Assembly (NCBI GenBank): GCA_009391835.1
Contig: QWJF01000002.1
Coordinates: 20,959 to 84,958 of the forward strand
Source of the DNA: Chloroflexota bacterium
GTDB lineage: Bacteria; Chloroflexota; Anaerolineae; Anaerolineales; UBA11579
Reading direction: 5' to 3'
Length of the DNA stretch: 64,000 nt
Of this stretch, positions 1-64,000 are shown one piece after another. Below the pieces are notes generated by a model. That model was not told the origin of the DNA, did not search any database, and saw nothing but the letters and a program-made list of their open reading frames with translations. Position 1 is the stretch's first letter, and each line of letters begins with the position of its first letter. Position numbers and translations under genes: made by a program.

Positions 1-2
1 AA

Positions 3-323
3 CGGGATGAATGGCGCAGCGCCTGGGAGGCGAAAGCGGAGCAGGAATTTGGGGTGCGGCTGCGGCAGTGGGGGCGGATCCTGACCGAGATCGGCGAGGA
101 GCCGGGGCGTCACAAAGCGAGCTATGCCAGTGAGGTGCGTGACCGAGCTGAATTGGACTTATTGAAGGACGATCTGCCGGGCGGCTTGCACGCTGAGTTG
201 GCCGTATGGGATGCGCGGTTGAAGCGGCTGACGCAGGCGGGGGATTTTGTGTGGGAGCCGGAGGTGAAGGGGTCGTTTCCGAAGGAGGATTACTGGTATT
301 TGTGGGTGAAGCTCAAGCAGTAA
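3..323 (+). CDS. hypothetical protein, 3' part only (5' end outside window)
   Basis: Open frame runs from the window edge (RDEWRSAWEAKAEQEFGVRLRQWG...) to TAA at 321-323. Confidence 0.55.
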   Translation, partial: RDEWRSAWEAKAEQEFGVRLRQWGRILTEIGEEPGRHKASYASEVRDRAELDLLKDDLPGGLHAELAVWDARLKRLTQAGDFVWEPEVKGSFPKEDYWYLWVKLKQ

Positions 324-380
324 GGGTTTTGCAAAGCGGGCTTTGAATTCAAGGTCCGCTTTTTGATTCTGGGGGAAATG

Positions 381-1610
381 TTACTCGTATTTGAAACGCC
401 AGATTCCGAGTGTCAGAAAGACCAGGCCAAAGGCTACGAGAACACCAGCCTCCAGGAGTACGTCCTGCAGGCCGAGGCCGCGGGTGATGATATCGTGGAA
501 GCCGCGCATGGCCCAGCCGGTGGGCACCCAAAGGGCGATGCGCTGCATGAAATCGGGCACAATCTCGATGGGCCACATGGCGCCGCCAAGGCCGGATAGC
601 GGCAGGATGAGGATAGTGCTGATGGCATCAATCTGGGCGTAGGTGCGTACGAGGGAAGCGGCGAACATGCCCAACGCGGTAATCGAAAAGGTGAAGGCCA
701 GGATCATGAGCGCCAGTGCAGCAGGCGATTGACCCCAATCGACCCCAAAAAAGAGTTGCCCGGCCAACACCAAGATACTGAACTGAATCACTGCGGTAAT
801 GAAGACGCCGAACAGTTTTCCAGCCAAAATGCCCGATTTTCGGATCGGAGTGACCAATAAACGGCGCAAAGTGCCCTGTTCGCGCTCCTGCAAAATGGAG
901 CCGGCACCGGCCAACACGAAAAACATAGCAAACATGACGGCGATGCCCGGCGAGGATTGCTCAAAGCCGAGAGGAATCTTCACGGATGTATCTTGGCGAC
1001 GAGTTTCCTTTTGGGCTTCGACAGTGATGGGGGCCCCGGCGCGCCACTCGTTCTGAGCGGCGGCGAATGACTCGGAAAAGAACTGCGTGTGGCTGGGCCC
1101 GCTGGTTGCGAAAAGGCCCAGCTGATCGGCTACACGCGTACTGACCTCGGCAATATCCAGCGAGCTGCTTAATTCGTCTATTGCGGCGAGCAGAGCTTGT
1201 TCGACGACCTGGCCTGAGAGAGGATCCTCGGCATTGAGCCGAAATTCAAGGGCGAGATTGCGCCTGGAAAGCAGTGATGCACTCATATCCGGCGGCAGGA
1301 TCAGGGTGGCGGCCGATTCGCCGGCCTCAAGGCGCTGCGCGGCTGTGCCTGCATCGGTTTGAAGCACTTCCAGGATGGGATTGATCGCCAGGCTATCAAG
1401 CAGCGCGCCACCGAGCTGGCCCTCATCCTGATTAATAACGTCAATGCGCCAGGTTTGCGTTTCTTCGTCGTCGGGGGCAAAGCCCTGAATGCCGACACCA
1501 ATCACCAGGGTAAACACGATGGGCATCAGAACGCCAAAGATCAGCGCACTGCGATCCTGGTAAGTGGTTTTGATGTGCAGCCAGGTGATTTCGAGGATTT
1601 TTCGCAACAT
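381..1610 (-). CDS. ABC-2 type transporter permease
   Basis: 409 aa; N-terminal TM, large extracytoplasmic domain, C-terminal TM cluster with 'EREQGTLRRLLVTPIRKSGILAGK' typical of ABC-2 permeases; adjacent to paralogous permease and ATPase. Confidence 0.9.
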   Translation of the reverse strand: MLRKILEITWLHIKTTYQDRSALIFGVLMPIVFTLVIGVGIQGFAPDDEETQTWRIDVINQDEGQLGGALLDSLAINPILEVLQTDAGTAAQRLEAGESAATLILPPDMSASLLSRRNLALEFRLNAEDPLSGQVVEQALLAAIDELSSSLDIAEVSTRVADQLGLFATSGPSHTQFFSESFAAAQNEWRAGAPITVEAQKETRRQDTSVKIPLGFEQSSPGIAVMFAMFFVLAGAGSILQEREQGTLRRLLVTPIRKSGILAGKLFGVFITAVIQFSILVLAGQLFFGVDWGQSPAALALMILAFTFSITALGMFAASLVRTYAQIDAISTILILPLSGLGGAMWPIEIVPDFMQRIALWVPTGWAMRGFHDIITRGLGLQDVLLEAGVLVAFGLVFLTLGIWRFKYE

Positions 1611-1611
1611 C

Positions 1612-2877
1612 TTATTTCACGAAGCGGCGCTGGAAGGCCCACAGCGCGAGCGAGAAAGTGACGAGGCCGATGGCTCCAAGGATGCCGGCTTCCAAGAGAA
1701 TGTCGTTGAAGCCCCCCTGGCGAATGGTGAGGGTGGTGAGACCCTGCATGGCCCAGCGATTGAGGGTGAATTTGCTGATGACGTTGATAACTCCCGAAAA
1801 GTTCTCGGCAGGGAAGAAAGAACCGCCCAAGGCGCCGAAGACGAGGGAAACAGCCGAACCGACGATGCTGGCTTGCGTTTCGTTGCGGGCAAAGACGGTG
1901 AGCAGCGCGCCCAGGCCGCTGGCCGCAAATACGGTGAGCACGACAACCGTGATCAGGCCGGGAATCGAACTGCCCCAGCTAATGCCAAAAATCAAGGTAC
2001 TGGCGATGACCAGGATGGTGAATTGCAGTAAGCCCGTCATAAAGGTGCCGCCCATTTTGCCGAGAATGATCTGCCAGATGGGGGTGGGGGTGGTCATCAG
2101 ACGAGGCAAGGTGCCGCGGCTTTCTTCAAGCAAAATCGAGCGGGAGCCATCGAACATCGAAAACATGAGGAAGAAGACGGCCATGCCGGGAATGAAAAAG
2201 GCGAATGGGGAAAAACTTTCGCGGGCTTCGCCGACTTCAATCTTGTTGAGGGTCAGTTTTTGGCTGGAAAAATCAAAATTTTCGGGTTGGAGTTCTGCGG
2301 TGAGCACAGGGGCCAAGTTTTCCATTGCAGGGCCAAGTAACTCTGCCTGTTCAACGATTTGGTCGGCGGTTACTCCGGCGGCCAGCAGGATGGTATTGGC
2401 TCCGGCCGTGATCTGTTCCACGATGCTCTGGATGATGAAGGGGCTGATGTTGGCGGCTGGATCCAAATAAAGCTCGACTGAGCCCGACATGGCCTCTTCG
2501 CCGGTTGAACCCTCTTCCGGGATCAAGGCATCACTAAATCCTGCTGGGATAAATAATACGCCACGGGCATTGCCGGCTTCGATCTCGGCGCGGGCGGCCT
2601 CCAAATCGTTCATCTGGCGGACGTTGAGCAGGTCTTGCAGTCCTTCAGAGGTGAGCACCTCCTCGTAATTGGCGCCGAGATCGCCAGCATCCTGATTAAC
2701 CAGGATCATTTCAATATTAGAGATGGGCGCTTCGGTGCCACCCAAACCTCCGATATTGCCGAAAGCCAGGCCGATCAGGGTTGAAATAATCAGGGGCGCG
2801 CCGAGCAAGCCGACTAGCGCTTTCCAATCGCGAAAGCGGGTAAGGGTGTCTTTCCAGGCGATTTGCAGGGATTTCAT
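1612..2877 (-). CDS. ABC-2 type transporter permease (paralog of the adjacent gene)
   Basis: 421 aa; 'LLEESRGTLPRLMTTPTPIWQIILGKMGG' ABC-2 permease signature; tandem with 381-1610. Confidence 0.9.
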   Translation of the reverse strand: MKSLQIAWKDTLTRFRDWKALVGLLGAPLIISTLIGLAFGNIGGLGGTEAPISNIEMILVNQDAGDLGANYEEVLTSEGLQDLLNVRQMNDLEAARAEIEAGNARGVLFIPAGFSDALIPEEGSTGEEAMSGSVELYLDPAANISPFIIQSIVEQITAGANTILLAAGVTADQIVEQAELLGPAMENLAPVLTAELQPENFDFSSQKLTLNKIEVGEARESFSPFAFFIPGMAVFFLMFSMFDGSRSILLEESRGTLPRLMTTPTPIWQIILGKMGGTFMTGLLQFTILVIASTLIFGISWGSSIPGLITVVVLTVFAASGLGALLTVFARNETQASIVGSAVSLVFGALGGSFFPAENFSGVINVISKFTLNRWAMQGLTTLTIRQGGFNDILLEAGILGAIGLVTFSLALWAFQRRFVK

Positions 2878-2883
2878 GGGAGA

Positions 2884-3834
2884 TCAGTCGCGAAGGGCGC
2901 GACCGGTGAGATGCAGGAAAACGGCTTCCAGATTTGGTTCTTCGATCTTGATACTGCGGATGCGGCCATTGGCCTTGTCTATTGTGGAGACGATTTTGCT
3001 CAGCACTGCATTGGCTTCCTGTGCCTGCAGGATTAATTCGTCGTCCTCAATGAGCGCCTGGTTGACACCAGCAATCTTTTGCAGGGCGGCGCTGAGAGCG
3101 GCATAGTCCAATCCATCGGGTTCCAGGCCGATGCGCACTATGTCGAATTCACCAACAGTTTTGGTCAATTCACTTTGGCTTCCAAGGGCAATCAACTGGC
3201 CGTGGTCAATGATGCCGATACGGTTGCTGAGCTCTTCGGCCTCTTCCATGTAATGGGTGGTGTAGAGAACGGTGAGGCCGCTCTGGTTCAACTCCATCAC
3301 GGTATCCAGGATGCGCCGACGGCTCTGGGGATCGATCCCGACGGTGGGTTCGTCCATGTAGAGCACTTTTGGCTGGTGGAGCAGGCCAACGGCGATATTG
3401 ATGCGCCGTTTCATGCCTCCGGAATAGGTTTCCACCTTGGCATCAGCGCGTTCAGCCAACCCGGCTACTTCGAGAACGGCGGCGATGCGTTCCTGCAGGT
3501 AGCTGCCGCGCAAGCCATACATCTTGCCCCAGAAGGCCAAATTCTCGCGGGCGCTCAGTGTGGGGTAAAGGGCAATTTCCTGGGGAACCACGCCAATGGT
3601 TTGTTTTACCGCTTCGGCATCGCTAAGTACGGAATGTCCGTCGATATAGGCCTGGCCCTGGGTGGGCTTCAGCAGGCCACTGAGCATGGAGATGGTGGTG
3701 GTTTTTCCGGCCCCATTGGGACCCAACAAGCTGAGGATTTCCCCGCGCTGAATCTCGAAACTCACGCCGTTCACGGCGTTAATCTCATCGAAGGATTTAT
3801 GCAGGTTTTCGGCGTGTAGGATTGTGTCGGTCAT
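2884..3834 (-). CDS. ABC transporter ATP-binding protein
   Basis: Walker A GPNGAGKTT, signature YSGGMKRR, Walker B VLYMDEPTVGIDP. Confidence 0.95.
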   Translation of the reverse strand: MTDTILHAENLHKSFDEINAVNGVSFEIQRGEILSLLGPNGAGKTTTISMLSGLLKPTQGQAYIDGHSVLSDAEAVKQTIGVVPQEIALYPTLSARENLAFWGKMYGLRGSYLQERIAAVLEVAGLAERADAKVETYSGGMKRRINIAVGLLHQPKVLYMDEPTVGIDPQSRRRILDTVMELNQSGLTVLYTTHYMEEAEELSNRIGIIDHGQLIALGSQSELTKTVGEFDIVRIGLEPDGLDYAALSAALQKIAGVNQALIEDDELILQAQEANAVLSKIVSTIDKANGRIRSIKIEEPNLEAVFLHLTGRALRD

Positions 3835-3961
3835 CTGGATTCCTGTCCCCTTTGGGGTTGTGAGCGTTTGATTCTACCATTCAAGCCATCTGCCTCTTTC
3901 AGCGTACGGGCGGCTGCTTTATGATAAGCTGGCGACAACTCCAAACCTTTGAGGGCTGTCT

Positions 3962-5389
3962 ATGTCTAAGAAACTGTACGCATTTGCACTTATTTTGTTG
4001 CTGCTGACTGCCTGTGGAGCAGGCGACCAAATCTCGCAAGAGGACCAAGTGGCCACGCTGGTGGCTGAGGCGCTGATGGCTGAGGCCGAATCGGCAGCCA
4101 GTGGGGAGCTGGAAGCCGCGACTGAGGAAGCACCAGAGCCTGACGCAGGTGCCTATGGAAGTTGCACCAATGCGGAATTGTTCACCGTGGTGTATGTTAA
4201 GGATGGCAATGTATGGATTTGGCTCGAGGGTGGAGAGAATTTTGCGCTGACGGATAGCGGCGACGTGACAGAAGTGAAAGTGTCGGACGACGGCTGCCGG
4301 ATCGCTTATGCGAAAGATGTGGTCAACCCCAGCTTCGATACCGATGTGGACCAGTTTTCCTCTCCGACACTGCTTGAGTTGTGGGTGGTGAATAGCGACG
4401 GGAGCAACAATCAGCCCCTAGTGGAGACCGATTTTCTGTTTGGCTTGCCGCTAGACGAGGGCATGACCAGCCCATCGATATACCGGTTTGCCTGGCAGCC
4501 GGGCAGCCACACGCTGGCTTTTAGCACCCGGGTGCAGACGTATGGCTTGGTGGTGTTTGACGACATCAACCTGGTGGATGCCAATACGGGCGCGATGAGC
4601 ACACTGCGAGCGCCGGGTGAGGGTGGCAACTTCTTCTTCTCCCCGGATGGCAGCCAAGTGGCATATTCCAGGTCAACCTCGATTAACGCCATTAACACGG
4701 ACGGGAGCAACTTGCGCGAGGAAATGATAACTTTCCCGTACGTTATCACCTACAGTGAATTTTTATATTACCCACCGGTGCATTGGAGCCTGGACGGCAG
4801 TTCGATCATGGTGGCCGTACCGCCAGAGGATGGCCTGGCGCCCACAGAGAGCGGCTTGCCACCCGAAACGGGACTGTGGTGGATCCCGCTGGATGGCACC
4901 CCACCCTATATGCCCGGGTCCGTACAAGCTGAATGGTTTGCCGTGCAAACGGCACAGTTCTCGCCAGACAATGGCCGGGTAGCGTATTTGCGCCCAGTGG
5001 GGGAAACAGGCAGCGGCCAGCGCGAACTGGTGATCGCATTGAGCGATGGCAGCAATGAATCGGCGCAGATCCAGGAGGAAGGGATTCTGGTTGGGGCTTG
5101 GTCGCTGGATAGCAACCAACTAGTCTTTTGGTTCCAGGGGCCGGATGGCAGTCCGGAGATTCGCCTCTTGAATGCCGCCGATGGCAGCGTCACGCCCGGC
5201 AACAGCTTGACCCAGTTCCAGGCCAATGTGGCCTACTTCCATTGGGCGTTGCCGGATGCTTACCTGCAGGTGCGCTACCGTGGGGCGGACGAGTTTATCG
5301 AGCTGAGCTTGATAAATCTGGACGGCACCGGGGTGATTCTCGATGCCTACCAGGGGCCACCTCTCCAAGTGGATAGTAGCGCTCCGTGA
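3962..5389 (+). CDS. putative lipoprotein with TolB/WD40-like beta-propeller repeats
   Basis: Lipobox-like LLLLTACG; repeated 'FSPDGSQVAYSR', 'FSPDNGRVAYLR' blades. Confidence 0.8.
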   Translation: MSKKLYAFALILLLLTACGAGDQISQEDQVATLVAEALMAEAESAASGELEAATEEAPEPDAGAYGSCTNAELFTVVYVKDGNVWIWLEGGENFALTDSGDVTEVKVSDDGCRIAYAKDVVNPSFDTDVDQFSSPTLLELWVVNSDGSNNQPLVETDFLFGLPLDEGMTSPSIYRFAWQPGSHTLAFSTRVQTYGLVVFDDINLVDANTGAMSTLRAPGEGGNFFFSPDGSQVAYSRSTSINAINTDGSNLREEMITFPYVITYSEFLYYPPVHWSLDGSSIMVAVPPEDGLAPTESGLPPETGLWWIPLDGTPPYMPGSVQAEWFAVQTAQFSPDNGRVAYLRPVGETGSGQRELVIALSDGSNESAQIQEEGILVGAWSLDSNQLVFWFQGPDGSPEIRLLNAADGSVTPGNSLTQFQANVAYFHWALPDAYLQVRYRGADEFIELSLINLDGTGVILDAYQGPPLQVDSSAP

Positions 5390-5419
5390 GCCAGAGTCTT
5401 ATGGCTACAGGCTTGAGGT

Positions 5420-5589
5420 GACAGTTTCGCGGCGATGGCGGCGGATATTCTTTGGCGCGACAATCCCCCTATGTCCAGGGTCTGGTATCCGGACCTGCGG
5501 TTGAATTGAGCTGGGTAAATATTGATGGGATCGGGATCGTGATTGATGAAGTGGCGGGCTTCTCGGCGCTCTTTGATATCGCCAATTAA
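5420..5589 (+). pseudogene. degenerate C-terminal fragment resembling the preceding beta-propeller lipoprotein
   Basis: Frame-1 reading QFRGDGGGYSLARQSPYVQGLVSGPAVELSWVNIDGIGIVIDEVAGFSALFDIAN* resembles the C-terminus of the 3962-5389 product (VRYRGADEFIELSLINLDGTGVILDAYQGPP); preceded by in-frame TGA with no obvious start. Confidence 0.4.
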
Positions 5590-5691
5590 GAAACCTGACA
5601 CTTTAGCAAATAGTCCTTTAGGGGGATGTAAAAATCAGGTGTGCATGCAATATTATTGTGTGTCAGAGGTGAGATTCTTGAGTGAGACTGT

Positions 5692-6192
5692 ATGAACGCT
5701 GAGCAACGACCTTCTTCCTTTAAGAGAGCTAAATCGCGCGGGCAGGGCATGGTGGAATTCGCCCTGGTTTTGCCGATGCTGCTGTTAATTGTGTACGGCC
5801 TGTTTGAGGTTGGGAGGATGACCTACATTTATTTCAGCGTGGTGACGGCCAGCCGCGAAGCCGCTCGCTATGGCGTTGCCGTGGACGAGAGCGGTTCCGG
5901 GACACCCCAATACATTGATTGCGCAGCGATCAGAACCGCGGCCAAGAATTTCGGCTCGATTGCCGGAATTCAGGATGCGGATATCTCGATTACCTATGAT
6001 CGGGGTCCGGGCGGCGCGGCGCTGGGCAGCTGCCCAGTTGCGGCGGAAAGCCTGCTGTTGGGCGACCGGATCATTGTGCAGGTCACTGGTTATTTTGCGC
6101 CGGGACCGGCGATCCCGTTGTTTAACTTTCCCTCCTTCACGCTAAGCTCTACAACGCGGCGCACCATTGTTAAAGAAGTTTCCTTAGAGTAG
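5692..6192 (+). CDS. TadE-like pilus/secretion-associated membrane protein
   Basis: 166 aa; 'RGQGMVEFALVLPMLLLIVYGLFEVGRMTYIYFSVVTASREAARYG' TadE-type N-terminus. Confidence 0.88.
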   Translation: MNAEQRPSSFKRAKSRGQGMVEFALVLPMLLLIVYGLFEVGRMTYIYFSVVTASREAARYGVAVDESGSGTPQYIDCAAIRTAAKNFGSIAGIQDADISITYDRGPGGAALGSCPVAAESLLLGDRIIVQVTGYFAPGPAIPLFNFPSFTLSSTTRRTIVKEVSLE

Positions 6193-6213
6193 CCAGGCAA
6201 CCCAGAGAAAAGC

Positions 6214-7434
6214 ATGACGAAGCTTATAAAGAAAACCGAAACGGGCCAGGCAATCGCCTTGTTGGTGTTGATGCTTGTGGGGATGATTGGCATTGTGGGG
6301 GTGGCGATTGACGGGGGCGATCTATTCCAGGAGCGCAGAAGCTCACAAAATGCGGCAGATAACGCGGCGCTATCTGGCGCGCAGGCGCTGTGCACGGGCG
6401 GCAACCCGGTCACTTCGGCTTTTGCATCGGCATTCGCCAACGGTTATGACAATGACCTGGCGACCAATTTTGTGACAGTGAACAACCCACCCAGCCAGGG
6501 AGCTTTCCTGGGGAACGCGGAATACGTAGAAGTTAAGATCACATCAACGCGGGAGCCGGGGTTCTCCCAACTTGTATTCTCCGGCCCATTTCAAACCAGC
6601 GTGTATAGCCTGGCTCACTGCGCGCCAGCCGCCATTGAGCCCGTGGGCGATTACGGCATCCTGGCATTGAACCCTTCGGACAAGGACGCCTTTAAGAACA
6701 ACGGAAACGGCACGCTCAAGATGACGGGCGGCGGCGTGTATGTGAATTCGAATCATGCCAGCATGGCGATGGTGACCGCGGGCAATGGGGTGATTATTGC
6801 GCCGGACATTAAACTCGTGGGGGGATATACAGAGGGCAGCCCAGGTAGCATCAGCCCCACGCCGACCACAGGCGTGCCAGCGCTGAGCGACCCTCTGGCG
6901 GAGGTGCAGGAACCCACGAATCCGGGCGGGACCTGCACAACGGTTGATATGAATTCGGGCAGCCAGACCATTGACCCGGGACTGTATTGCTCGATCACGG
7001 TGAAAGGCGGGGCACTGACGATGAACCCGGGCGTGTATTACATAAAGCCGGGCAACATGGACGTCAATAAGGGGTCGGTTAGCGGAAACGGGGTGATGAT
7101 CTTTATGGACGGGGGCCAGATCAGCCTTTCGGGTGGGGATTTCAATTTGAGCGCGCCGAGCTCCGGGAGCTATAAGGGGATGGCGATCTTCATGAAGCGC
7201 AGCAGTGCGCAGCCGATTGTGATCACGGCCAATGCGAGCTCAACGATCACGGGGACGATTTATGGGCCGGCTTCGGAATTGGTTTTGGCCGGCTCGGGCA
7301 GCGCGAATCCGCTGCATTCGCAAGTGATTGTCAGTTTGGTGAAGGTTTCCGGAAGCGCGGCCCTTGAGATTGCTTACGATCCGGACGAAAACTACAAACT
7401 TTCTTCGCCTGCACTGGTTGAACTGATCAACTAG
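6214..7434 (+). CDS. TadG-like protein with repetitive beta-rich C-terminal domain
   Basis: 406 aa; 'TGQAIALLVLMLVGMIGIVGVAIDGGDLFQERRSSQNAADNAALSGAQALC' TadE/G-like N-terminus followed by Gly/Ser-rich beta-repeat region. Confidence 0.85.
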   Translation: MTKLIKKTETGQAIALLVLMLVGMIGIVGVAIDGGDLFQERRSSQNAADNAALSGAQALCTGGNPVTSAFASAFANGYDNDLATNFVTVNNPPSQGAFLGNAEYVEVKITSTREPGFSQLVFSGPFQTSVYSLAHCAPAAIEPVGDYGILALNPSDKDAFKNNGNGTLKMTGGGVYVNSNHASMAMVTAGNGVIIAPDIKLVGGYTEGSPGSISPTPTTGVPALSDPLAEVQEPTNPGGTCTTVDMNSGSQTIDPGLYCSITVKGGALTMNPGVYYIKPGNMDVNKGSVSGNGVMIFMDGGQISLSGGDFNLSAPSSGSYKGMAIFMKRSSAQPIVITANASSTITGTIYGPASELVLAGSGSANPLHSQVIVSLVKVSGSAALEIAYDPDENYKLSSPALVELIN

Positions 7435-7538
7435 CCATCTATCAGTTAGCTGGCCTACAAGGTGGCCGGGATTTCGGGGGAAATCACCCATTGGTACTAG
7501 TGAAGCGGCTACACAGCCCAGGCAATTCCAGATTGGGC

Positions 7539-7566
7539 TTGCACTTTTGAAAGTTCGCTGTATCAT
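7539..7566 (+). promoter_or_regulatory. putative sigma70-type promoter (copy 1 of a duplicated promoter/leader)
   Basis: TTGCAC (7539-7544), 16-bp spacer, TATCAT (7561-7566); spacer and downstream leader closely match 9047-9141. Confidence 0.6.
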
Positions 7567-7687
7567 ATAAAGCGAACGGTCGAAAAACGATTTGCCGCGA
7601 GTGGATTTTAACCCGTATGTTGGTTAAGACCAGTCTGCGCAAATCGGTAGGCGCTGAGTTGAGCGAGGCCGGCGACCAGAAATTGCC

Positions 7688-8923
7688 ATGAAGAACCTCA
7701 CACGAAAATCCGAATCGGGACAAGCCATCGTTCTACTGGTGCTGTTGCTGGTGGGCATGATCGGCATCGTGGGGCTGGCGATTGACGGCGGCAATGTTTT
7801 CCAGGAGCGCAGGCGATCTCAAAACGCGGCGGACAATGCGGCGCTGGCGGGGGCGCTGGCCTTGTGCGAAGGGGACAATCCGCTTACCGCTGCCTTTGCT
7901 TCTACATTTAACAATGGCTTTGATAATGACCAGGTTACCAATTTCGTAACGGTGAACAACCCGCCGAGCCAGGGACCCAATTCCGGCGATAGTGAATTTG
8001 TTGAAGTAAGCATCCGTTCTATCCAAGGAGCCTCTTTTTCATCGCTTGTGTTTTCGGGTGTATTGGAGTCAACGTCTCGAGCGGTTGGGCATTGCCAAGC
8101 GACGACCGGAAGCGGCATTGGGGATGGAAATGGGCTCATAGCGCTGGAAGATGATAAAGACAAAGCGATTCGCTCAACCTCATCCGGGTTAATTAAAGTG
8201 AATGGAGGCGGGATATTCTCCAATTCGAGCGCCTCCAATGGTTTATTTGTTTCCGGATCGGGAGATATTGAGGCAGATACTACGATTGAAGTGGTTGGGA
8301 ATTATGAAAGTTCGGGATCAGGGGCTTTTAATCCGACGCCGATCGCCGGCGTGCCTGCAATCACTGATCCATTGGCTGAAGTGCCTGAGCCGACAAAGCC
8401 CGGGGGCGCCTGCATTGACTTCAATCATGGCAGCAACTCAAATGTCACCATCAATCCTGGGAAGTATTGCAAGATTACGGTTACGAGCAATGGCAATGTA
8501 ACTATGAATCCGGGTGTTTATTATGTGGAACAGGAAGTGGCTGTTACCGGAGGAGGGGATCTTAGCGGCAGCGGGGTAATGATCTACATGGAGAGCAAGG
8601 AAATCAAACTAACCGGAAACGGCGATCTAAACATTAGTGCGCCAACCAGCGGCACTTATGCCGGGATGGTGATCTTTATGGGCCGTGCCAACAATACCTC
8701 GATTGAATTGACGGGCTATGGCGGGCTGATCAGCACGGGAACGATTTACGGGCCAGCTGCGACTTTCAAGATCACGGGGAGCGGGAGTTCGAACTCAATC
8801 AATTCCCAGGTGATTGTCAGCGAAGTCGAAAACACAGGCAACGGGAGCCTCATCGTGAATTACGATGCAGCGGAAAACTACGGGGGCGGTGCGGGCAGCT
8901 CGGTTATCAATTTGGCAGAATAA
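7688..8923 (+). CDS. TadG-like protein with repetitive beta-rich C-terminal domain (paralog of 6214-7434)
   Basis: 411 aa; same N-terminus 'SGQAIVLLVLLLVGMIGIVGLAIDGGNVFQERRRSQNAADNAALAGALALC' and same C-terminal pattern (NPGVYYVEQEVAVTGGGDLSGSGVMIYM...). Confidence 0.85.
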   Translation: MKNLTRKSESGQAIVLLVLLLVGMIGIVGLAIDGGNVFQERRRSQNAADNAALAGALALCEGDNPLTAAFASTFNNGFDNDQVTNFVTVNNPPSQGPNSGDSEFVEVSIRSIQGASFSSLVFSGVLESTSRAVGHCQATTGSGIGDGNGLIALEDDKDKAIRSTSSGLIKVNGGGIFSNSSASNGLFVSGSGDIEADTTIEVVGNYESSGSGAFNPTPIAGVPAITDPLAEVPEPTKPGGACIDFNHGSNSNVTINPGKYCKITVTSNGNVTMNPGVYYVEQEVAVTGGGDLSGSGVMIYMESKEIKLTGNGDLNISAPTSGTYAGMVIFMGRANNTSIELTGYGGLISTGTIYGPAATFKITGSGSSNSINSQVIVSEVENTGNGSLIVNYDAAENYGGGAGSSVINLAE

Positions 8924-9046
8924 GCAACTGGGCATAGATCAGCCTTAATTCCCATCTCATGGTTGAATTTCCAATTATTCAAAAAAATCCAATCTCGTTA
9001 GAAACATAAAAAAACAACAAACTTGCAAGGGTGAACAAATTGGTAC

Positions 9047-9074
9047 TTGCATTTTTGAAAGTTCATGGTATTAT
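9047..9074 (+). promoter_or_regulatory. putative sigma70-type promoter (copy 2 of a duplicated promoter/leader)
   Basis: TTGCAT (9047-9052), 16-bp spacer, TATTAT (9069-9074); shared TTTTGAAAGTTC spacer and CGGTCGAAAAACGATTTG leader with copy 1. Confidence 0.6.
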
Positions 9075-9207
9075 ATTGGTCGAAAGCGGTCGAAAAACGA
9101 TTTGTTGAGAGTAGATTTTAGCCCATATATTGGGGTGAAATCTACTATTGCCCTAAATATAGGGGCATTTACAGAGGACAAATCGACAGACTGCCGAGAA
9201 AAACACA

Positions 9208-9981
9208 ATGTTGATGGCTGAAACAGCAACTTCCACTTCAAATTCCGGGCTGCAAGCTCCGGGACTTGATCTTGACGCGGTGCAGCAGCTGAGCGACCAG
9301 CGCGTGGTGCTAGTGGTGGAGGACGACCCGGATACGCTCAATTTGCTGAAGCTCACGCTGCGGCGGGCGGGCATGAACGTGGTGGGCGCGCTGGATGGCA
9401 AGCAGGCCATTCGCAAGTGGGGGGAGACCAACCCGAACATCGTGCTGCTGGATCTGATGATGCCCGAGATGGATGGCTGGGAAACGCTGGGCCAACTGCG
9501 CACGATTACGGACGCACCGATCATTATTCTTTCGGCACTCAGCCAAAATGAGAACATTGTGCGCGGCCTTGAAGAAGGCGCAGATGATTATGTGACCAAA
9601 CCCTTCCAAAGCACGGAAGTGGTGGCACGGGTGGAGGCGGCGCTGCGGCGCTCCGGCCCCAAGGTTGAAGCCACGAAGCTGCTCTTCCCGGACCACGAGC
9701 TCTCCATTGATCTGGAAACCCACCAGGTGACGCTGAAAGGCGAGAGCATCGAATTGACGCCGCGTGAATTTGAAGTGTTGGCGGCGCTGGCCAAGCGGCA
9801 TCCGAAACCGGTGGCTTACCAGACGATCGCTGCAGAGATTTGGGGCGATGACAACGACAAAATTCGCGAACGTATTAAATGGATCGTTTACCTGCTGCGC
9901 CAGAAGATTGAACAGAATCCCAGTGATCCCAAGCTGATTGTGAACAAAGTGCGCTACGGATACCAGTTGGCGGCCGAATAA
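9208..9981 (+). CDS. OmpR-type response regulator (receiver + winged helix)
   Basis: 257 aa; receiver 'VVLVVEDDPDTLNLLKLTLRRAG...NIVLLDLMMPEMDGWETL...ADDYVTKPF', C-terminal wHTH 'IELTPREFEVLAALAKRH...RYGYQL'. Confidence 0.93.
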   Translation: MLMAETATSTSNSGLQAPGLDLDAVQQLSDQRVVLVVEDDPDTLNLLKLTLRRAGMNVVGALDGKQAIRKWGETNPNIVLLDLMMPEMDGWETLGQLRTITDAPIIILSALSQNENIVRGLEEGADDYVTKPFQSTEVVARVEAALRRSGPKVEATKLLFPDHELSIDLETHQVTLKGESIELTPREFEVLAALAKRHPKPVAYQTIAAEIWGDDNDKIRERIKWIVYLLRQKIEQNPSDPKLIVNKVRYGYQLAAE

Positions 9982-9982
9982 G

Positions 9983-12766
9983 ATGTCTGGATTACGCCGC
10001 ATCTTCTTCGCCCTGATAATTGTGTCCGTGCTTACCACGGGCGCTTATAGCGTTGCAGAGGCCTGGAACTGCAGCTAATACAGTTTCCGCGTTCAGCAGG
10101 ATGGGACGGTGCAAGTAGAGAATCGTTCTTCCAATAACGAACCGGAACAATTTGGCCGCGTCTATATCAATGGCGACCTGAAGGAAACTTTTTATGTGCC
10201 CGCTTTACCGGCTGGCACGAATTGGCAGACTATCGGAACGGTGAGTGTGCCCAGTTCCGGTTACTGGACTTGGGAAGTTCGGGGCACCAAAGACTGCAGA
10301 GACAACGGCAGCCACGACAGCCCGACGCCAACGCCCACCAGCACCCCGGTAACGCCGACGCCGACCAACACCCCGGTAACTCCCACTGCGACCAATACTC
10401 CGGTTACGCCAAGCGCGACTCACACGCCTGCTTTTACACCGACTGCGACAAATTGCCCTGACGGTGACGACGATGACGATGATGATGATGACGATGACGA
10501 TAACGGTTGCAAACCTACCAAAACGCCCACACCCACAAACACGTCCATTCCATCGCTTACACCCACGGTTGTAGATTACAACCCGTCCTGCGCGGATATC
10601 GGTGTGGGGTCCCGGGAAACTAAACTCGAACCGGTTAGCAGCGGGACGTTCAGCTTGGGCGATGGGCAAACCGTTGCGGTGTCCGTATCTGGTTCCTCCT
10701 TTAATTGGAATTCAACGACGGCAATTCTGGCGGTGATTGTTAAGGGGGGGCCGGACGCAAACATTTACAACTACACACCCGGTGGCTCGTTTGGTGATTC
10801 CGGGTTGCACGCGCCGATCAACCCGAGCAACGGCAATCCGTACGGCTTGAGCCATATTTCATTCTGCTACAACTCGCCCACCTCAACTCCCGTAGCCAGC
10901 AACACACCGACGGCCACCCCGACCGCCACGCTGACTGCGACCCCAACACCCACGGCGACATTTACCCTGACGCCGAGCAATACACCTACAAATACGCCGA
11001 CACCGTCGAATACACCCACGCCAAGCAACACACCCACGAACACGCCGACGCCGTCGAATACGCCAACACCTACGAATACAGCGACGAATACTCCTACACC
11101 GACCAACACGCCGACCCCGTCGAATACGCCGACGCCCAGCAACACACCGACGAATACGCCAACCTTCACCCCGACGCCGAGCAATACGCCGACGCCAACC
11201 AATACTCCGACGCCAAGCAATACGCCGACGCCCAGCAACACACCGACGCACACACCGACGAACACAGCCACGCCGTCGAATACTCCAACGCCGACCAATA
11301 CCGCGACCCCGACGAACACGCCGACCAGTACGGCGACGTTTACACCGACACCGAGCAACACGCCGACACCAAGCAACACACCGACACCGACCAACACACC
11401 GACGCCGACCATTACGCCTACCAACACTGCGACCTTTACTCCTACTCCAACAAATACGCCTACAAATACCGCGACTCCGACCAATACGGCCACGCCGAGT
11501 AATACGCCAACCCCGACAAATACGGCAACATTTACCCCGACGCCGACGAATACTCCGACAAACACAGCGACCCCGTCGAATACACCAACGCCAAGCAATA
11601 CGCCCACGCCGAGCAGCACGCCGACGAATACGGCCACCCCGAGCAATACGCCAACGCCGTCTAACACACCGACGCCGAGCAATACACCCACGCCAACGAA
11701 TACGGCTACCAGCACGCCTACAAATACGCCAACGCCGAGCAATACACCTACGCCGAGTAACACGCCGACGCCGACCAATACATCGACGCCAACGCCGACG
11801 AATACGCCGACCAATACGGCTACCAGCACACCGACGAACACGCCGACGCCGACCTTTACACCGACACCGAGCAATACGCCGACGTCGACCTTTACACCGA
11901 CGCCGAGCAATACGCCGACGCCGACGAATACGCCGACACCGAGCAACACACCTACCAATACACCGACGAACACCGCGACGCCGACCAATACGGCTACGTC
12001 GACACCGACCAGTACTCCGACCAGTACTCCGACGAACACGCCGACTTCAACGAGCACACCGACGCCGAGCAATACGCCGACGCCGAGCACCACGCCGACG
12101 CCAACCAATACGGCTACGCCGACGCCAACCAATACGGCTACGCCGACGCCGACCAGTACCTTCACAGTGACACCGACTCCGTCCAATACGCCCACGCTGA
12201 CGGTTACCTCCACAGTCACCAACACGCCGACGCCGACGAATACCGCGACGCCGACCAATACGCCAACCGCCACACCGACTGTGTTCATCCCGGTGACGGG
12301 CAACGTAGGCCTGGTTACGCTCTGCTCCAATCAGACGGGTGTGCTGCGCTGGCAGGTCAACAACGTGAATGGCTTCGATATCAGCTTCGTCTGGTGGGTG
12401 GTGGGTGGTAGCGCTACGGGCGGCCCGATCAGCGTGCCGGCGGCCAGCATCACAGGCTTCCAGACGCCTGTAGACGGCGCCCTGCCGAACAACGTGGCGA
12501 TCATGTGGTATGACCCGGGCGACAGCACCTTCAAGACGGTGAGCGGCAGCAATGCGGGTGTATCCTGCGACGAAGCCGGCCCCACGCCCACGCCGACGGC
12601 CACGCCAGTGCCTGGTGTCCTTATCCCGGTAACTGGTATCGAACTGCCCGAAATTTTCCGGGAGAGCATGTTCCTGAATATGGGCATCGGTATCTTTGGC
12701 TTCGCCCTGATCCTGCTGGGCATTGGCATCCGGCTCGATCGAGATAAAGATGAGGAAGACGAATAA
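9983..12766 (+). pseudogene. giant Thr/Pro-repeat cell-surface protein with N-terminal signal peptide, IPVTG motifs and C-terminal TM; reading frame interrupted by one in-frame TAA at 10076-10078
   Basis: ATG 9983 encodes MSGLRRIFFALIIVSVLTTGAYSVAEAWNCS*, then the same frame continues [18 protein letters not shown]... through 885 aa (ORF track 10109-12766). Long ([10 protein letters not shown])n region, IPVTG at 12287-12301 and 12623-12637, terminal TM. Could be a nonsense mutation, base error or readthrough. Confidence 0.75.
10870..12280 (+). repeat. Low-complexity tandem repeat DNA encoding Thr/Pro/Asn/Ser-rich stalk
   Basis: Dense reiteration of acg/aca-ccg/cca-acg-aat/agc codons ([10 protein letters not shown]-like units). 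Confidence 0.9.
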
Positions 12767-12796
12767 GTTTCCAGCCAAATTAATCTAATCATGATA

Positions 12797-12832
12797 AAAC
12801 GGGGCATCTTCATTGGAGATGCCCCGTTTTTT
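12797..12832 (+). terminator. intrinsic terminator
   Basis: AAACGGGGCATCT-tcattgg-AGATGCCCCGTTTTTT. Confidence 0.9.
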
Positions 12833-12873
12833 ATAGGGCAGAATACAATTGCCCGATTCTTTGAGGTTTATCT

Positions 12874-13656
12874 ATGAGCAGCAAACGCAAAAAAGCCGAT
12901 CCCAATCGCCTAGTTATTGGCCTGATTTATGCGGGCTTTCTGATTGTGTTCTTCTCGTTGGGAAAAAGCATTGTTGATTTAGCCACGGACTCACCAAGCA
13001 CCATTGACTTGGCATCTGATGACCAGATCATTGAGGGCTTCCTGCCTGTTTACATTGTAGAAGATGCGGTGGCCAACCCGGATGTGGTAGCCGTGGGGCT
13101 GAGTGACCCGGCGGTGACGGCGCAGGCTTTCCCTACGCAATCGGCGGATGGGAGCCAGCCGGCCGCGGCGCGGGACCCGGGCAAGGCGCCGGATCGGATC
13201 GAGATCCCTTCAATTGCGCTGGAGGCTGTCATCGTTCCGGTTAATTTCGTGGAGTTCGAGTTTGAAGGTGAAAAGTACCAACAATGGCTGGCGCCCGAGA
13301 CTCGAGCCGTGGGGTGGCACTCTACTTCGGTTGGATTGGGCGTGGCAGGCAATACGGTGCTGAATGGCCACCACAATATCAAGGGCCAGGTATTCCGGGA
13401 CCTGTATCAGGTGCAGGTGGGGCAACAGATCAACCTTTATTCGGAAGGTGAGTTGTTTAGCTACGTGATCGTTTACACGGATATCCTTCCCGAGCGCAAC
13501 CAACCCCTTGAAGTGCGCCTGGCAAATGCTGAATGGATTGAGCCTACTGAGGATGAACGTATTACGTTGATCACGTGCTGGCCTTACGAGAGCAATACGC
13601 ACCGTGTGGTGGTGGTGGCGGTGCCCTTGCGCAACAGCGGGGCAGGTTCGGGGTAA
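12874..13656 (+). CDS. sortase (transpeptidase)
   Basis: 260 aa; N-terminal TM, catalytic His region 'VLNGHHN', catalytic Cys 'ITLITCWP', Arg 'NTHRVVVVAVP'. Confidence 0.9.
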   Translation: MSSKRKKADPNRLVIGLIYAGFLIVFFSLGKSIVDLATDSPSTIDLASDDQIIEGFLPVYIVEDAVANPDVVAVGLSDPAVTAQAFPTQSADGSQPAAARDPGKAPDRIEIPSIALEAVIVPVNFVEFEFEGEKYQQWLAPETRAVGWHSTSVGLGVAGNTVLNGHHNIKGQVFRDLYQVQVGQQINLYSEGELFSYVIVYTDILPERNQPLEVRLANAEWIEPTEDERITLITCWPYESNTHRVVVVAVPLRNSGAGSG

Positions 13657-13696
13657 TTCGACTTGATCTTGAGGAATGATTGTTAAATTAAACAGA

Positions 13697-13724
13697 AACT
13701 CCCCGCCTTCGAGCGGGGAGTTTT
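13697..13724. terminator. bidirectional intrinsic terminator between convergent sortase genes
   Basis: AACTCCCCGC-cttcga-GCGGGGAGTTTT. Confidence 0.8.
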
Positions 13725-13775
13725 GATATTGCAGTCCCTGGTTAGATTGGTCTTCGCTCGCTCAGCTATACCGGT

Positions 13776-14726
13776 TTACAAAGGGACTGCAACGATGAAC
13801 ACACGACCCCAGGTGCTGATGCCTTCGTTGGCAATGCAGGTCTGGAGAACGAGGGGATTATTGCTGTTGTACATGTTGTGGAAGAGCGTGGTGGCGCTCA
13901 GGGTTTCGCCGCTCTCCAGATCCACGAAGGTGGACTGGGTGGAATTGGGCTGAAGCGCCTGGTAGCGGTGGATGGATGAGATGCGGTAGCTGGCGGTGGA
14001 GCCGTCGCCATAGACCAATTTGATGGTCTGGCCATTGCTGAGGCTGAAAAAGTCGCTACCAGCCAAGTAATTGTGAGCCAGGAGGCCCAGGCTACCATAG
14101 TCGGCGGCCATGCCGAATTGAGTAACTTCATTGGCGTTGCCGGTGATATAGCCGGGATTGCTGCTGGGCTGGCTGCCGACTGCGAAGGCCAGCACGTCGT
14201 CTACATAAATTCCGCGCACTTGGTTGGACTTGCCGTTGGTGACTGACTGAATGAAGCTTTCGAGCGCATCAATTGTCTGAGCGGCGACTACGGCCTGAAC
14301 GGGCTCGCTGCCGCTGTTGCTGTCAGCCTGAGCGCTGGTGAGCTCCTGAGAAGCCTCTGCAGCGACTGCCTGGTCGGGAGAGGCTTCCTTTTCGAAAGAA
14401 ACTGTAAATGCGCTGCTGAGCGCCTCACCGACGTCCTGGCCGGCATCAGTTTGGGGAGCCTGGCTGAGGTCGTCCTGAGCGGCTGCGACTACTTCTACGC
14501 CTTCTGAAGCGGTTTCGTCGACAGTTACGAGGGTTTCAGTTTCGAGTTCAGCCTGCTGGCCTGTGGTGGGGGCTACCGGATCAGTGGCAGATACTGTATT
14601 ATTGATTGGGTTCTGGGCGGGCGCATCGACGGATGCTTCGGCCAAGACGGGTGTTACTGCAAAAAGCGCGCCCATGATGATTGCGCTTACGGTTGCTAGT
14701 AATGTGAGAATGCTGAGCGATTTCAT
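13776..14726 (-). CDS. secreted/membrane-anchored sortase-like domain protein with long low-complexity linker
   Basis: 316 aa; N-terminal signal/TM, acidic/Ala/Gln-rich linker, C-terminal sortase-like His (LLAHNYLAG), Cys (LVLQTCI), Arg (STWGRVFIVAVPL). Confidence 0.75.
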   Translation of the reverse strand: MKSLSILTLLATVSAIIMGALFAVTPVLAEASVDAPAQNPINNTVSATDPVAPTTGQQAELETETLVTVDETASEGVEVVAAAQDDLSQAPQTDAGQDVGEALSSAFTVSFEKEASPDQAVAAEASQELTSAQADSNSGSEPVQAVVAAQTIDALESFIQSVTNGKSNQVRGIYVDDVLAFAVGSQPSSNPGYITGNANEVTQFGMAADYGSLGLLAHNYLAGSDFFSLSNGQTIKLVYGDGSTASYRISSIHRYQALQPNSTQSTFVDLESGETLSATTLFHNMYNSNNPLVLQTCIANEGISTWGRVFIVAVPL

Positions 14727-14856
14727 GTCAAACCTTGTTTTAGTTTGAATCTGGTTAGATTGTAGTAAGTTTATGGTAATTTACCTATAGGATAGGGGTA
14801 CTCTTTGCAGAATTGAAAGGAATCGTCGTCAGTCGGCCTCTATAAAGGATCAAAGA

Positions 14857-14884
14857 AAAACTCCGCGAAAGCGGAGTTTTGTTT
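14857..14884 (+). terminator. intrinsic terminator-like hairpin
   Basis: AAAACTCCGC-gaaa-GCGGAGTTTTGTTT; position upstream of 14949 leaves its owner unclear. Confidence 0.6.
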
Positions 14885-14948
14885 AGCCTGGGATAGGTCG
14901 GGGCTTTTTCTTGTTTATAATGAGGCTATTCACAAGTCAGGAGCCGTT

Positions 14949-15824
14949 ATGCAGCCTATTGCAACCTTTTCTATCGTCGCCTATGACCCCGGACGCAAGG
15001 AATGGGGCGTGGCCGTACAATCCAAGTTTTTGGCGGCAGGCGCTGTGGTTTCCTGGGCGCGGGCGGGCGCGGGCGCGGTGGCGACTCAGTCGTATGCGAA
15101 TTTGCGTTACGGGCCGGAGGGCCTGGAGCGGATGGAGGCGGGGAGCAGTGCCGAAGAGACGATTACCACGCTGACGGAGGCAGACGAGAATAGGGCCCAG
15201 CGGCAAGTGGGCATGGTGGATGCACAGGGGCGGGCGGCCTCATTCACGGGAGCGGATTGCTACGAGTGGGCGGGGCATCAGGTTGGTGAGAGCTATGCCT
15301 GTCAGGGCAACATTTTGATCCCGGGCACCGTGGAGGCAATTGCAGAACGATTTGAGGCAGTTCGCGACGGCGAAGGGGAACTATCTGATTGGTTGGTGCA
15401 AGCCCTGGAAGCGGGGCAGGCTGCCGGAGGGGATAGCCGCGGTCGCCAATCTGCGGGCGTGCTTGTGGTGCGCAAAGACGGGGGCTATGGGGGCAACAAT
15501 GATCGTTACCTGGACCTGCGGGTAGACGATCACCCAGAACCGATTAGGGAGTTGGGCCGCATCCTGAAAATCCATCATTTGTATTTTGGTGAGGTAGATG
15601 AAACGGATGCCGTGCCGCTGGCCGAAGTGGCAGGCGAGCTGCAGGCGCTCTTAACACGCAGCGGGCACTATAGCGGCGAGCAACATGGGGAATTCGATGA
15701 AGTCACGCGCAAGGCGCTGCGCGCTCTGGTGGGCAGTGAAAATCTGGAAGAGCGCTGGGACGGCAGCGGCGATCAAATCGATCGCATGGCGCTTGATTAT
15801 TTACGGGGACGTTTTGCTAACTAG
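14949..15824 (+). CDS. DUF1028 family protein (Ntn-hydrolase-like) with C-terminal putative peptidoglycan-binding region
   Basis: 291 aa; 'TFSIVAYDPGRKEWGVAVQSKFLAAGAVVSWARAGAGAVATQS' DUF1028 N-terminus; conserved 'RQSAGVLVV' and 'DLRVDDH'. Confidence 0.85.
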   Translation: MQPIATFSIVAYDPGRKEWGVAVQSKFLAAGAVVSWARAGAGAVATQSYANLRYGPEGLERMEAGSSAEETITTLTEADENRAQRQVGMVDAQGRAASFTGADCYEWAGHQVGESYACQGNILIPGTVEAIAERFEAVRDGEGELSDWLVQALEAGQAAGGDSRGRQSAGVLVVRKDGGYGGNNDRYLDLRVDDHPEPIRELGRILKIHHLYFGEVDETDAVPLAEVAGELQALLTRSGHYSGEQHGEFDEVTRKALRALVGSENLEERWDGSGDQIDRMALDYLRGRFAN

Positions 15825-15844
15825 TTTTAGGAAAGGACGCAACG

Positions 15845-16060
15845 ATGACCGACAATAGTGTTTACAAGGTGATTGAATTGGTTGGAACCAGCACAGATTC
15901 CTGGGAGAAAGCCGCTGAAACGGCGGTCAACCGGGCGGCAAAAAGCCTGGATGACCTGCGCATCGCCGAAATCTTGGATCTGGATATGGTGCTGAAGGAT
16001 GGAAAGGTGCAGGCTTACCGAGCCAAGGTGAAGGTTTCTTTCAAATACCACGGCGGCTAA
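15845..16060 (+). CDS. dodecin family protein
   Basis: 71 aa; VYKVIELVGTSTDSWEKAAETAVNRAAKSLDDLRIAEILDLDMVLKDGKVQAYRAKVKVSFKY. Confidence 0.92.
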   Translation: MTDNSVYKVIELVGTSTDSWEKAAETAVNRAAKSLDDLRIAEILDLDMVLKDGKVQAYRAKVKVSFKYHGG

Positions 16061-16065
16061 GCCGA

Positions 16066-17076
16066 CTAGATTAACTGTACGGCCCTGGCAAGAGTTTGGG
16101 CGCGCGATTCGGCCAGGCCCTGCAAACTATCCAGCACGGAAAAAGCCCCGCTGCTTTCGGCAGCCAGGGAGGCGGTGGCTGTGGCGCGCAAAGTGGCCTG
16201 TAAAAAGTCGCCATTCTCTGAGATTAGACTGGCGAGAAATCCGCCTGCGAAACTGCTTTGGTTATGTGTGGGATCTTTGGGGCGCGAAGGGTATGGGGGA
16301 ATCTGGTAGCGGGTTCCGGCCGCGCCATCGAGGAGCAAGAGACCGCGACTGCCGCGCTGAATCACCACTGCGCGGCAATTTAGCGACACAATGCGTTCGG
16401 CCATTTCCCAAATATCTTCGGTGCGCCCACTAAACAAAATGCGCAGTTGTTGCTCGTTGGTCAGGAAGACCTCCAAGCCGCTTACCAGGTTGGCGATCTC
16501 GTTGCGTAGGCTGGGGTGCATATAGGAAGGCGAGGATTCCAGGGTTATGGAGTTGATGCCAGCTGCGCGCAACGCGGCCGGCATCAAGGTGTGGCTGAAG
16601 AAATCCATTGGGCATAAATGAGCGGCTTGCGTGCCGGAATAGGCCGCAGGCAAATCCTCAGGTCGCAGCGATAACTCGCTGCGTTTCCTGGCGGAACTGA
16701 GCGTTGGCGGGTCGTATTTGTAGGTGAGTAAGGCTTTTGGAAAGGGCAAACCCAGTTTTGCAAAATAGGGGATTGGGTGATCGTGGAGCGGAGTCTGGGT
16801 GTCGTCGTAAGCTGTAAAGCTGCGCAGATCGTGCTCGGCGGACAAGATCTTTATCCCCTGGACGTCGAGACCCAACTCTTCAAATTTGGCAAGCCATGTT
16901 TCGGGAATATCTTGGCCGACACGGGCAACAAGCCCCACAGAACCTGCCCAAAGCCGAAAAGCTGAAGCGGCGTAGAGCAGGTTTCCGCCAGGTTGATCCA
17001 CGCGGGCCCTGCCATTGGGAGGGATGAGGAACTGGCGTTCGAGGCGGCCAAGCAGGACGGCGCTGGGGGCGGGCAT
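16066..17076 (-). CDS. PfkB-family carbohydrate kinase-like protein
   Basis: Start re-assigned to MPAPSAVLLGRLERQF (ATG at 17076); 'DQPGGNLLYAASAFRLWAGSVGLVARVGQD' and C-terminal 'SSFAGGFLASL'; the longer ORF would overlap the adjacent permease. Confidence 0.75.
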   Translation of the reverse strand: MPAPSAVLLGRLERQFLIPPNGRARVDQPGGNLLYAASAFRLWAGSVGLVARVGQDIPETWLAKFEELGLDVQGIKILSAEHDLRSFTAYDDTQTPLHDHPIPYFAKLGLPFPKALLTYKYDPPTLSSARKRSELSLRPEDLPAAYSGTQAAHLCPMDFFSHTLMPAALRAAGINSITLESSPSYMHPSLRNEIANLVSGLEVFLTNEQQLRILFSGRTEDIWEMAERIVSLNCRAVVIQRGSRGLLLLDGAAGTRYQIPPYPSRPKDPTHNQSSFAGGFLASLISENGDFLQATLRATATASLAAESSGAFSVLDSLQGLAESRAQTLARAVQLI

Positions 17077-17108
17077 ATTTTGATTATAGCCAAGCCCCTG
17101 GCGATCGC

Positions 17109-17858
17109 TTATTCGTTTTGGCTCAGCGTAAAGCGGGCGATGATAAGCACCAGCAGACCGTATAAGGGCAGGGCCCCGAGAGCGGCCAGATGATGGCCCA
17201 GCGCGTCGCCTCGGACCAGGGGACCCAGCAATTCGTTGGCGTAATAGAGCGGGGTGAGCAGGCTGAGACGCTGCACCCATGTTGGCAGGGCATCTATGGG
17301 CAACACAACGCCGGAGAGGAAGATGGAGGGAAGCAGCACCAGAGGGATAAAGGGGATTACCTGTCCCTCGGTTTGGGCGAAGTTGGATATCAGGATGCCC
17401 AAGGCCATACTGATCACCGCCAGAAGCCAAATGACCAAATACATGGATGCCAACGCACCGAAGGCATAGTCGAGCTCGAAGAGCCAGGTGATCTCGACCA
17501 GGACGATGAGGCTTTGCAGTGTGGCCAGCACGGTGTAAGCGATTAAATAACCTAGGATAATCTCTGATTGCCGGTAGCCGTTGACCAGCATGCGGGAGAG
17601 CGTTTCGGACACGCGTTCGCGCACCAAAACGATGGCGGTCAGGATAAAGGTGATGAAATGGATCTCGAAGGCAGCAAAAGGCAGCACATAGGGCGTGGCG
17701 TTGAACAGTGGATTGCTGAGGCTATCAAAAAAGATGAACAAGACATAGACGATGGCCATCGGCATCAGCAGTGAAAGCGCCAGAAAGCGATGATCGTGGC
17801 GCAACTGCTGGAGGACACGTTGGGCAATGGCGCCTGTTCGTTTAATTGAGGCGAGCAT
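17109..17858 (-). CDS. ABC-2 type transporter permease
   Basis: 249 aa hydrophobic; 'LVRERVSETLSRMLVNGYRQSEIILGYLIAY'; next to ATPase. Confidence 0.88.
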   Translation of the reverse strand: MLASIKRTGAIAQRVLQQLRHDHRFLALSLLMPMAIVYVLFIFFDSLSNPLFNATPYVLPFAAFEIHFITFILTAIVLVRERVSETLSRMLVNGYRQSEIILGYLIAYTVLATLQSLIVLVEITWLFELDYAFGALASMYLVIWLLAVISMALGILISNFAQTEGQVIPFIPLVLLPSIFLSGVVLPIDALPTWVQRLSLLTPLYYANELLGPLVRGDALGHHLAALGALPLYGLLVLIIARFTLSQNE

Positions 17859-18732
17859 CTTTTATCTCCTGAATGTCTTGGGATGGCTCTAGCATGTTGA
17901 GTACGATTTCTTCCAGGGAACTGGGCTCAATCTCCACGCGTTGCACCTCTTTATCCAGGCCCTGTGCGTGCAGCAAAGCGGCCAGTTCTTCCGGATAGTG
18001 CTCAAATTGAAATGCCTGTGGTTTGCCTTTGCGCCAAATGCGAACTGTTGCTCGACCTCGTAGGAGCAAATTATCGGGTCTGTCGTTTGCAATGATTTCT
18101 CCCTGGCTGATAATGGCCAAGTGGTTGCAATGTATGGCTTCGTCCATTTGATGTGTGCTCACCAGGATTGTGGTTCCCTGTTCGGCAAGCTGCTTGAAAT
18201 GGCGCCAAAATGCGGATCGGAGTTTGAGGTCCACACCGGCTGTGGGTTCATCGAGGAGCAGCAGGCGGGGCTGGTGCACGAGAGCACAGGCCAGCGACAC
18301 CCGCTGACGCATGCCCCCGGACAAATTGCCGACGGGATCGTCTGCTCGCTGACTCAGCTCAACAAAATCAAGCGCCTCTTCTACATGGCTATTCAATTGG
18401 CTGAGCCGGTGGGCACGTCCAAAGAAACGGAGGTTATCTGCGGCGGAGAGATCTTCGTAGAGTGCGGGCGATTGGGGCATATAGCCAATTTGCTGCCGAA
18501 GCTCGGCCAGGTGCTTGTTTGGATCCAAGCCGAAGATACGGAGATCGCCCTGGTCGGCTTTGCTGATGCCCACCAGAAGTTTTATGAATGTGCTTTTACC
18601 GGCGCCATTGGCCCCAATCAAGCCAAAAATTTGGCCCTTTGCAATGTCCAGGGTAAGTCCTTTGAGCGCCTGAATGTGCCCATAGCGTTTCTGTACGTCT
18701 CGCACTTCGATTGCCATGTCTTTAGTCATCAT
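17842..18732 (-). CDS. ABC transporter ATP-binding protein
   Basis: Walker A GANGAGKST, signature LSGGMRQR, Walker B LLLLDEPTAGVD. Confidence 0.95.
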   Translation of the reverse strand: MMTKDMAIEVRDVQKRYGHIQALKGLTLDIAKGQIFGLIGANGAGKSTFIKLLVGISKADQGDLRIFGLDPNKHLAELRQQIGYMPQSPALYEDLSAADNLRFFGRAHRLSQLNSHVEEALDFVELSQRADDPVGNLSGGMRQRVSLACALVHQPRLLLLDEPTAGVDLKLRSAFWRHFKQLAEQGTTILVSTHQMDEAIHCNHLAIISQGEIIANDRPDNLLLRGRATVRIWRKGKPQAFQFEHYPEELAALLHAQGLDKEVQRVEIEPSSLEEIVLNMLEPSQDIQEIKDARLN

Positions 18733-19326
18733 TTATGCCTCCGCATCTGCCAGAATGCCGTGTAGAAAGATATCGACCGCGTCGTTGAACAGGGTTGAGG
18801 TATCGAAAGCTTCTCCGTGAACGAGCATTTGCAAAATCCATTGGGAGATGATCAGCCCGGCAAAAGCCAGGGCTCGGCTAGTTTCCTCCATCGGGCGCAA
18901 GCGGCCCTGGCTCTGCTCCAGACGCTGACCGAAGCCGGCGAAATGCGGAAAAATATCCCTGAACAGCTCCGCAGTGTGGCGGGCCTCAAATTCCACCAAC
19001 TCGATAAACAACAAGTTAATCAGGCCGGGCCTGGATTTAACGACGGCCAACATCTTCTGGGCAATATCCTGCACCAGATCCTCGTTGTTGGCGCCCTGTG
19101 CTGAGGTCAACACCGGGACAAACTGGTGGTAGGGATGGTGGCGGCGAAGAACCTCAAGGAAGAGCTCTTCCTTGCCGGCCACATGGTTGTAAAGGCTGGC
19201 CGGAGACAATTGCGCTTCCCTCGCGATCTGGCGCATGCTGGTGCCGTGATAGCCATGCTTTACAAAAAGGTTGTAGCCGGCCGTGACCACGGCCTCAAGA
19301 CTTTCTTCACCCTTTGTCATACGCAT
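18733..19326 (-). CDS. TetR/AcrR family transcriptional regulator
   Basis: 197 aa; N-terminal HTH 'AGYNLFVKHGYHGTSMRQIAREAQLSPASLYNHVAGKEELFLEVL'. Confidence 0.93.
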   Translation of the reverse strand: MRMTKGEESLEAVVTAGYNLFVKHGYHGTSMRQIAREAQLSPASLYNHVAGKEELFLEVLRRHHPYHQFVPVLTSAQGANNEDLVQDIAQKMLAVVKSRPGLINLLFIELVEFEARHTAELFRDIFPHFAGFGQRLEQSQGRLRPMEETSRALAFAGLIISQWILQMLVHGEAFDTSTLFNDAVDIFLHGILADAEA

Positions 19327-19333
19327 CTCCTAT

Positions 19334-19351
19334 TAAACGAACGTTCGTTTA
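19334..19351. promoter_or_regulatory. TetR-type operator palindrome
   Basis: TAAACGAACGTTCGTTTA, perfect 18-bp palindrome immediately upstream of the TetR gene start. Confidence 0.75.
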
Positions 19352-19383
19352 TCATAGCACAAAAAAATGGGATCCTTTGGACG

Positions 19384-19605
19384 TTACTCGCCATCCCCCA
19401 ATTGAGAGAGTTGACGCATCAAGCCCACGACCATCATGCCAAGGCTGACACCCTCTCGAGCAGTGATGGTCGGGCGGCCTTCTTCTTCGGAACGTTTCAG
19501 GAGCGTTTGCCCAACGATGACGCCCACAATGGCGCCCAGAATTCCGCTGACCAGCAGCGTGGTGGTGCGCGATTTGTCGGCGTTTATGGTGTCCTCCGGT
19601 TGAAT
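19384..19605 (-). CDS. small membrane protein with unclear start codon
   Basis: Minus-strand frame ...EDTINADKSRTTTLLVSGILGAIVGVIVGQTLLKRSEEEGRPTITAREGVSLGMMVVGLMRQLSQLGDGE*; no ATG/GTG/TTG found in the overlap with the upstream gene, start is a guess. Confidence 0.4.
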   Translation of the reverse strand: MQPEDTINADKSRTTTLLVSGILGAIVGVIVGQTLLKRSEEEGRPTITAREGVSLGMMVVGLMRQLSQLGDGE

Positions 19606-20021
19606 TTCTTCACGGCATGGCGGGCGGCTCCGAACCAGCTATCCAAGCGGATAAGCGGCTCGGTGGCATTGTTGGCAACCCGGTTCACCCTGGCGGTAAT
19701 CTGGCCGATAATCCGTTGGAGCTGAAAGGCGCGCGGCGGAATCCAAGCCATTAAAACACTTACGGCATAGATAGAAAGCCCAAGCGTCACCAGCACGATG
19801 AGGCCGACCAAGCCCACAAGCAGACCTATCAGTATTGTTGCGATTTGGGCCATGCCGCCGATATTGCCGCTGCCCCCCGTTCCCAGCAAATAGGCGCCCC
19901 AGGCAATCCCGGCACTAATCAGCAGGAGCGGAAACCAAATCTGCCACCAGGATTCTGTGCGATGGCGCTTTTGGGAAACAAGGTTGCGGCTATGAGGTGA
20001 TTCGGGCAGGGGGCTATCCAT
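19584..20021 (-). CDS. membrane protein, hypothetical
   Basis: Start re-assigned to MDSPLPESPHSRN (20021); two TM segments (WFPLLLISAGIAWGAYLLG; ATILIGLLVGLVGLIVLVTLGLSIYAV). Confidence 0.65.
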   Translation of the reverse strand: MDSPLPESPHSRNLVSQKRHRTESWWQIWFPLLLISAGIAWGAYLLGTGGSGNIGGMAQIATILIGLLVGLVGLIVLVTLGLSIYAVSVLMAWIPPRAFQLQRIIGQITARVNRVANNATEPLIRLDSWFGAARHAVKKFNRRTP

Positions 20022-20071
20022 CGACGTTGATTTTAACACCTTCCGGCGTCCTATCGCGTGGGGCTCAAAAT

Positions 20072-20761
20072 TCAACGTCGCGAGGCGTAGGTATCGAGAT
20101 AGTCGGGCGGGGGAGGCGAGCGATGGAGAAAGAAGGGGGTGGCCGCGAGCCCGACCAGGAAGCCTCCAATATGGGCCCACCAAGCGACGCCACCTCCAGC
20201 CGCACCGATTGAGGCAATGCCAGAAAAAAGCTGCGACACGAACCAAAAGCCGATATAGATGATTGCCGGGACTTTGACCACGGAGAGGAAAAAGAAAATC
20301 GGCACAAAAGTGACTACACGGGCTGAGGGAAAGAGGAAGATATAGGCGCCCAAGACGCCGGCAATGGCCCCGCTGGCTCCCAAAACCGGGATAGTGCTGC
20401 CTGAGAAAATCAGCGTTTGCAGGAGCGCGGCGGCGATACCGCTAAGCAGGTAAAAGATCAGGAAGGATAGCGAACCCATACGATCTTCAACGTTGTCGCC
20501 AAAGATGAACAAGATCCACATGTTGCTGAGAAAGTGGAACCAGCCGGCGTGCATAAACATGCTGGTGAACACGGTAGTTGCAAACCAGAGCGGGCTGGTT
20601 TGCAATGTGCCGGGCACTAAAGCAAATTGGTTGGTGAAGTGGAGCAACTGGTTGGGGCCCAGAGTTAGTTCATAAAAAAACACCAGGGCGTTTGTGCCGA
20701 GGATCAGCCAAGTCATTATGGGGAAATGTCGTGATCGAATTGTGTCTCGAAGTGGGATCAT
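20072..20761 (-). CDS. rhomboid family intramembrane serine protease
   Basis: 229 aa; 'HAGWFHFLSNMWILFIFGDNVED', GASG serine motif 'LGASGAIAGVLGAY', C-terminal 'WWAHIGGFLVG'. Confidence 0.95.
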   Translation of the reverse strand: MIPLRDTIRSRHFPIMTWLILGTNALVFFYELTLGPNQLLHFTNQFALVPGTLQTSPLWFATTVFTSMFMHAGWFHFLSNMWILFIFGDNVEDRMGSLSFLIFYLLSGIAAALLQTLIFSGSTIPVLGASGAIAGVLGAYIFLFPSARVVTFVPIFFFLSVVKVPAIIYIGFWFVSQLFSGIASIGAAGGGVAWWAHIGGFLVGLAATPFFLHRSPPPPDYLDTYASRR

Positions 20762-20815
20762 AGGGCCTCTTTAATTTTTGATGCGCCTGAGTATAGTTTA
20801 TTGCGCCAGAATCAA

Positions 20816-20842
20816 AAACGGGCTGCAGAGCAGCCCGTTATG
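20816..20842 (-). terminator. intrinsic terminator for the Hsp20 gene
   Basis: Minus strand: ACGGGCTGC-tct-GCAGCCCGTTTTT. Confidence 0.75.
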
Positions 20843-20872
20843 ATCTTGTCCAGGATCACCTGGATGCCAGGA

Positions 20873-21268
20873 TTATTTGGCTTTGACTGTGATCTTGCGA
20901 GTCTTGGCTTCTTCGGCCTTGGGAACCCGCAGCGTCAGTACGCCATCGCGCACTTCGGCTTCGGCCTTTTCGGCATCAACTTTGGCACGCAAATGAATGG
21001 TGCGCTCGAAATGGCCGGATGGCTGTTCCTGAAGCACCAGGCGCATGCCTTCGTGCTCGCGGCCGACAATTTCGCCCTCGATCGTGATGCTGTTTTCCAG
21101 CACCTCAATCTCGATATCTTCGGCCTTGATGCCGGGCACCAGCGCACTCACAACATAGGCTTCGTCGTCTATACTGACGTTCAAAGGGATATAGACGCCC
21201 TCTAAGTGCCGGCGTTGATGGCCAGCCCAACGCTGCATGTGGCGGGGAGAGTAGTACATTGTTCTCAT
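20873..21268 (-). CDS. Hsp20/alpha-crystallin family small heat-shock protein
   Basis: Start re-assigned to MRTMYYSPRHMQRW (21268); 'VPGIKAEDIEIEVLENSITIEGE...LRAKVDAEKAEAEVRDGVLTLRVPKAEEAKTRKITV'. Confidence 0.93.
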   Translation of the reverse strand: MRTMYYSPRHMQRWAGHQRRHLEGVYIPLNVSIDDEAYVVSALVPGIKAEDIEIEVLENSITIEGEIVGREHEGMRLVLQEQPSGHFERTIHLRAKVDAEKAEAEVRDGVLTLRVPKAEEAKTRKITVKAK

Positions 21269-21371
21269 GGAATCATCCTCCAAGTTTGGATAAATCGAAT
21301 AGATAGAGCATAAAGGCTGTGTATTAGATTCTGGATGGCGAAGTATAGGAAATGTGTTAGCGGGCCGATGC

Positions 21372-21400
21372 TTGACGTTGCCCTCCGGCGAGAATATACT
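21372..21400 (+). promoter_or_regulatory. promoter of tRNA-Pro
   Basis: TTGACG - 17 bp - TATACT, 10 bp upstream of the tRNA 5' end. Confidence 0.6.
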
Positions 21401-21409
21401 CACCCTGTT

Positions 21410-21486
21410 CGGGGTGTAGCGCAGCCTGGCAGCGCACCGCGTTTGGGACGCGGGGGTCGGCGGTTCAAATCCGCCCACCCCGACCA
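21410..21486 (+). tRNA. tRNA-Pro (anticodon TGG)
   Basis: CGGGGTG...CACCCCG acceptor stem, anticodon stem CCGCG-TTTGGGA-CGCGG, GGTTCAAATCC T-arm, encoded CCA. Confidence 0.95.
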
Positions 21487-21491
21487 AGGAA

Positions 21492-21809
21492 ATGAACATG
21501 TTCAGGAAAAAAGCTGATGGCGTGGTGGAAGCCGCGCATTTTGATGAGGAAGGCCGATTGATGTGGGTGCGCGCATATGAACGGCGCGGGCCGACGTGGT
21601 CCGACGTAGTGCTTTTGGATCGCGCGGCGCTCGTTGAGCGGTTGAAGGCGGGAAAGAGGTTCTTTGCTGGCAAGCGCAAAGAATTTAATGCCAGTGATTT
21701 TGATCTGGGGGAGAGACTCTGGCTAAATGAATTGCGCCGGGGTGTAGCACTCTCGGTGGGCAAGCGACACGTGCGCACGGATCAGCTTGAGGCGTTGCCG
21801 ATCGTTTAA
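21492..21809 (+). CDS. hypothetical protein
   Basis: 105 aa ORF ([34 protein letters not shown]...), no family recognised. Confidence 0.55.
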
Positions 21810-21861
21810 GCGACAACACAAAATTTTTTAAGGTCAAAAAGGCTCAAATTGGTTTATACTT

Positions 21862-21952
21862 TTTGAAAGGAGCCCGCTCATTTTATGAGGGTAGCCGCTT
21901 TCAAAGCACCAAAATTCGATTTGTCCCCATGAGCACGCGCGCGATGCGCGTG
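21862..21952 (+). ncRNA. candidate structured leader RNA / small RNA upstream of the SWIM-like gene
   Basis: Nested pairing TGAAAG...CTTTCA around hairpin CTCA-tttta-TGAG, then terminator CACGCGC-gcgat-GCGCGTG-TTTTTGTTT; upstream TATACT at 21855-21860. Confidence 0.35.
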
Positions 21953-21961
21953 TTTTTGTTT
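21934..21961 (+). terminator. intrinsic terminator/attenuator
   Basis: CACGCGC-gcgat-GCGCGTG-tttttgttt. Confidence 0.75.
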
Positions 21962-21992
21962 AACTTGCCACGACGTGAGAGGAGCGAATCAG

Positions 21993-22235
21993 ATGGACAA
22001 TGGGATGATCCGCAAATATGAAAAAGCCAAGATGTATGCAGAGCAACCCGAACGGATGCAAGTGCAGAATCTAAAAGTGCAGTTCGACGGCCGCAATAAC
22101 CCCCATATGGTTGAATTTAGCGAGGGGAAATGGCACTGTGATTGTGATTTCTTTGTTGGCCGTGAACGCTGCAGCCATACAATGGCGCTTGAATTGGTGC
22201 TGGGTGAAATGCTACACCCGCTTGAGGTGGCCTAA
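21993..22235 (+). CDS. small SWIM-type zinc-finger-like protein
   Basis: Start re-assigned to MDNGMIRKYEKAKMYAEQ with GAGGAG SD; CDCDFF...CSHTMAL CxCx(n)CxH motif. Confidence 0.75.
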   Translation: MDNGMIRKYEKAKMYAEQPERMQVQNLKVQFDGRNNPHMVEFSEGKWHCDCDFFVGRERCSHTMALELVLGEMLHPLEVA

Positions 22236-22259
22236 GCAAAGCTGCTCTACAAAGACTTG

Positions 22260-22286
22260 AAAGCCCCGCCATTTGGCGGGGCTTTT
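22260..22286. terminator. bidirectional intrinsic terminator
   Basis: AAAGCCCCGCC-attt-GGCGGGGCTTTT between convergent genes. Confidence 0.85.
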
Positions 22287-22288
22287 AC

Positions 22289-22537
22289 TTACCTGGGAGT
22301 CCAGTTCATTTTCATGTACACATTTCCCTGCTTTAATTTAACGATCATTAGGTCGAGGCGTTTTTGGCGGGTGGCCTGGCGCTTAGCGCGGGTGATCCAA
22401 CCAATGTAGTCATTTTGCTGATAAGGCGGCCGGGATTTATATTTCTCCCTGAGGCCATGCTTGTGCAGCGCTTCCTGAATGAAATCTGGCATGGGATGGC
22501 GTGGACGTTTGAGTGAGGACCAATCGTGATCAGTCAT
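22289..22537 (-). CDS. YdeI/OmpD-associated-like small protein
   Basis: 82 aa; 'HPMPDFIQEALHKHGL...RPPYQQNDYIGWITRAKRQATRQKRLDLMIVKLKQGNVYMKMNW'. Confidence 0.65.
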   Translation of the reverse strand: MTDHDWSSLKRPRHPMPDFIQEALHKHGLREKYKSRPPYQQNDYIGWITRAKRQATRQKRLDLMIVKLKQGNVYMKMNWTPR

Positions 22538-23133
22538 TGCTTTTCCTTACTACCAAAGGGATCCATTAGATCGACGCGCTCGCCCGAAATGGAGACTTCG
22601 ATGACGCGGGCGAGGCGACGCACCTGGGTTTTTTCCTGCTTGGCACTGGTAACCCAGTGAATTATGGTTTTGCGGTAGCCGGGGGGCTGGTCCTGGAAAA
22701 ACTCCCAGGCGCCCTTGGCGACTCTGAAAGTTTTGGCTTGGGCGGCATTCAGCTTAGGAGCTTCATCCTGCTCAAAGGAATAGGCGCCGGATTTCTGGCC
22801 TTTGCGAGCCTGATAGACGGCGAGACCAGCGGGCTGCACGCGGCCGACCGCGATGAGGCGCTGCATGCTGGCAATGTTCTTCTTGCTCCAAAAACTGTCA
22901 GGGCGGCGGGGCGAAAAGCGAATGGTGTACGCCTCATCGTCGATGCGCTTGCGAGCACCATCAATCCAGCCGTAGCAGAGGGCTTCATCCACGGATTGCT
23001 CCCAGGAGATGGAGGGTTTGTCGGTGGCGACTTTGTAGAAGCCGACAAGCAACTGCCTTTGGCTGGCGTGGTGCTCGGCAAGCCAGGCACGAAACTCTTC
23101 AGGAGTGGCGAAGAAGGCAGGAGTGGCAGTCAT
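22534..23133 (-). CDS. YdeI/OmpD-associated family protein
   Basis: Start re-assigned to MTATPAFFATPEEFRAWL (23133); 'WEQSVDEALCYGWIDGARKRIDDEAYTIRFSPRRPDSFWSKKN'. Confidence 0.88.
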   Translation of the reverse strand: MTATPAFFATPEEFRAWLAEHHASQRQLLVGFYKVATDKPSISWEQSVDEALCYGWIDGARKRIDDEAYTIRFSPRRPDSFWSKKNIASMQRLIAVGRVQPAGLAVYQARKGQKSGAYSFEQDEAPKLNAAQAKTFRVAKGAWEFFQDQPPGYRKTIIHWVTSAKQEKTQVRRLARVIEVSISGERVDLMDPFGSKEKQ

Positions 23134-23675
23134 GCGCCCTGCAGCCGGGTATGGATTTTCAGCACCGTGTTCCATGTGCGGGTGGTGGCGGAGTGGCCGA
23201 ATTGCTTTTCCAGATAATCCATGAGATCCAGCGTGCCGGTGTTGGGGCCAAGGGTGACGATGTTGAAGAGGTGCAGGTCATCAATCTTACGGACCTCGAA
23301 TTCGGGGTCGCTGGATTCGTAGGGAAGGGCGATCTGCGCGTTTAATGGATCTTCAAGAAAGGTGACGTGGAGCTTGGTTTGCTTTGTGACCTTGAGGCTC
23401 TGAGGGGGGTCGGCGGCAACGAGGTCGGCTAGCTGCTCCGTGGTGCGGATGACAGCGGTGGAGGGGAAGCCGAAGCTGGTTTTGATGCCAGATTCGACGG
23501 CGGCTTTGATGAGAGCGGGGTCGGTTTGCTTGGCTTGGAAAACGACATTGCCACTGGCCAGCAGAGTCTGCGGGTCGGTGAAGCCCCAGTCGGAGAAGGC
23601 GCTGCGCAGCGTATCCATCTTGAGGCGGTGGCCACCGAGGTTAATGCCGCGCAGCAGAGCGGCGTAGGCGGGCAT
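23130..23675 (-). CDS. DUF1697 family protein
   Basis: 181 aa; 'YAALLRGINLGGHRLKMDTLRSAFSDWGFTDPQTLLASGNVVFQA'. Confidence 0.92.
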   Translation of the reverse strand: MPAYAALLRGINLGGHRLKMDTLRSAFSDWGFTDPQTLLASGNVVFQAKQTDPALIKAAVESGIKTSFGFPSTAVIRTTEQLADLVAADPPQSLKVTKQTKLHVTFLEDPLNAQIALPYESSDPEFEVRKIDDLHLFNIVTLGPNTGTLDLMDYLEKQFGHSATTRTWNTVLKIHTRLQGA

Positions 23676-23676
23676 G

Positions 23677-24030
23677 CTAGCCTTTCAACTCGATCCAGGC
23701 TTTGACGATAGCCTCCAATTCGGATTTGCGTGCATCAGCTTCGGCGAGGTCGGCGAATTTCATCGTGCGGGCCTGCTCGCCATCACCCTCCAAGTGGGGG
23801 AAATTGCCGGGGACCTGTGCTCCGTTGTGGAACATCAGGCTGGCGTGCTGTTTGGATTTCGGGAAGAAGCTGGCCAGATTGCCTTTGTACGTGAAGGTGG
23901 GCGCCTGCCATTTGATCGTTTCTTGCAGGCGGTCATCGGCGGCGAGTATGATTTCCCGGACACGCTGAACGACGGCTTTCATGGGGTTGTCATATTGTTC
24001 GAACCAGGAATCTACTTCGTTCGTGCTCAT
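23677..24030 (-). CDS. DUF1801 family protein
   Basis: 117 aa; 'VQRVREIILAADDRLQETIKWQAPTFTYKGNLASFFP'. Confidence 0.85.
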   Translation of the reverse strand: MSTNEVDSWFEQYDNPMKAVVQRVREIILAADDRLQETIKWQAPTFTYKGNLASFFPKSKQHASLMFHNGAQVPGNFPHLEGDGEQARTMKFADLAEADARKSELEAIVKAWIELKG

Positions 24031-24632
24031 TACTCGTTCCTTGTTTGGGACAGCGCATCCCGATCATGGGCTTCAAAGCGTCGGTCGGGGATCACCCAAA
24101 TGAGGGCCACCATAGCATAAATACCATAAGCGATCCCGACCGGCCCCAGCAATGAAACCGCGATTGCCAGCAAATAAAACCCAGTCGACATATATTCTTT
24201 TATCGCACTGCCGGTTAGTTGGTTAAGCTTTGAATCCGGTTTGTGCAGTGCTTTCAAACTGCGGGACATGATGAAATAGGCAAGGCCAGCCATAAATAGA
24301 TTGGCTCCATAGAGGGCGCTTGGGAGGCGTTCTCCGGGATATTCGCTGAGCCAGGCGGTGGTGAAAGGCACCAGAGAAAGCCAAAAAAGCAGATGGATAT
24401 TGGTCCAGAGCACGCGCCCATTAACCACTTCAGCAACATGCAACAAATGATGGTGGTTGTTCCAATAAATGCTCAGATAGACAAAGCTCAATACATAGGC
24501 CAGAAATATAGGCAGCAAATGGGCTAACCCATCCAGGCCAGCGCTCTCTGGGGGGCGCAATTCAAGCACCATAATGGTGATGACAATGGCGATGACGGCA
24601 TCGCTGTAGGCTTCGAGTCGGGTGGTGGACAT
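24030..24632 (-). CDS. TMEM175-family (DUF1211) integral membrane protein
   Basis: 200 aa; 'TRLEAYSDAVIAIVITIMVLELRPP' resembles the TMEM175 (R/H)FSD-type first helix; multiple TMs. Confidence 0.88.
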   Translation of the reverse strand: MSTTRLEAYSDAVIAIVITIMVLELRPPESAGLDGLAHLLPIFLAYVLSFVYLSIYWNNHHHLLHVAEVVNGRVLWTNIHLLFWLSLVPFTTAWLSEYPGERLPSALYGANLFMAGLAYFIMSRSLKALHKPDSKLNQLTGSAIKEYMSTGFYLLAIAVSLLGPVGIAYGIYAMVALIWVIPDRRFEAHDRDALSQTRNE

Positions 24633-24689
24633 GGCTATTTTTCGGAGACTTTCAGGACTTTGACCGCGTAGGCAAAATTTGATTTAGAA

Positions 24690-25112
24690 CTATGGTTTCC
24701 TCGTGTTTAGTATAACTGCTTCAATAATCAAGGCCTGTAGGGCAGCGCTATCCACGGTGTCGCCTTCGGAAATGTCGATGGCGCGGACTGTTTTGCTGTC
24801 CAAACGTGTGTTGAAGAGCCCTTTGGGATCTTTCATCTGCGCCCCTTTGGGAAAGGTCAATCTGACAGCGCGCTTTAGCGTATCAGCGATACACAGGTTC
24901 CCATTGTGAAACCAAACCGGGACACCGCTCGGTTTGGAGGGCTTTTTCCACTTTACTTCTTCGACTATGGCCGCATCACTGTCGAGAATTACCGCGCGCA
25001 GGTGCGCCAACAGTTCGCCGCGCCAATCTCCTGACTCCTGAATGATCTGGTCTATTTGCTCAGAGGCGGATTTATCTTGCGGGGTTGGGATTTCGGTTTT
25101 GTCTGAGGCCAT
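24690..25112 (-). CDS. DUF1801 family protein
   Basis: Start re-assigned to MASDKTEIPTPQDKS (25112); 'LRAVILDSDAAIVEEVKWKKPSKPSGVPVWFHNGNLC'; upstream part of the longer ORF is antisense to tRNA-Ser. Confidence 0.8.
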   Translation of the reverse strand: MASDKTEIPTPQDKSASEQIDQIIQESGDWRGELLAHLRAVILDSDAAIVEEVKWKKPSKPSGVPVWFHNGNLCIADTLKRAVRLTFPKGAQMKDPKGLFNTRLDSKTVRAIDISEGDTVDSAALQALIIEAVILNTRKP

Positions 25113-25156
25113 GCGGTGCTCTTGTCCTAGGTGGGGCAAATTATGGCAGGAAAAGG

Positions 25157-25244
25157 CGGAGAGGGAGGGATTCGAACCCTCGGTGGCCCATAAGACCACA
25201 ACGGTTTTCGAGACCGCCCCATTCGTCCACTCTGGCACCTCTCC
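25157..25244 (-). tRNA. tRNA-Ser (anticodon CGA)
   Basis: Minus strand GGAGAGG...CCTCTCC acceptor, long variable arm, anticodon loop CTCGAAA, GGTTCGAATCC T-arm; CCA not encoded. Confidence 0.93.
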
Positions 25245-25261
25245 GGGGCGATTATAACGTC

Positions 25262-25315
25262 GATTGTGCGCCGCTTTAGCGGCGCACAATCTTAGGGAGA
25301 ATGCGCGCATTCTCC
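25262..25315. repeat. two adjacent perfect inverted repeats
   Basis: GATTGTGCGCCGC-ttta-GCGGCGCACAATC (25262-25291) and GGAGAATGCGCGCATTCTCC (25296-25315). Confidence 0.85.
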
Positions 25316-25387
25316 ACGGTTTCGAGCAGAATTAAAACTATTCATACCGCTGTGGCGAATTGGCTAATCTGGACAAAGACTTGTTGG

Positions 25388-26785
25388 TTAGAGTTCGACG
25401 CTGTGGCCCCAGGGTGGAAATTGGGTCTTGTCGAAATTATGGAGGGCCAGCGATTCGCGCAGACCGGTGGCGCCGCGCTCATCGCCATGCACGAGGAAAA
25501 CCTGCTTCACGCTATCCTGCACAGCCAAGGCGTAATCTGTAAGCAACTCCCGCCCAGCGTGCGCCGAAAAGCCTTCGACCCGGGCCACCCGAATCTTACG
25601 CTCGAAGACCTCGCCAAAAATCTTTACCTGGTCTTCTCCGTCTTGCAGCCTGCGGCCGAGGGTGTGCGGGGCCATCCAGGAGACGATGAGCACGACGCTG
25701 TTCGGATCGTGAATGTTGTGCTCCAGGTGATGCAGCACGCGGCCAACTTCCATCATGCCCGAGGCTGAGATAATGATCATTGGGTCTTTGCGCTCATTGA
25801 GCGCTTTGGATTCTTCCACCGAGCGGATATAGGTGAGGTGGTCAAAACCCAGGGCAGCCAGATGGATATCGTTCTTAATCATGTTCTGCGCTTCCTGATC
25901 GAAGCATTCAGTATGTGCGCGGAATAAATCAGTCACGTTAACGGCCAAGGGGCTATCCACAAACACGGGCACAGCGGGGATATCGCCGGCGTCCATGAGT
26001 TTGTGGAGGCTGTAGACCAATTCCTGGGTGCGGCCCACGGCAAAAGCTGGGATGATCACTTTGCCGCCTCGGTTCAACGTATCTTTGACGACATCGCGCA
26101 ATTCCGTATAGGCTTGCTCAGGCGGGCGATGGGGGCGATCCCCGTAGGTGCATTCCATGAGCAGGTAATCGGCGCGATCCGGCAGAACGGGATCGCGGAT
26201 AATAGGTAGATTCACACGCCCGATATCCCCCGAGAACCACAGGCGAATTTTGCGCCCCTTTTCTTCAATGTCCAAAATGATGGCGGTGGAGCCAAGAATG
26301 TGCCCGGCTTCCACAAATGTGGCCTGCACGCCGGGGATCGGTTCAAATGGCTGGTCGTAGTTCTGCTTCACAAAGAGGCCGGCTGTCTGTGCGGCGTCTT
26401 CCTGGGTGTAGAGCGGCTCGATGAGTGGTTTGCCCTGCCTGGCAAGCCGACGATTGACGTGGCGGGCATTCGATTCCTGGATGTGCCCGGAGTCTTGCAG
26501 CATGATCTCGGTAAGGTGGGCGCTGGCGCGCTGGGCATGGATGGGGCCGCGATAGCCACTTTTGACCAGGTTTGGCAGGTTGCCGCTATGGTCTATATGG
26601 GCATGGGAGAGGAGCACTGCATCCAATTCGTTGGGCTCAAATCGAAAATTGCGGTTGCGTTCAATGGCTTCCTTGCGGCGGCCCTGGTAGAGTCCGCATT
26701 CAAGCAGGAGCCTGTGCCCGTTGATTTCGAGCAGGTGCTGCGAGCCGGTAACCGTCTGGGCTGCGCCCAGAAAACGAAGCTGCAT
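25388..26785 (-). CDS. MBL-fold/beta-CASP RNA metallo-hydrolase
   Basis: 465 aa; 'MQLRFLGAAQTVTGSQHLLEING', 'LSHAHIDHSGNLP', 'MIIISASGMMEVGRVLHHL', 'FSAHAGR'. Confidence 0.95.
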   Translation of the reverse strand: MQLRFLGAAQTVTGSQHLLEINGHRLLLECGLYQGRRKEAIERNRNFRFEPNELDAVLLSHAHIDHSGNLPNLVKSGYRGPIHAQRASAHLTEIMLQDSGHIQESNARHVNRRLARQGKPLIEPLYTQEDAAQTAGLFVKQNYDQPFEPIPGVQATFVEAGHILGSTAIILDIEEKGRKIRLWFSGDIGRVNLPIIRDPVLPDRADYLLMECTYGDRPHRPPEQAYTELRDVVKDTLNRGGKVIIPAFAVGRTQELVYSLHKLMDAGDIPAVPVFVDSPLAVNVTDLFRAHTECFDQEAQNMIKNDIHLAALGFDHLTYIRSVEESKALNERKDPMIIISASGMMEVGRVLHHLEHNIHDPNSVVLIVSWMAPHTLGRRLQDGEDQVKIFGEVFERKIRVARVEGFSAHAGRELLTDYALAVQDSVKQVFLVHGDERGATGLRESLALHNFDKTQFPPWGHSVEL

Positions 26786-26788
26786 GGT

Positions 26789-27925
26789 TTAGCGTTGCCC
26801 CTTGAGGGCGCTTAGCGTTTTCAAGATTCCCTGACTGTACTGCGCTTTGCGCCAGGGAAGATCGCTAAGCAGGGGATCCAATTGGGCTGGGTTGTGTGGA
26901 TTGGCGTGCGCAATGGTTTCCATCACGTCGCGGGGTAGCACGACATCCGATTCGACAGCCATTTCCCGGGCGGTTAATTTGCGCCAGCTGCGCAAAGCTT
27001 CAACCCGCTCAACGTATTCTTCGTCGTAGGGGCTGCGCGGCGGGCGGCGGGGCGCTTCAGCGCCAACACCGCGCTGTACGGCTTTGAGCAACGCTTCGCC
27101 GTGGCGGCGTATCTGCCCATCGGACATACCCTCCACTTGGGCAAGCTCGCCTGTGCTGCGCGGGGCATTGGCCGCAATGGCCGTCAGCGTGCGATCCCCC
27201 ATGATCTTGAACAAGGGTACATCGGCGCGCTGGGCCTGCTGATCGCGGTAATCGGCCAGCTGCTGCAGAATGGCCGTCTGATCGGGCTTCAAATCGCGCA
27301 CACCTTTGATATTCCAGATGCTGCCGTTGGGGCCTGCGGATTGCTCTGGGATGATATGCGGCATGCGAGCAAAATCCTCGTGGGCGATGGGCCAGCGTCC
27401 GGTCTGCTCCAATTCGGCCTTGAATTTTTTGCGAAGTTGAACAAGATAATGGGTATCCAGGCGGGCATAATCCAGCATTTCGGGGCTGAGAGGGCGTTTG
27501 CCCCAATCGGCGCGCTGGTAGCGCTTGGCGAGCTTGACACCAAGCTCCTCCTCCAGCAGGTTTCCGAGCCCGACACGTTTGCGCCCGAGGATGCGAGCGG
27601 CGACCATCGTGTCGAAGAGGTTGGCAAATTCAAAGCCATAATCGCGCTTGAGCACGATCAAATCGTACTCAGCGGCATGGAAAATGGTCTCTATTCCCGG
27701 ACTGCTGAAAACGCGCGCCAGCGAGGATAGATCGTCCAGGGCCAGGGGATCCACAAGGTAATCATTCTTAGCGGTAGAAAATTGGATCAGGCAAACCTGT
27801 TCGCGGTAGGCATGCAGGCTATTCGATTCAGTATCTACAGCGATGAGCGACTGTTTATTGAGATCCTGGGCCAGGGACTCAAGGTCCTCGGTGTGGGTAA
27901 TAAGCTGAAAGGAAGCGGCTGACAT
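26789..27925 (-). CDS. rnd: ribonuclease D
   Basis: 378 aa; 'IAVDTESNSLHAYREQVCLIQFST', 'DYARLDTHYLVQLR', C-terminal HRDC-like domain. Confidence 0.92.
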   Translation of the reverse strand: MSAASFQLITHTEDLESLAQDLNKQSLIAVDTESNSLHAYREQVCLIQFSTAKNDYLVDPLALDDLSSLARVFSSPGIETIFHAAEYDLIVLKRDYGFEFANLFDTMVAARILGRKRVGLGNLLEEELGVKLAKRYQRADWGKRPLSPEMLDYARLDTHYLVQLRKKFKAELEQTGRWPIAHEDFARMPHIIPEQSAGPNGSIWNIKGVRDLKPDQTAILQQLADYRDQQAQRADVPLFKIMGDRTLTAIAANAPRSTGELAQVEGMSDGQIRRHGEALLKAVQRGVGAEAPRRPPRSPYDEEYVERVEALRSWRKLTAREMAVESDVVLPRDVMETIAHANPHNPAQLDPLLSDLPWRKAQYSQGILKTLSALKGQR

Positions 27926-28068
27926 GCTGGCTATTATAGTAGAGGGGAATTGATTGGTGTTTATATGCCTCCGACGTTTCTCTAACGGGAATCTTGTGTT
28001 CTCCCCCTACACTTGTCTAGTGCGCGTAAAACGCGTAACGAATTAGCAAAAGTGTAAGGAGTTAACAC

Positions 28069-29967
28069 ATGCCTAAGATATTAGGAATTGACCTGGGGAC
28101 CACTAACAGTGTGGTGGCAGTCATGGAAGGCGGCGATGCGACCGTGATCAGCACGGCCGAAGGATCGCGCTTGTTGCCGTCTGTGGTGGCATTTAATAAG
28201 AATGGAGAGCGCCTGGTGGGGCAGACTGCCAAGCGCCAAGCTGTAATCAACCCGGAAAATACCGTTTCTTCAATGAAGCGCTTTATCGGCCGCCGTTTTG
28301 ATGAGGTGGAATCCGAGCGTAAGATGGTGCCCTATGAGGTTGTGGAAGGTCCCAGCGGCGAGGCCAGGGTGAAGCTGCCCGCCACGGGCAAAGAGTACAA
28401 CCCGCAGGAAATCTCAGCAATGGTGCTGGGAAAATTGAAAGCGGATGCCGAGGCCTATTTGGGCGAAAAAGTGAGCCAGGCGGTGATTACTGTTCCGGCC
28501 TACTTTAACGACAGCCAACGCCAGGCCACCAAGGACGCAGGCAAGATCGCGGGCCTTGAGGTGCTGCGCATCATCAACGAACCGACTGCGGCTGCGCTGG
28601 CTTATGGGTTGGACAAGAAGGAAAATGAGACCATCCTGGTCTTTGACCTGGGTGGCGGCACATTCGACGTCAGCGTTCTGGAAGTAGGCGACGGCGTGGT
28701 GGAAGTGAAAGCCACCAACGGCGACACCCATCTGGGTGGCGATGACTGGGATGAGGCGATCGTGAATTTCCTCGCCGACGCGTTCAAAAAAGACCAGGGC
28801 ATTGATCTGCGGCAGGATCGCCAGGCGCTTCAGCGCCTGCGTGAGGCGGCAGAGAAAGCCAAGATTGAGCTTTCTTCGGTGAGCGAAACTGAGATCAACC
28901 TGCCCTATGTAACTGCCGATCAAAGCGGTCCCAAGCATCTTCAGATCAAACTGAGCCGGGCCAAGCTGGAGCAGCTGACCGAGGATCTTGTGCGGCGTTT
29001 GCGTGAGCCCTTCGATGCGGCCCTCAATGATGCCGGCATGAAAGCCAATGAAATGGATGAAGTGGTGCTGGTAGGCGGCTCCACGCGCATGCCGATGGTG
29101 CAGGCGCTGGTGGAATCCCTGACCGGCAAGCAAACCCATAAGGGTGTGAACCCGGATGAGGTGGTTGCTGTGGGTGCTGCGATTCAGGCTGGCGTGCTGG
29201 CTGGGGATGTGAAGGATATGTTGTTGCTGGACGTGACCCCGCTCTCGCTGGGCGTTGAAACCCAGGGGGGCGTGATGACGACCATGATCGAGCGCAACAC
29301 GACCATTCCCGTGAAGAAGACCGAGGTATATTCCACGGCGGAGGACAACCAGACGGCTGTGGATATCCATATCCTCCAGGGGGAGCGCAGCAAGGCAGAC
29401 GACAATATGTCGTTGGGCCATTTCCGGCTGGACGGCATTCCGGCTGCGCCGCGCGGTGTTCCGCAGGTGGAGGTTACGTTCGATATTGACGCGAACGGCA
29501 TCATCAACGTAAGCGCCAAGGACAAGGCCACCGGCAAAGAGCAAAACATAACGGTGACGGCGTCCACCAACCTGGATGAAGGTGATATCGAGCGCATGGT
29601 GAAGGAAGCCCGCGAGCACGAAAGCGAGGACCGCGCGCTGCGCGACCTCGTGGAGGCCCGCAACCAGGCAGATGGCCTGGCTTATCAGACTGAGAAGACA
29701 CTCACTGAGTTGGGCGACAAAGTGCCGGCGGGAGACCGTGAAAGCATAACTGCCCAAATTGAAGAACTTCAGAAAGTTGGCGAAGGCGATGACGTCGCTG
29801 AGATCAAGCGGAAAACGGAAAGCTTGCAGAATGCATTCCATGCCTTGAGCCAGCAACAGGTTGCTCAGAATGAGAACGGCTCGAAGGCGGCTTCGGCCAA
29901 CGGCAATGGGCCGGATTCGGGCGAAGATGAGGGCGAAGTGGTCGAGGGGGAATTTCACGAAGCCTAA
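28069..29967 (+). CDS. dnaK: molecular chaperone DnaK (Hsp70)
   Basis: 632 aa; '[19 protein letters not shown]', '[15 protein letters not shown]', '[14 protein letters not shown]'. Confidence 0.98.
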
Positions 29968-29983
29968 GCAAGCAAATCGAAAT

Positions 29984-30016
29984 AAGAGCAGGGCCAAATT
30001 CGGTTCTGCTCTTTTT
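29984..30016 (+). terminator. intrinsic terminator of dnaK
   Basis: AAGAGCAG...CTGCTCTTTTTC. Confidence 0.8.
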
Positions 30017-30069
30017 CGTTAAGTTTAAAGCCGTGATAAACTCCTGAAGCGATAGCGTAAGAAGGAGAA

Positions 30070-30225
30070 ATGATGGATAAGGAAACCTCACAATTGTTTC
30101 GTGTCATGTTGATCGGTCTAGCGATTGTCATTGCTTTCTTGTTATGGGTCGGTTTTCAGGAGGCCAGCTACATGGGCCTTTCTCAGTTGCGGCCCCTGCA
30201 TGCCCTTGCAGCAGCCATCATATAA
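30070..30225 (+). CDS. small single-TM protein (51 aa)
   Basis: MMDKETSQLFRVMLIGLAIVIAFLLWVGFQEASYMGLSQLRPLHALAAAII*; GAAGGAG SD; flanked by terminators. Confidence 0.55.
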   Translation: MMDKETSQLFRVMLIGLAIVIAFLLWVGFQEASYMGLSQLRPLHALAAAII

Positions 30226-30246
30226 CAGGCAGCCCAGACTTAAAAA

Positions 30247-30276
30247 AAGAGGACGGAGAACCGTCCTCTTTTTTTT
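30247..30276. terminator. bidirectional intrinsic terminator
   Basis: AAGAGGACGG-agaa-CCGTCCTCTTTTTTTT. Confidence 0.9.
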
Positions 30277-30290
30277 GTTAATGGATTGGG

Positions 30291-31742
30291 TTAACGCCGT
30301 GGCTTGCCCTGCCCACGGGAAGAACGCCCTTTGTTCCCTGCAGATGGGTTCGAATCCTCTACTTTTGGCGCCGTGCCCTGGTGAATGGCTTGATGGTAGG
30401 TATCGTCCATCAGCATCGCGATCAACTGCAGCCCTTCCTCGCTTTCAGCCAGTTCTTTGGCGAAAGGAACGAGTCGCTGCATGCGCTCTGTTTTTAACTT
30501 ATCGCGATCGCGCAATTGAGCCTCAAGGTGAACCGTGAGGCGTTGGGATACAGTGTTGGCAACATCTTCGTCGGTAGGCATGTCTCGCTCCTCGAAAGTG
30601 ATCTTATACATAGCGCCAATGCGGATCAATTCGCGCTTCTCCAGCATGGTGTAAAGTGTCATCGCCACGCCGCTCGCGCCTGCGCGCCCCGTGCGTCCCG
30701 CCCGGTGGATGTAAAGCTCGGGGTCATCCGGGGCCTCATAAATGAAAACATAGGGAAGTTCTGGGATGTCTAACCCACGGGCGGCCACATCGGTGGCAAC
30801 CAGGAAGCGCAGTTCGCCTGACTTCAGCCGGCTGAAGACTTTTTCACGCGCCTTTTGTGACAGGTCGGAACTAAGCTCATCGGCGTTGTAACCAAAACGA
30901 CGCAACACCGTGGTCACATAATTTACGCGTGCTTTAGTGTTGCAAAAGATGAGGGCCTGCTCTGGGTTCTCAACCTCAATAATACGGACTAAGGCCCGAT
31001 CTTTATCCATACGGGGCACTTTTATGGATACATGGGCTACGTCGGTCACATGGACATGATCGCGGCTGAGGCTCAGGAAATCGGGTTCGTCCAGGAAACG
31101 GGCAGCCAGGCGTTGAACATTGGCCGGGAAAGTGGCCGAGAACATAAAGCCGTGAATGCCTGTCTTCGGCAAAAAGCTTTTGACTTCGAGCATGTCGGGA
31201 TAAAAACCCATCGAGAGCATGCGATCGGCTTCGTCGAAAACCAGCATCTTTAAAGGATCGAGCTTCAGGTTGCGCTTTATCAAATGGTCCAGCACGCGAC
31301 CCGGAGTGCCCACAACGAGCTGAGCGCCACGCTGGAAGCCATCCATCTGGGGGCCATAGCCCACGCCGCCATACACGGAAACCGTTTGCAAGCCACTGCC
31401 CCTGAACAACAATTCGGCATCATCGGCGACTTGTTTGGCCAGCTCGCGCGTCGGGACCAACACCAGCGCCTGGGCTTGTTTCTGCCCGGCATCCAGCAGT
31501 TCCAGCATCGGCAGGAGAAAGGCGCCGGTTTTTCCGCTCCCGGTGCGCGCCTGCACCATCAAATCTCGACCCTCTAAAAGATAGGGAATGGCTTTGGATT
31601 GAACGGGAGAAAGACGGTTCCAGCCAGCATGTTGGGTGGCTTTGCGGATACTTTCAGGTAAATTGTCTAAATCTGCCTCCGGAAGCGCTTGCTGGGGTTC
31701 AGCAATGTCTGCCGGAGGGCTTTGACTGGCGGTAGATTCCAA
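30291..31742 (-). CDS. DEAD-box ATP-dependent RNA helicase
   Basis: 483 aa; 'ARTGSGKTGAFLLP', 'VFDEADRML', 'MFSATFP', 'HRAGRTGRAG'. Confidence 0.96.
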   Translation of the reverse strand: MESTASQSPPADIAEPQQALPEADLDNLPESIRKATQHAGWNRLSPVQSKAIPYLLEGRDLMVQARTGSGKTGAFLLPMLELLDAGQKQAQALVLVPTRELAKQVADDAELLFRGSGLQTVSVYGGVGYGPQMDGFQRGAQLVVGTPGRVLDHLIKRNLKLDPLKMLVFDEADRMLSMGFYPDMLEVKSFLPKTGIHGFMFSATFPANVQRLAARFLDEPDFLSLSRDHVHVTDVAHVSIKVPRMDKDRALVRIIEVENPEQALIFCNTKARVNYVTTVLRRFGYNADELSSDLSQKAREKVFSRLKSGELRFLVATDVAARGLDIPELPYVFIYEAPDDPELYIHRAGRTGRAGASGVAMTLYTMLEKRELIRIGAMYKITFEERDMPTDEDVANTVSQRLTVHLEAQLRDRDKLKTERMQRLVPFAKELAESEEGLQLIAMLMDDTYHQAIHQGTAPKVEDSNPSAGNKGRSSRGQGKPRR

Positions 31743-31872
31743 TATGTTTGCCTATATGGTTTTTGTTTGGTTCATTATAGCTGAACGGTGGGAAGCCCAT
31801 CGGAAAATCCTTCGAGTTGAGCTGCAAAGGGCCTTATTCCGGCTTAATCCCGCGATGCTATAATCCCTCATC

Positions 31873-33246
31873 GTGGAAAATCAGACCCCAAAATCCCGGC
31901 GCGGTGCGGCCCGAAAATCGTCATCCTTGAAGTGGTTTGCTATTGGGGGAGCAATACTTCTGGTGGGTTTGCTTATCTATCAAATTCCCTTTGTAAAATC
32001 CCGTTTGGCCTGGCGCGTGGAGGATTTACGCACGCGCGTAGTCTATTTCTTTAACCCGCCTGACGAGGCTATTTTTGTGCCGCAAGAACAAAATTTGCCC
32101 ACGCCGGTGATCGATTCTGCCTCGACCCAACCCACGAGCAGTGGTGCTGCTTCAGTGACGAGCACCCCCGCGGTGACGCTGGCACCGCTGCCACCCAGCG
32201 CGAATCTGGAGGGGGTTGTGTATGTTGACCAGCACGGGGGTTGGAATTTGTGCGGGCCTGCAAATCTCACAATGGCGTTGAAATACTGGGGCTGGGGTGG
32301 AGATCGCAATGAGGTAACCGCCTATGTTAAGCCGGGCGTAAATACGCCCGGCCTGGATGCGGTTGAGCGCGGCCGCCCCGACAAGAACGTGATGCCGTAC
32401 GAAATGGAAGATTTCGTTGATTCACAGGTTGAAGGCATGCAGGCCGTGCTGCGCGTGGGCGGGGAACTCGACGAGATCAAGCGGCTGATTGCGGCTGGGT
32501 TCCCGGTTGTGGTTGAAAAGGGCTATTCGGAACGGGATGCCTCGGGCAAGATAAGCTGGCTGGGCCACTATCTTTTTGTGACGGGCTACGATGACGCGGG
32601 CGGATATTTCATTGTGCAGGATGCCTATTTGCGCAGCGGCGAGGATGGCACCGGAGCCAATCTGCATTCCTCCTATGAAGAATTCACTTCGCAATGGCGG
32701 GCGTTTAACTATTTGTTTATGGTGGTTTACCCTGAAGATCGGTTGGACGAAGTTATCACCGCGCTCGGCCCCTGGGCAGACGAGCAATGGGCCAACGCGC
32801 ATGCCCTGGAGATTGCTGAGGCAGAGGCAAATGCGCTAACTGGGCTCGACCAGTATTTTGCGTGGTTCAACGTGGGCAGCAGCCATGTGCGGCTCTTCCA
32901 GTATGTGGATGCGGCTAGCGCCTATGATTTGGCCTTCCAACTTTACGCGGGGTTGGACAATGATGAGGCCAGCCGCCCTTACCGCATGATGTGGTATCAA
33001 ACCGGGCCCTACTTTGCTTATTATTACAGTGGTCGCTATCAGGACACTATCAGCCTGGCCAACACGACCCTTTTCGATACGATCGCCGAACCCACGCTGG
33101 AAGAGAGCCTGTATTGGCGCGGGCTGGCTTACGAGGCCCTGGGCCAAATCGATAACGCGATTGCCGATTACCGTGAAACCGTGCGCCTCAATCCCAATTT
33201 TGGGCCGGGCTGGGCGCAACTGGAACGGTTGGGCCTGAGTGGCTGA
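31873..33246 (+). CDS. membrane-anchored C39-like cysteine peptidase domain protein with C-terminal TPR-like region
   Basis: N-terminal TM; 'VYVDQHGGWNLCGPANLTMALKYWGW', 'GHYLFVTGYDDAGGYFIVQDAY'; C-terminal 'YWRGLAYEALGQIDNAIADYRETVRLNPNFGPG'. Confidence 0.88.
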   Translation: MENQTPKSRRGAARKSSSLKWFAIGGAILLVGLLIYQIPFVKSRLAWRVEDLRTRVVYFFNPPDEAIFVPQEQNLPTPVIDSASTQPTSSGAASVTSTPAVTLAPLPPSANLEGVVYVDQHGGWNLCGPANLTMALKYWGWGGDRNEVTAYVKPGVNTPGLDAVERGRPDKNVMPYEMEDFVDSQVEGMQAVLRVGGELDEIKRLIAAGFPVVVEKGYSERDASGKISWLGHYLFVTGYDDAGGYFIVQDAYLRSGEDGTGANLHSSYEEFTSQWRAFNYLFMVVYPEDRLDEVITALGPWADEQWANAHALEIAEAEANALTGLDQYFAWFNVGSSHVRLFQYVDAASAYDLAFQLYAGLDNDEASRPYRMMWYQTGPYFAYYYSGRYQDTISLANTTLFDTIAEPTLEESLYWRGLAYEALGQIDNAIADYRETVRLNPNFGPGWAQLERLGLSG

Positions 33247-34504
33247 ACGAGATCCTTTGAGCGCGCTCAAAATCCTGCACTTTGCGGATGCCCATATTGA
33301 TATGGCCAATTACGGCCGGCATGATGCTGAAAGCGGCTTGCCGGTGCGCGTGATGGATTTCCTCAAATCGCTGGACGATATCGTTAACGCGGCGATTGAG
33401 GAGCAGGTTGACCTGGTGATCTTTGCAGGCGATGCTTACAAAGATCGCAATCCGCAGCCCACGTTTCAGCGCGAGTGGGGCAAGCGCATCATGCGCCTTT
33501 CGAAGGCGGGCATCCCTACGTTGCTGCTGGTTGGGAACCATGATTTGTCGCCCAGCCTGGGCCGCGCGCATGCCCTGGAAGAATATGCCACGTTAGAAAT
33601 TCCCTTCGTCCGTGTGTTGGATGAGCCCAGCTTTCTGGGGCCGGATGAATTGCATGGCTTGCCGCTGCAAGTGGTGGCACTGCCCTGGCTTACGCGCTCC
33701 AAGATGATGGCGCGGCTGGAGATCAGCGCTGCTGAGCCCGAGAAAATTTATCAAGAGCTGGAAACGCGGCTGACTGAATTGGTGGACCATTATTTGAATG
33801 AATTGGCCGATCCAGCCCTGCCGACCATTTTGACCGCGCACGCCTCAGTTCAGGGAGCCATCTACGGCGGCGAACGCACTGTGATGCTGGGGGGCGATCT
33901 TGTGCTTTCCGGATCGCTGGTTAAGGATCCGCGCTTGGATTACGTGGCACTGGGCCACATTCACAAGGCTCAAGATTTGAATGAGAACCAACATCCACCT
34001 GTGATCTATCCGGGTTCAATCGAACGGGTGGATTTTGGTGAAGTGCGCGATGATAAATTCTTTGTCATCGTTGAGGTGGAAAAGGGCAAGACTAAGGTGG
34101 ATTGGCGAAAATTGGAAGGGATTCGGCCGTTTATTGATATTCCCCCGATTAAATTGGATTCACAAGAAGGCTTGAATCAACGGATTCAAGCCGCATTGCC
34201 CAAGGCGGAGGTGCTGGTCGGCGCCATATTGAGGCTGACTCTGGAATATCCGCGAGACTTGGAGCCTTTGATTGATGAGGCGGCGCTGCGTGAAATCGCG
34301 GCTGAGACCTTTGAATTCCATCTGGTTAAGCGACCCCAAATGGAGACCCGGGTGCGCATCCCCGAAGACCAGAATGTCAGCGAAATGTCTCCCTACGATT
34401 TGCTCAACCTGTATTGGAAATCAGCACACGTCGAACCTGACGAGCAACAATCCCTTATGAAACTCGCCAAAGAGGTCATCGAAGACGCCCACAATGGAGA
34501 CTAA
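33239..34504 (+). CDS. sbcD: SbcD/Mre11-like exonuclease (metallophosphoesterase)
   Basis: 421 aa; 'ILHFADAHID', 'VIFAGDAYKDR', 'LLVGNHD', 'YVALGHIHKAQ'; no adjacent SbcC/Rad50 gene. Confidence 0.85.
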   Translation: MAERDPLSALKILHFADAHIDMANYGRHDAESGLPVRVMDFLKSLDDIVNAAIEEQVDLVIFAGDAYKDRNPQPTFQREWGKRIMRLSKAGIPTLLLVGNHDLSPSLGRAHALEEYATLEIPFVRVLDEPSFLGPDELHGLPLQVVALPWLTRSKMMARLEISAAEPEKIYQELETRLTELVDHYLNELADPALPTILTAHASVQGAIYGGERTVMLGGDLVLSGSLVKDPRLDYVALGHIHKAQDLNENQHPPVIYPGSIERVDFGEVRDDKFFVIVEVEKGKTKVDWRKLEGIRPFIDIPPIKLDSQEGLNQRIQAALPKAEVLVGAILRLTLEYPRDLEPLIDEAALREIAAETFEFHLVKRPQMETRVRIPEDQNVSEMSPYDLLNLYWKSAHVEPDEQQSLMKLAKEVIEDAHNGD

Positions 34505-35531
34505 ATCCGAACTCAAGCTTTTCGTTTCACTTGCGACTTTTGCCTTGTTCCTGGCGGCTTGCTCTGGGCAATCGGGCGCCGCGAAGTCTCCACCCGAATT
34601 CGGCAGCGGATCGGCTGAAACCACGTCAGAAGCCACCCCAAAAGTTAGCCCAACGCCAGAAGTTGTGGTCACGCTGAGCGCGGAAGAAGCGGTGCAGATG
34701 GCTGACCTGGGGCAGATCGCGTTCACAGCCAGCGATGAGGGACGACGGGATGTTTGGCTGATCCGCCCAGATGGCAGCGACGAATTTAGTCTCACGGGCA
34801 GCCTCAAGAACGTTTTTGCTGAGGCTCCGGTGTGGTCTCCGGATGGCAGCCTGATTGCATACGACGGTCTGCTCGGCGTCTACGAAACGCGCGACATTTT
34901 GCTGATAACTGTGGATCGTGAAAACCCCGTTCAGACGCAAATCACTGAGTTCGAGGACTATGACTGCTATCCGAGCTTCTCGCCGGATGGGGAGCAGATT
35001 GTGTATATGTCGGAGCGGGACGACAATCGCGATTTGTATGTGATGGATCTCGAAGGCAACGACATTGCGCGGCTCACGGATGATCCCACCAATGATTATG
35101 AACCCGCCTGGTCGCCGGACGGGGAGCGCATCGCGTTTGTTTCGCGTCGAACGGGCTTCTCACAAATCTACGTGATGGATGCCGACGGGGAGAATGTGGT
35201 TCAGCTTACCGAGGAAAACCAACTGGATTGGCGCCCCGCCTGGTCGCCGGATGGGGAGTGGATCGCGTTTGAATCCTGGCGGAATGGCAATGCGGATATC
35301 TTCATCATGCGCCCGGATGGCAGCGACCTCCAGCAACTGACCACCAGCCTGGCTGAGGACGGCCACCCTCATTTTTCCCCCGATGGACGCTACCTCGTGT
35401 TCCATTCCAAACGGATTGGCGATTATCAGTTGTTCATCCTCGAGCTGGAGCATCCCGAAAACGTATGGCACCTCGAAACAAAAAGCCCACGTGCTCTACT
35501 GCCCGCCTGGTCGCCGCCGACTGCGGAATAA
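34494..35531 (+). CDS. TolB-like beta-propeller lipoprotein
   Basis: Lipobox LFLAACSG; repeated 'WSPDGERIAF', 'FSPDGEQIVYMSERDDNRDLYVMD' blades. Confidence 0.9.
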   Translation: METKSELKLFVSLATFALFLAACSGQSGAAKSPPEFGSGSAETTSEATPKVSPTPEVVVTLSAEEAVQMADLGQIAFTASDEGRRDVWLIRPDGSDEFSLTGSLKNVFAEAPVWSPDGSLIAYDGLLGVYETRDILLITVDRENPVQTQITEFEDYDCYPSFSPDGEQIVYMSERDDNRDLYVMDLEGNDIARLTDDPTNDYEPAWSPDGERIAFVSRRTGFSQIYVMDADGENVVQLTEENQLDWRPAWSPDGEWIAFESWRNGNADIFIMRPDGSDLQQLTTSLAEDGHPHFSPDGRYLVFHSKRIGDYQLFILELEHPENVWHLETKSPRALLPAWSPPTAE

Positions 35532-35636
35532 AGCAAAATCTTGCTTCGCAACGCTTCAGGTGGGGGAAGCGGCGTATGCGTTGGCGGGCAACCTAGATAG
35601 TAGAATACATGTTCGATAAGTAGTACAATCCATTCG

Positions 35637-38153
35637 ATGTCCACCGCGTTAAGCAAGCTGATCTCCCAGTGGCGCTCTGAGCCAACCATTGGCGGAAACG
35701 TCACCAAATGGCATCAAGAGCCCCCCAGCCCAGGCACTTTTGCCGACTTACCCGAAACGATGGAGCCGCGCCTCGCGGCGGCCTTCGCGCAACTGGGTTT
35801 TGGCAAGCTCTATTCACACCAAAAACAAGCCTGGGATTTGTTGCAGGCGGGTCGTCATGTGGGGGTGGTTGCAGGCACGGCCAGCGGAAAGACGCTGTGC
35901 TACAACCTGCCCGTCCTGGATGCGCTTCTGCGGGATGAACGCGCCCGGGCCCTCTACCTCTTTCCGACAAAATCGCTGGCTGCGGATCAATTGAGCAAAC
36001 TCGAGGATTGGCTTTCCGCATTGGAAAGCGGACCTGAGTTGGTGGCTGCACTCTACGACGGGGATACGCGGGTGTCGGATCGGCCGCACATCCGCAAAAA
36101 GGCGCGCATTATCCTCAGCAACCCAGACATGCTGCATATCGGCCTGCTGCCTTATCACACCAAATGGGCCGAGTTTTTTGCCAACCTGCGCTTTGTGGTG
36201 CTCGACGAAATGCACACTTACCGCGGCGCGTTTGGTTCGAATGTAGCCAACGTCATCCGCCGGCTGAAACGCATCTGCGCATTTTATGGCGCGGCGCCGC
36301 AATTCGTTTTTGCCTCGGCGACGATCGCTAACCCGAAGCAGTTGGCTGAAGGGCTGATCGAAATGCCGGTGGAGATTATTGATCAGGATGGCGCGCCACA
36401 CGGCCCGCGCACGTTCATGGTGTATAACCCCCCGATTGTGAATCAGGATTTGGGCATCCGTGCTTCGGTGTTACAGGAGGCAGTGCAGCTCACCTCTGAT
36501 ATTCTCGCTCAAGATATCCAGACGATCGTGTTTGGGCGCACGCGGCGGAACATCGAGTTGATGCTTACCAATTTACGGGCGGCTGCGCCGGGCGACCCCG
36601 AGACGATTCGCGGCTACCGTAGCGGCTATCTAAAGAAGGAGCGGCGAGCGATAGAGGAAGGGCTGCGAAACGGTGAGGTGCGCGCCATGATTGCCACCAC
36701 CGCGCTTGAATTGGGCGTAGATATCGGCGGGCTGGAAGCGGCCGTATTGGCTGGATATCCGGGAACCATAGCAGCCACGCGCCAGCAAGCCGGTAGAGCG
36801 GGGCGTTCAGATGAACCTTCACTGGTGGTGTTGCTGCTCTATTCGAATCCACTTGAACAATACCTGGCGCGGAACCCCGATTATTTTCTTGAGGGCAGCC
36901 CGGAACACGCATTAATCAATCCGGATAACCTGGTGATTCTACTGGCCCATGTGCGTTGCGCGCTCGCGGAGTTGCCCTTTCGGAGCGGAGAAGCCTTTGG
37001 TAGCGTTGCCGCGGAAGATGTTGAGGAACTCTTGCAGGAGCTGGCCGGTGCGGGCCAGGCTCACCATTCGGGTGACAAGTATTTCTGGACGGCAGACACT
37101 TCACCCGCGCTTGAGGTTTCCCTGCGCGGCAGCGGCACCGATTCCTTCGTGCTCCAATCGCACGAGGCGGGCAACACAATACTGGTGGGGCAGATTGATC
37201 CAGTGGGCGCATTTTCCCTAGTGCACCCTGAGGCGATTTACATTCACGAGGGGCGAACATATTTCGTCGATCAATTGGATTTGGATGAGCGCGTGGCCCA
37301 GATGCATCCGGTGGACGTTGACTATTACACGGTCCCGATCCACAAGATCACCGTGGAGGCGATGGAGATATACCAGCAGGAGATGAGCACCGGCGGCGAA
37401 AAACATTACGGCAGGTTGCAAATCCAAGATGAAGTCCATCGCTACGAAAAGGTGCACTGGACAATGAATGAAGCGCCCGGTGGGGGTGAACTGGATCTGC
37501 CACCCTACACAATTAACACGCTGGGCTATTGGTTCGCCTTTGACGATCATGCGGTGGATGCGATCCGCGAAAAAGGTTTGTGGCGCAACGATCCCAATGA
37601 CTACGGCCCTCACTGGGAGGAAGTAAAACTGGTTGTGCGGGCACGGGATGACTACACCTGCCAGAATTGCCTGTTGCCCGAGAATGGCCGTGCGCATGAT
37701 GTGCATCATAAGATCCCGTTTCGCACGTTTGCCAGCCAGAAGGAAGCCAATCGCGTGGACAACCTGGTAACCCTCTGCCCGAAATGCCACCGGCAAGCTG
37801 AAACGATGGTGCGGGTGCGCAGTGGATTATCCGGTTTGGGCTTTCTTCTCGGGCACGTAGCGCCATTGCATCTGATGTGCGATCCCCACAACCTAGGCAC
37901 GCATTATGATCCCAAAGCAGATTTTGCCGGGGGGAAGCCCGCCATCGCTTTCTACGATAATTTTCAGGATGGCATTGGACTTAGCCAGAAACTCTATGAA
38001 ATCCACGATCAATTGATGGCGCAGGCCCTGGACGTGGTCATTGCGTGCGAGTGCAAGGACGGCTGCCCAGCCTGTGTTGGCCCCGGGGGTGAGCTTGGTG
38101 AGGGCAGCAAGCAACAAACCAGGGCTATCCTCGAAGCCTTGACGGGCAAATAG
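35637..38153 (+). CDS. mrfA: MrfA/YprA-type DEAD/DEAH helicase with HNH nuclease insertion and C-terminal Cys cluster (DUF1998-like)
   Basis: 838 aa; 'GTASGKTLCYNLP', 'VVLDEMHTYRGAFGSNVANVIRRL', 'TTALELGVDIGGLEAAVLAGYPGT'; HNH CQNC...HDVHHKIPF...NLVTLCPKCH; terminal CECKDGCPACVGP. Confidence 0.92.
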   Translation: MSTALSKLISQWRSEPTIGGNVTKWHQEPPSPGTFADLPETMEPRLAAAFAQLGFGKLYSHQKQAWDLLQAGRHVGVVAGTASGKTLCYNLPVLDALLRDERARALYLFPTKSLAADQLSKLEDWLSALESGPELVAALYDGDTRVSDRPHIRKKARIILSNPDMLHIGLLPYHTKWAEFFANLRFVVLDEMHTYRGAFGSNVANVIRRLKRICAFYGAAPQFVFASATIANPKQLAEGLIEMPVEIIDQDGAPHGPRTFMVYNPPIVNQDLGIRASVLQEAVQLTSDILAQDIQTIVFGRTRRNIELMLTNLRAAAPGDPETIRGYRSGYLKKERRAIEEGLRNGEVRAMIATTALELGVDIGGLEAAVLAGYPGTIAATRQQAGRAGRSDEPSLVVLLLYSNPLEQYLARNPDYFLEGSPEHALINPDNLVILLAHVRCALAELPFRSGEAFGSVAAEDVEELLQELAGAGQAHHSGDKYFWTADTSPALEVSLRGSGTDSFVLQSHEAGNTILVGQIDPVGAFSLVHPEAIYIHEGRTYFVDQLDLDERVAQMHPVDVDYYTVPIHKITVEAMEIYQQEMSTGGEKHYGRLQIQDEVHRYEKVHWTMNEAPGGGELDLPPYTINTLGYWFAFDDHAVDAIREKGLWRNDPNDYGPHWEEVKLVVRARDDYTCQNCLLPENGRAHDVHHKIPFRTFASQKEANRVDNLVTLCPKCHRQAETMVRVRSGLSGLGFLLGHVAPLHLMCDPHNLGTHYDPKADFAGGKPAIAFYDNFQDGIGLSQKLYEIHDQLMAQALDVVIACECKDGCPACVGPGGELGEGSKQQTRAILEALTGK

Positions 38154-38185
38154 CCCGGCCACAGGGCTAAGGCTATAATTCAGAG

Positions 38186-39424
38186 ATGGCGTCGATTTCC
38201 GACCGATTGAAGGCTTTGGGGGTAAGTTTGGGGAGCGAGGGTCTGGCTCCCAGGAAAAAACGCGCCAATTTCCCCATTGAGCAAATCATTGATGGCCAGG
38301 CTCAGGAGACTCCTTTCGGAGAGGCCTTTGTGGTGGAAGAATTCTTCCCCAGCGATTACGCCCACGGTGCGGCACCCCTGCGGTTTCCCGCGCAAATGGA
38401 CAAGATGGCTGCCTGGGGTCGGGATGCGCGCATCGCCAGTATTGAGCCGGAAGGGTTTCTCTTCCTGGATACGGAAACCACTGGGCTTTCAGGAAGCAGC
38501 GCGACGTTTGCGTTTTTGATTGGGGCCGGGCGATTTGAAGAGGGTGGTTTCCGCCAACAGCAATTCTTTCTGCGCGATCCGATTGAAGAACCCGCGCTAT
38601 TGGCCGCTCTGGAGAGTTTCGCCGCTCCGGCAGATGCCCTGGTTACTTTTAACGGGAAGGCCTTCGATATCCCCCTGTTGAACACGCGTTACTTAACAAA
38701 CGCGGCGCCCCCGCCTTTCGATGAGATGGCGCATCTTGATCTGCTGCACCTGGCGCGCCGCCTGTGGAGGGATGTGCTCCCCAGCCGGGCGCTAGGCGAC
38801 CTTGAAATTGAGGTCCTGGACATTAAGCGCACGGCGGATGACATTCCCGGGTGGATGATCCCGCAGTTGTATACCGACTACCTGTATACGGGGGATGCGC
38901 GCCCCTTGAGCGGTGTCTTTTATCACAATACGATGGACATTTTGAGTATTGCCGCGCTGTTTGAGTTGATGGCGGGGAGGCTAGCGGCGCCGCTGGAAAG
39001 CGAAATGGGTGATCAGGCCGAGCTGTATGCGATTGGGCGGCTATTTGCCGATCTTGGCTTTTCTGAGGAGGCGATTGAAGTCTTCGAAATGGGTTTGGGG
39101 AGAAAACTACCGGAAGACGTGCAATTCCGTTTGGTCGAAAATCTGGCGTGTCTGCATCGTCGCAAAGGCGATTACCAGGCGGCCCTCAAGTTATGGGAAA
39201 TGGCAGCAGGCGATGGGCACGTGTATGCACACGTCGAAATTGCGAAATACTATGAACATCGCGCAGTAGATTTGGCGAGCGCACTCAATTTCACTTTGAC
39301 TGCTCTGGATGTGGTCAACTCGAAAAACACGCCGCGCTTTGACCGCCTCCATTGGACGCCGCTTTTGGAACATCGCCGCGCCAGACTCGAACGACGCTTA
39401 GCCCGGCAGACTGAACGGCAATAA
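38186..39424 (+). CDS. mrfB: MrfB/YprB-type RNase H-like exonuclease
   Basis: 412 aa; 'GFLFLDTETTGLSGSSATFAFLIGAGRF', 'LVTFNGKAFDIPLLNTRY', 'YHNTMDILSIAALFELM', C-terminal TPR-like. Confidence 0.88.
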   Translation: MASISDRLKALGVSLGSEGLAPRKKRANFPIEQIIDGQAQETPFGEAFVVEEFFPSDYAHGAAPLRFPAQMDKMAAWGRDARIASIEPEGFLFLDTETTGLSGSSATFAFLIGAGRFEEGGFRQQQFFLRDPIEEPALLAALESFAAPADALVTFNGKAFDIPLLNTRYLTNAAPPPFDEMAHLDLLHLARRLWRDVLPSRALGDLEIEVLDIKRTADDIPGWMIPQLYTDYLYTGDARPLSGVFYHNTMDILSIAALFELMAGRLAAPLESEMGDQAELYAIGRLFADLGFSEEAIEVFEMGLGRKLPEDVQFRLVENLACLHRRKGDYQAALKLWEMAAGDGHVYAHVEIAKYYEHRAVDLASALNFTLTALDVVNSKNTPRFDRLHWTPLLEHRRARLERRLARQTERQ

Positions 39425-39448
39425 AAATGTTGGCTCTTGCGCACGCGG

Positions 39449-39775
39449 TTATCTGCTTTCGGCGGGCGCAAAGAAGACCAGGATTTCCAAATCTTCTTCG
39501 ATTTCTATAAATTGGTGCTCGGCAAACGCTTGCACGTAAATAATTGAGCCGGCGCGCACATCGCGAATCTCGTTTTGAACTTGAATCTTTCCCCGCCCTT
39601 TTTGTATGTAATAGACTTCGTCTTGCTGGTGTGGCTGCTGTGGATCATGGACGCCAGCGCCGAGCCGATAAAGCCCAAGGCTCAAATCTGGCACACGTAG
39701 GAATTCAACATAGCGATCGTCGCCAGCCGCGGCCTGGCTACTAATTTGGTCCAATTCAAAGGCTAACATGCTCAA
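39449..39775 (-). CDS. cupin domain protein
   Basis: 108 aa; 'DPQQPHQQDEVYYIQKGRGKIQVQNEIRDVRAGSIIYVQAFAEHQF'. Confidence 0.9.
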   Translation of the reverse strand: MSMLAFELDQISSQAAAGDDRYVEFLRVPDLSLGLYRLGAGVHDPQQPHQQDEVYYIQKGRGKIQVQNEIRDVRAGSIIYVQAFAEHQFIEIEEDLEILVFFAPAESR

Positions 39776-39784
39776 CTCCTCTGG

Positions 39785-40516
39785 CTACGGCAGCGTTGGG
39801 TAGCTTTGGCTCAAGATGGCTTGCCCCACTTCAGATTGCAGGCAATTGATCAATGTGCGCGCCGGACCTTGAGGTTCGCTCGCGGAGAGCGCCAGGAGCG
39901 GCACACGCAGGCCCACATCAATGGTCTTGACGGAGGCATCAGCCCAGGCGGCTGGCAGCACTCCAATTGCGTTTGGGTCGCTGGCAATCGCGTCAAGCAT
40001 CAGCTGGGGAGTTGCGGCGATATGAGCGTTCCCGGTGACAGGGCTGCCCTGCAAGAAATCGGTTTGCAGCGCCCGGCGGGCCTCATCACCCTCCGGCCCC
40101 ACCCAAACAGAAATCGCGTCGTCGGGGCCATCCAATGCTGCCCATTGATCAATCTGGCCGCGGAAGATTTCTGCCAGATCGATCCGGTTGAGCGAGTCAG
40201 CAGGGTTGAGTGGATTGACTGCGATCAGGATTTGCTCCTCGGCGAGTGGAGCGGCGAAGAAGTCGGTGTCTTGGGGCGGGCCGAGTTGAATGATTACATC
40301 GTAGTCCTCAGGATTAGTTTGGCCCGGGACGCGCTGCTCGACGTGCAGACGAGCCGTTTGGGAAGCCCCGCAGGCAGCCAAGGCTGCTTGAACCGATTGA
40401 GCAGCTGGGCTAAGGGCAATTTCTAGCAGGGCTTCATCGGAAGCAGAGCCTTGCGCATTACAGGCGGCCAGGAAAGTGATCATTGAGAGAAACACAATTT
40501 TTGTGTAGCGGTTCAT
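39785..40516 (-). CDS. PBP-like substrate-binding lipoprotein
   Basis: Start re-assigned to MNRYTKIVFLSMITFLAACNAQ (40516); 'ILIAVNPLNPADSLNRIDLAEIFRGQIDQWAAL' phosphate-binding-protein-like. Confidence 0.78.
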   Translation of the reverse strand: MNRYTKIVFLSMITFLAACNAQGSASDEALLEIALSPAAQSVQAALAACGASQTARLHVEQRVPGQTNPEDYDVIIQLGPPQDTDFFAAPLAEEQILIAVNPLNPADSLNRIDLAEIFRGQIDQWAALDGPDDAISVWVGPEGDEARRALQTDFLQGSPVTGNAHIAATPQLMLDAIASDPNAIGVLPAAWADASVKTIDVGLRVPLLALSASEPQGPARTLINCLQSEVGQAILSQSYPTLP

Positions 40517-40518
40517 AT

Positions 40519-41328
40519 TTAGAAAACGAACAATGTGAGTAGCGCGAGAGCCGTGCAGTAGATTGCAAAGGGGTAGAGCGAATGGTTTGAAAGATAGGCA
40601 AGCAGCCCGCGGATTGCCAAATAACCAACCAGGGCTGAGACAAGAAAACCAGCGAGAACCAGCATGACAAAATTGGAGCCCTGCGGCAAGCGGGTTAAAT
40701 TCCACAACGCGAGCACACCTGCCCCGAACATCACGGGTACAGACATCAAGAAAGAAAAGCGCGCGGCAGCCGGCCGGCCCAGGTGGGCCAGCATGCCCCC
40801 GCTAATTGTGGCACCCGACCGGGAAATCCCAGGCAGAAGAGAAAGGGCTTGAAATACGCCGATCAACACTGCGTTTCCGGCAGAAATGTTCTCAATCCCG
40901 CGCTTTCGGCTGCCTACTTGTTCAGCCAAAACAAGCAACACTGCGGTGCCCAATAAAAACACAGCTGTGGCTCTTGGGCTTGAAAAGGCGGCTTCAACGG
41001 CGTCGTGGAAATACCAGCCCGCGGCAATGGCAGGCAATGTTGCCAGGATGAGAAGCCAGCCCAGGCGACCGTGCGGGTTGACACCAACACCGGGCTTCAG
41101 GCTGCGTAACATCCCAATTCCAATAGGCAGGAGATCGCCCCAAAAATAGACTACCACCGCCAGCAGCGTGCCCCACTGCACCAGAATGTTGAAAACGAAT
41201 GCTTGCTCACTATCGAACTGCCAGCCAAGTGTATGCGGCACCAAAACGAGATGGGCTGAACTGGAAATCGGCAAAAATTCCGTGAGGCCTTGAACGATGC
41301 CCAGCACAAGCGCTTGAATCAGGGTCAT
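40519..41328 (-). CDS. uppP: undecaprenyl-diphosphatase
   Basis: Start re-assigned to MTLIQALVLGIVQGLTEFLPISSSAHLVL; 'PGISRSGATISGGMLAHLGRPAAARFSFL'. Confidence 0.96.
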   Translation of the reverse strand: MTLIQALVLGIVQGLTEFLPISSSAHLVLVPHTLGWQFDSEQAFVFNILVQWGTLLAVVVYFWGDLLPIGIGMLRSLKPGVGVNPHGRLGWLLILATLPAIAAGWYFHDAVEAAFSSPRATAVFLLGTAVLLVLAEQVGSRKRGIENISAGNAVLIGVFQALSLLPGISRSGATISGGMLAHLGRPAAARFSFLMSVPVMFGAGVLALWNLTRLPQGSNFVMLVLAGFLVSALVGYLAIRGLLAYLSNHSLYPFAIYCTALALLTLFVF

Positions 41329-41329
41329 G

Positions 41330-42448
41330 TTAGCGGACCAGTTTGGCTTGCTGGCTGAGGAGGGAGGAGGCGAAAGCCTCAAACGCATTATTCAAAATCG
41401 CGGAGCGCATATCCTTGGCCAACTGAATTAAAGTATGCAAATTGTGGATGGAAAGCAAGGTGGCTGAAAGCATTTCTTTGGCCACGATGAGGTGGCGCAA
41501 ATAAGCGCGTGTAAAGGTTGTGCAGGTATAGCATGTGCAATGCTCGTCAATTGGGGCGGTGTCGCTGGAAAATTCCAAATTCTTTAGGTTGAGCCGTCCA
41601 CCTGCACGCAGAAACACTGAATTATTGCGCCCCAAACGAGTGGGCAGGACGCAATCAAAAAAATCGATCCCACGACGTACACATTCGATTAAATCCTCGG
41701 GCGTGCCCACGCCCATCAAATAGCGCGGCTTATCCTCCGCGAGAATGGGGTCAACAATATCCAGCACGGCGTGCATTTCACTTTTGCTCTCTCCCACCGA
41801 AAGGCCGCCAATGGCGTTGCCTGGAAAATCGAGCGAATTGATGAATTCAGCAGATTGGGTGCGTAAATCGGAAAAAATGCCGCCCTGCACGATACCGAAA
41901 AGGGCCTGATCCTGCCGCTTTTGGGCGACCAGGCAGCGCTCTGCCCAGGCATGCGTGCGTTGCAAGGCCTCTTCGTTGTAGGCTCGATTATCTGGCTCCG
42001 GGCATTCGTCGAAGGCCATGATGATGTCTGCGCCAAGGTTTTCCTGGATGGCAATAGCTTTCTCCGGTGTGAAACGGTGTTTGGAGCCATCCAAATGACT
42101 CTGGAAATCCACGCCATCCTCATCCACCTGGCGCGTTCCAGAAAGGGAAAAGACCTGGAAGCCACCCGAATCGGTCAATATAGGGTTGGGCCACTGCATA
42201 AACTCATGCAGCCCGCCAAGCTCTGCGACAAGCTCATCGCCGGGACGCAAATACAGATGATAGGTATTAGCGAGCACCAGGCTGGCGCCCATTTCGTCCA
42301 GTTGGGCGGGCGTGATCGCTTTGACGCTCGCCTGGGTGCCCACAGGGGCGAAGAGAGGTGTTTCGAGGATTCCGTGAGGGGTGGTAAAACGCCCGGCTCG
42401 GGCGCGGCCATCTTTGGCCTCCAGCCCGAATTTGAAAGGATAGGCCAT
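41330..42448 (-). CDS. tgt: tRNA-guanine (queuine) transglycosylase
   Basis: 372 aa; 'ILTDSGGFQVFSL', 'IMAFDECPEP', 'YLMGVGTPEDLIECVRRGIDFFDCVLPTR', Zn site CTCYTC. Confidence 0.97.
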   Translation of the reverse strand: MAYPFKFGLEAKDGRARAGRFTTPHGILETPLFAPVGTQASVKAITPAQLDEMGASLVLANTYHLYLRPGDELVAELGGLHEFMQWPNPILTDSGGFQVFSLSGTRQVDEDGVDFQSHLDGSKHRFTPEKAIAIQENLGADIIMAFDECPEPDNRAYNEEALQRTHAWAERCLVAQKRQDQALFGIVQGGIFSDLRTQSAEFINSLDFPGNAIGGLSVGESKSEMHAVLDIVDPILAEDKPRYLMGVGTPEDLIECVRRGIDFFDCVLPTRLGRNNSVFLRAGGRLNLKNLEFSSDTAPIDEHCTCYTCTTFTRAYLRHLIVAKEMLSATLLSIHNLHTLIQLAKDMRSAILNNAFEAFASSLLSQQAKLVR

Positions 42449-44811
42449 CAGGGAAGCAGGGGCCAGAAAATTGGCAGTACCAGTAAGGTGACCAGCATCA
42501 AGATCAGCGTGAGTGGCAAGCCGACTTTGGTGAAATCGCTGAAACGGTAACCGCCCGGACCCATGACCAACACGTTGGCTGGATGGCCGACCGGGCTCAT
42601 GAAGGTGGTTGAGGCGGCTATAGCTACCAGCATGGCAAGCGCTTGCGGGGAGAGGCCAGCATTGTTGGCGGCACTGATCGCGATCGGCAACATCAATACG
42701 GCCACAACAGGATTTGGCATTACCTGAGAGCTCAGCATCGTTAGGAGAAAAAGGCCGCTCATGAGGGCCATTGGGCCAAATGAGTGCAGCGAACTAATCA
42801 CCTGATCAGCGAGAAAGGTTGCCGCGCCACTATTTTGCATTGCGATTCCCAGAGGCAGCATTCCCGCAATCAGGAAAACCGCCTGCCATTGGATCGAGCG
42901 ATAAGCTTCATCCATATCCAGACAGCCGGTGAGCACCATGAGAACTGCACCCGCCACGGCGGCCACCGCGATTGGTAGCCAACCGAGGCCGACGACAAGC
43001 ACTACGCCGGCCATAATCATTGAGGCCAGAAGCGCTCGATCGTGGCGCGGTGCGGCCTGGACTTCGGGGGAGAGCACCAAAAATTCAGGCTCGTTAGCCA
43101 GCATACGGATGCGATTGCGGTGCCCGTAGATTAACAGTGAGTCGCCATGCCGAAGCGGGAGCTCACGCAGATTGGAACGATAGGCACGGCCGCTACGCCA
43201 AATGGCCAACACGCTGAGCCCGAACTTTTCGCGAAAGCTCAGTTGGCGAAGCGTTTTATCGTAAAGGTTTGAATGTGGTGAGATCACCACTTCAACCAAG
43301 CCAACATCTTCAGATTCAAGCTCGCTGAGGGCGGGCGTGGCGCTGCTTTCGGCCTCCAAATCCTGAAGCGAGCGCAGCAGTTCTACGTCGTCAAGTTTGC
43401 CTTCCACAAACAACTTGTCGCCCACGTGGAGCTTATCGGCGGGATCGGGCATCAAAAGGGTTTTGCCATCCCTGGAGATGCCCAATACCGAGAGGCCAAA
43501 GGCATCGGCCAGTTTGCTCTCTGCAAGGCTTTTTCCCGCAAGGCTCGAATTTTTCGGGATACCAATAAGCAACAAGCGTTTTTCAAGGCGATAGGTATCC
43601 AGCGTGTTGTAATCTGCAATTGAAAGCATCCCAGATTCATCCAGTTCTTTAAGTTGTTTTCGGCCTGCCTGAACCAGCAAACGGTCATCGGCCTTTAGCC
43701 TTATAGCTTGTAACCCGGTTCGAACAGGCTGTTCGCCTTTCCATACTGCCAACACATTGGCTTGGTAGTTGGCTCGAAAACCACACTCGGCAAGCGTTGT
43801 GCCTACAAGCGGGGAGTCCTTGGGAATCTGCGCCTCAACCACCGAGATCTGTTTTGAAATCAGATGATCCACGGCCACTTTGGTTTGCTCATCACTATCT
43901 CCATTGCTGGCCTCAAGCGTGATCTGTTGCCCCACTGCCAACTCATCCAGCCAATCAGAACGGCCGAGCACGAGCAGGTCGTCCCCATCCTCCAGCACAG
44001 CGGAGGGCTCCGGGGCCAGATCGAGCCGACCCTTGCGCCGAATGGCTAGCACATTCAGCTTAAGGGCGGAGCCCAAGCGGCTTTCCCCCAGGCTCTTTTT
44101 ACTCAATAGACTGCCTTCGGGAATATGCAATGTGAAGAAACGATCATTCAGTTCGAATTGGTGGGTTGCATCCGTGCGATGGAATTCAACTGCCAGGTTG
44201 CGATCCGGCAGGAGGCGATGCCCAAGCAAGAGCATATAAAGTATGCCAGCCACCATCAAGGGAACACCCACTAGGGCAAAATCAAAAAAACCGAATTCGG
44301 GAAAGCCAAAATCGGACATCGCGTTGCTGACCAGGATATTGGGCGGTGTGCCGATTAGCGTGGTCATTCCACCCAACAGGCTACCAAAAGCGAGGGGCAT
44401 TAAAAATTTTGAAGGACTGCGCCCGGTTTTGCGTGCGATGTGGGTAACAACGGGCAACATCATGGCTGTAGCCCCCACGTTGTTCATAAAAGCGGACAAT
44501 CCCGCGCTGACCAGCATGACGACTACCAAAATGCGTCCCTGGCTGCGGCTGCCGATGCGCAGCATGCTCTTACCCAGCTTGTTCGCCACACCCGTTCGGG
44601 ATAAGCCGGCGCTGAGAATAAAAACTGCCCAAACAGTTACAACTGCCGGGCTGCTAAAGCCGGAAAGAGCCTCTTCGGGGCTGATCAGCCCTGAGATGGG
44701 TAATGCCACGAGCACCAACAAAGCCACGAGATCTACACGCAGCCGTTCCCAGATAAGCAAAACTCCGGCGATCAGCAATATGCCGAGGGTGAGGGCGACA
44801 TCCGTCGTCAA
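42448..44811 (-). CDS. SLC13-family permease with repeated TrkA-C (RCK_C) domains
   Basis: 787 aa; N- and C-terminal TM halves ('MNNVGATAMMLPVV', 'SPVGHPANVLVMGPGGY') flanking several soluble RCK_C-like repeats. Confidence 0.93.
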   Translation of the reverse strand: MTTDVALTLGILLIAGVLLIWERLRVDLVALLVLVALPISGLISPEEALSGFSSPAVVTVWAVFILSAGLSRTGVANKLGKSMLRIGSRSQGRILVVVMLVSAGLSAFMNNVGATAMMLPVVTHIARKTGRSPSKFLMPLAFGSLLGGMTTLIGTPPNILVSNAMSDFGFPEFGFFDFALVGVPLMVAGILYMLLLGHRLLPDRNLAVEFHRTDATHQFELNDRFFTLHIPEGSLLSKKSLGESRLGSALKLNVLAIRRKGRLDLAPEPSAVLEDGDDLLVLGRSDWLDELAVGQQITLEASNGDSDEQTKVAVDHLISKQISVVEAQIPKDSPLVGTTLAECGFRANYQANVLAVWKGEQPVRTGLQAIRLKADDRLLVQAGRKQLKELDESGMLSIADYNTLDTYRLEKRLLLIGIPKNSSLAGKSLAESKLADAFGLSVLGISRDGKTLLMPDPADKLHVGDKLFVEGKLDDVELLRSLQDLEAESSATPALSELESEDVGLVEVVISPHSNLYDKTLRQLSFREKFGLSVLAIWRSGRAYRSNLRELPLRHGDSLLIYGHRNRIRMLANEPEFLVLSPEVQAAPRHDRALLASMIMAGVVLVVGLGWLPIAVAAVAGAVLMVLTGCLDMDEAYRSIQWQAVFLIAGMLPLGIAMQNSGAATFLADQVISSLHSFGPMALMSGLFLLTMLSSQVMPNPVVAVLMLPIAISAANNAGLSPQALAMLVAIAASTTFMSPVGHPANVLVMGPGGYRFSDFTKVGLPLTLILMLVTLLVLPIFWPLLP

Positions 44812-44958
44812 AGGATGCTCCGATGCGAGCGCAAAATTATTAAGTGCATTGAGGTGTCAGTGGAATCCATCTGAAATCGGATTATACCTGCGGCCTCCTC
44901 AGAGCCCGAATGTTATAATCCCGCGGCGCACCCGCGCAAATTCCCTTAGGAGTGTTGA

Positions 44959-46302
44959 ATGAAAGCATCTCAAGTTCATGAATCATTAGCTAAACATCTA
45001 CCCGTGGGTTCAGAACCTATTGTGGTTGATCTTGAAAACTCACAAGGCCCTTATTTGCGTGATGCGCTGACCGGTAAGGATTATATAGATTTCTTCACCT
45101 ATTTCGCCAGTGCCCCCATTGGGCATAATCACCCCAAAATGCATGATTCGAATTTTGTCGAGAAACTGCTGGCCGTGGCGCTTACTAAGCCTTCTTCTTC
45201 CGATTTCTACACCGTTCAGATGGCCGAATTTGTAGAAACTTTCGCTCGGATTGCAATGCCCAAGGGCATGGAGCACCTATTTTTGATTAGCGGCGGGGCT
45301 CTGGCGGTGGAAAACGCACTGAAAGTGGCCTTCGATTGGAAAGTGCGCAAGAATTTTGAGCGCATCGCCAAACAAGGTGGGAAAGCAGGCATGCAGCCGG
45401 TGGATGGCCTGGGAAGCAAAATTATTCACTTCCGCGAGGCATTTCACGGTCGTTCCGGCTACACGATGTCTCTGACCAATACGGACGATGTGCGTAAGTA
45501 TATGTATTTTCCGAAATTCAACTGGCCGCGGGTGCTGAATCCTAAATTGCGTTTCCCTGTGGATGATAATGTTCTCGCGGATGTAGAACGGGCAGAGAGT
45601 ATTGCCATCGCGCAGATCGAAAGCGCCGTTCGGCAGTTCCCGGGCGATATCGCCGGCCTGATTATTGAGCCGATCCAGGGCGAAGGCGGCGATAACCACT
45701 TTCGGCCCGAATTCTTCAAAGAATTGCGCCGCCTGGCCGATGAACATGAATTCCTGTTGATTGCGGACGAGATCCAAAGCGGAATGGGCATCACCGGAAA
45801 AATGTGGGCCATCGAGCATATGGGCGTGGAAGCCGACATCATCGTGTTTGGCAAGAAAGCGCAGGTTTGCGGGCTTATTGCCGGGCCGCGCATTGATGAA
45901 GTTGAGGGCCACGTTTTCGCTGAGGAAAGCCGAATTAATTCCACCTTTGGCGGGGACCTCACGGATATGACGCGCTCCACGCGCTTCCTGGAGATTATCC
46001 AGGAAGACGATTTGGTTGCGCACACTGCCCAAATGGGCGAGAAAATGCTCGCAGGCTTACGCTCGTTAGCTGAAACGTCCAAAGGCGTCGTGAGCAATGT
46101 GCGGGGCCGCGGCATGATGATTGCTTTTGATCTGCCGGATAAAGTGCAACGGGATGCAACGATTGACCGCATGAAGCAGAACGGGGTCTATGCGTTAAAA
46201 TCGGGCGAACGCTCAATTCGATTCCGGGGAATGCTTGATTTGCCTGAGGAAATCATTGAGAAGAGCCTGGCTGTTGTGGAAAAGAGCTTGCCTGCTGCCT
46301 GA
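44959..46302 (+). CDS. lat: L-lysine 6-transaminase (class-III PLP aminotransferase)
   Basis: 447 aa; 'FLISGGALAVENALKVAFDWK', 'FREAFHGRSGYTMSLTNTD', 'LIADEIQSGMGITGKMWAIEHMGVEADIIVFGKKAQVCG'. Confidence 0.93.
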   Translation: MKASQVHESLAKHLPVGSEPIVVDLENSQGPYLRDALTGKDYIDFFTYFASAPIGHNHPKMHDSNFVEKLLAVALTKPSSSDFYTVQMAEFVETFARIAMPKGMEHLFLISGGALAVENALKVAFDWKVRKNFERIAKQGGKAGMQPVDGLGSKIIHFREAFHGRSGYTMSLTNTDDVRKYMYFPKFNWPRVLNPKLRFPVDDNVLADVERAESIAIAQIESAVRQFPGDIAGLIIEPIQGEGGDNHFRPEFFKELRRLADEHEFLLIADEIQSGMGITGKMWAIEHMGVEADIIVFGKKAQVCGLIAGPRIDEVEGHVFAEESRINSTFGGDLTDMTRSTRFLEIIQEDDLVAHTAQMGEKMLAGLRSLAETSKGVVSNVRGRGMMIAFDLPDKVQRDATIDRMKQNGVYALKSGERSIRFRGMLDLPEEIIEKSLAVVEKSLPAA

Positions 46303-46310
46303 GCGATTAG

Positions 46311-47888
46311 TTGTTCGGGGGGATGCGATCCATGTTGCCTGATTTTCGAGTTCGCCAACGCGATTACCTGCTTGAAATTGCACGCGCCATCAGCCAGGAA
46401 TTAGACCTGGATAAGGTGCTGCCGCGCATCCTCAGGCACTCTGCTGATTTGCTCGCTGGGCAGGCAGGGCTGGTGGCGCTGCGTGATGATCAGGGTGGCT
46501 GGCGCTTGGCGGCATCCCACGGCATACCGGAGGCGCTGCGCAGTTATCTCGATCCCATTCTAGCGGCAGTTCCCGATCACGAGGATCCGGCTCGTTTCGA
46601 AATTCCAGAGATTAATCGTACGCTTCAGCGCATCGCACAGCAGGTCAGTCTGGGGCTGCTCACCGGCGTGGGCCTGCCGCTGATAGCTCAGAATCGAGTG
46701 ATGGGCGTGATTTTTGTTTTTCGTAACTACCGCGGACCCTTTTCGCGCAATGATCGCTCCCTGTTGCAAAGTTTTGCCGATCAGGCGGCTGTCGCGGTGC
46801 ACAATGCGCAGCTTTATGCACAAGTGCGCCAGGAAAAACAGCGCATGGACGCAGTTCTCGATTCGGTGGCGGACGGTATGTTAATTCTGGCCCAAAACCA
46901 TGCCATCGAACGTTGCAACCCGGCCTTTGCCCGGATGTGGAGGAAACCTAGCGCTGAACTCATCGGCCAGCAACACAATGAAATTATCCGCTGGGCCAAC
47001 GTGACACACGGCCCCACTCTTGAGGAAGCTGAAGCGGGCGGGTGGCCGTTGACGCGTAACGCAACTCTCTACGTGGAAGGCGACTTGCTGCTTTCCGATG
47101 AGAGCACTCTTCCAGTAGGCGTCACCTATGCGCCGCTTCAATCTCAGGACAATAATCTACTGAATGTGATTGCCCTGGTGCGCGACGTGACTCACTTTCG
47201 CCAGGCAGAAGAATTGCAGACTACCTTTATGTCGGTCATCAGCCATGAATTGAAAACGCCGGTGGCGCTAATCAAGGGCTATGTAGGCACCCTTCGTCGG
47301 GAAGACGTTTCATGGGATAGCAAAACGGTTCAAGACAGCCTTGAAGTTATCGAAGAAGAGGCAGATCACCTGGCTGAGTTGATCGAAAACTTGCTGGATG
47401 CCTCGCGGTTAGAGGCTGGCGTATTGCCTATCAATGCCACTGACCTGGCACTAGGCAACCTGGCAAAGCGACTTGCCGAGCGATTCTCAACGCAAACCGA
47501 TAAACACAGGTTTGTGTTTGATTTCCCCGAAGATTTCCCCGTGATTTTGGCGGACGAGCAGCGGATTAGCCAGGTGCTGCTAAATTTGCTTTCCAACGCG
47601 GTTAAATATTCGCCAGAGGGTGGGGAGATTCGGATTGGCGGTGAGGTGCGCTCGGAGCAGGTGGTTGTCTGCGTGAAGGACCAGGGCCCAGGCATCGCAC
47701 CCAACGATGTTCCGCACATCTTCGACCGCTTTTATCGCGCCGACGCTGCCCAGCGCAATACCAAAGGCGCTGGTCTGGGCCTATATCTTACGCGCGCGAT
47801 CCTTGAAGCTCATAAGGGCACTATCTGGGTCGACCCCGACCCGGATTCGGGCGCCCGTATTTGTTTTTCATTGCCAAGAAACCAATAA
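46311..47888 (+). CDS. GAF/PAS sensor histidine kinase
   Basis: 525 aa; H-box 'FMSVISHELKTPVALIKGYVGTL', N-box 'LLNLLSNAVKYSPEGGEI', 'DQGPGIAPNDVPHIFDRFYR', 'GAGLGLYLTRAI'. Confidence 0.95.
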   Translation: MFGGMRSMLPDFRVRQRDYLLEIARAISQELDLDKVLPRILRHSADLLAGQAGLVALRDDQGGWRLAASHGIPEALRSYLDPILAAVPDHEDPARFEIPEINRTLQRIAQQVSLGLLTGVGLPLIAQNRVMGVIFVFRNYRGPFSRNDRSLLQSFADQAAVAVHNAQLYAQVRQEKQRMDAVLDSVADGMLILAQNHAIERCNPAFARMWRKPSAELIGQQHNEIIRWANVTHGPTLEEAEAGGWPLTRNATLYVEGDLLLSDESTLPVGVTYAPLQSQDNNLLNVIALVRDVTHFRQAEELQTTFMSVISHELKTPVALIKGYVGTLRREDVSWDSKTVQDSLEVIEEEADHLAELIENLLDASRLEAGVLPINATDLALGNLAKRLAERFSTQTDKHRFVFDFPEDFPVILADEQRISQVLLNLLSNAVKYSPEGGEIRIGGEVRSEQVVVCVKDQGPGIAPNDVPHIFDRFYRADAAQRNTKGAGLGLYLTRAILEAHKGTIWVDPDPDSGARICFSLPRNQ

Positions 47889-47906
47889 TTAACAGAAGAG
47901 AGATAT

Positions 47907-49259
47907 ATGCCCCAAACACAAATGCAATGCCCTAACTGCAAACAACTGGTGACAGCGGATGTCGAGCAGCTTTTTGATATCAGCGCGGATCCTCAAGCCA
48001 AAAATCGGCTGTTGGGTGGCTCGGTCAACGTGTTGGGCTGCCCGCACTGTGGTTATCAGGGCAGCCTTTCGACCCCAGTTGTTTACCATGACAATTCCAA
48101 AGAGCTGCTGTTGACTTATTTCCCTCCCGAGCTGAACCAGCCTATGGAGGAACAGGAGAAGACCATCGGGCCGCTGATCCAAAAAGTGGTTGACAATCTT
48201 CCCCAGGAGCAGAGAAAAGGCTATCTCTTTAAGCCTCAGCAGATGTTCACCTTCCAGACTCTGATCGAAACTGTGCTGGAAGGAGAAGGCGTCACCAAAG
48301 AAATGATTGAGGCCCAAAAGAAACGCATGGATTTACTTCAGCGTTTTTCGACGCTTTCTGAAGCGGCCCTTCCTGAAGTGATCAAACAGGAAGAAGAATT
48401 GGTTGATAATGAACTCTTCACCCTGTTAAACCGCCTGTTGCAGGGTACTGCTGCTTCGGGTGACGAGGCTGGACTGAAACAGCTATCTGCCATTCAGCAA
48501 GCGTTGCTCGAACACAGCGCGTTTGGGCGCGAGATTAAGCAGCAGGCGGAAGAAATCGAAGCGGCGCGCAAAAGCCTCGAGGACGCTGGCGACGAGCTGA
48601 CCCGCGAAATGTTGTTGGATCTGGTGATCGAAGCGGCCGACAACGAAGTGCGTTTGAATGCCCTGGTTAGTTTGGCGCGCCCCGGTTTAGATTACGTTTT
48701 CTTCCAAGAACTGAGCGCAAAGATTGAAGTAGCCAGCGAGGAAGAACAGGTTAAGCTCACCAAACTTCGGGAAGAACTGCTTGATATCACCGGTAAGATC
48801 GATAAGGAATTGCAGGCGCGCCTCACGGTTGCCCAGCAGAATCTTGAAGCGCTGCTATCGCAGGAAGACCCCGGTGAAGCCCTCGCTCAAAATCCTGGCA
48901 TCCTAGATGATTTCTTTTTGCAGGTCTTGAATCAAGCGGCTGCTGACGCCGAAAACAAGAAGGACACGCTTCGCAAAGACAAACTTGAAGCCCTTTTGCA
49001 GGCTATTCAGCGTTTGATTACACCCGGCTACAACCCCAATCTCTTGCAGGAACTCATGGAAGCTCCGGATGATACTGCCCGGGCGACTATCGTTGAGGCG
49101 CATGCCGAGGAGATAACCCCTGAGTTTGTGGAAAGTTTGTCGGGAATGTTGCTGCAGCTTCAAGAGGGCGAGGATCAAGAGCTGGCTGAAAAGGTTCGGG
49201 CCGCCTACCGCGCTTCGCTGAAAGCCTCGATGAAGCGGGGTATGCAAGCCGAGCAATAG
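47907..49259 (+). CDS. CpXC domain protein
   Basis: 450 aa; N-terminal CPNC...CPHCG Zn motif followed by long helical region. Confidence 0.8.
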   Translation: MPQTQMQCPNCKQLVTADVEQLFDISADPQAKNRLLGGSVNVLGCPHCGYQGSLSTPVVYHDNSKELLLTYFPPELNQPMEEQEKTIGPLIQKVVDNLPQEQRKGYLFKPQQMFTFQTLIETVLEGEGVTKEMIEAQKKRMDLLQRFSTLSEAALPEVIKQEEELVDNELFTLLNRLLQGTAASGDEAGLKQLSAIQQALLEHSAFGREIKQQAEEIEAARKSLEDAGDELTREMLLDLVIEAADNEVRLNALVSLARPGLDYVFFQELSAKIEVASEEEQVKLTKLREELLDITGKIDKELQARLTVAQQNLEALLSQEDPGEALAQNPGILDDFFLQVLNQAAADAENKKDTLRKDKLEALLQAIQRLITPGYNPNLLQELMEAPDDTARATIVEAHAEEITPEFVESLSGMLLQLQEGEDQELAEKVRAAYRASLKASMKRGMQAEQ

Positions 49260-49278
49260 TTTGAGGGCCGCAAGCGCT

Positions 49279-49944
49279 TTAGTTACCCGTGACCGGGTTA
49301 TCCAGGCGCAGGCCATGCCCACGCACGGTAACTACATAGCTATGTGCTTTGTCATGGTTGGCTAGGCGATCGCGTAAGCGCCGCACCAGCGCATCTAGCG
49401 CCTGATCTGAAACCCCGTAAGCCTGTTCCTTGTCCCAGATACGCTTCACGATTGTTTCGCGCGGCACCAATTCCTCACTGCGATAAAGCAGCTCCAACAA
49501 GCTGAATTGGGCAGCGGAGAGCGGCGGCACGATTTCTGCCCCGTTTACCCAAACCCGTCGAGATGGCTTATCCAGTTTGAGCCGCCGCCGCGGATCAGGG
49601 ATGGCGTTCTCAAAGTCGAGCGGGATTGTGGCGTCTGATGTGAGGAAGGTGAAGTTTTGTGCCAGCGCGATTTGAATCAAATCGCCATCTTCGAGAACCA
49701 CTGGCCCATTAATGATTTCGCCCGCATGATAAGTGCCATTTTTGCTATTGAGGTCTTCGAGGATTACGCCTTCTGCACTGGGCGTAAAGCGCGCGTGGCG
49801 TCGTGAGATTTTACGGTCGGCGATCACGATATCGCAATCGCCCTCCCTGCCAACGGTAAGGGACTTACGAATTACCCACCTCTCCCCATTCAGGGGCCCA
49901 CTTTGCCCGATCAGCACGGGGAGGCTATCACTGCTTGGCGTCAT
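49279..49944 (-). CDS. FHA domain + winged-helix transcriptional regulator
   Basis: Start re-assigned to MTPSSDSLPVLIG (49944); 'LTVGREGDCDIVIADRKISRRHARF...LEDLNSKNGTYHAGE' FHA; C-terminal OmpR-like wHTH. Confidence 0.9.
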   Translation of the reverse strand: MTPSSDSLPVLIGQSGPLNGERWVIRKSLTVGREGDCDIVIADRKISRRHARFTPSAEGVILEDLNSKNGTYHAGEIINGPVVLEDGDLIQIALAQNFTFLTSDATIPLDFENAIPDPRRRLKLDKPSRRVWVNGAEIVPPLSAAQFSLLELLYRSEELVPRETIVKRIWDKEQAYGVSDQALDALVRRLRDRLANHDKAHSYVVTVRGHGLRLDNPVTGN

Positions 49945-50041
49945 TTTCTCTCCGAAGGTTATAATACCAAAGTTCGGCCGTCCCAGCTGGCGCGCTTTTT
50001 CGCTAGCCAGAGCGGCTGTTATTTTGTGGAGAAGAGACCCT

Positions 50042-51025
50042 ATGCCTTTAGAAACAGGCGAAGTAATACGCACCCGTTACAAAATCAAGCAATTCATTAG
50101 CCGTGGGGGGATGGGAAGTATCTATCTAGCTGAAGACCTGCGGTTGGAGGGGCGTTTGTGTGCCATCAAAGAGGTGCGCCTTGATTATTCTCTCACCGAT
50201 GAAACACTTCGCCAAACGCGCGATCAATTCCAGCGCGAAGCTAACGTCTTGGCTCGGCTGGATCACCCCAACCTTCCCAAGGTCTCCGATTTCTTTTCCG
50301 AAGAGCATAGCGATTTCCTGGTTATGGATTATGTTCCCGGTGAAGACCTGCGTGCGTTGATGATTGATTCTCGCCAGCGCAATGAATTTCTCAATGAGGC
50401 AGAGGTGCTCTCCTGGGCGGGGCAAATCCTGGACGCGCTGGACTATTTACACAGTCAGGATCCACCCATCCTGCACCGTGATATTAAGCCAAGTAACCTG
50501 AAACTGACTCCCAATAAAGTGGTGAAACTTGTTGATTTTGGATTGGTGAAGGTTCTGGCGGCGAAAGAGGCCACCCTGACAATTGTTCAGGGCCGCGGCA
50601 CGGCGCTGTATACTCCGCTTGAGCAATACGGCGGCGATACGGGGCATACCGATGTACGCAGTGATGTTTATTCCCTGGGGGCAACTCTCTACCATTTGCT
50701 GACCAACACACCTCCGGTTGAAGCTCGTGAGCGTTTCTTGCAGCCGGATGGTATGCCTGCGATGGTAGAAATAAATCCTGAGATCAGCCCGCGGACCGAG
50801 CGAGCTGTGATGTGGGCGTTGCGACTGCACCCTGAAGAACGCCCCCAAAACATTGAAGCGTTAAAATCCACGTTGCTGGGTGATTGGGAACCTGCGGATC
50901 GGCCACGCAACTACCTTCCACGGCCTTCTTTGGCGGATGTGATTAGCTCTCGTGTTGAACGCGGGATGTTGTGGGTGGCTGCCAGTCTGATGCTGCTTAG
51001 CTTGATTGCAGCCATCAGTTCCTGA
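50042..51025 (+). CDS. serine/threonine protein kinase
   Basis: Start re-assigned to MPLETGEVIRTRYKIKQFISRGGMGSIYLAED; 'HRDIKPSNLKL', 'VDFGLVK'; C-terminal TM. Confidence 0.95.
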   Translation: MPLETGEVIRTRYKIKQFISRGGMGSIYLAEDLRLEGRLCAIKEVRLDYSLTDETLRQTRDQFQREANVLARLDHPNLPKVSDFFSEEHSDFLVMDYVPGEDLRALMIDSRQRNEFLNEAEVLSWAGQILDALDYLHSQDPPILHRDIKPSNLKLTPNKVVKLVDFGLVKVLAAKEATLTIVQGRGTALYTPLEQYGGDTGHTDVRSDVYSLGATLYHLLTNTPPVEARERFLQPDGMPAMVEINPEISPRTERAVMWALRLHPEERPQNIEALKSTLLGDWEPADRPRNYLPRPSLADVISSRVERGMLWVAASLMLLSLIAAISS

Positions 51026-51027
51026 CA

Positions 51028-53916
51028 CTAAGTCCGTTTTCTGCTTCTATTCTTCCATATCCAGGCCAATGCCCAACCGAAGCCGGCTGCAAACACCGTT
51101 ATCAACACTACGCCCAGTGCTCCCCAAGTTTGCAAGAGTTCGGCACTTCCGGGCATTCCAAGCGCCAGGTAGGTGGTGCTGGACAAGCCACCAATAAAGG
51201 TAGCTAAAGCCCAGCGCACTGCCCACCGCACATTTGCCATCTGGCTCCCCGTCTGATAAGCGAGCAAGCTTACAAATAAAGAAACCACGACAGCCAGAAA
51301 CCAATCAACCAAATCTGCCACCAGCAATAAATCGTCGCTTGTCTGAGTACCTGGATCGCCGCTTGACGATTCGGTTGCTGCATTGGCTTGAAGAATTGCT
51401 ACAGCCGTCTGAGTTGCCTGCAGAGCAATTCCCTCAGGATTGACACCGCTCACATCGAACTGCTGGGTTACAGAGGTTGCAGGCGGGGAGCCACTCTGAG
51501 CCAGAATTTCCATGCTGCCCTCGATCTCGATGGAATAACTGGCTTGCCCGATTCCGCTCCGTGTGGTGGTGTTTATCTGCCTTTGGATCGGCGTCCCCTC
51601 TGTATTGATTGTGATCATGAAGCTCACCGGCGTGTTGTCCGGCACGGGGTTCCCGTTTTTATCCATGATCGCTCCAGCGGAGAGCGCCAGCAAATCGCCG
51701 GCTTGAAAGACTATTCGCTCGCCCGCAGTGGGTGTTTCGTTGACGTCGCCCTGCTCCTCAGGTGTGTTGGTGGGCTCATTTTGGTCCGTGCGAATTCGGC
51801 TCACCTCGAGAGGAACCACTCGATCAGGGTCGGGCGAAGTGACTTCGATTAAGTTATAGCCTGTACCGGCCACGCTGACTGGCGGCGCCCCAGGCTGGGC
51901 AATTTCCTGGAATAAGAGACGGGCTGCGACATCCGCCATTTGGCTTTGCTTGCTGTATAAGCCGTAATAGGCGGTTATTTTGGTTATGTCTGTGGCATCC
52001 AGATAATAGGGGGCATTCAGGGCAAAGACAATCACTTTTTTGCCTTGAATAAGATCCGGGCGTTCAGCCAGCAGCCTATCAAAGGCCATTGAATCAGGGC
52101 GGGTGGCACTTACATCCAGCAGCCCAATAATCACCCAGCCAGCACTCCTTAAGTTGCTAAGCAGCAGATTTTCCTGGCCGGGGATGGTTTCCAGGGCAAC
52201 GTTGAGTTCGTGGAAGGAAAATGAAGTAACGCTTCCCGGCGCGATTAAATTACCCGCGCCTGGCCCATAAAGGCGCTCAACCGCCCCCTCGAAATCCGCG
52301 GGCAGCACCACGCTTTCTTCCCCGCATACATCGCACTGCCTGGCTGTGTAGCTATCGACAATAAAAAGGATACGGTCGTTAATGCGCGGGGTTTCGGGCA
52401 AAACGATGGGAATTTCATTGTCGTCGGGGCTCAGCAGGGTGGCTGCCTGACGCCCAATTTCAAAGATTAACTGCTGGTTTTCTCCGATGCGGTCCTGCCC
52501 ACTGGCACTGGCCAACACCAGCTCTGGGCGAAAAGCGGGATACAGTTTGAACTTAAGCGTCAACACGCGTGTCACCGCCCGGTCAACGCGTTCGGCAAAA
52601 GCTGCATCCTCCCGGTATTTCTGTGCGAAAAATTGCACCGTGCTGACAATGGTCGCATAGCTGTTGATGTCCCCGGAGGAAATAAAATCACCGAGGTAGA
52701 GAAGATCATTGCCAGCCAGGAACGCATCCCGCGCCACCAAAGGACCATTAAAAACCTGCTCACTAGCGTCGTAGCTGCGCCGCACCGCGCGCGTCCCCAG
52801 GCTATCACTAATAATAAGGCCGCCTGATGCGCGCCATTTGTCAAATGCATCCAGAGCCATGAGTTCGCTGAAGGCCTGGGGATCAAAACTGACGGGTCTG
52901 GTGGTATCCCGAATGTTGCCTTGAAATCCTTGATAGCGAATATGGGCCATCAGCATTGCGTCAGTCTGAGAAGCCTCATCCGGTGCATCTCCAGTGACCG
53001 AGAAAAAGGGCGCCAATTCAATCTGGGTGAGCTCGGTTAATGATTTGCGGATCGTGGGGATCTCTTCATCCAACGGGCGATCTGATCCCCCGTATCCAGG
53101 AAGATGTTTGACCACTACAGCTATCTGGTTATTGCTGCCCTCGTGCACGCCGGCAATATACGCCTGACCCATTTGTGCCACCCAGTAGGGGTCTCCTCCA
53201 AAACTGAGCGTGCTGATATCTCCGGCGCTTCCTGGGCTGGGGTTTTCCAGTACGTCGAGTGAAGGCCCCAAAAGCAGGTTAATGCCCAGGGCTGAGAGTT
53301 CGGAACCCAGCAGCTCCCCAGTGGCAAAAGCCAGATCGGGCTGCCAGGTCGCGCCCAGGGTCATCGCACTGGGCAAGGGGCTAAACCCGCTCAAAATTTG
53401 GTCGTTGGGGTAACCGTCGCCGTCCTGAGACACGCCCACCAATAGTGGGATATAGACTGGCTCATACGTATTGCCGCTGATTGGATCGGTTCTTTGATTT
53501 TGTGAGGATGAGCTGGTGGCTTCCTGCAGCCCGCGGATCAGGCTTGGGGCCACCTCAAGCAGACTGGGGGCGCCTACAAAATTGTTTTTCTTGCGTTCCA
53601 ATATGACGCCGCCAATATGGTACGTATAGATGAGGTCGTAGATGGAACTTTCGGGCGGGGCTTGGTTGCCTTCAAAGGACACGATGAACAGCTGGCCGAC
53701 GCGCTCTTCAGGCGTCATGGTTTCGAGCAGAGTGCGTGCCTTGGCCTCGGGATCGCCTGCTTGTGCGACGGGGCCCGCAGACGTTGTGGAGACGCCCAGG
53801 ATTTGCGCGAGGAGGGCGCCCACGAAGAACAGGCGTCCCCACAAGTTAAAGCTCAAGAGACCCTCTCTTGTAGGTGGATAACACTTTCTCACTGGGGTAA
53901 ATGTTTTCGTTTTCAT
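51028..53916 (-). CDS. secreted glycoside hydrolase family 3-like protein with Ig-like region and C-terminal multi-TM anchor
   Basis: 'MTPEERVGQLFIVSFEGN...HIGGVILERKKNN', 'VVKHLPGYGGSDRPLDEEIPTI', 'GLIISDSLGTRAV'; C-terminal hydrophobic segments. Confidence 0.88.
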   Translation of the reverse strand: MKTKTFTPVRKCYPPTREGLLSFNLWGRLFFVGALLAQILGVSTTSAGPVAQAGDPEAKARTLLETMTPEERVGQLFIVSFEGNQAPPESSIYDLIYTYHIGGVILERKKNNFVGAPSLLEVAPSLIRGLQEATSSSSQNQRTDPISGNTYEPVYIPLLVGVSQDGDGYPNDQILSGFSPLPSAMTLGATWQPDLAFATGELLGSELSALGINLLLGPSLDVLENPSPGSAGDISTLSFGGDPYWVAQMGQAYIAGVHEGSNNQIAVVVKHLPGYGGSDRPLDEEIPTIRKSLTELTQIELAPFFSVTGDAPDEASQTDAMLMAHIRYQGFQGNIRDTTRPVSFDPQAFSELMALDAFDKWRASGGLIISDSLGTRAVRRSYDASEQVFNGPLVARDAFLAGNDLLYLGDFISSGDINSYATIVSTVQFFAQKYREDAAFAERVDRAVTRVLTLKFKLYPAFRPELVLASASGQDRIGENQQLIFEIGRQAATLLSPDDNEIPIVLPETPRINDRILFIVDSYTARQCDVCGEESVVLPADFEGAVERLYGPGAGNLIAPGSVTSFSFHELNVALETIPGQENLLLSNLRSAGWVIIGLLDVSATRPDSMAFDRLLAERPDLIQGKKVIVFALNAPYYLDATDITKITAYYGLYSKQSQMADVAARLLFQEIAQPGAPPVSVAGTGYNLIEVTSPDPDRVVPLEVSRIRTDQNEPTNTPEEQGDVNETPTAGERIVFQAGDLLALSAGAIMDKNGNPVPDNTPVSFMITINTEGTPIQRQINTTTRSGIGQASYSIEIEGSMEILAQSGSPPATSVTQQFDVSGVNPEGIALQATQTAVAILQANAATESSSGDPGTQTSDDLLLVADLVDWFLAVVVSLFVSLLAYQTGSQMANVRWAVRWALATFIGGLSSTTYLALGMPGSAELLQTWGALGVVLITVFAAGFGWALAWIWKNRSRKRT

Positions 53917-54020
53917 CCGCGATCTTAATACACAGCGGTTTCCCTCTGCGTTTGGTGTGCGCGGCATTATAGCATCTGGGCCATGCGGGCTTTCGGGCAC
54001 ATCGCATATAATCGAAAGCC

Positions 54021-54704
54021 ATGAAACTTTCTGTCATTGTTCCTGTTCACAACGAAGTGAACACTATTGGCCAAATTATTAAGCGAGTTCAGGATGGCGG
54101 GCTTGTCACCGAAATTGTGGTCGTGGACGATGCCTCCACGGATGGAACTTCGGAAATCCTGGCTAAGCTAAACGGGCGCAAAGGAATCAAAGTGCTCTCG
54201 CATAAGAAAAATCAGGGCAAGGGAGCTGCTATTCGAACCGGCCTGACGGCGATAAGCGGCGAACTAGTTCTAATTCAAGATGCAGACCTCGAATACGACC
54301 CTCAAGATTATCCGCGCTTATTGAAGCCAATCGAAGAAGGACGCGCAGATGTAGTTTACGGCTCCCGCTTTTTGGGTGGTCCGCGCCGGCCTATTCTGTT
54401 CTGGAATATGGTCGCGAACCGGCTGCTCACTTTGCTGACAAACATTCTTTACAATAATATTCTTACGGATATGGAAACGGGCTATAAGCTTTTTCGGAAG
54501 GAAGTGATTCTTTCAATCCCATTTCATTCGAATCGTTTTAACTTTGAGCCCGAAATCACGGCCAAATTGTTAAAGCGCAAAGTGCGGATTGTAGAGGTGG
54601 CAATTTCTTTTTATCCCCGCGATTATTCGGAGGGCAAAAAAATAGGGCTTCGAGATGCCTTTCAAGCCCTTTGGGCAATTATTCGCTATCGGTTTGCCGA
54701 CTAA
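54021..54704 (+). CDS. glycosyltransferase family 2 (polyprenyl-phosphate glycosyltransferase-like)
   Basis: 227 aa; 'LSVIVPVHNEVNTIGQII', 'EIVVVDDASTDGTSEIL', 'LVLIQDADLEYDP'. Confidence 0.95.
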   Translation: MKLSVIVPVHNEVNTIGQIIKRVQDGGLVTEIVVVDDASTDGTSEILAKLNGRKGIKVLSHKKNQGKGAAIRTGLTAISGELVLIQDADLEYDPQDYPRLLKPIEEGRADVVYGSRFLGGPRRPILFWNMVANRLLTLLTNILYNNILTDMETGYKLFRKEVILSIPFHSNRFNFEPEITAKLLKRKVRIVEVAISFYPRDYSEGKKIGLRDAFQALWAIIRYRFAD

Positions 54705-56389
54705 TTGCCCGCACTGGCTTTGATATCGCGCACATTCAGTTGAAGCGTGCGTTTGCCGTTGAACTCGTTCACTTCAAAGTTGTAGAGCAAATCAATTTCT
54801 TTTGGCATGTCATTCGCCCAATGTCCCTGGCGGAAGGCAATGGCGTCGAAGGTTACCCAGCCATCGGTAACACTTAGTTTTAGATGACTCGCGTCGCTTC
54901 CGACCGTGCGGCTGGAGCGGACGCCGAGTTTGCGGCTCACGAATTGGGGCTGCGGGTTGCCATAACCGGTAGGCTCCAGCAATTCCAATTGGTGTAGTAA
55001 ATCCGGTTTTAGATCGGCCAGCGCCACCTCTGCATCCGCTTGCAGGGTAGGGCGCAGTTCGAGGCCTCCAAGTTCTTTTTGTGCCCGGCCATTCAACCGT
55101 TCCAGTGCCTCATTGAGCCGATCGTTGCGGATCGTAAAGCCCGCCGCGGCCGCGTGCCCCCCAAAGTTTTCAAACAACTCCGCACAGCTTTGCAATGCAT
55201 CGGTGATGTGGAATTCCGGGATGCTGCGACAAGAAGCTCGCGTGAACTCTTCGCCTTGCTCGCCGACAATGGCCGGCCGGTGATAACGCTCGGAAAGCCT
55301 TGAAGCCACTAGGCCCACGATGCCCGGGTTGTAATCGGAATGGAATGCCGAAATGAGTAGCTTGTTCTCGTCCTCGGCTCCGGCCAGCTCCTCGGCGCTC
55401 TGAGCCATCTCTAAAGTAATACGCTGTCGCTCGCGGTTGCGGTTATCCAGTTCCTGAGCCAGTTTGCCCGCTTCGAAAACATCCTGGGTTACCAATAATT
55501 GATAGGCATCCATGCTGGATCCCATGCGCCCTGCCGCATTGACGCGTGGCCCAAGCATAAATCCTACGTCGCTGGCACTTATTTTGGCTGGCGTTAACCC
55601 TGCGATACCCATCAGGCTCATCAAGCCTTGCCGGTGTGGCCGACGAAGATAGCCGAGCCCTTTGCGGACCAGTGTCCGGTTTTCTCCTACTAGCGGCACC
55701 AGATCGGCGATAGTCCCGAGCGTAAGTAGGTCAAGCAAATGCTCGTTTGTCCAGTGCGAGGGTTTTAACTCAGATGCCAGAGCACAAACCAAGAGGTAGG
55801 CCGTGCCAACCCCGGCCAGGTTCTTGTTGGGGTACTCATCTCCGGGCAGCTTGCTGTTGATGATCGCGGTTGCCGGAGGCAACTCGGGCCCGATTGAGTG
55901 GTGGTCGGTGATGATCAATTCCAGCCCCAATCGCAGCGCCTCTTCCGCTTCGGGGATGGCCCGGATTCCGCAATCAACGGTCACCACTACTTTGGCCCCC
56001 TGCTCAGCCAGTTCAATCAGAGCGGCGCGGTTGAGGCCATAGCCTTCATCAAAGCGATCCGGGATGTAGGCTCGCACGTTGGCTCCAAAAGCTTCCAAGC
56101 TATGGCTGAGTAGCGCAGTGGCGCTCACTCCATCCGCATCGTAATCGCCGTAGACTACGATGGCCTCACCGTGCTTGATGGCGCTGGCCAGCCGATCCAC
56201 CGCGGCTCCCATTCCCTTCATTTGGAAAGGATCGCTCTCCGGGGACAGGGCCGCCAGGAAGTCCATTGCGGACTGCTGATCGGCGAGGCCGCGGTTGAAC
56301 AGCACCTGTCGCAACAAGGCTGGATATTTTTCGAGATTCTTTTCCGCTTCAGGGGATATGCTCTTTGCGATCTGCCAGCGTTTTTCCAT
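54701..56389 (-). CDS. recJ: single-stranded-DNA-specific exonuclease RecJ
   Basis: 562 aa; 'VVYGDYDADGVSATALL', 'VVTVDCGIRA', 'ELIITDHHSIGPELPPATAIINSKLP', 'GHAAAAGFTI'. Confidence 0.97.
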   Translation of the reverse strand: MEKRWQIAKSISPEAEKNLEKYPALLRQVLFNRGLADQQSAMDFLAALSPESDPFQMKGMGAAVDRLASAIKHGEAIVVYGDYDADGVSATALLSHSLEAFGANVRAYIPDRFDEGYGLNRAALIELAEQGAKVVVTVDCGIRAIPEAEEALRLGLELIITDHHSIGPELPPATAIINSKLPGDEYPNKNLAGVGTAYLLVCALASELKPSHWTNEHLLDLLTLGTIADLVPLVGENRTLVRKGLGYLRRPHRQGLMSLMGIAGLTPAKISASDVGFMLGPRVNAAGRMGSSMDAYQLLVTQDVFEAGKLAQELDNRNRERQRITLEMAQSAEELAGAEDENKLLISAFHSDYNPGIVGLVASRLSERYHRPAIVGEQGEEFTRASCRSIPEFHITDALQSCAELFENFGGHAAAAGFTIRNDRLNEALERLNGRAQKELGGLELRPTLQADAEVALADLKPDLLHQLELLEPTGYGNPQPQFVSRKLGVRSSRTVGSDASHLKLSVTDGWVTFDAIAFRQGHWANDMPKEIDLLYNFEVNEFNGKRTLQLNVRDIKASAGN

Positions 56390-56416
56390 GAACCGTAATT
56401 TGCCTCCGGGTGTGCG

Positions 56417-57835
56417 TTGCTATCATACCAGCGGGCGGTATCTCGGGCTTTTAACGCTTCGTTGACGCTCTTTCTAAAGGCGGTTATGATGCCGGTTATG
56501 CTTGCGAGGCTAGCTAAATGGGGGCATAAAGCACGGCAGAGCATCCTACGCGTTCTGCGCTGGCTCACTCCAGGATTGGGTGTCAAACGCTGGATAGTGC
56601 TCATTCTCTTGGGAACCACCCTTATTGGCGTGGGCGTTGCGGTTCTTTTGTTGGATATTTACCGCACCGCGCCTGATTCCTGGTGGTTGCCCGCGCTTTC
56701 CTGGGCCTCGCTCCGTTTTCTCGAACGCCCTTTACGAGCCGTTGTGTTCGGCGGTTTGGGTGGTCTCATGGTGGTTGGCGGTGTGTTGGGGCTCAACCGT
56801 GCGCTGCTGGCCCCCTACCTGCGCCCAGGCCGCCCGGTAGTAGACACATTGGCCGGGTTCCGCAAGCGAGGCCGTGGGCCGCGCATTACTGTGATCGGCG
56901 GCGGACACGGCCTCTCCACGCTCCTACGGGGACTCAAGGAGCACACCCACAACATTACCGCGATTGTTACTGTCGCTGATGATGGCGGATCCTCGGGGCG
57001 CTTGCGCAGCAGTTTGGGTGTGCTGCCACCAGGCGATATACGCAATTGCCTGGCCGCTCTCTCCAATGATGAAACACTCATTACCCAACTCTTTCAATAT
57101 CGCTTCTCCAGTGGGGATAACGGATTGGAAGGACATTCTTTCGGCAATCTTTTTATCAGCGCACTGAGCGAAATCACCGGAAGTTTTGAGCAGGCAGTTG
57201 CGGAATCGGGCCGTGTGCTATCGGTGTACGGGCGCGTCATCCCCGCCACGCTGCATGATGTTCGCCTGGTTGCGGATTTGGCCATGCCCTTGTCGGACGG
57301 CTCCTTACGAGTGCGCGGCGAGAGCCAGATCCCTGAGGTCAATGGCGCTGTTCAGCGCGTTTGGCTAGAGCCCAACAATCCGCCCGCATATCCTTCGGCA
57401 GTAAACGCCTTGCTCAATGCCGATATGATTGTGATTGGTCCCGGAAGTTTGTACACCAGTATTATTCCAAACCTGCTCGTGCCGGAGTTGGCCGCCGCGG
57501 TGCGCAATAGTCCGGCGCTCAAAGCCTATATTTGTAATGTGGCCACCCAACCGGGGGAAACGGACGGCTATAACTGCGGGGACCATGTTCATGCGCTTGA
57601 AGGACATGTGGGCAAGGGCATCTTCGATGTGGTGCTCAGTACGGCAGACGGAGAAGGTGACTTGCCAGACGATGCAGATTGGGTGTTGGCTGAGGAGGGG
57701 TTGGATAATGAATACGCGGTGTATCGTGCCCCGGTCGCAGATAAAGGCAGCCCAGGTAGGCACGATTCGAATAAGCTGGCCCAGAAATTGATTGAGCTCT
57801 ATCAGGAGCGAACAGGCCCATTGGTTGCCAATTAA
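56417..57835 (+). CDS. yvcK: YvcK/CofD-like protein (gluconeogenesis factor family) with N-terminal TM helices
   Basis: 472 aa; 'ITVIGGGHGLSTLLRGLKEHTHNITAIVTVADDGGSSGRLR', 'LPPGDIRNCLAALS'; ORF starts upstream of two TM segments, exact start uncertain. Confidence 0.92.
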   Translation: MLSYQRAVSRAFNASLTLFLKAVMMPVMLARLAKWGHKARQSILRVLRWLTPGLGVKRWIVLILLGTTLIGVGVAVLLLDIYRTAPDSWWLPALSWASLRFLERPLRAVVFGGLGGLMVVGGVLGLNRALLAPYLRPGRPVVDTLAGFRKRGRGPRITVIGGGHGLSTLLRGLKEHTHNITAIVTVADDGGSSGRLRSSLGVLPPGDIRNCLAALSNDETLITQLFQYRFSSGDNGLEGHSFGNLFISALSEITGSFEQAVAESGRVLSVYGRVIPATLHDVRLVADLAMPLSDGSLRVRGESQIPEVNGAVQRVWLEPNNPPAYPSAVNALLNADMIVIGPGSLYTSIIPNLLVPELAAAVRNSPALKAYICNVATQPGETDGYNCGDHVHALEGHVGKGIFDVVLSTADGEGDLPDDADWVLAEEGLDNEYAVYRAPVADKGSPGRHDSNKLAQKLIELYQERTGPLVAN

Positions 57836-57941
57836 TTTAGTTGGCAAATTGAACAAGTCTGTAATCTAAAAGTGATATCGCGAGTTCAACCAGCCAACAC
57901 TTTATCGCTGCACAAGACTCTGCCTAGTATTAAAGGTTCGC

Positions 57942-59120
57942 ATGTTTAACAAAAAAACTATCGCAGATATTGACCCTCACGGTAAGCGTATGTTGGTGCG
58001 CGTTGATTTCAATGTGCCTGTTCAAGGCGGAAAGGTTACTGACGACACGCGCATTCGAGCAGCCCTGCCTACGATTAATGGTTTGCTGGAGAATGGCGCT
58101 GCGGTGATCCTCTGTTCCCACCTGGGACGCCCCAAAGGGAAACCTGAGGAAGCTCTTTCGCTTCGGCATGTGGCTGCTCACCTCGAGGAGTTGCTTGATG
58201 CGCCGGTGAGTTTTGCTGAAGATTGTATCGGCCCGGTAGCTGAGCAGGCCGCCGCCAAGCTACATCCCGGTGAGGTTTTATTGCTTGAAAACACTCGCTT
58301 TCATCCTGAGGAAAAGGCCAATGATCCTGCAATGGCTGCCGCGCTGGCAGGCTTGGCAGAAATCTACGTGAACGATGCTTTTGGCTCCGCGCATCGGGCG
58401 CATGCCTCCACGGAGGGGGTAGCGCATCATCTTCCGGCGGTCGCGGGCTTGCTTATGGAAAAAGAGATTCGCTACCTCGGCCAGGCGCTGGATAGCCCGA
58501 AACGACCCTTTGTGGCTATTTTGGGAGGGGCCAAGGTAGGGGATAAGATTCAAGTCATCCGCAATTTGCTAAAAAAAGCAGATCGCTTATTGATCGGCGG
58601 CGGCATGGCGAATACGTTTTACAAGGCAAAGGGCTTGCAAATGGGCAAATCGCTCGTGGAAGAGGAGGCCGTGGAGAGTGCGGCGGCATTGCTTCAAGAG
58701 GGGAACGAGCGACTGGTGCTGCCCATCGACTTTGTCATTGCGGATGCCCTTTCCGAGGACGCGGAGAAAAAGACCATTCCTGCGGGTGATGTCCCCGCAG
58801 ATTGGATGGTGCTGGATATCGGCCCCAGCACTGTTGAGCTATTTGCCCGGGAAGTGTCCAAAGCGGGCACTGTGGTGTGGAACGGCCCGATGGGTGTATT
58901 TGAATTGCCCTCCTTTGCCAAGGGTACCTTTGCACTCGCGAAGGCACTAGCGGATTCTCCGGCCGTTACCATTGTGGGCGGGGGCGATTCGGCAGCGGCT
59001 CTCCAGCAATCGGGATTGGCTGATCGCATTACCCACCTATCCACTGGAGGCGGCGCATCGCTAGATATGCTGGCCGGGAAAATCTTGCCCGGTTTAGCCG
59101 CCCTTCAAAACAAGGAGTAA
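57942..59120 (+). CDS. pgk: phosphoglycerate kinase
   Basis: 392 aa; '[32 protein letters not shown]', '[11 protein letters not shown]', '[10 protein letters not shown]'. Confidence 0.98.
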
Positions 59121-59122
59121 CT

Positions 59123-59884
59123 ATGCCCCGCACCCCATTGGTAGCCGGAAATTGGAAAATGCATAAAACTGTGTCGGAGGCCCTGCAATTGGTTGAGGTG
59201 CTGCTTCCCCGGCTTGAGGCTGTAAGCGGAGTGGAAAGCCTGCTTTGCCCACCGAGCACCGCCTTGATGCCGCTTTCTGCTATTTTGGATAAGAGCCGGA
59301 TTGCATTGGGGGCGCAAAATCTTTTTTGGGAATCAGAAGGCGCCTTTACCGGCGAACTGTCTGCTTCGATGGTGGCGGAATTTTGCCAGTACGTCATTAT
59401 TGGCCATTCGGAACGCCGCCAAATTTTTGGGGAAACGAATGATGAGGTTAATCGGAAAATCCTGGCCGCGATAGCTGTGGGATTGATGCCAGTGCTTTGT
59501 GTGGGCGAGAGCTTGGCGGAGAATGAGGCCGGTCGGGCCGCCGAGATCATTACGGGTCAACTGCAAGCCGCGCTCAAGGACGTGGCTCTCTCGGGTGGTG
59601 GGCAACTCGTGATTGCCTACGAGCCGATCTGGGCAATCGGCACCGGCAAGGCCGCCACCCCTGAGGACATCGATACCCTTTTGCGCAACGTGGTGCGCCC
59701 CACACTGGCGGGCTTGTTTGGAGAACAGCTTTCCCAGGAGGTCCGCGTTCTTTATGGGGGGTCGGTGAATCCGGGAAACGCCGCTGATTTTTTCGGACAG
59801 CCCGAAATAGATGGAGCCCTTGTGGGTGGGGCAAGTTTGGTTGCCGAGGATTTTGTTGCTATCACCCAGGCCGCTTCAGGATAA
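59123..59884 (+). CDS. tpiA: triosephosphate isomerase
   Basis: 253 aa; 'VAGNWKMHKT', 'YVIIGHSERR', 'IAYEPIWAIGTGKAAT'. Confidence 0.98.
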   Translation: MPRTPLVAGNWKMHKTVSEALQLVEVLLPRLEAVSGVESLLCPPSTALMPLSAILDKSRIALGAQNLFWESEGAFTGELSASMVAEFCQYVIIGHSERRQIFGETNDEVNRKILAAIAVGLMPVLCVGESLAENEAGRAAEIITGQLQAALKDVALSGGGQLVIAYEPIWAIGTGKAATPEDIDTLLRNVVRPTLAGLFGEQLSQEVRVLYGGSVNPGNAADFFGQPEIDGALVGGASLVAEDFVAITQAASG

Positions 59885-59893
59885 GGAGTTTCC

Positions 59894-60286
59894 ATGAGCA
59901 TTGAATTTGAGATTCAAACGATCTTGCCAGCAACGCCGGAACAGGTCTATTTGGCCTGGCTGGATTCTGAAGCCCATAGCGCGATGACTGGGAGCAAAGC
60001 TGAAGCAAGCGATCAGGTCGGGGGTAGGTTCACTGCCTGGGATGGATACATCACTGGCGAGACTCTTGAGTTGAGTGCTGGACAGCGAATCGTGCAATCC
60101 TGGCGAACCACGGAATTTGAGGAGTCGGAGCCGGATTCTCACCTTGAGATCGAGTTCGCACCTGTTGAGGGCGGAACCAAGCTTACTTTACGACATACTG
60201 CTTTGCCGGAGCACGGTGATCAATATCGCCAGGGCTGGGTGGATAGTTATTTTGACCCCATGCGGGAGTACTTTGAAAGCCGCTAA
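59894..60286 (+). CDS. SRPBCC/AHSA1-like domain protein
   Basis: 130 aa; 'ATPEQVYLAWLDSEAHSAMTGSKAEASDQVGGRFTAWDGYITGETLELSAGQRIVQSWR'. Confidence 0.9.
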   Translation: MSIEFEIQTILPATPEQVYLAWLDSEAHSAMTGSKAEASDQVGGRFTAWDGYITGETLELSAGQRIVQSWRTTEFEESEPDSHLEIEFAPVEGGTKLTLRHTALPEHGDQYRQGWVDSYFDPMREYFESR

Positions 60287-60337
60287 TAACCTAGGCGAAT
60301 CAAAATGTCCCGGTGCATCCGGGACTGCTCAAGATAA

Positions 60338-61690
60338 TTACTTTGCCGCTTCTTTTGCCTGATACATCGCTTTGTCCGCCTGATTGAGCAACTCGTCGAT
60401 ATTAGTCAAATTCTCCGAGCTAACTGCGGAACCGATGCTGGCCGTTGATTGCACTTCATGATCATCCAGCAGTTTGAAAGCAGGTTTCAACGCTTCCTGA
60501 ATTCGAGCAGTCACCGTATCGGTTGCTGATTCGCTTTCAATATCGTCCAGAAAAATGGCAAACTCATCGCCCCCAAGGCGGCACACCACGTCTTCGGGGC
60601 GGATACAGGCTTCCAAACGCCGGGCGTATTCTACGAGTAATTGGTCGCCGGCAAGATGGCCGTAGCTGTCGTTGATTTTCTTGAGGTTGTCAACGTCAAT
60701 GAACAATATCGCAAATCTATAATCCGCCTCATGGCGAGCACGGCTGATAATACGCTCCAGTCGGTCAATAAAAAAGGCGCGATTCGGTAGCGAAGTAAGC
60801 ACGTCATGATAGGCGTAATATTGAAGTTGCTCTTCTGTTCGCTTGCGTTCGGTTACGTCGTGCAGCACACACACCCATCCAAGGCTATTGGATTTCATAG
60901 GAGCCGCGTGGAAGTCAAAATGTTGGGTGGGTAAGCTGATTTCGAATTCGATTTTCTGGGGTTTACTAAAGTTTGCGACCAGCGATTTACTTGTTTCTTT
61001 ATCCAACCCGAGGCTGGCCAGCAAATCCATGAGGGGCACGTCTTTGAGTTTTTCCGAGAGCCCCAGTAAACGTTGCGCTGCAGGGCTAAAGCGCTGGAGC
61101 TGAAGATCCGCGTCCAGCACGAGAACGGGATCCGGTGTGCTGCGTAGCATCGCATCCAGTAGCGCGTGCTGCTCAAGCAATTGAGCTTCGACGGTGCGCT
61201 TCCCGGTGATGTTGCAGAACATGATTTCGGTGCCGAGCATCTCGCCCTCTTCGCTTTTGCTCGCTACTCCGGAACACATGGCGAAAACAGGTTTTCCTTC
61301 GCGGTTGTGCAGTGAGACTTCTCGCTCGCGCACATAGCCGTCGCCGGCAATATCGCCGAGAAGGCGCGCGCCCTCTGTATTGTCGTTCCACATGTAGTCT
61401 GGGAAGGGTTTGTTCAGAATTTCGGACTCGTCGTGGATGCCCATCATTTCCAGGAAATATGGGTTTGCGTAAATGATCTTGTTGTTGGAGTCTGTGTAGA
61501 TTACGCCGTCGTGCGCGTTGTTATGGAAGTTTAGATCCTGGGTTGCCCGCTCAAGGAAGTTCTTTTCCATTGAGATTTTTGTGTAGGCTTTCTGAAGTTC
61601 GGCCAATTTATGGTTTAGACGCGTAAGCTCGTTTTCAGGATCGTGTTCTTTCGATTGTTTGTTTAAGACGGCCATTGAACCCCTGATCAC
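60338..61690 (-). CDS. diguanylate cyclase with PAS domains
   Basis: 450 aa; GGDEF motif 'VVCRLGGDEFAIFLDDI', 'DVLTSLPNRAFFIDRL', two PAS-like regions. Confidence 0.95.
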   Translation of the reverse strand: MIRGSMAVLNKQSKEHDPENELTRLNHKLAELQKAYTKISMEKNFLERATQDLNFHNNAHDGVIYTDSNNKIIYANPYFLEMMGIHDESEILNKPFPDYMWNDNTEGARLLGDIAGDGYVREREVSLHNREGKPVFAMCSGVASKSEEGEMLGTEIMFCNITGKRTVEAQLLEQHALLDAMLRSTPDPVLVLDADLQLQRFSPAAQRLLGLSEKLKDVPLMDLLASLGLDKETSKSLVANFSKPQKIEFEISLPTQHFDFHAAPMKSNSLGWVCVLHDVTERKRTEEQLQYYAYHDVLTSLPNRAFFIDRLERIISRARHEADYRFAILFIDVDNLKKINDSYGHLAGDQLLVEYARRLEACIRPEDVVCRLGGDEFAIFLDDIESESATDTVTARIQEALKPAFKLLDDHEVQSTASIGSAVSSENLTNIDELLNQADKAMYQAKEAAK

Positions 61691-61854
61691 TTCCTGTCAG
61701 AAGTGGAATATAAGGTTTATTCGGCTGAGAGCAAGGATGGGGTTATCGAATCAGCCAAGCAAGACAACTACTATAGGTTAAGGCGTATTTAAATGCAATC
61801 CCCCGGGATTCCCATATATTGCTTTAAAACAACGGGCAAAAGCAGCCAAAACAG

Positions 61855-62487
61855 TCAGCCAGTGCCAAATTGTCGGTCGCCGGCGTCACCCAATCCGGGA
61901 ACAATGTATCCAATCTCATTCAAGCGCTCATCAACGGCAGCCAGATAAATGGGCACATCTGGGTGCTTTTCTTGAAGGTGTTTAATTCCTTCCGGGGCGC
62001 CTAAAATCCCCAGGTACTTGATTTTTTTCACGCCCCATTTTTTAAGAATGTCGATTGTGGCGGCTGCTGATCCACCCGTGGCCAGCATCGGGTCTAAAAC
62101 CAGGCAAACACCGACTGTTGTTTCGTTTGGAAGCTTGTTGTAGTACTGAACAGGTTGCAGCGTTTCTTCATCACGGTAAAGGCCAATATGCCAAACTTGA
62201 GCTTCTGGCATGAGTTCCCAAATGCCCTCGACCATCCCGAGGCCGGCCCTTAAAATAGGAACGAGCCCGATGGTTTCTTTTAACTCTGATCCATCGGCCT
62301 CGCCCATTGGTGAAAACACTGTTTTGCTTGAAACCTGCAAATCTTCTGTGGCTTCGTAAGCAAGTAAGGCAGATACTTCTCTGACTAATTCTCGAAATTT
62401 CTTTGGTTCAGTTTCTTTGTCTCGCAAAAGGGTAATTTTGTGCTTAATCAGTGGGTGGGTTGATTCTTTCATAGAAGTCATGGCCAT
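61855..62487 (-). CDS. upp: uracil phosphoribosyltransferase
   Basis: 210 aa; '[45 protein letters not shown]', '[11 protein letters not shown]'. Confidence 0.97.
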
Positions 62488-62578
62488 CTCCTGAACTGGT
62501 TTGATGCATTATAGTCCAAGCTGTCCGGCCAAAAATGGCCTAAAGCGACGGGTAAAGGCCTCATGTATAATCTTTCTG

Positions 62579-63607
62579 ATGAGCAACGAAACCGATCGTT
62601 TAGTCGATCCCCAACCAAAAACCGAGGAGCGTTTAGATACCACCTTGCGACCTCGTTTGCTCAGCGAACTCATCGGTCAGGAACGAATCAAGGAAAATCT
62701 CGCGATTTTGATTGAAGCGTCCCTGCAGCGGGGCGAGGCGCTGGATCATGTCCTGTTTTATGGTCCTCCGGGATTGGGGAAAACAACTCTGGCTCATATC
62801 CTTGCCAACGAAATGGGGGTGAATATCAAGGTGACCGCCGGCCCCGCCATTGAGCGCCAAGGGGACTTAGCGGCTATCCTCACCAACTTAAATCCGGGCG
62901 ACGTGCTTTTTATTGACGAGATCCATAGGCTCGGCAAAGCAGTCGAAGAAGTGCTTTACCCTGCGATGGAAGATTTCGCGCTTGATATCGTGATCGGCAA
63001 AGGCCCCAGTGCCCGGGCGATCCGCTTGAAATTACCTCGCTTTACGGTGATTGGCGCTACCACTCGCCTGGCCTTGGTGACCGCCCCACTTCGCGCTCGC
63101 TTTGGAGCCACATATCGCCTGGACTATTATGAACCCGAAGCGATGCAACAGATTCTTACACGCGCCGCGGAAATGCTAAGCGCGGAGGCAGATGAACAGG
63201 GCCTGGCGGAGATCAGCCTGCGCACTCGCGGCACGCCCCGGGTGGCTCTTCGCCTATTACGTCGCGTACGAGATTATGCGCAAGTGCGTGCTGAGAGCAT
63301 CATCACCAAGCCTGTGGCGGAAGAGGCCTTGGATTTATTGGATGTGGATGACTTAGGATTGGACGAAATGGATCGCCGCGTACTGCGGGCCATTATAGAA
63401 AAATACAATTGTGGGCCTGTGGGGCTAAACACCGTAGCAGCCTCGGTGAGTGAAGAGGCGGATACGATTATGGACGTAGTAGAGCCCTATTTGATGCAGC
63501 TTGGCTTTCTTGAACGCAGCTCCCAGGGGCGTATCGCCACAGCGGCCGCTTGTGCGCATCTCGGACTGGATTACCCGCAGAAGCCAGACTCCCCTAAACT
63601 TTTTTAG
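62579..63607 (+). CDS. ruvB: Holliday junction branch migration helicase RuvB
   Basis: Start re-assigned to [14 protein letters not shown]; '[19 protein letters not shown]', '[22 protein letters not shown]', '[23 protein letters not shown]'. Confidence 0.98.
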
Positions 63608-63619
63608 CGTTTTCCAATT

Positions 63620-64000
63620 TTGAAAACAAGCGATTTTGATTATTCTTTGCCCCCCGAGGCAATTGCCCAAACACCTATCGAACCGCGCGACGCGGCAAAA
63701 TTGCTGGTATTAAATCGTGCTTCCAATGAATTTCAGCATACAACTTTTGCCCATTTGGGCGATTACCTTAACCCGGGAGACGTCCTGGTTGCAAATAGCA
63801 GCCGCGTGATTCCCGCCCGCTTGGCTGTCCACAAGGTTAAATCCGGAGGAAAGGGGGAGCTGTTATTGCTGGAGCAAAAAAATTCAACCACCTGGAAAGC
63901 AATGGTGGGCGGAAAGGGGCTTCGAAAAGGTGTCCGGGTTGAATTGAATAATGGTTCACAGGCCGAAATCGTGGATGAACTTGATGGCGCGTTGCGGCTC
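63620..64000 (+). CDS. queA: S-adenosylmethionine:tRNA ribosyltransferase-isomerase, 5' part (truncated by window end)
   Basis: TTG start; LKTSDFDYSLPPEAIAQTPIEPRDAAKLLVLNR...DYLNPGDVLVANSSRVIPARL. Confidence 0.95.
   Translation, partial: MKTSDFDYSLPPEAIAQTPIEPRDAAKLLVLNRASNEFQHTTFAHLGDYLNPGDVLVANSSRVIPARLAVHKVKSGGKGELLLLEQKNSTTWKAMVGGKGLRKGVRVELNNGSQAEIVDELDGALRL

Follow-up and report, generated by a model that had tools for sequence, protein, structure and literature searches.

A surface-protein locus of Chloroflexota is described here which, on balance, appears to consist of two adjoining surface systems, namely a dedicated sortase-anchoring module and the minor pilins of a Tad pilus with its core genes at another site. 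The locus is located in a stretch of 64 kb, referred to below as the window, from an uncultured member of the phylum; the genome bin holding it (1.68 Mb, 83% complete) is labelled G000, the other G and L numbers being the labels of compared genomes and loci, respectively. In the module, an orphan OmpR-family response regulator (RR) and one dedicated Thr/Pro-rich substrate are associated with two sortases, a combination that recurs in Anaerolineae and for which the literature searched yielded no paper. Judging from sequence, the Thr/Pro-rich protein is probably fixed to the cell surface by this recurring gene set, and both systems may serve surface attachment. The Tad-tip gene set adjoining the module is an ordinary one, and a joint function of the two is possible. 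Regarding the single appendage proposed in a preliminary description of this DNA, the recurrent module of sortase and substrate, orphan regulator included, was retained, but its union with the Tad proteins was not.

Gene Content and Order

All the genes named in the preliminary description were recovered in place, with one correction to the gene list, the start of the Thr/Pro gene being at 9983 and not at a GTG at 10109. The block is also slightly larger than had been delimited, as a beta-propeller gene upstream of the Tad-like genes belongs to it as well (3962-5389, + strand; PD40-like, lipobox LTAC, weak matches to PF07676 and PF00930), orthologs of which can be found directly 5' of tadG in nine of ten sister genomes. 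Behind it lies what is left of a second beta-propeller gene, a decayed piece of its C-terminal part (5422-5559, + strand; 31% identity over 48 aa in tblastn, E 1e-4), and two tandem copies of the gene are present in one sister genome (L034). The flank bordering the block carries the gene of an ABC transporter ATPase (2884-3834, - strand; PF00005), syntenic in the sister genus.

The Tad-like genes, all on the + strand, encode a TadE-like pseudopilin (5692-6192; PF07811, E 1e-13), TadG1, which combines a Tad pseudopilin with a C-terminal beta-helix region (6214-7434; PF13400, E 3e-10), and TadG2 (7688-8923; PF13400, E 3e-12). They are followed on the same strand by the genes of the RR (9208-9981), of the Thr/Pro-rich surface protein (9983-12766) and of the membrane-anchored sortase Srt1 (12874-13656), and on the - strand by that of a secreted second sortase of the YLP family (13776-14726). 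An intrinsic-terminator-like hairpin with a T-run can be read in the sequence between the Thr/Pro gene and the sortase gene (12799-12834, + strand).

The gene order in ten genomes of the sister genus is ABC transporter (reverse), beta-propeller, TadG, RR, Thr/Pro protein and Srt1 (all forward), then YLP sortase (reverse). One of these ten, G021, resembles the window in having TadE and two TadG, but lacks the beta-propeller gene at this site, and the YLP gene would lie beyond the end of its contig. The TadE ortholog is mostly found at another site in the sister genus, which places it outside the conserved unit; of the TadE/TadG/sortase block that had been drawn as one unit, the TadG linkage is kept and TadE drops out.

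A Probable Sortase-Anchoring Module

In the substrate gene, the ATG at 9983, one base past the RR stop codon, opens a signal peptide that matches that of the orthologs, and the regulator and substrate genes are probably translationally coupled. Codon 32 is an in-frame TAA (10076-10078), at a position where varied residues are found in relatives, whose orthologs are intact and free of stops; since this stop lies in frame, the GTG start listed at 10109 is an artefact. Past the TAA, the gene remains open to 12766, with about 895 conserved codons left. The encoded protein is laid out as a signal peptide, a CARDB-like N-terminal domain, a long Thr/Pro region, a C-terminal domain and a sorting signal. 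Unexpectedly, it harbors two IPVTG motifs, an internal one (12287-12301, + strand), conserved in the orthologs as [IV]P[IV][TS]G, and a C-terminal one (12623-12637, + strand), which is separated by about 14 residues from a transmembrane segment with an acidic tail behind it. The signal peptide, C-terminal PxTG motif and transmembrane segment of a sortase-anchored protein are thus all present, with a tail that is acidic and not basic and, in the window, a gene interrupted by a stop. G000 and each of the ten sister genomes carrying the locus have a single gene with the C-terminal region of the substrate, and no further sorting signals were found in the stretches read near the two other sortase genes of the bin.

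Srt1 matches PF04203 with an E-value of 2e-21 (76.5 bits, cut-off 26.6); its catalytic His, Cys and Arg are present, and the motifs GHHN, TCW and HR are invariant in 11 orthologs. While the PF04203 fold family and the three catalytic residues are common to Srt1 and to class E and class C sortases, its scores of 43.5 bits for class E (NF033747) and 39.5 bits for class C (NF033745) are far below both cut-offs of 160, which leaves it outside the curated sortase classes. Its nearest named relatives are found in Anaerolineales MAGs of Chloroflexota, and none were found in viral contigs. Srt1 would cleave the Thr/Pro protein at the C-terminal IPVTG and attach it to the envelope, where it would serve as a stalk-like adhesin, and the secreted YLP sortase may act on the same pathway.

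Regulator, Leader and c-di-GMP-II-Like Riboswitches

The RR has the receiver (PF00072, Response_reg) and winged-helix effector (PF00486, Trans_reg_C) domains of OmpR/PhoB regulators. Ahead of the receiver domain, the window RR carries a GLDLD motif, in keeping with the N-terminal G-x-DLD common to the RRs of the module, except at L048. Module RRs score 174-225 bits against the window RR, whereas 142 bits are reached by the best OmpR-type protein of solved structure. The RR, which may regulate the module, is preceded by a promoter (9046-9074, + strand) with a palindrome of the type CTTGCA-N4-TGCAAG over the -35 region and a -10 box TATTAT, then by a strongly folding 5' leader (9080-9207, + strand; z = -7.3). 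This palindromic promoter occurs once per genome, upstream of the RR gene, in 10 of the 11 genomes searched (reversed-pattern control, 0), and no further copy was found elsewhere in the genomes at 3 mismatches, so that a wider RR regulon is not visible. A diverged second copy of promoter and leader stands before tadG2 (7538-7687, + strand; 79% identical, over 98 bp, to the stretch preceding the RR gene) and results from a tandem duplication of tadG together with its downstream spacer.

With regard to the leader itself, its reading as a known riboswitch was rejected, no plausible match to Rfam being obtained at E up to 10. A three-hairpin consensus with compensatory change in 11 of 29 pairs is restricted to a subset of five sequences; a single fold for all RR leaders was rejected, the sister leaders folding more weakly and differently.

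In relatives, c-di-GMP-II-like aptamers, often in tandem and ending in terminator-like hairpins, can be found in the leaders of regulator or substrate genes (L046, L088, L093, L094, L096, and L100). At L100, a c-di-GMP-II-GAG aptamer above the Rfam gathering score lies directly upstream of the IPVTG gene, while that at L093 has an E-value of 7e-7, yet its Rfam scores are below gathering. A covariance model of our own, built from 13 copies with L046, L088, L093, L094 and L096 as training members, mostly matches its training sequences, and also L074 and L085, which are outside the training set and where the match directly precedes IPxTG/LPxTG genes. No covariance-model match to a c-di-GMP-II riboswitch (RF01786/RF03169) was obtained in the window, upstream of the RR or in the sister genus; in the lineage of the window, the position is occupied instead by the palindromic promoter and the folded leader described above.

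In Clostridioides difficile, pilA1, of type IV pili, and two adhesins that depend on sortase are switched on by class II riboswitches (PMC6200980). The Chloroflexota sister modules, with a riboswitch in front of the gene of the sortase substrate or of its regulator, are a parallel to this, sortase-dependent surface proteins under class II c-di-GMP riboswitches being common to both (PMC6200980). They differ in the sortase family, the orphan RR, the second secreted sortase and the IPVTG motif, and the window itself is without a riboswitch. This points to a control of sortase adhesins by c-di-GMP in Chloroflexota, similar to that in Clostridia; in the relatives, the module would constitute a c-di-GMP-dependent attachment programme acting via the riboswitch before the regulator or the substrate.

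The Tad-Like Proteins

As expected of TadE and TadG from a Tad (Flp) locus, PF07811 and PF13400 are matched above cut-off, and both TadG1 and TadG2 additionally show a sub-threshold match to DUF7305. The AlphaFold2 model of TadG2 (mean pLDDT 85.5) displays a long N-terminal helix, a small alpha-beta pilin-like domain and a C-terminal beta-helix, the best solved folds being weak matches to ice-binding proteins and to the competence pilin ComZ. A large TadG with PF13400 is confined to the sortase locus in G000 and in the ten sister genomes that carry this locus, the other weak matches being TadE/TadF-like proteins of about 150 aa. TadEFG-type minor pilins have been proposed to form pilus tip complexes, and several kilLMN tip clusters can be found within one genome (PMC12075869). 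The pilin-like N-terminus of TadE and TadG and the large TadG with a modular C-terminal domain are shared with these TadEFG/KilLMN tips (PMC12075869), whereas here the C-terminal domain is a beta-helix and the gene adjoins a sortase module. Given the predicted structure, TadG, including TadG2, is probably located at the tip of a Tad pilus, and the two TadG copies together with TadE would be minor pilins priming and capping a pilus, with the core genes at another place in the chromosome.

Such a dispersed arrangement can be found in the sister genus. In G017, a cluster of CpaB-, TadZ-, CpaF-, TadB- and TadC-like genes lies, by record coordinates, about 1 Mb from the locus, and a TadE/TadF-like pair is found at a third site; the window TadE is 55% identical to the remote TadE of this genome. 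Hence, tad genes can be distributed among three places in a genome, and the lack of core genes next to TadG is not in itself a sign of a new system.

Alternative Explanations

A single composite appendage, that is, a stalk or anchored pilus built from TadG/TadE and the anchored Thr/Pro protein in which the sortase couples pilus and wall, is unlikely. While TadG and the sortase are closely linked in 11 genomes, and the same conserved promoter stands before the RR gene and tadG2 in the window, this promoter is explained by the tandem duplication mentioned above, and TadG is devoid of a sorting motif. Moreover, the linkage is limited to two genera: among the 57 Srt1-related loci of the GTDB collection, TadG is present in only seven, all from the sister genus, and the TadG homologs present elsewhere in the family and order do not adjoin an Srt1 ortholog. 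In all other lineages, the RR-substrate-sortase-YLP module or subsets of it are found without TadG (L139, L046, L088, L093, L094, L096, L082, and L100). Almost the whole window (0-64 kb) is also collinear with positions 759-835 kb of G017, so that linkage of TadG and sortase within the two genera is expected without any functional tie and is weak evidence of joint function. The search for co-occurrence across relatives called for in the preliminary description therefore yields a recurrent sortase module, to which TadG is linked in 11 genomes and unlinked outside two genera. The joint function of Tad-type proteins and sortase substrate put forward there finds no support beyond local synteny, and half of the pattern cited there as contrary to it (no conserved co-occurrence, or independent scattering of the gene types in relatives) was encountered.

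Two adjoining systems, one of them a pilus with a remote core, have also to be weighed against a Tad-derived system working without a core, in which the TadE/TadG-like proteins would be Sec-exported membrane or surface proteins no longer belonging to a pilus. The CpaF ATPase and TadB/TadC are absent from the locus, and searches of the bin, which is 83% complete, gave neither a T2SSF protein nor, above cut-off, a T2SSE. This explanation is nevertheless improbable, as CpaF and two T2SSF proteins are present in all ten sister genomes with a linked TadG, and HPF and FolE, which come next after the Tad core in G017, are also missing from the bin. FolE was found in four of four control genomes, and in G008 and G021 it shares a contig with the Tad core. 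Since these flanking genes are missing too, an assembly gap is the simpler reading, and probably accounts for the missing core. The earlier statement that the usual Tad machinery is absent here thus holds for the locus and the bin, but not in the sense of a core-less system, the core lying elsewhere in the sister genus. Finally, the in-frame TAA at 10076, the beta-propeller relic and the diverged TadG duplicate would be in line with a module degenerating in this genome. The chances of this are slim, given that the roughly 895 remaining substrate codons and the genes of the RR and of the two sortases are open and conserved, that the catalytic residues are intact, and that a single-base assembly error is as likely; the stop after the signal peptide may mean either that the module is non-functional in this genome or that the base is such an error.

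The Second Sortase and Its N-Terminal Motif

The second sortase (His218, Cys297, and Arg308) clears NF053836 (sortase_YLP) with 230.5 bits against a cut-off of 125, a family for which no function is described in the sources reached. Its AlphaFold2 model is a confident sortase barrel (pLDDT above 90), with class C sortases as the closest folds, and no DNA match to plasmids was obtained for the gene. Near its N-terminus, the protein unexpectedly harbors a PxTG sorting-like motif, APTTG (14559-14573, - strand). In most copies linked to Srt1, and in several lineages, such a PxTG is found just behind the signal peptide, as APVTG, TPLTG, APLTG, IPITG, VPVTG, IPVTG, or LPVTG; it is lacking in L081, L082 and all four copies unlinked to Srt1. 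Among 1117 ORFs of at least 150 aa in sortase-locus neighbourhoods, a PxTG at residues 16-75 is present in 16, several of them duplicates of one genome, and all 16 belong to the second-sortase family. At the level of sequence, the motif is thus real. In the AlphaFold2 model, it is part of a disordered segment (pLDDT about 42), and docking in the enzyme's own active site, in the role of a lid, is no more than a possibility.

An N-terminal glycine is the type of nucleophile that resolves sortase acyl-enzymes. It can be speculated, with little likelihood, that the second sortase is itself a substrate of Srt1: the PxTG would be cut between T and G, leaving an N-terminal Gly, and the enzyme would be either released or joined to the Thr/Pro stalk at its IPVT end. 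The second sortase would in that case be armed or tethered by a sorting signal in mirror orientation. The protein is a clear member of NF053836, a family to which the present analysis adds the N-terminal PxTG and an association with Srt1 modules; the NF053836 model seems to span the PxTG segment, so its curators may have noticed the motif, and the name YLP perhaps refers to this segment, as the match coordinates suggest.

Duplication and the leader of the regulator gene

The unit of the tandem duplication is a tadG gene together with the spacer downstream of it, one promoter/leader being present twice, in the spacers 3' of tadG1 (7435-7687) and of tadG2 (8924-9207). The leader of the response regulator gene (9080-9207) has a highly stable predicted fold (z -7.3) and gave no match in Rfam; it occupies the same place as the c-di-GMP-II riboswitches of sister modules. 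Among the related loci, L085 (Chloroflexota chromosome CP070764.1) carries three c-di-GMP-II-like aptamers in series (L085:5845-8336), each 5' of a gene for an IPQTG/IPETG protein, and L082 a tandem pair of c-di-GMP-II-GAG-like aptamers (L082:3453-3719, minus strand) 5' of a gene, close to the sortase module, for a 1088-aa secreted protein.

Other features of the locus and the bin

A remnant of a second beta-propeller gene (5422-5559) lies downstream of the gene at 3962-5389; in the sister-genus locus L034 this gene exists in two tandem copies. Codon 32 of the Thr/Pro-rich gene, immediately 3' of the signal-peptide part, is an in-frame TAA (10076-10078), and at this position the frame is open in all orthologs read. 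Two further sortase genes of the bin (G000:C30:13386-13886 and G000:C9:2205-2567) have no sorting-signal protein in the adjacent stretches read. In the MAG loci L093 and L096, tmRNA and tRNA genes lie less than 10 kb from the sortase module.
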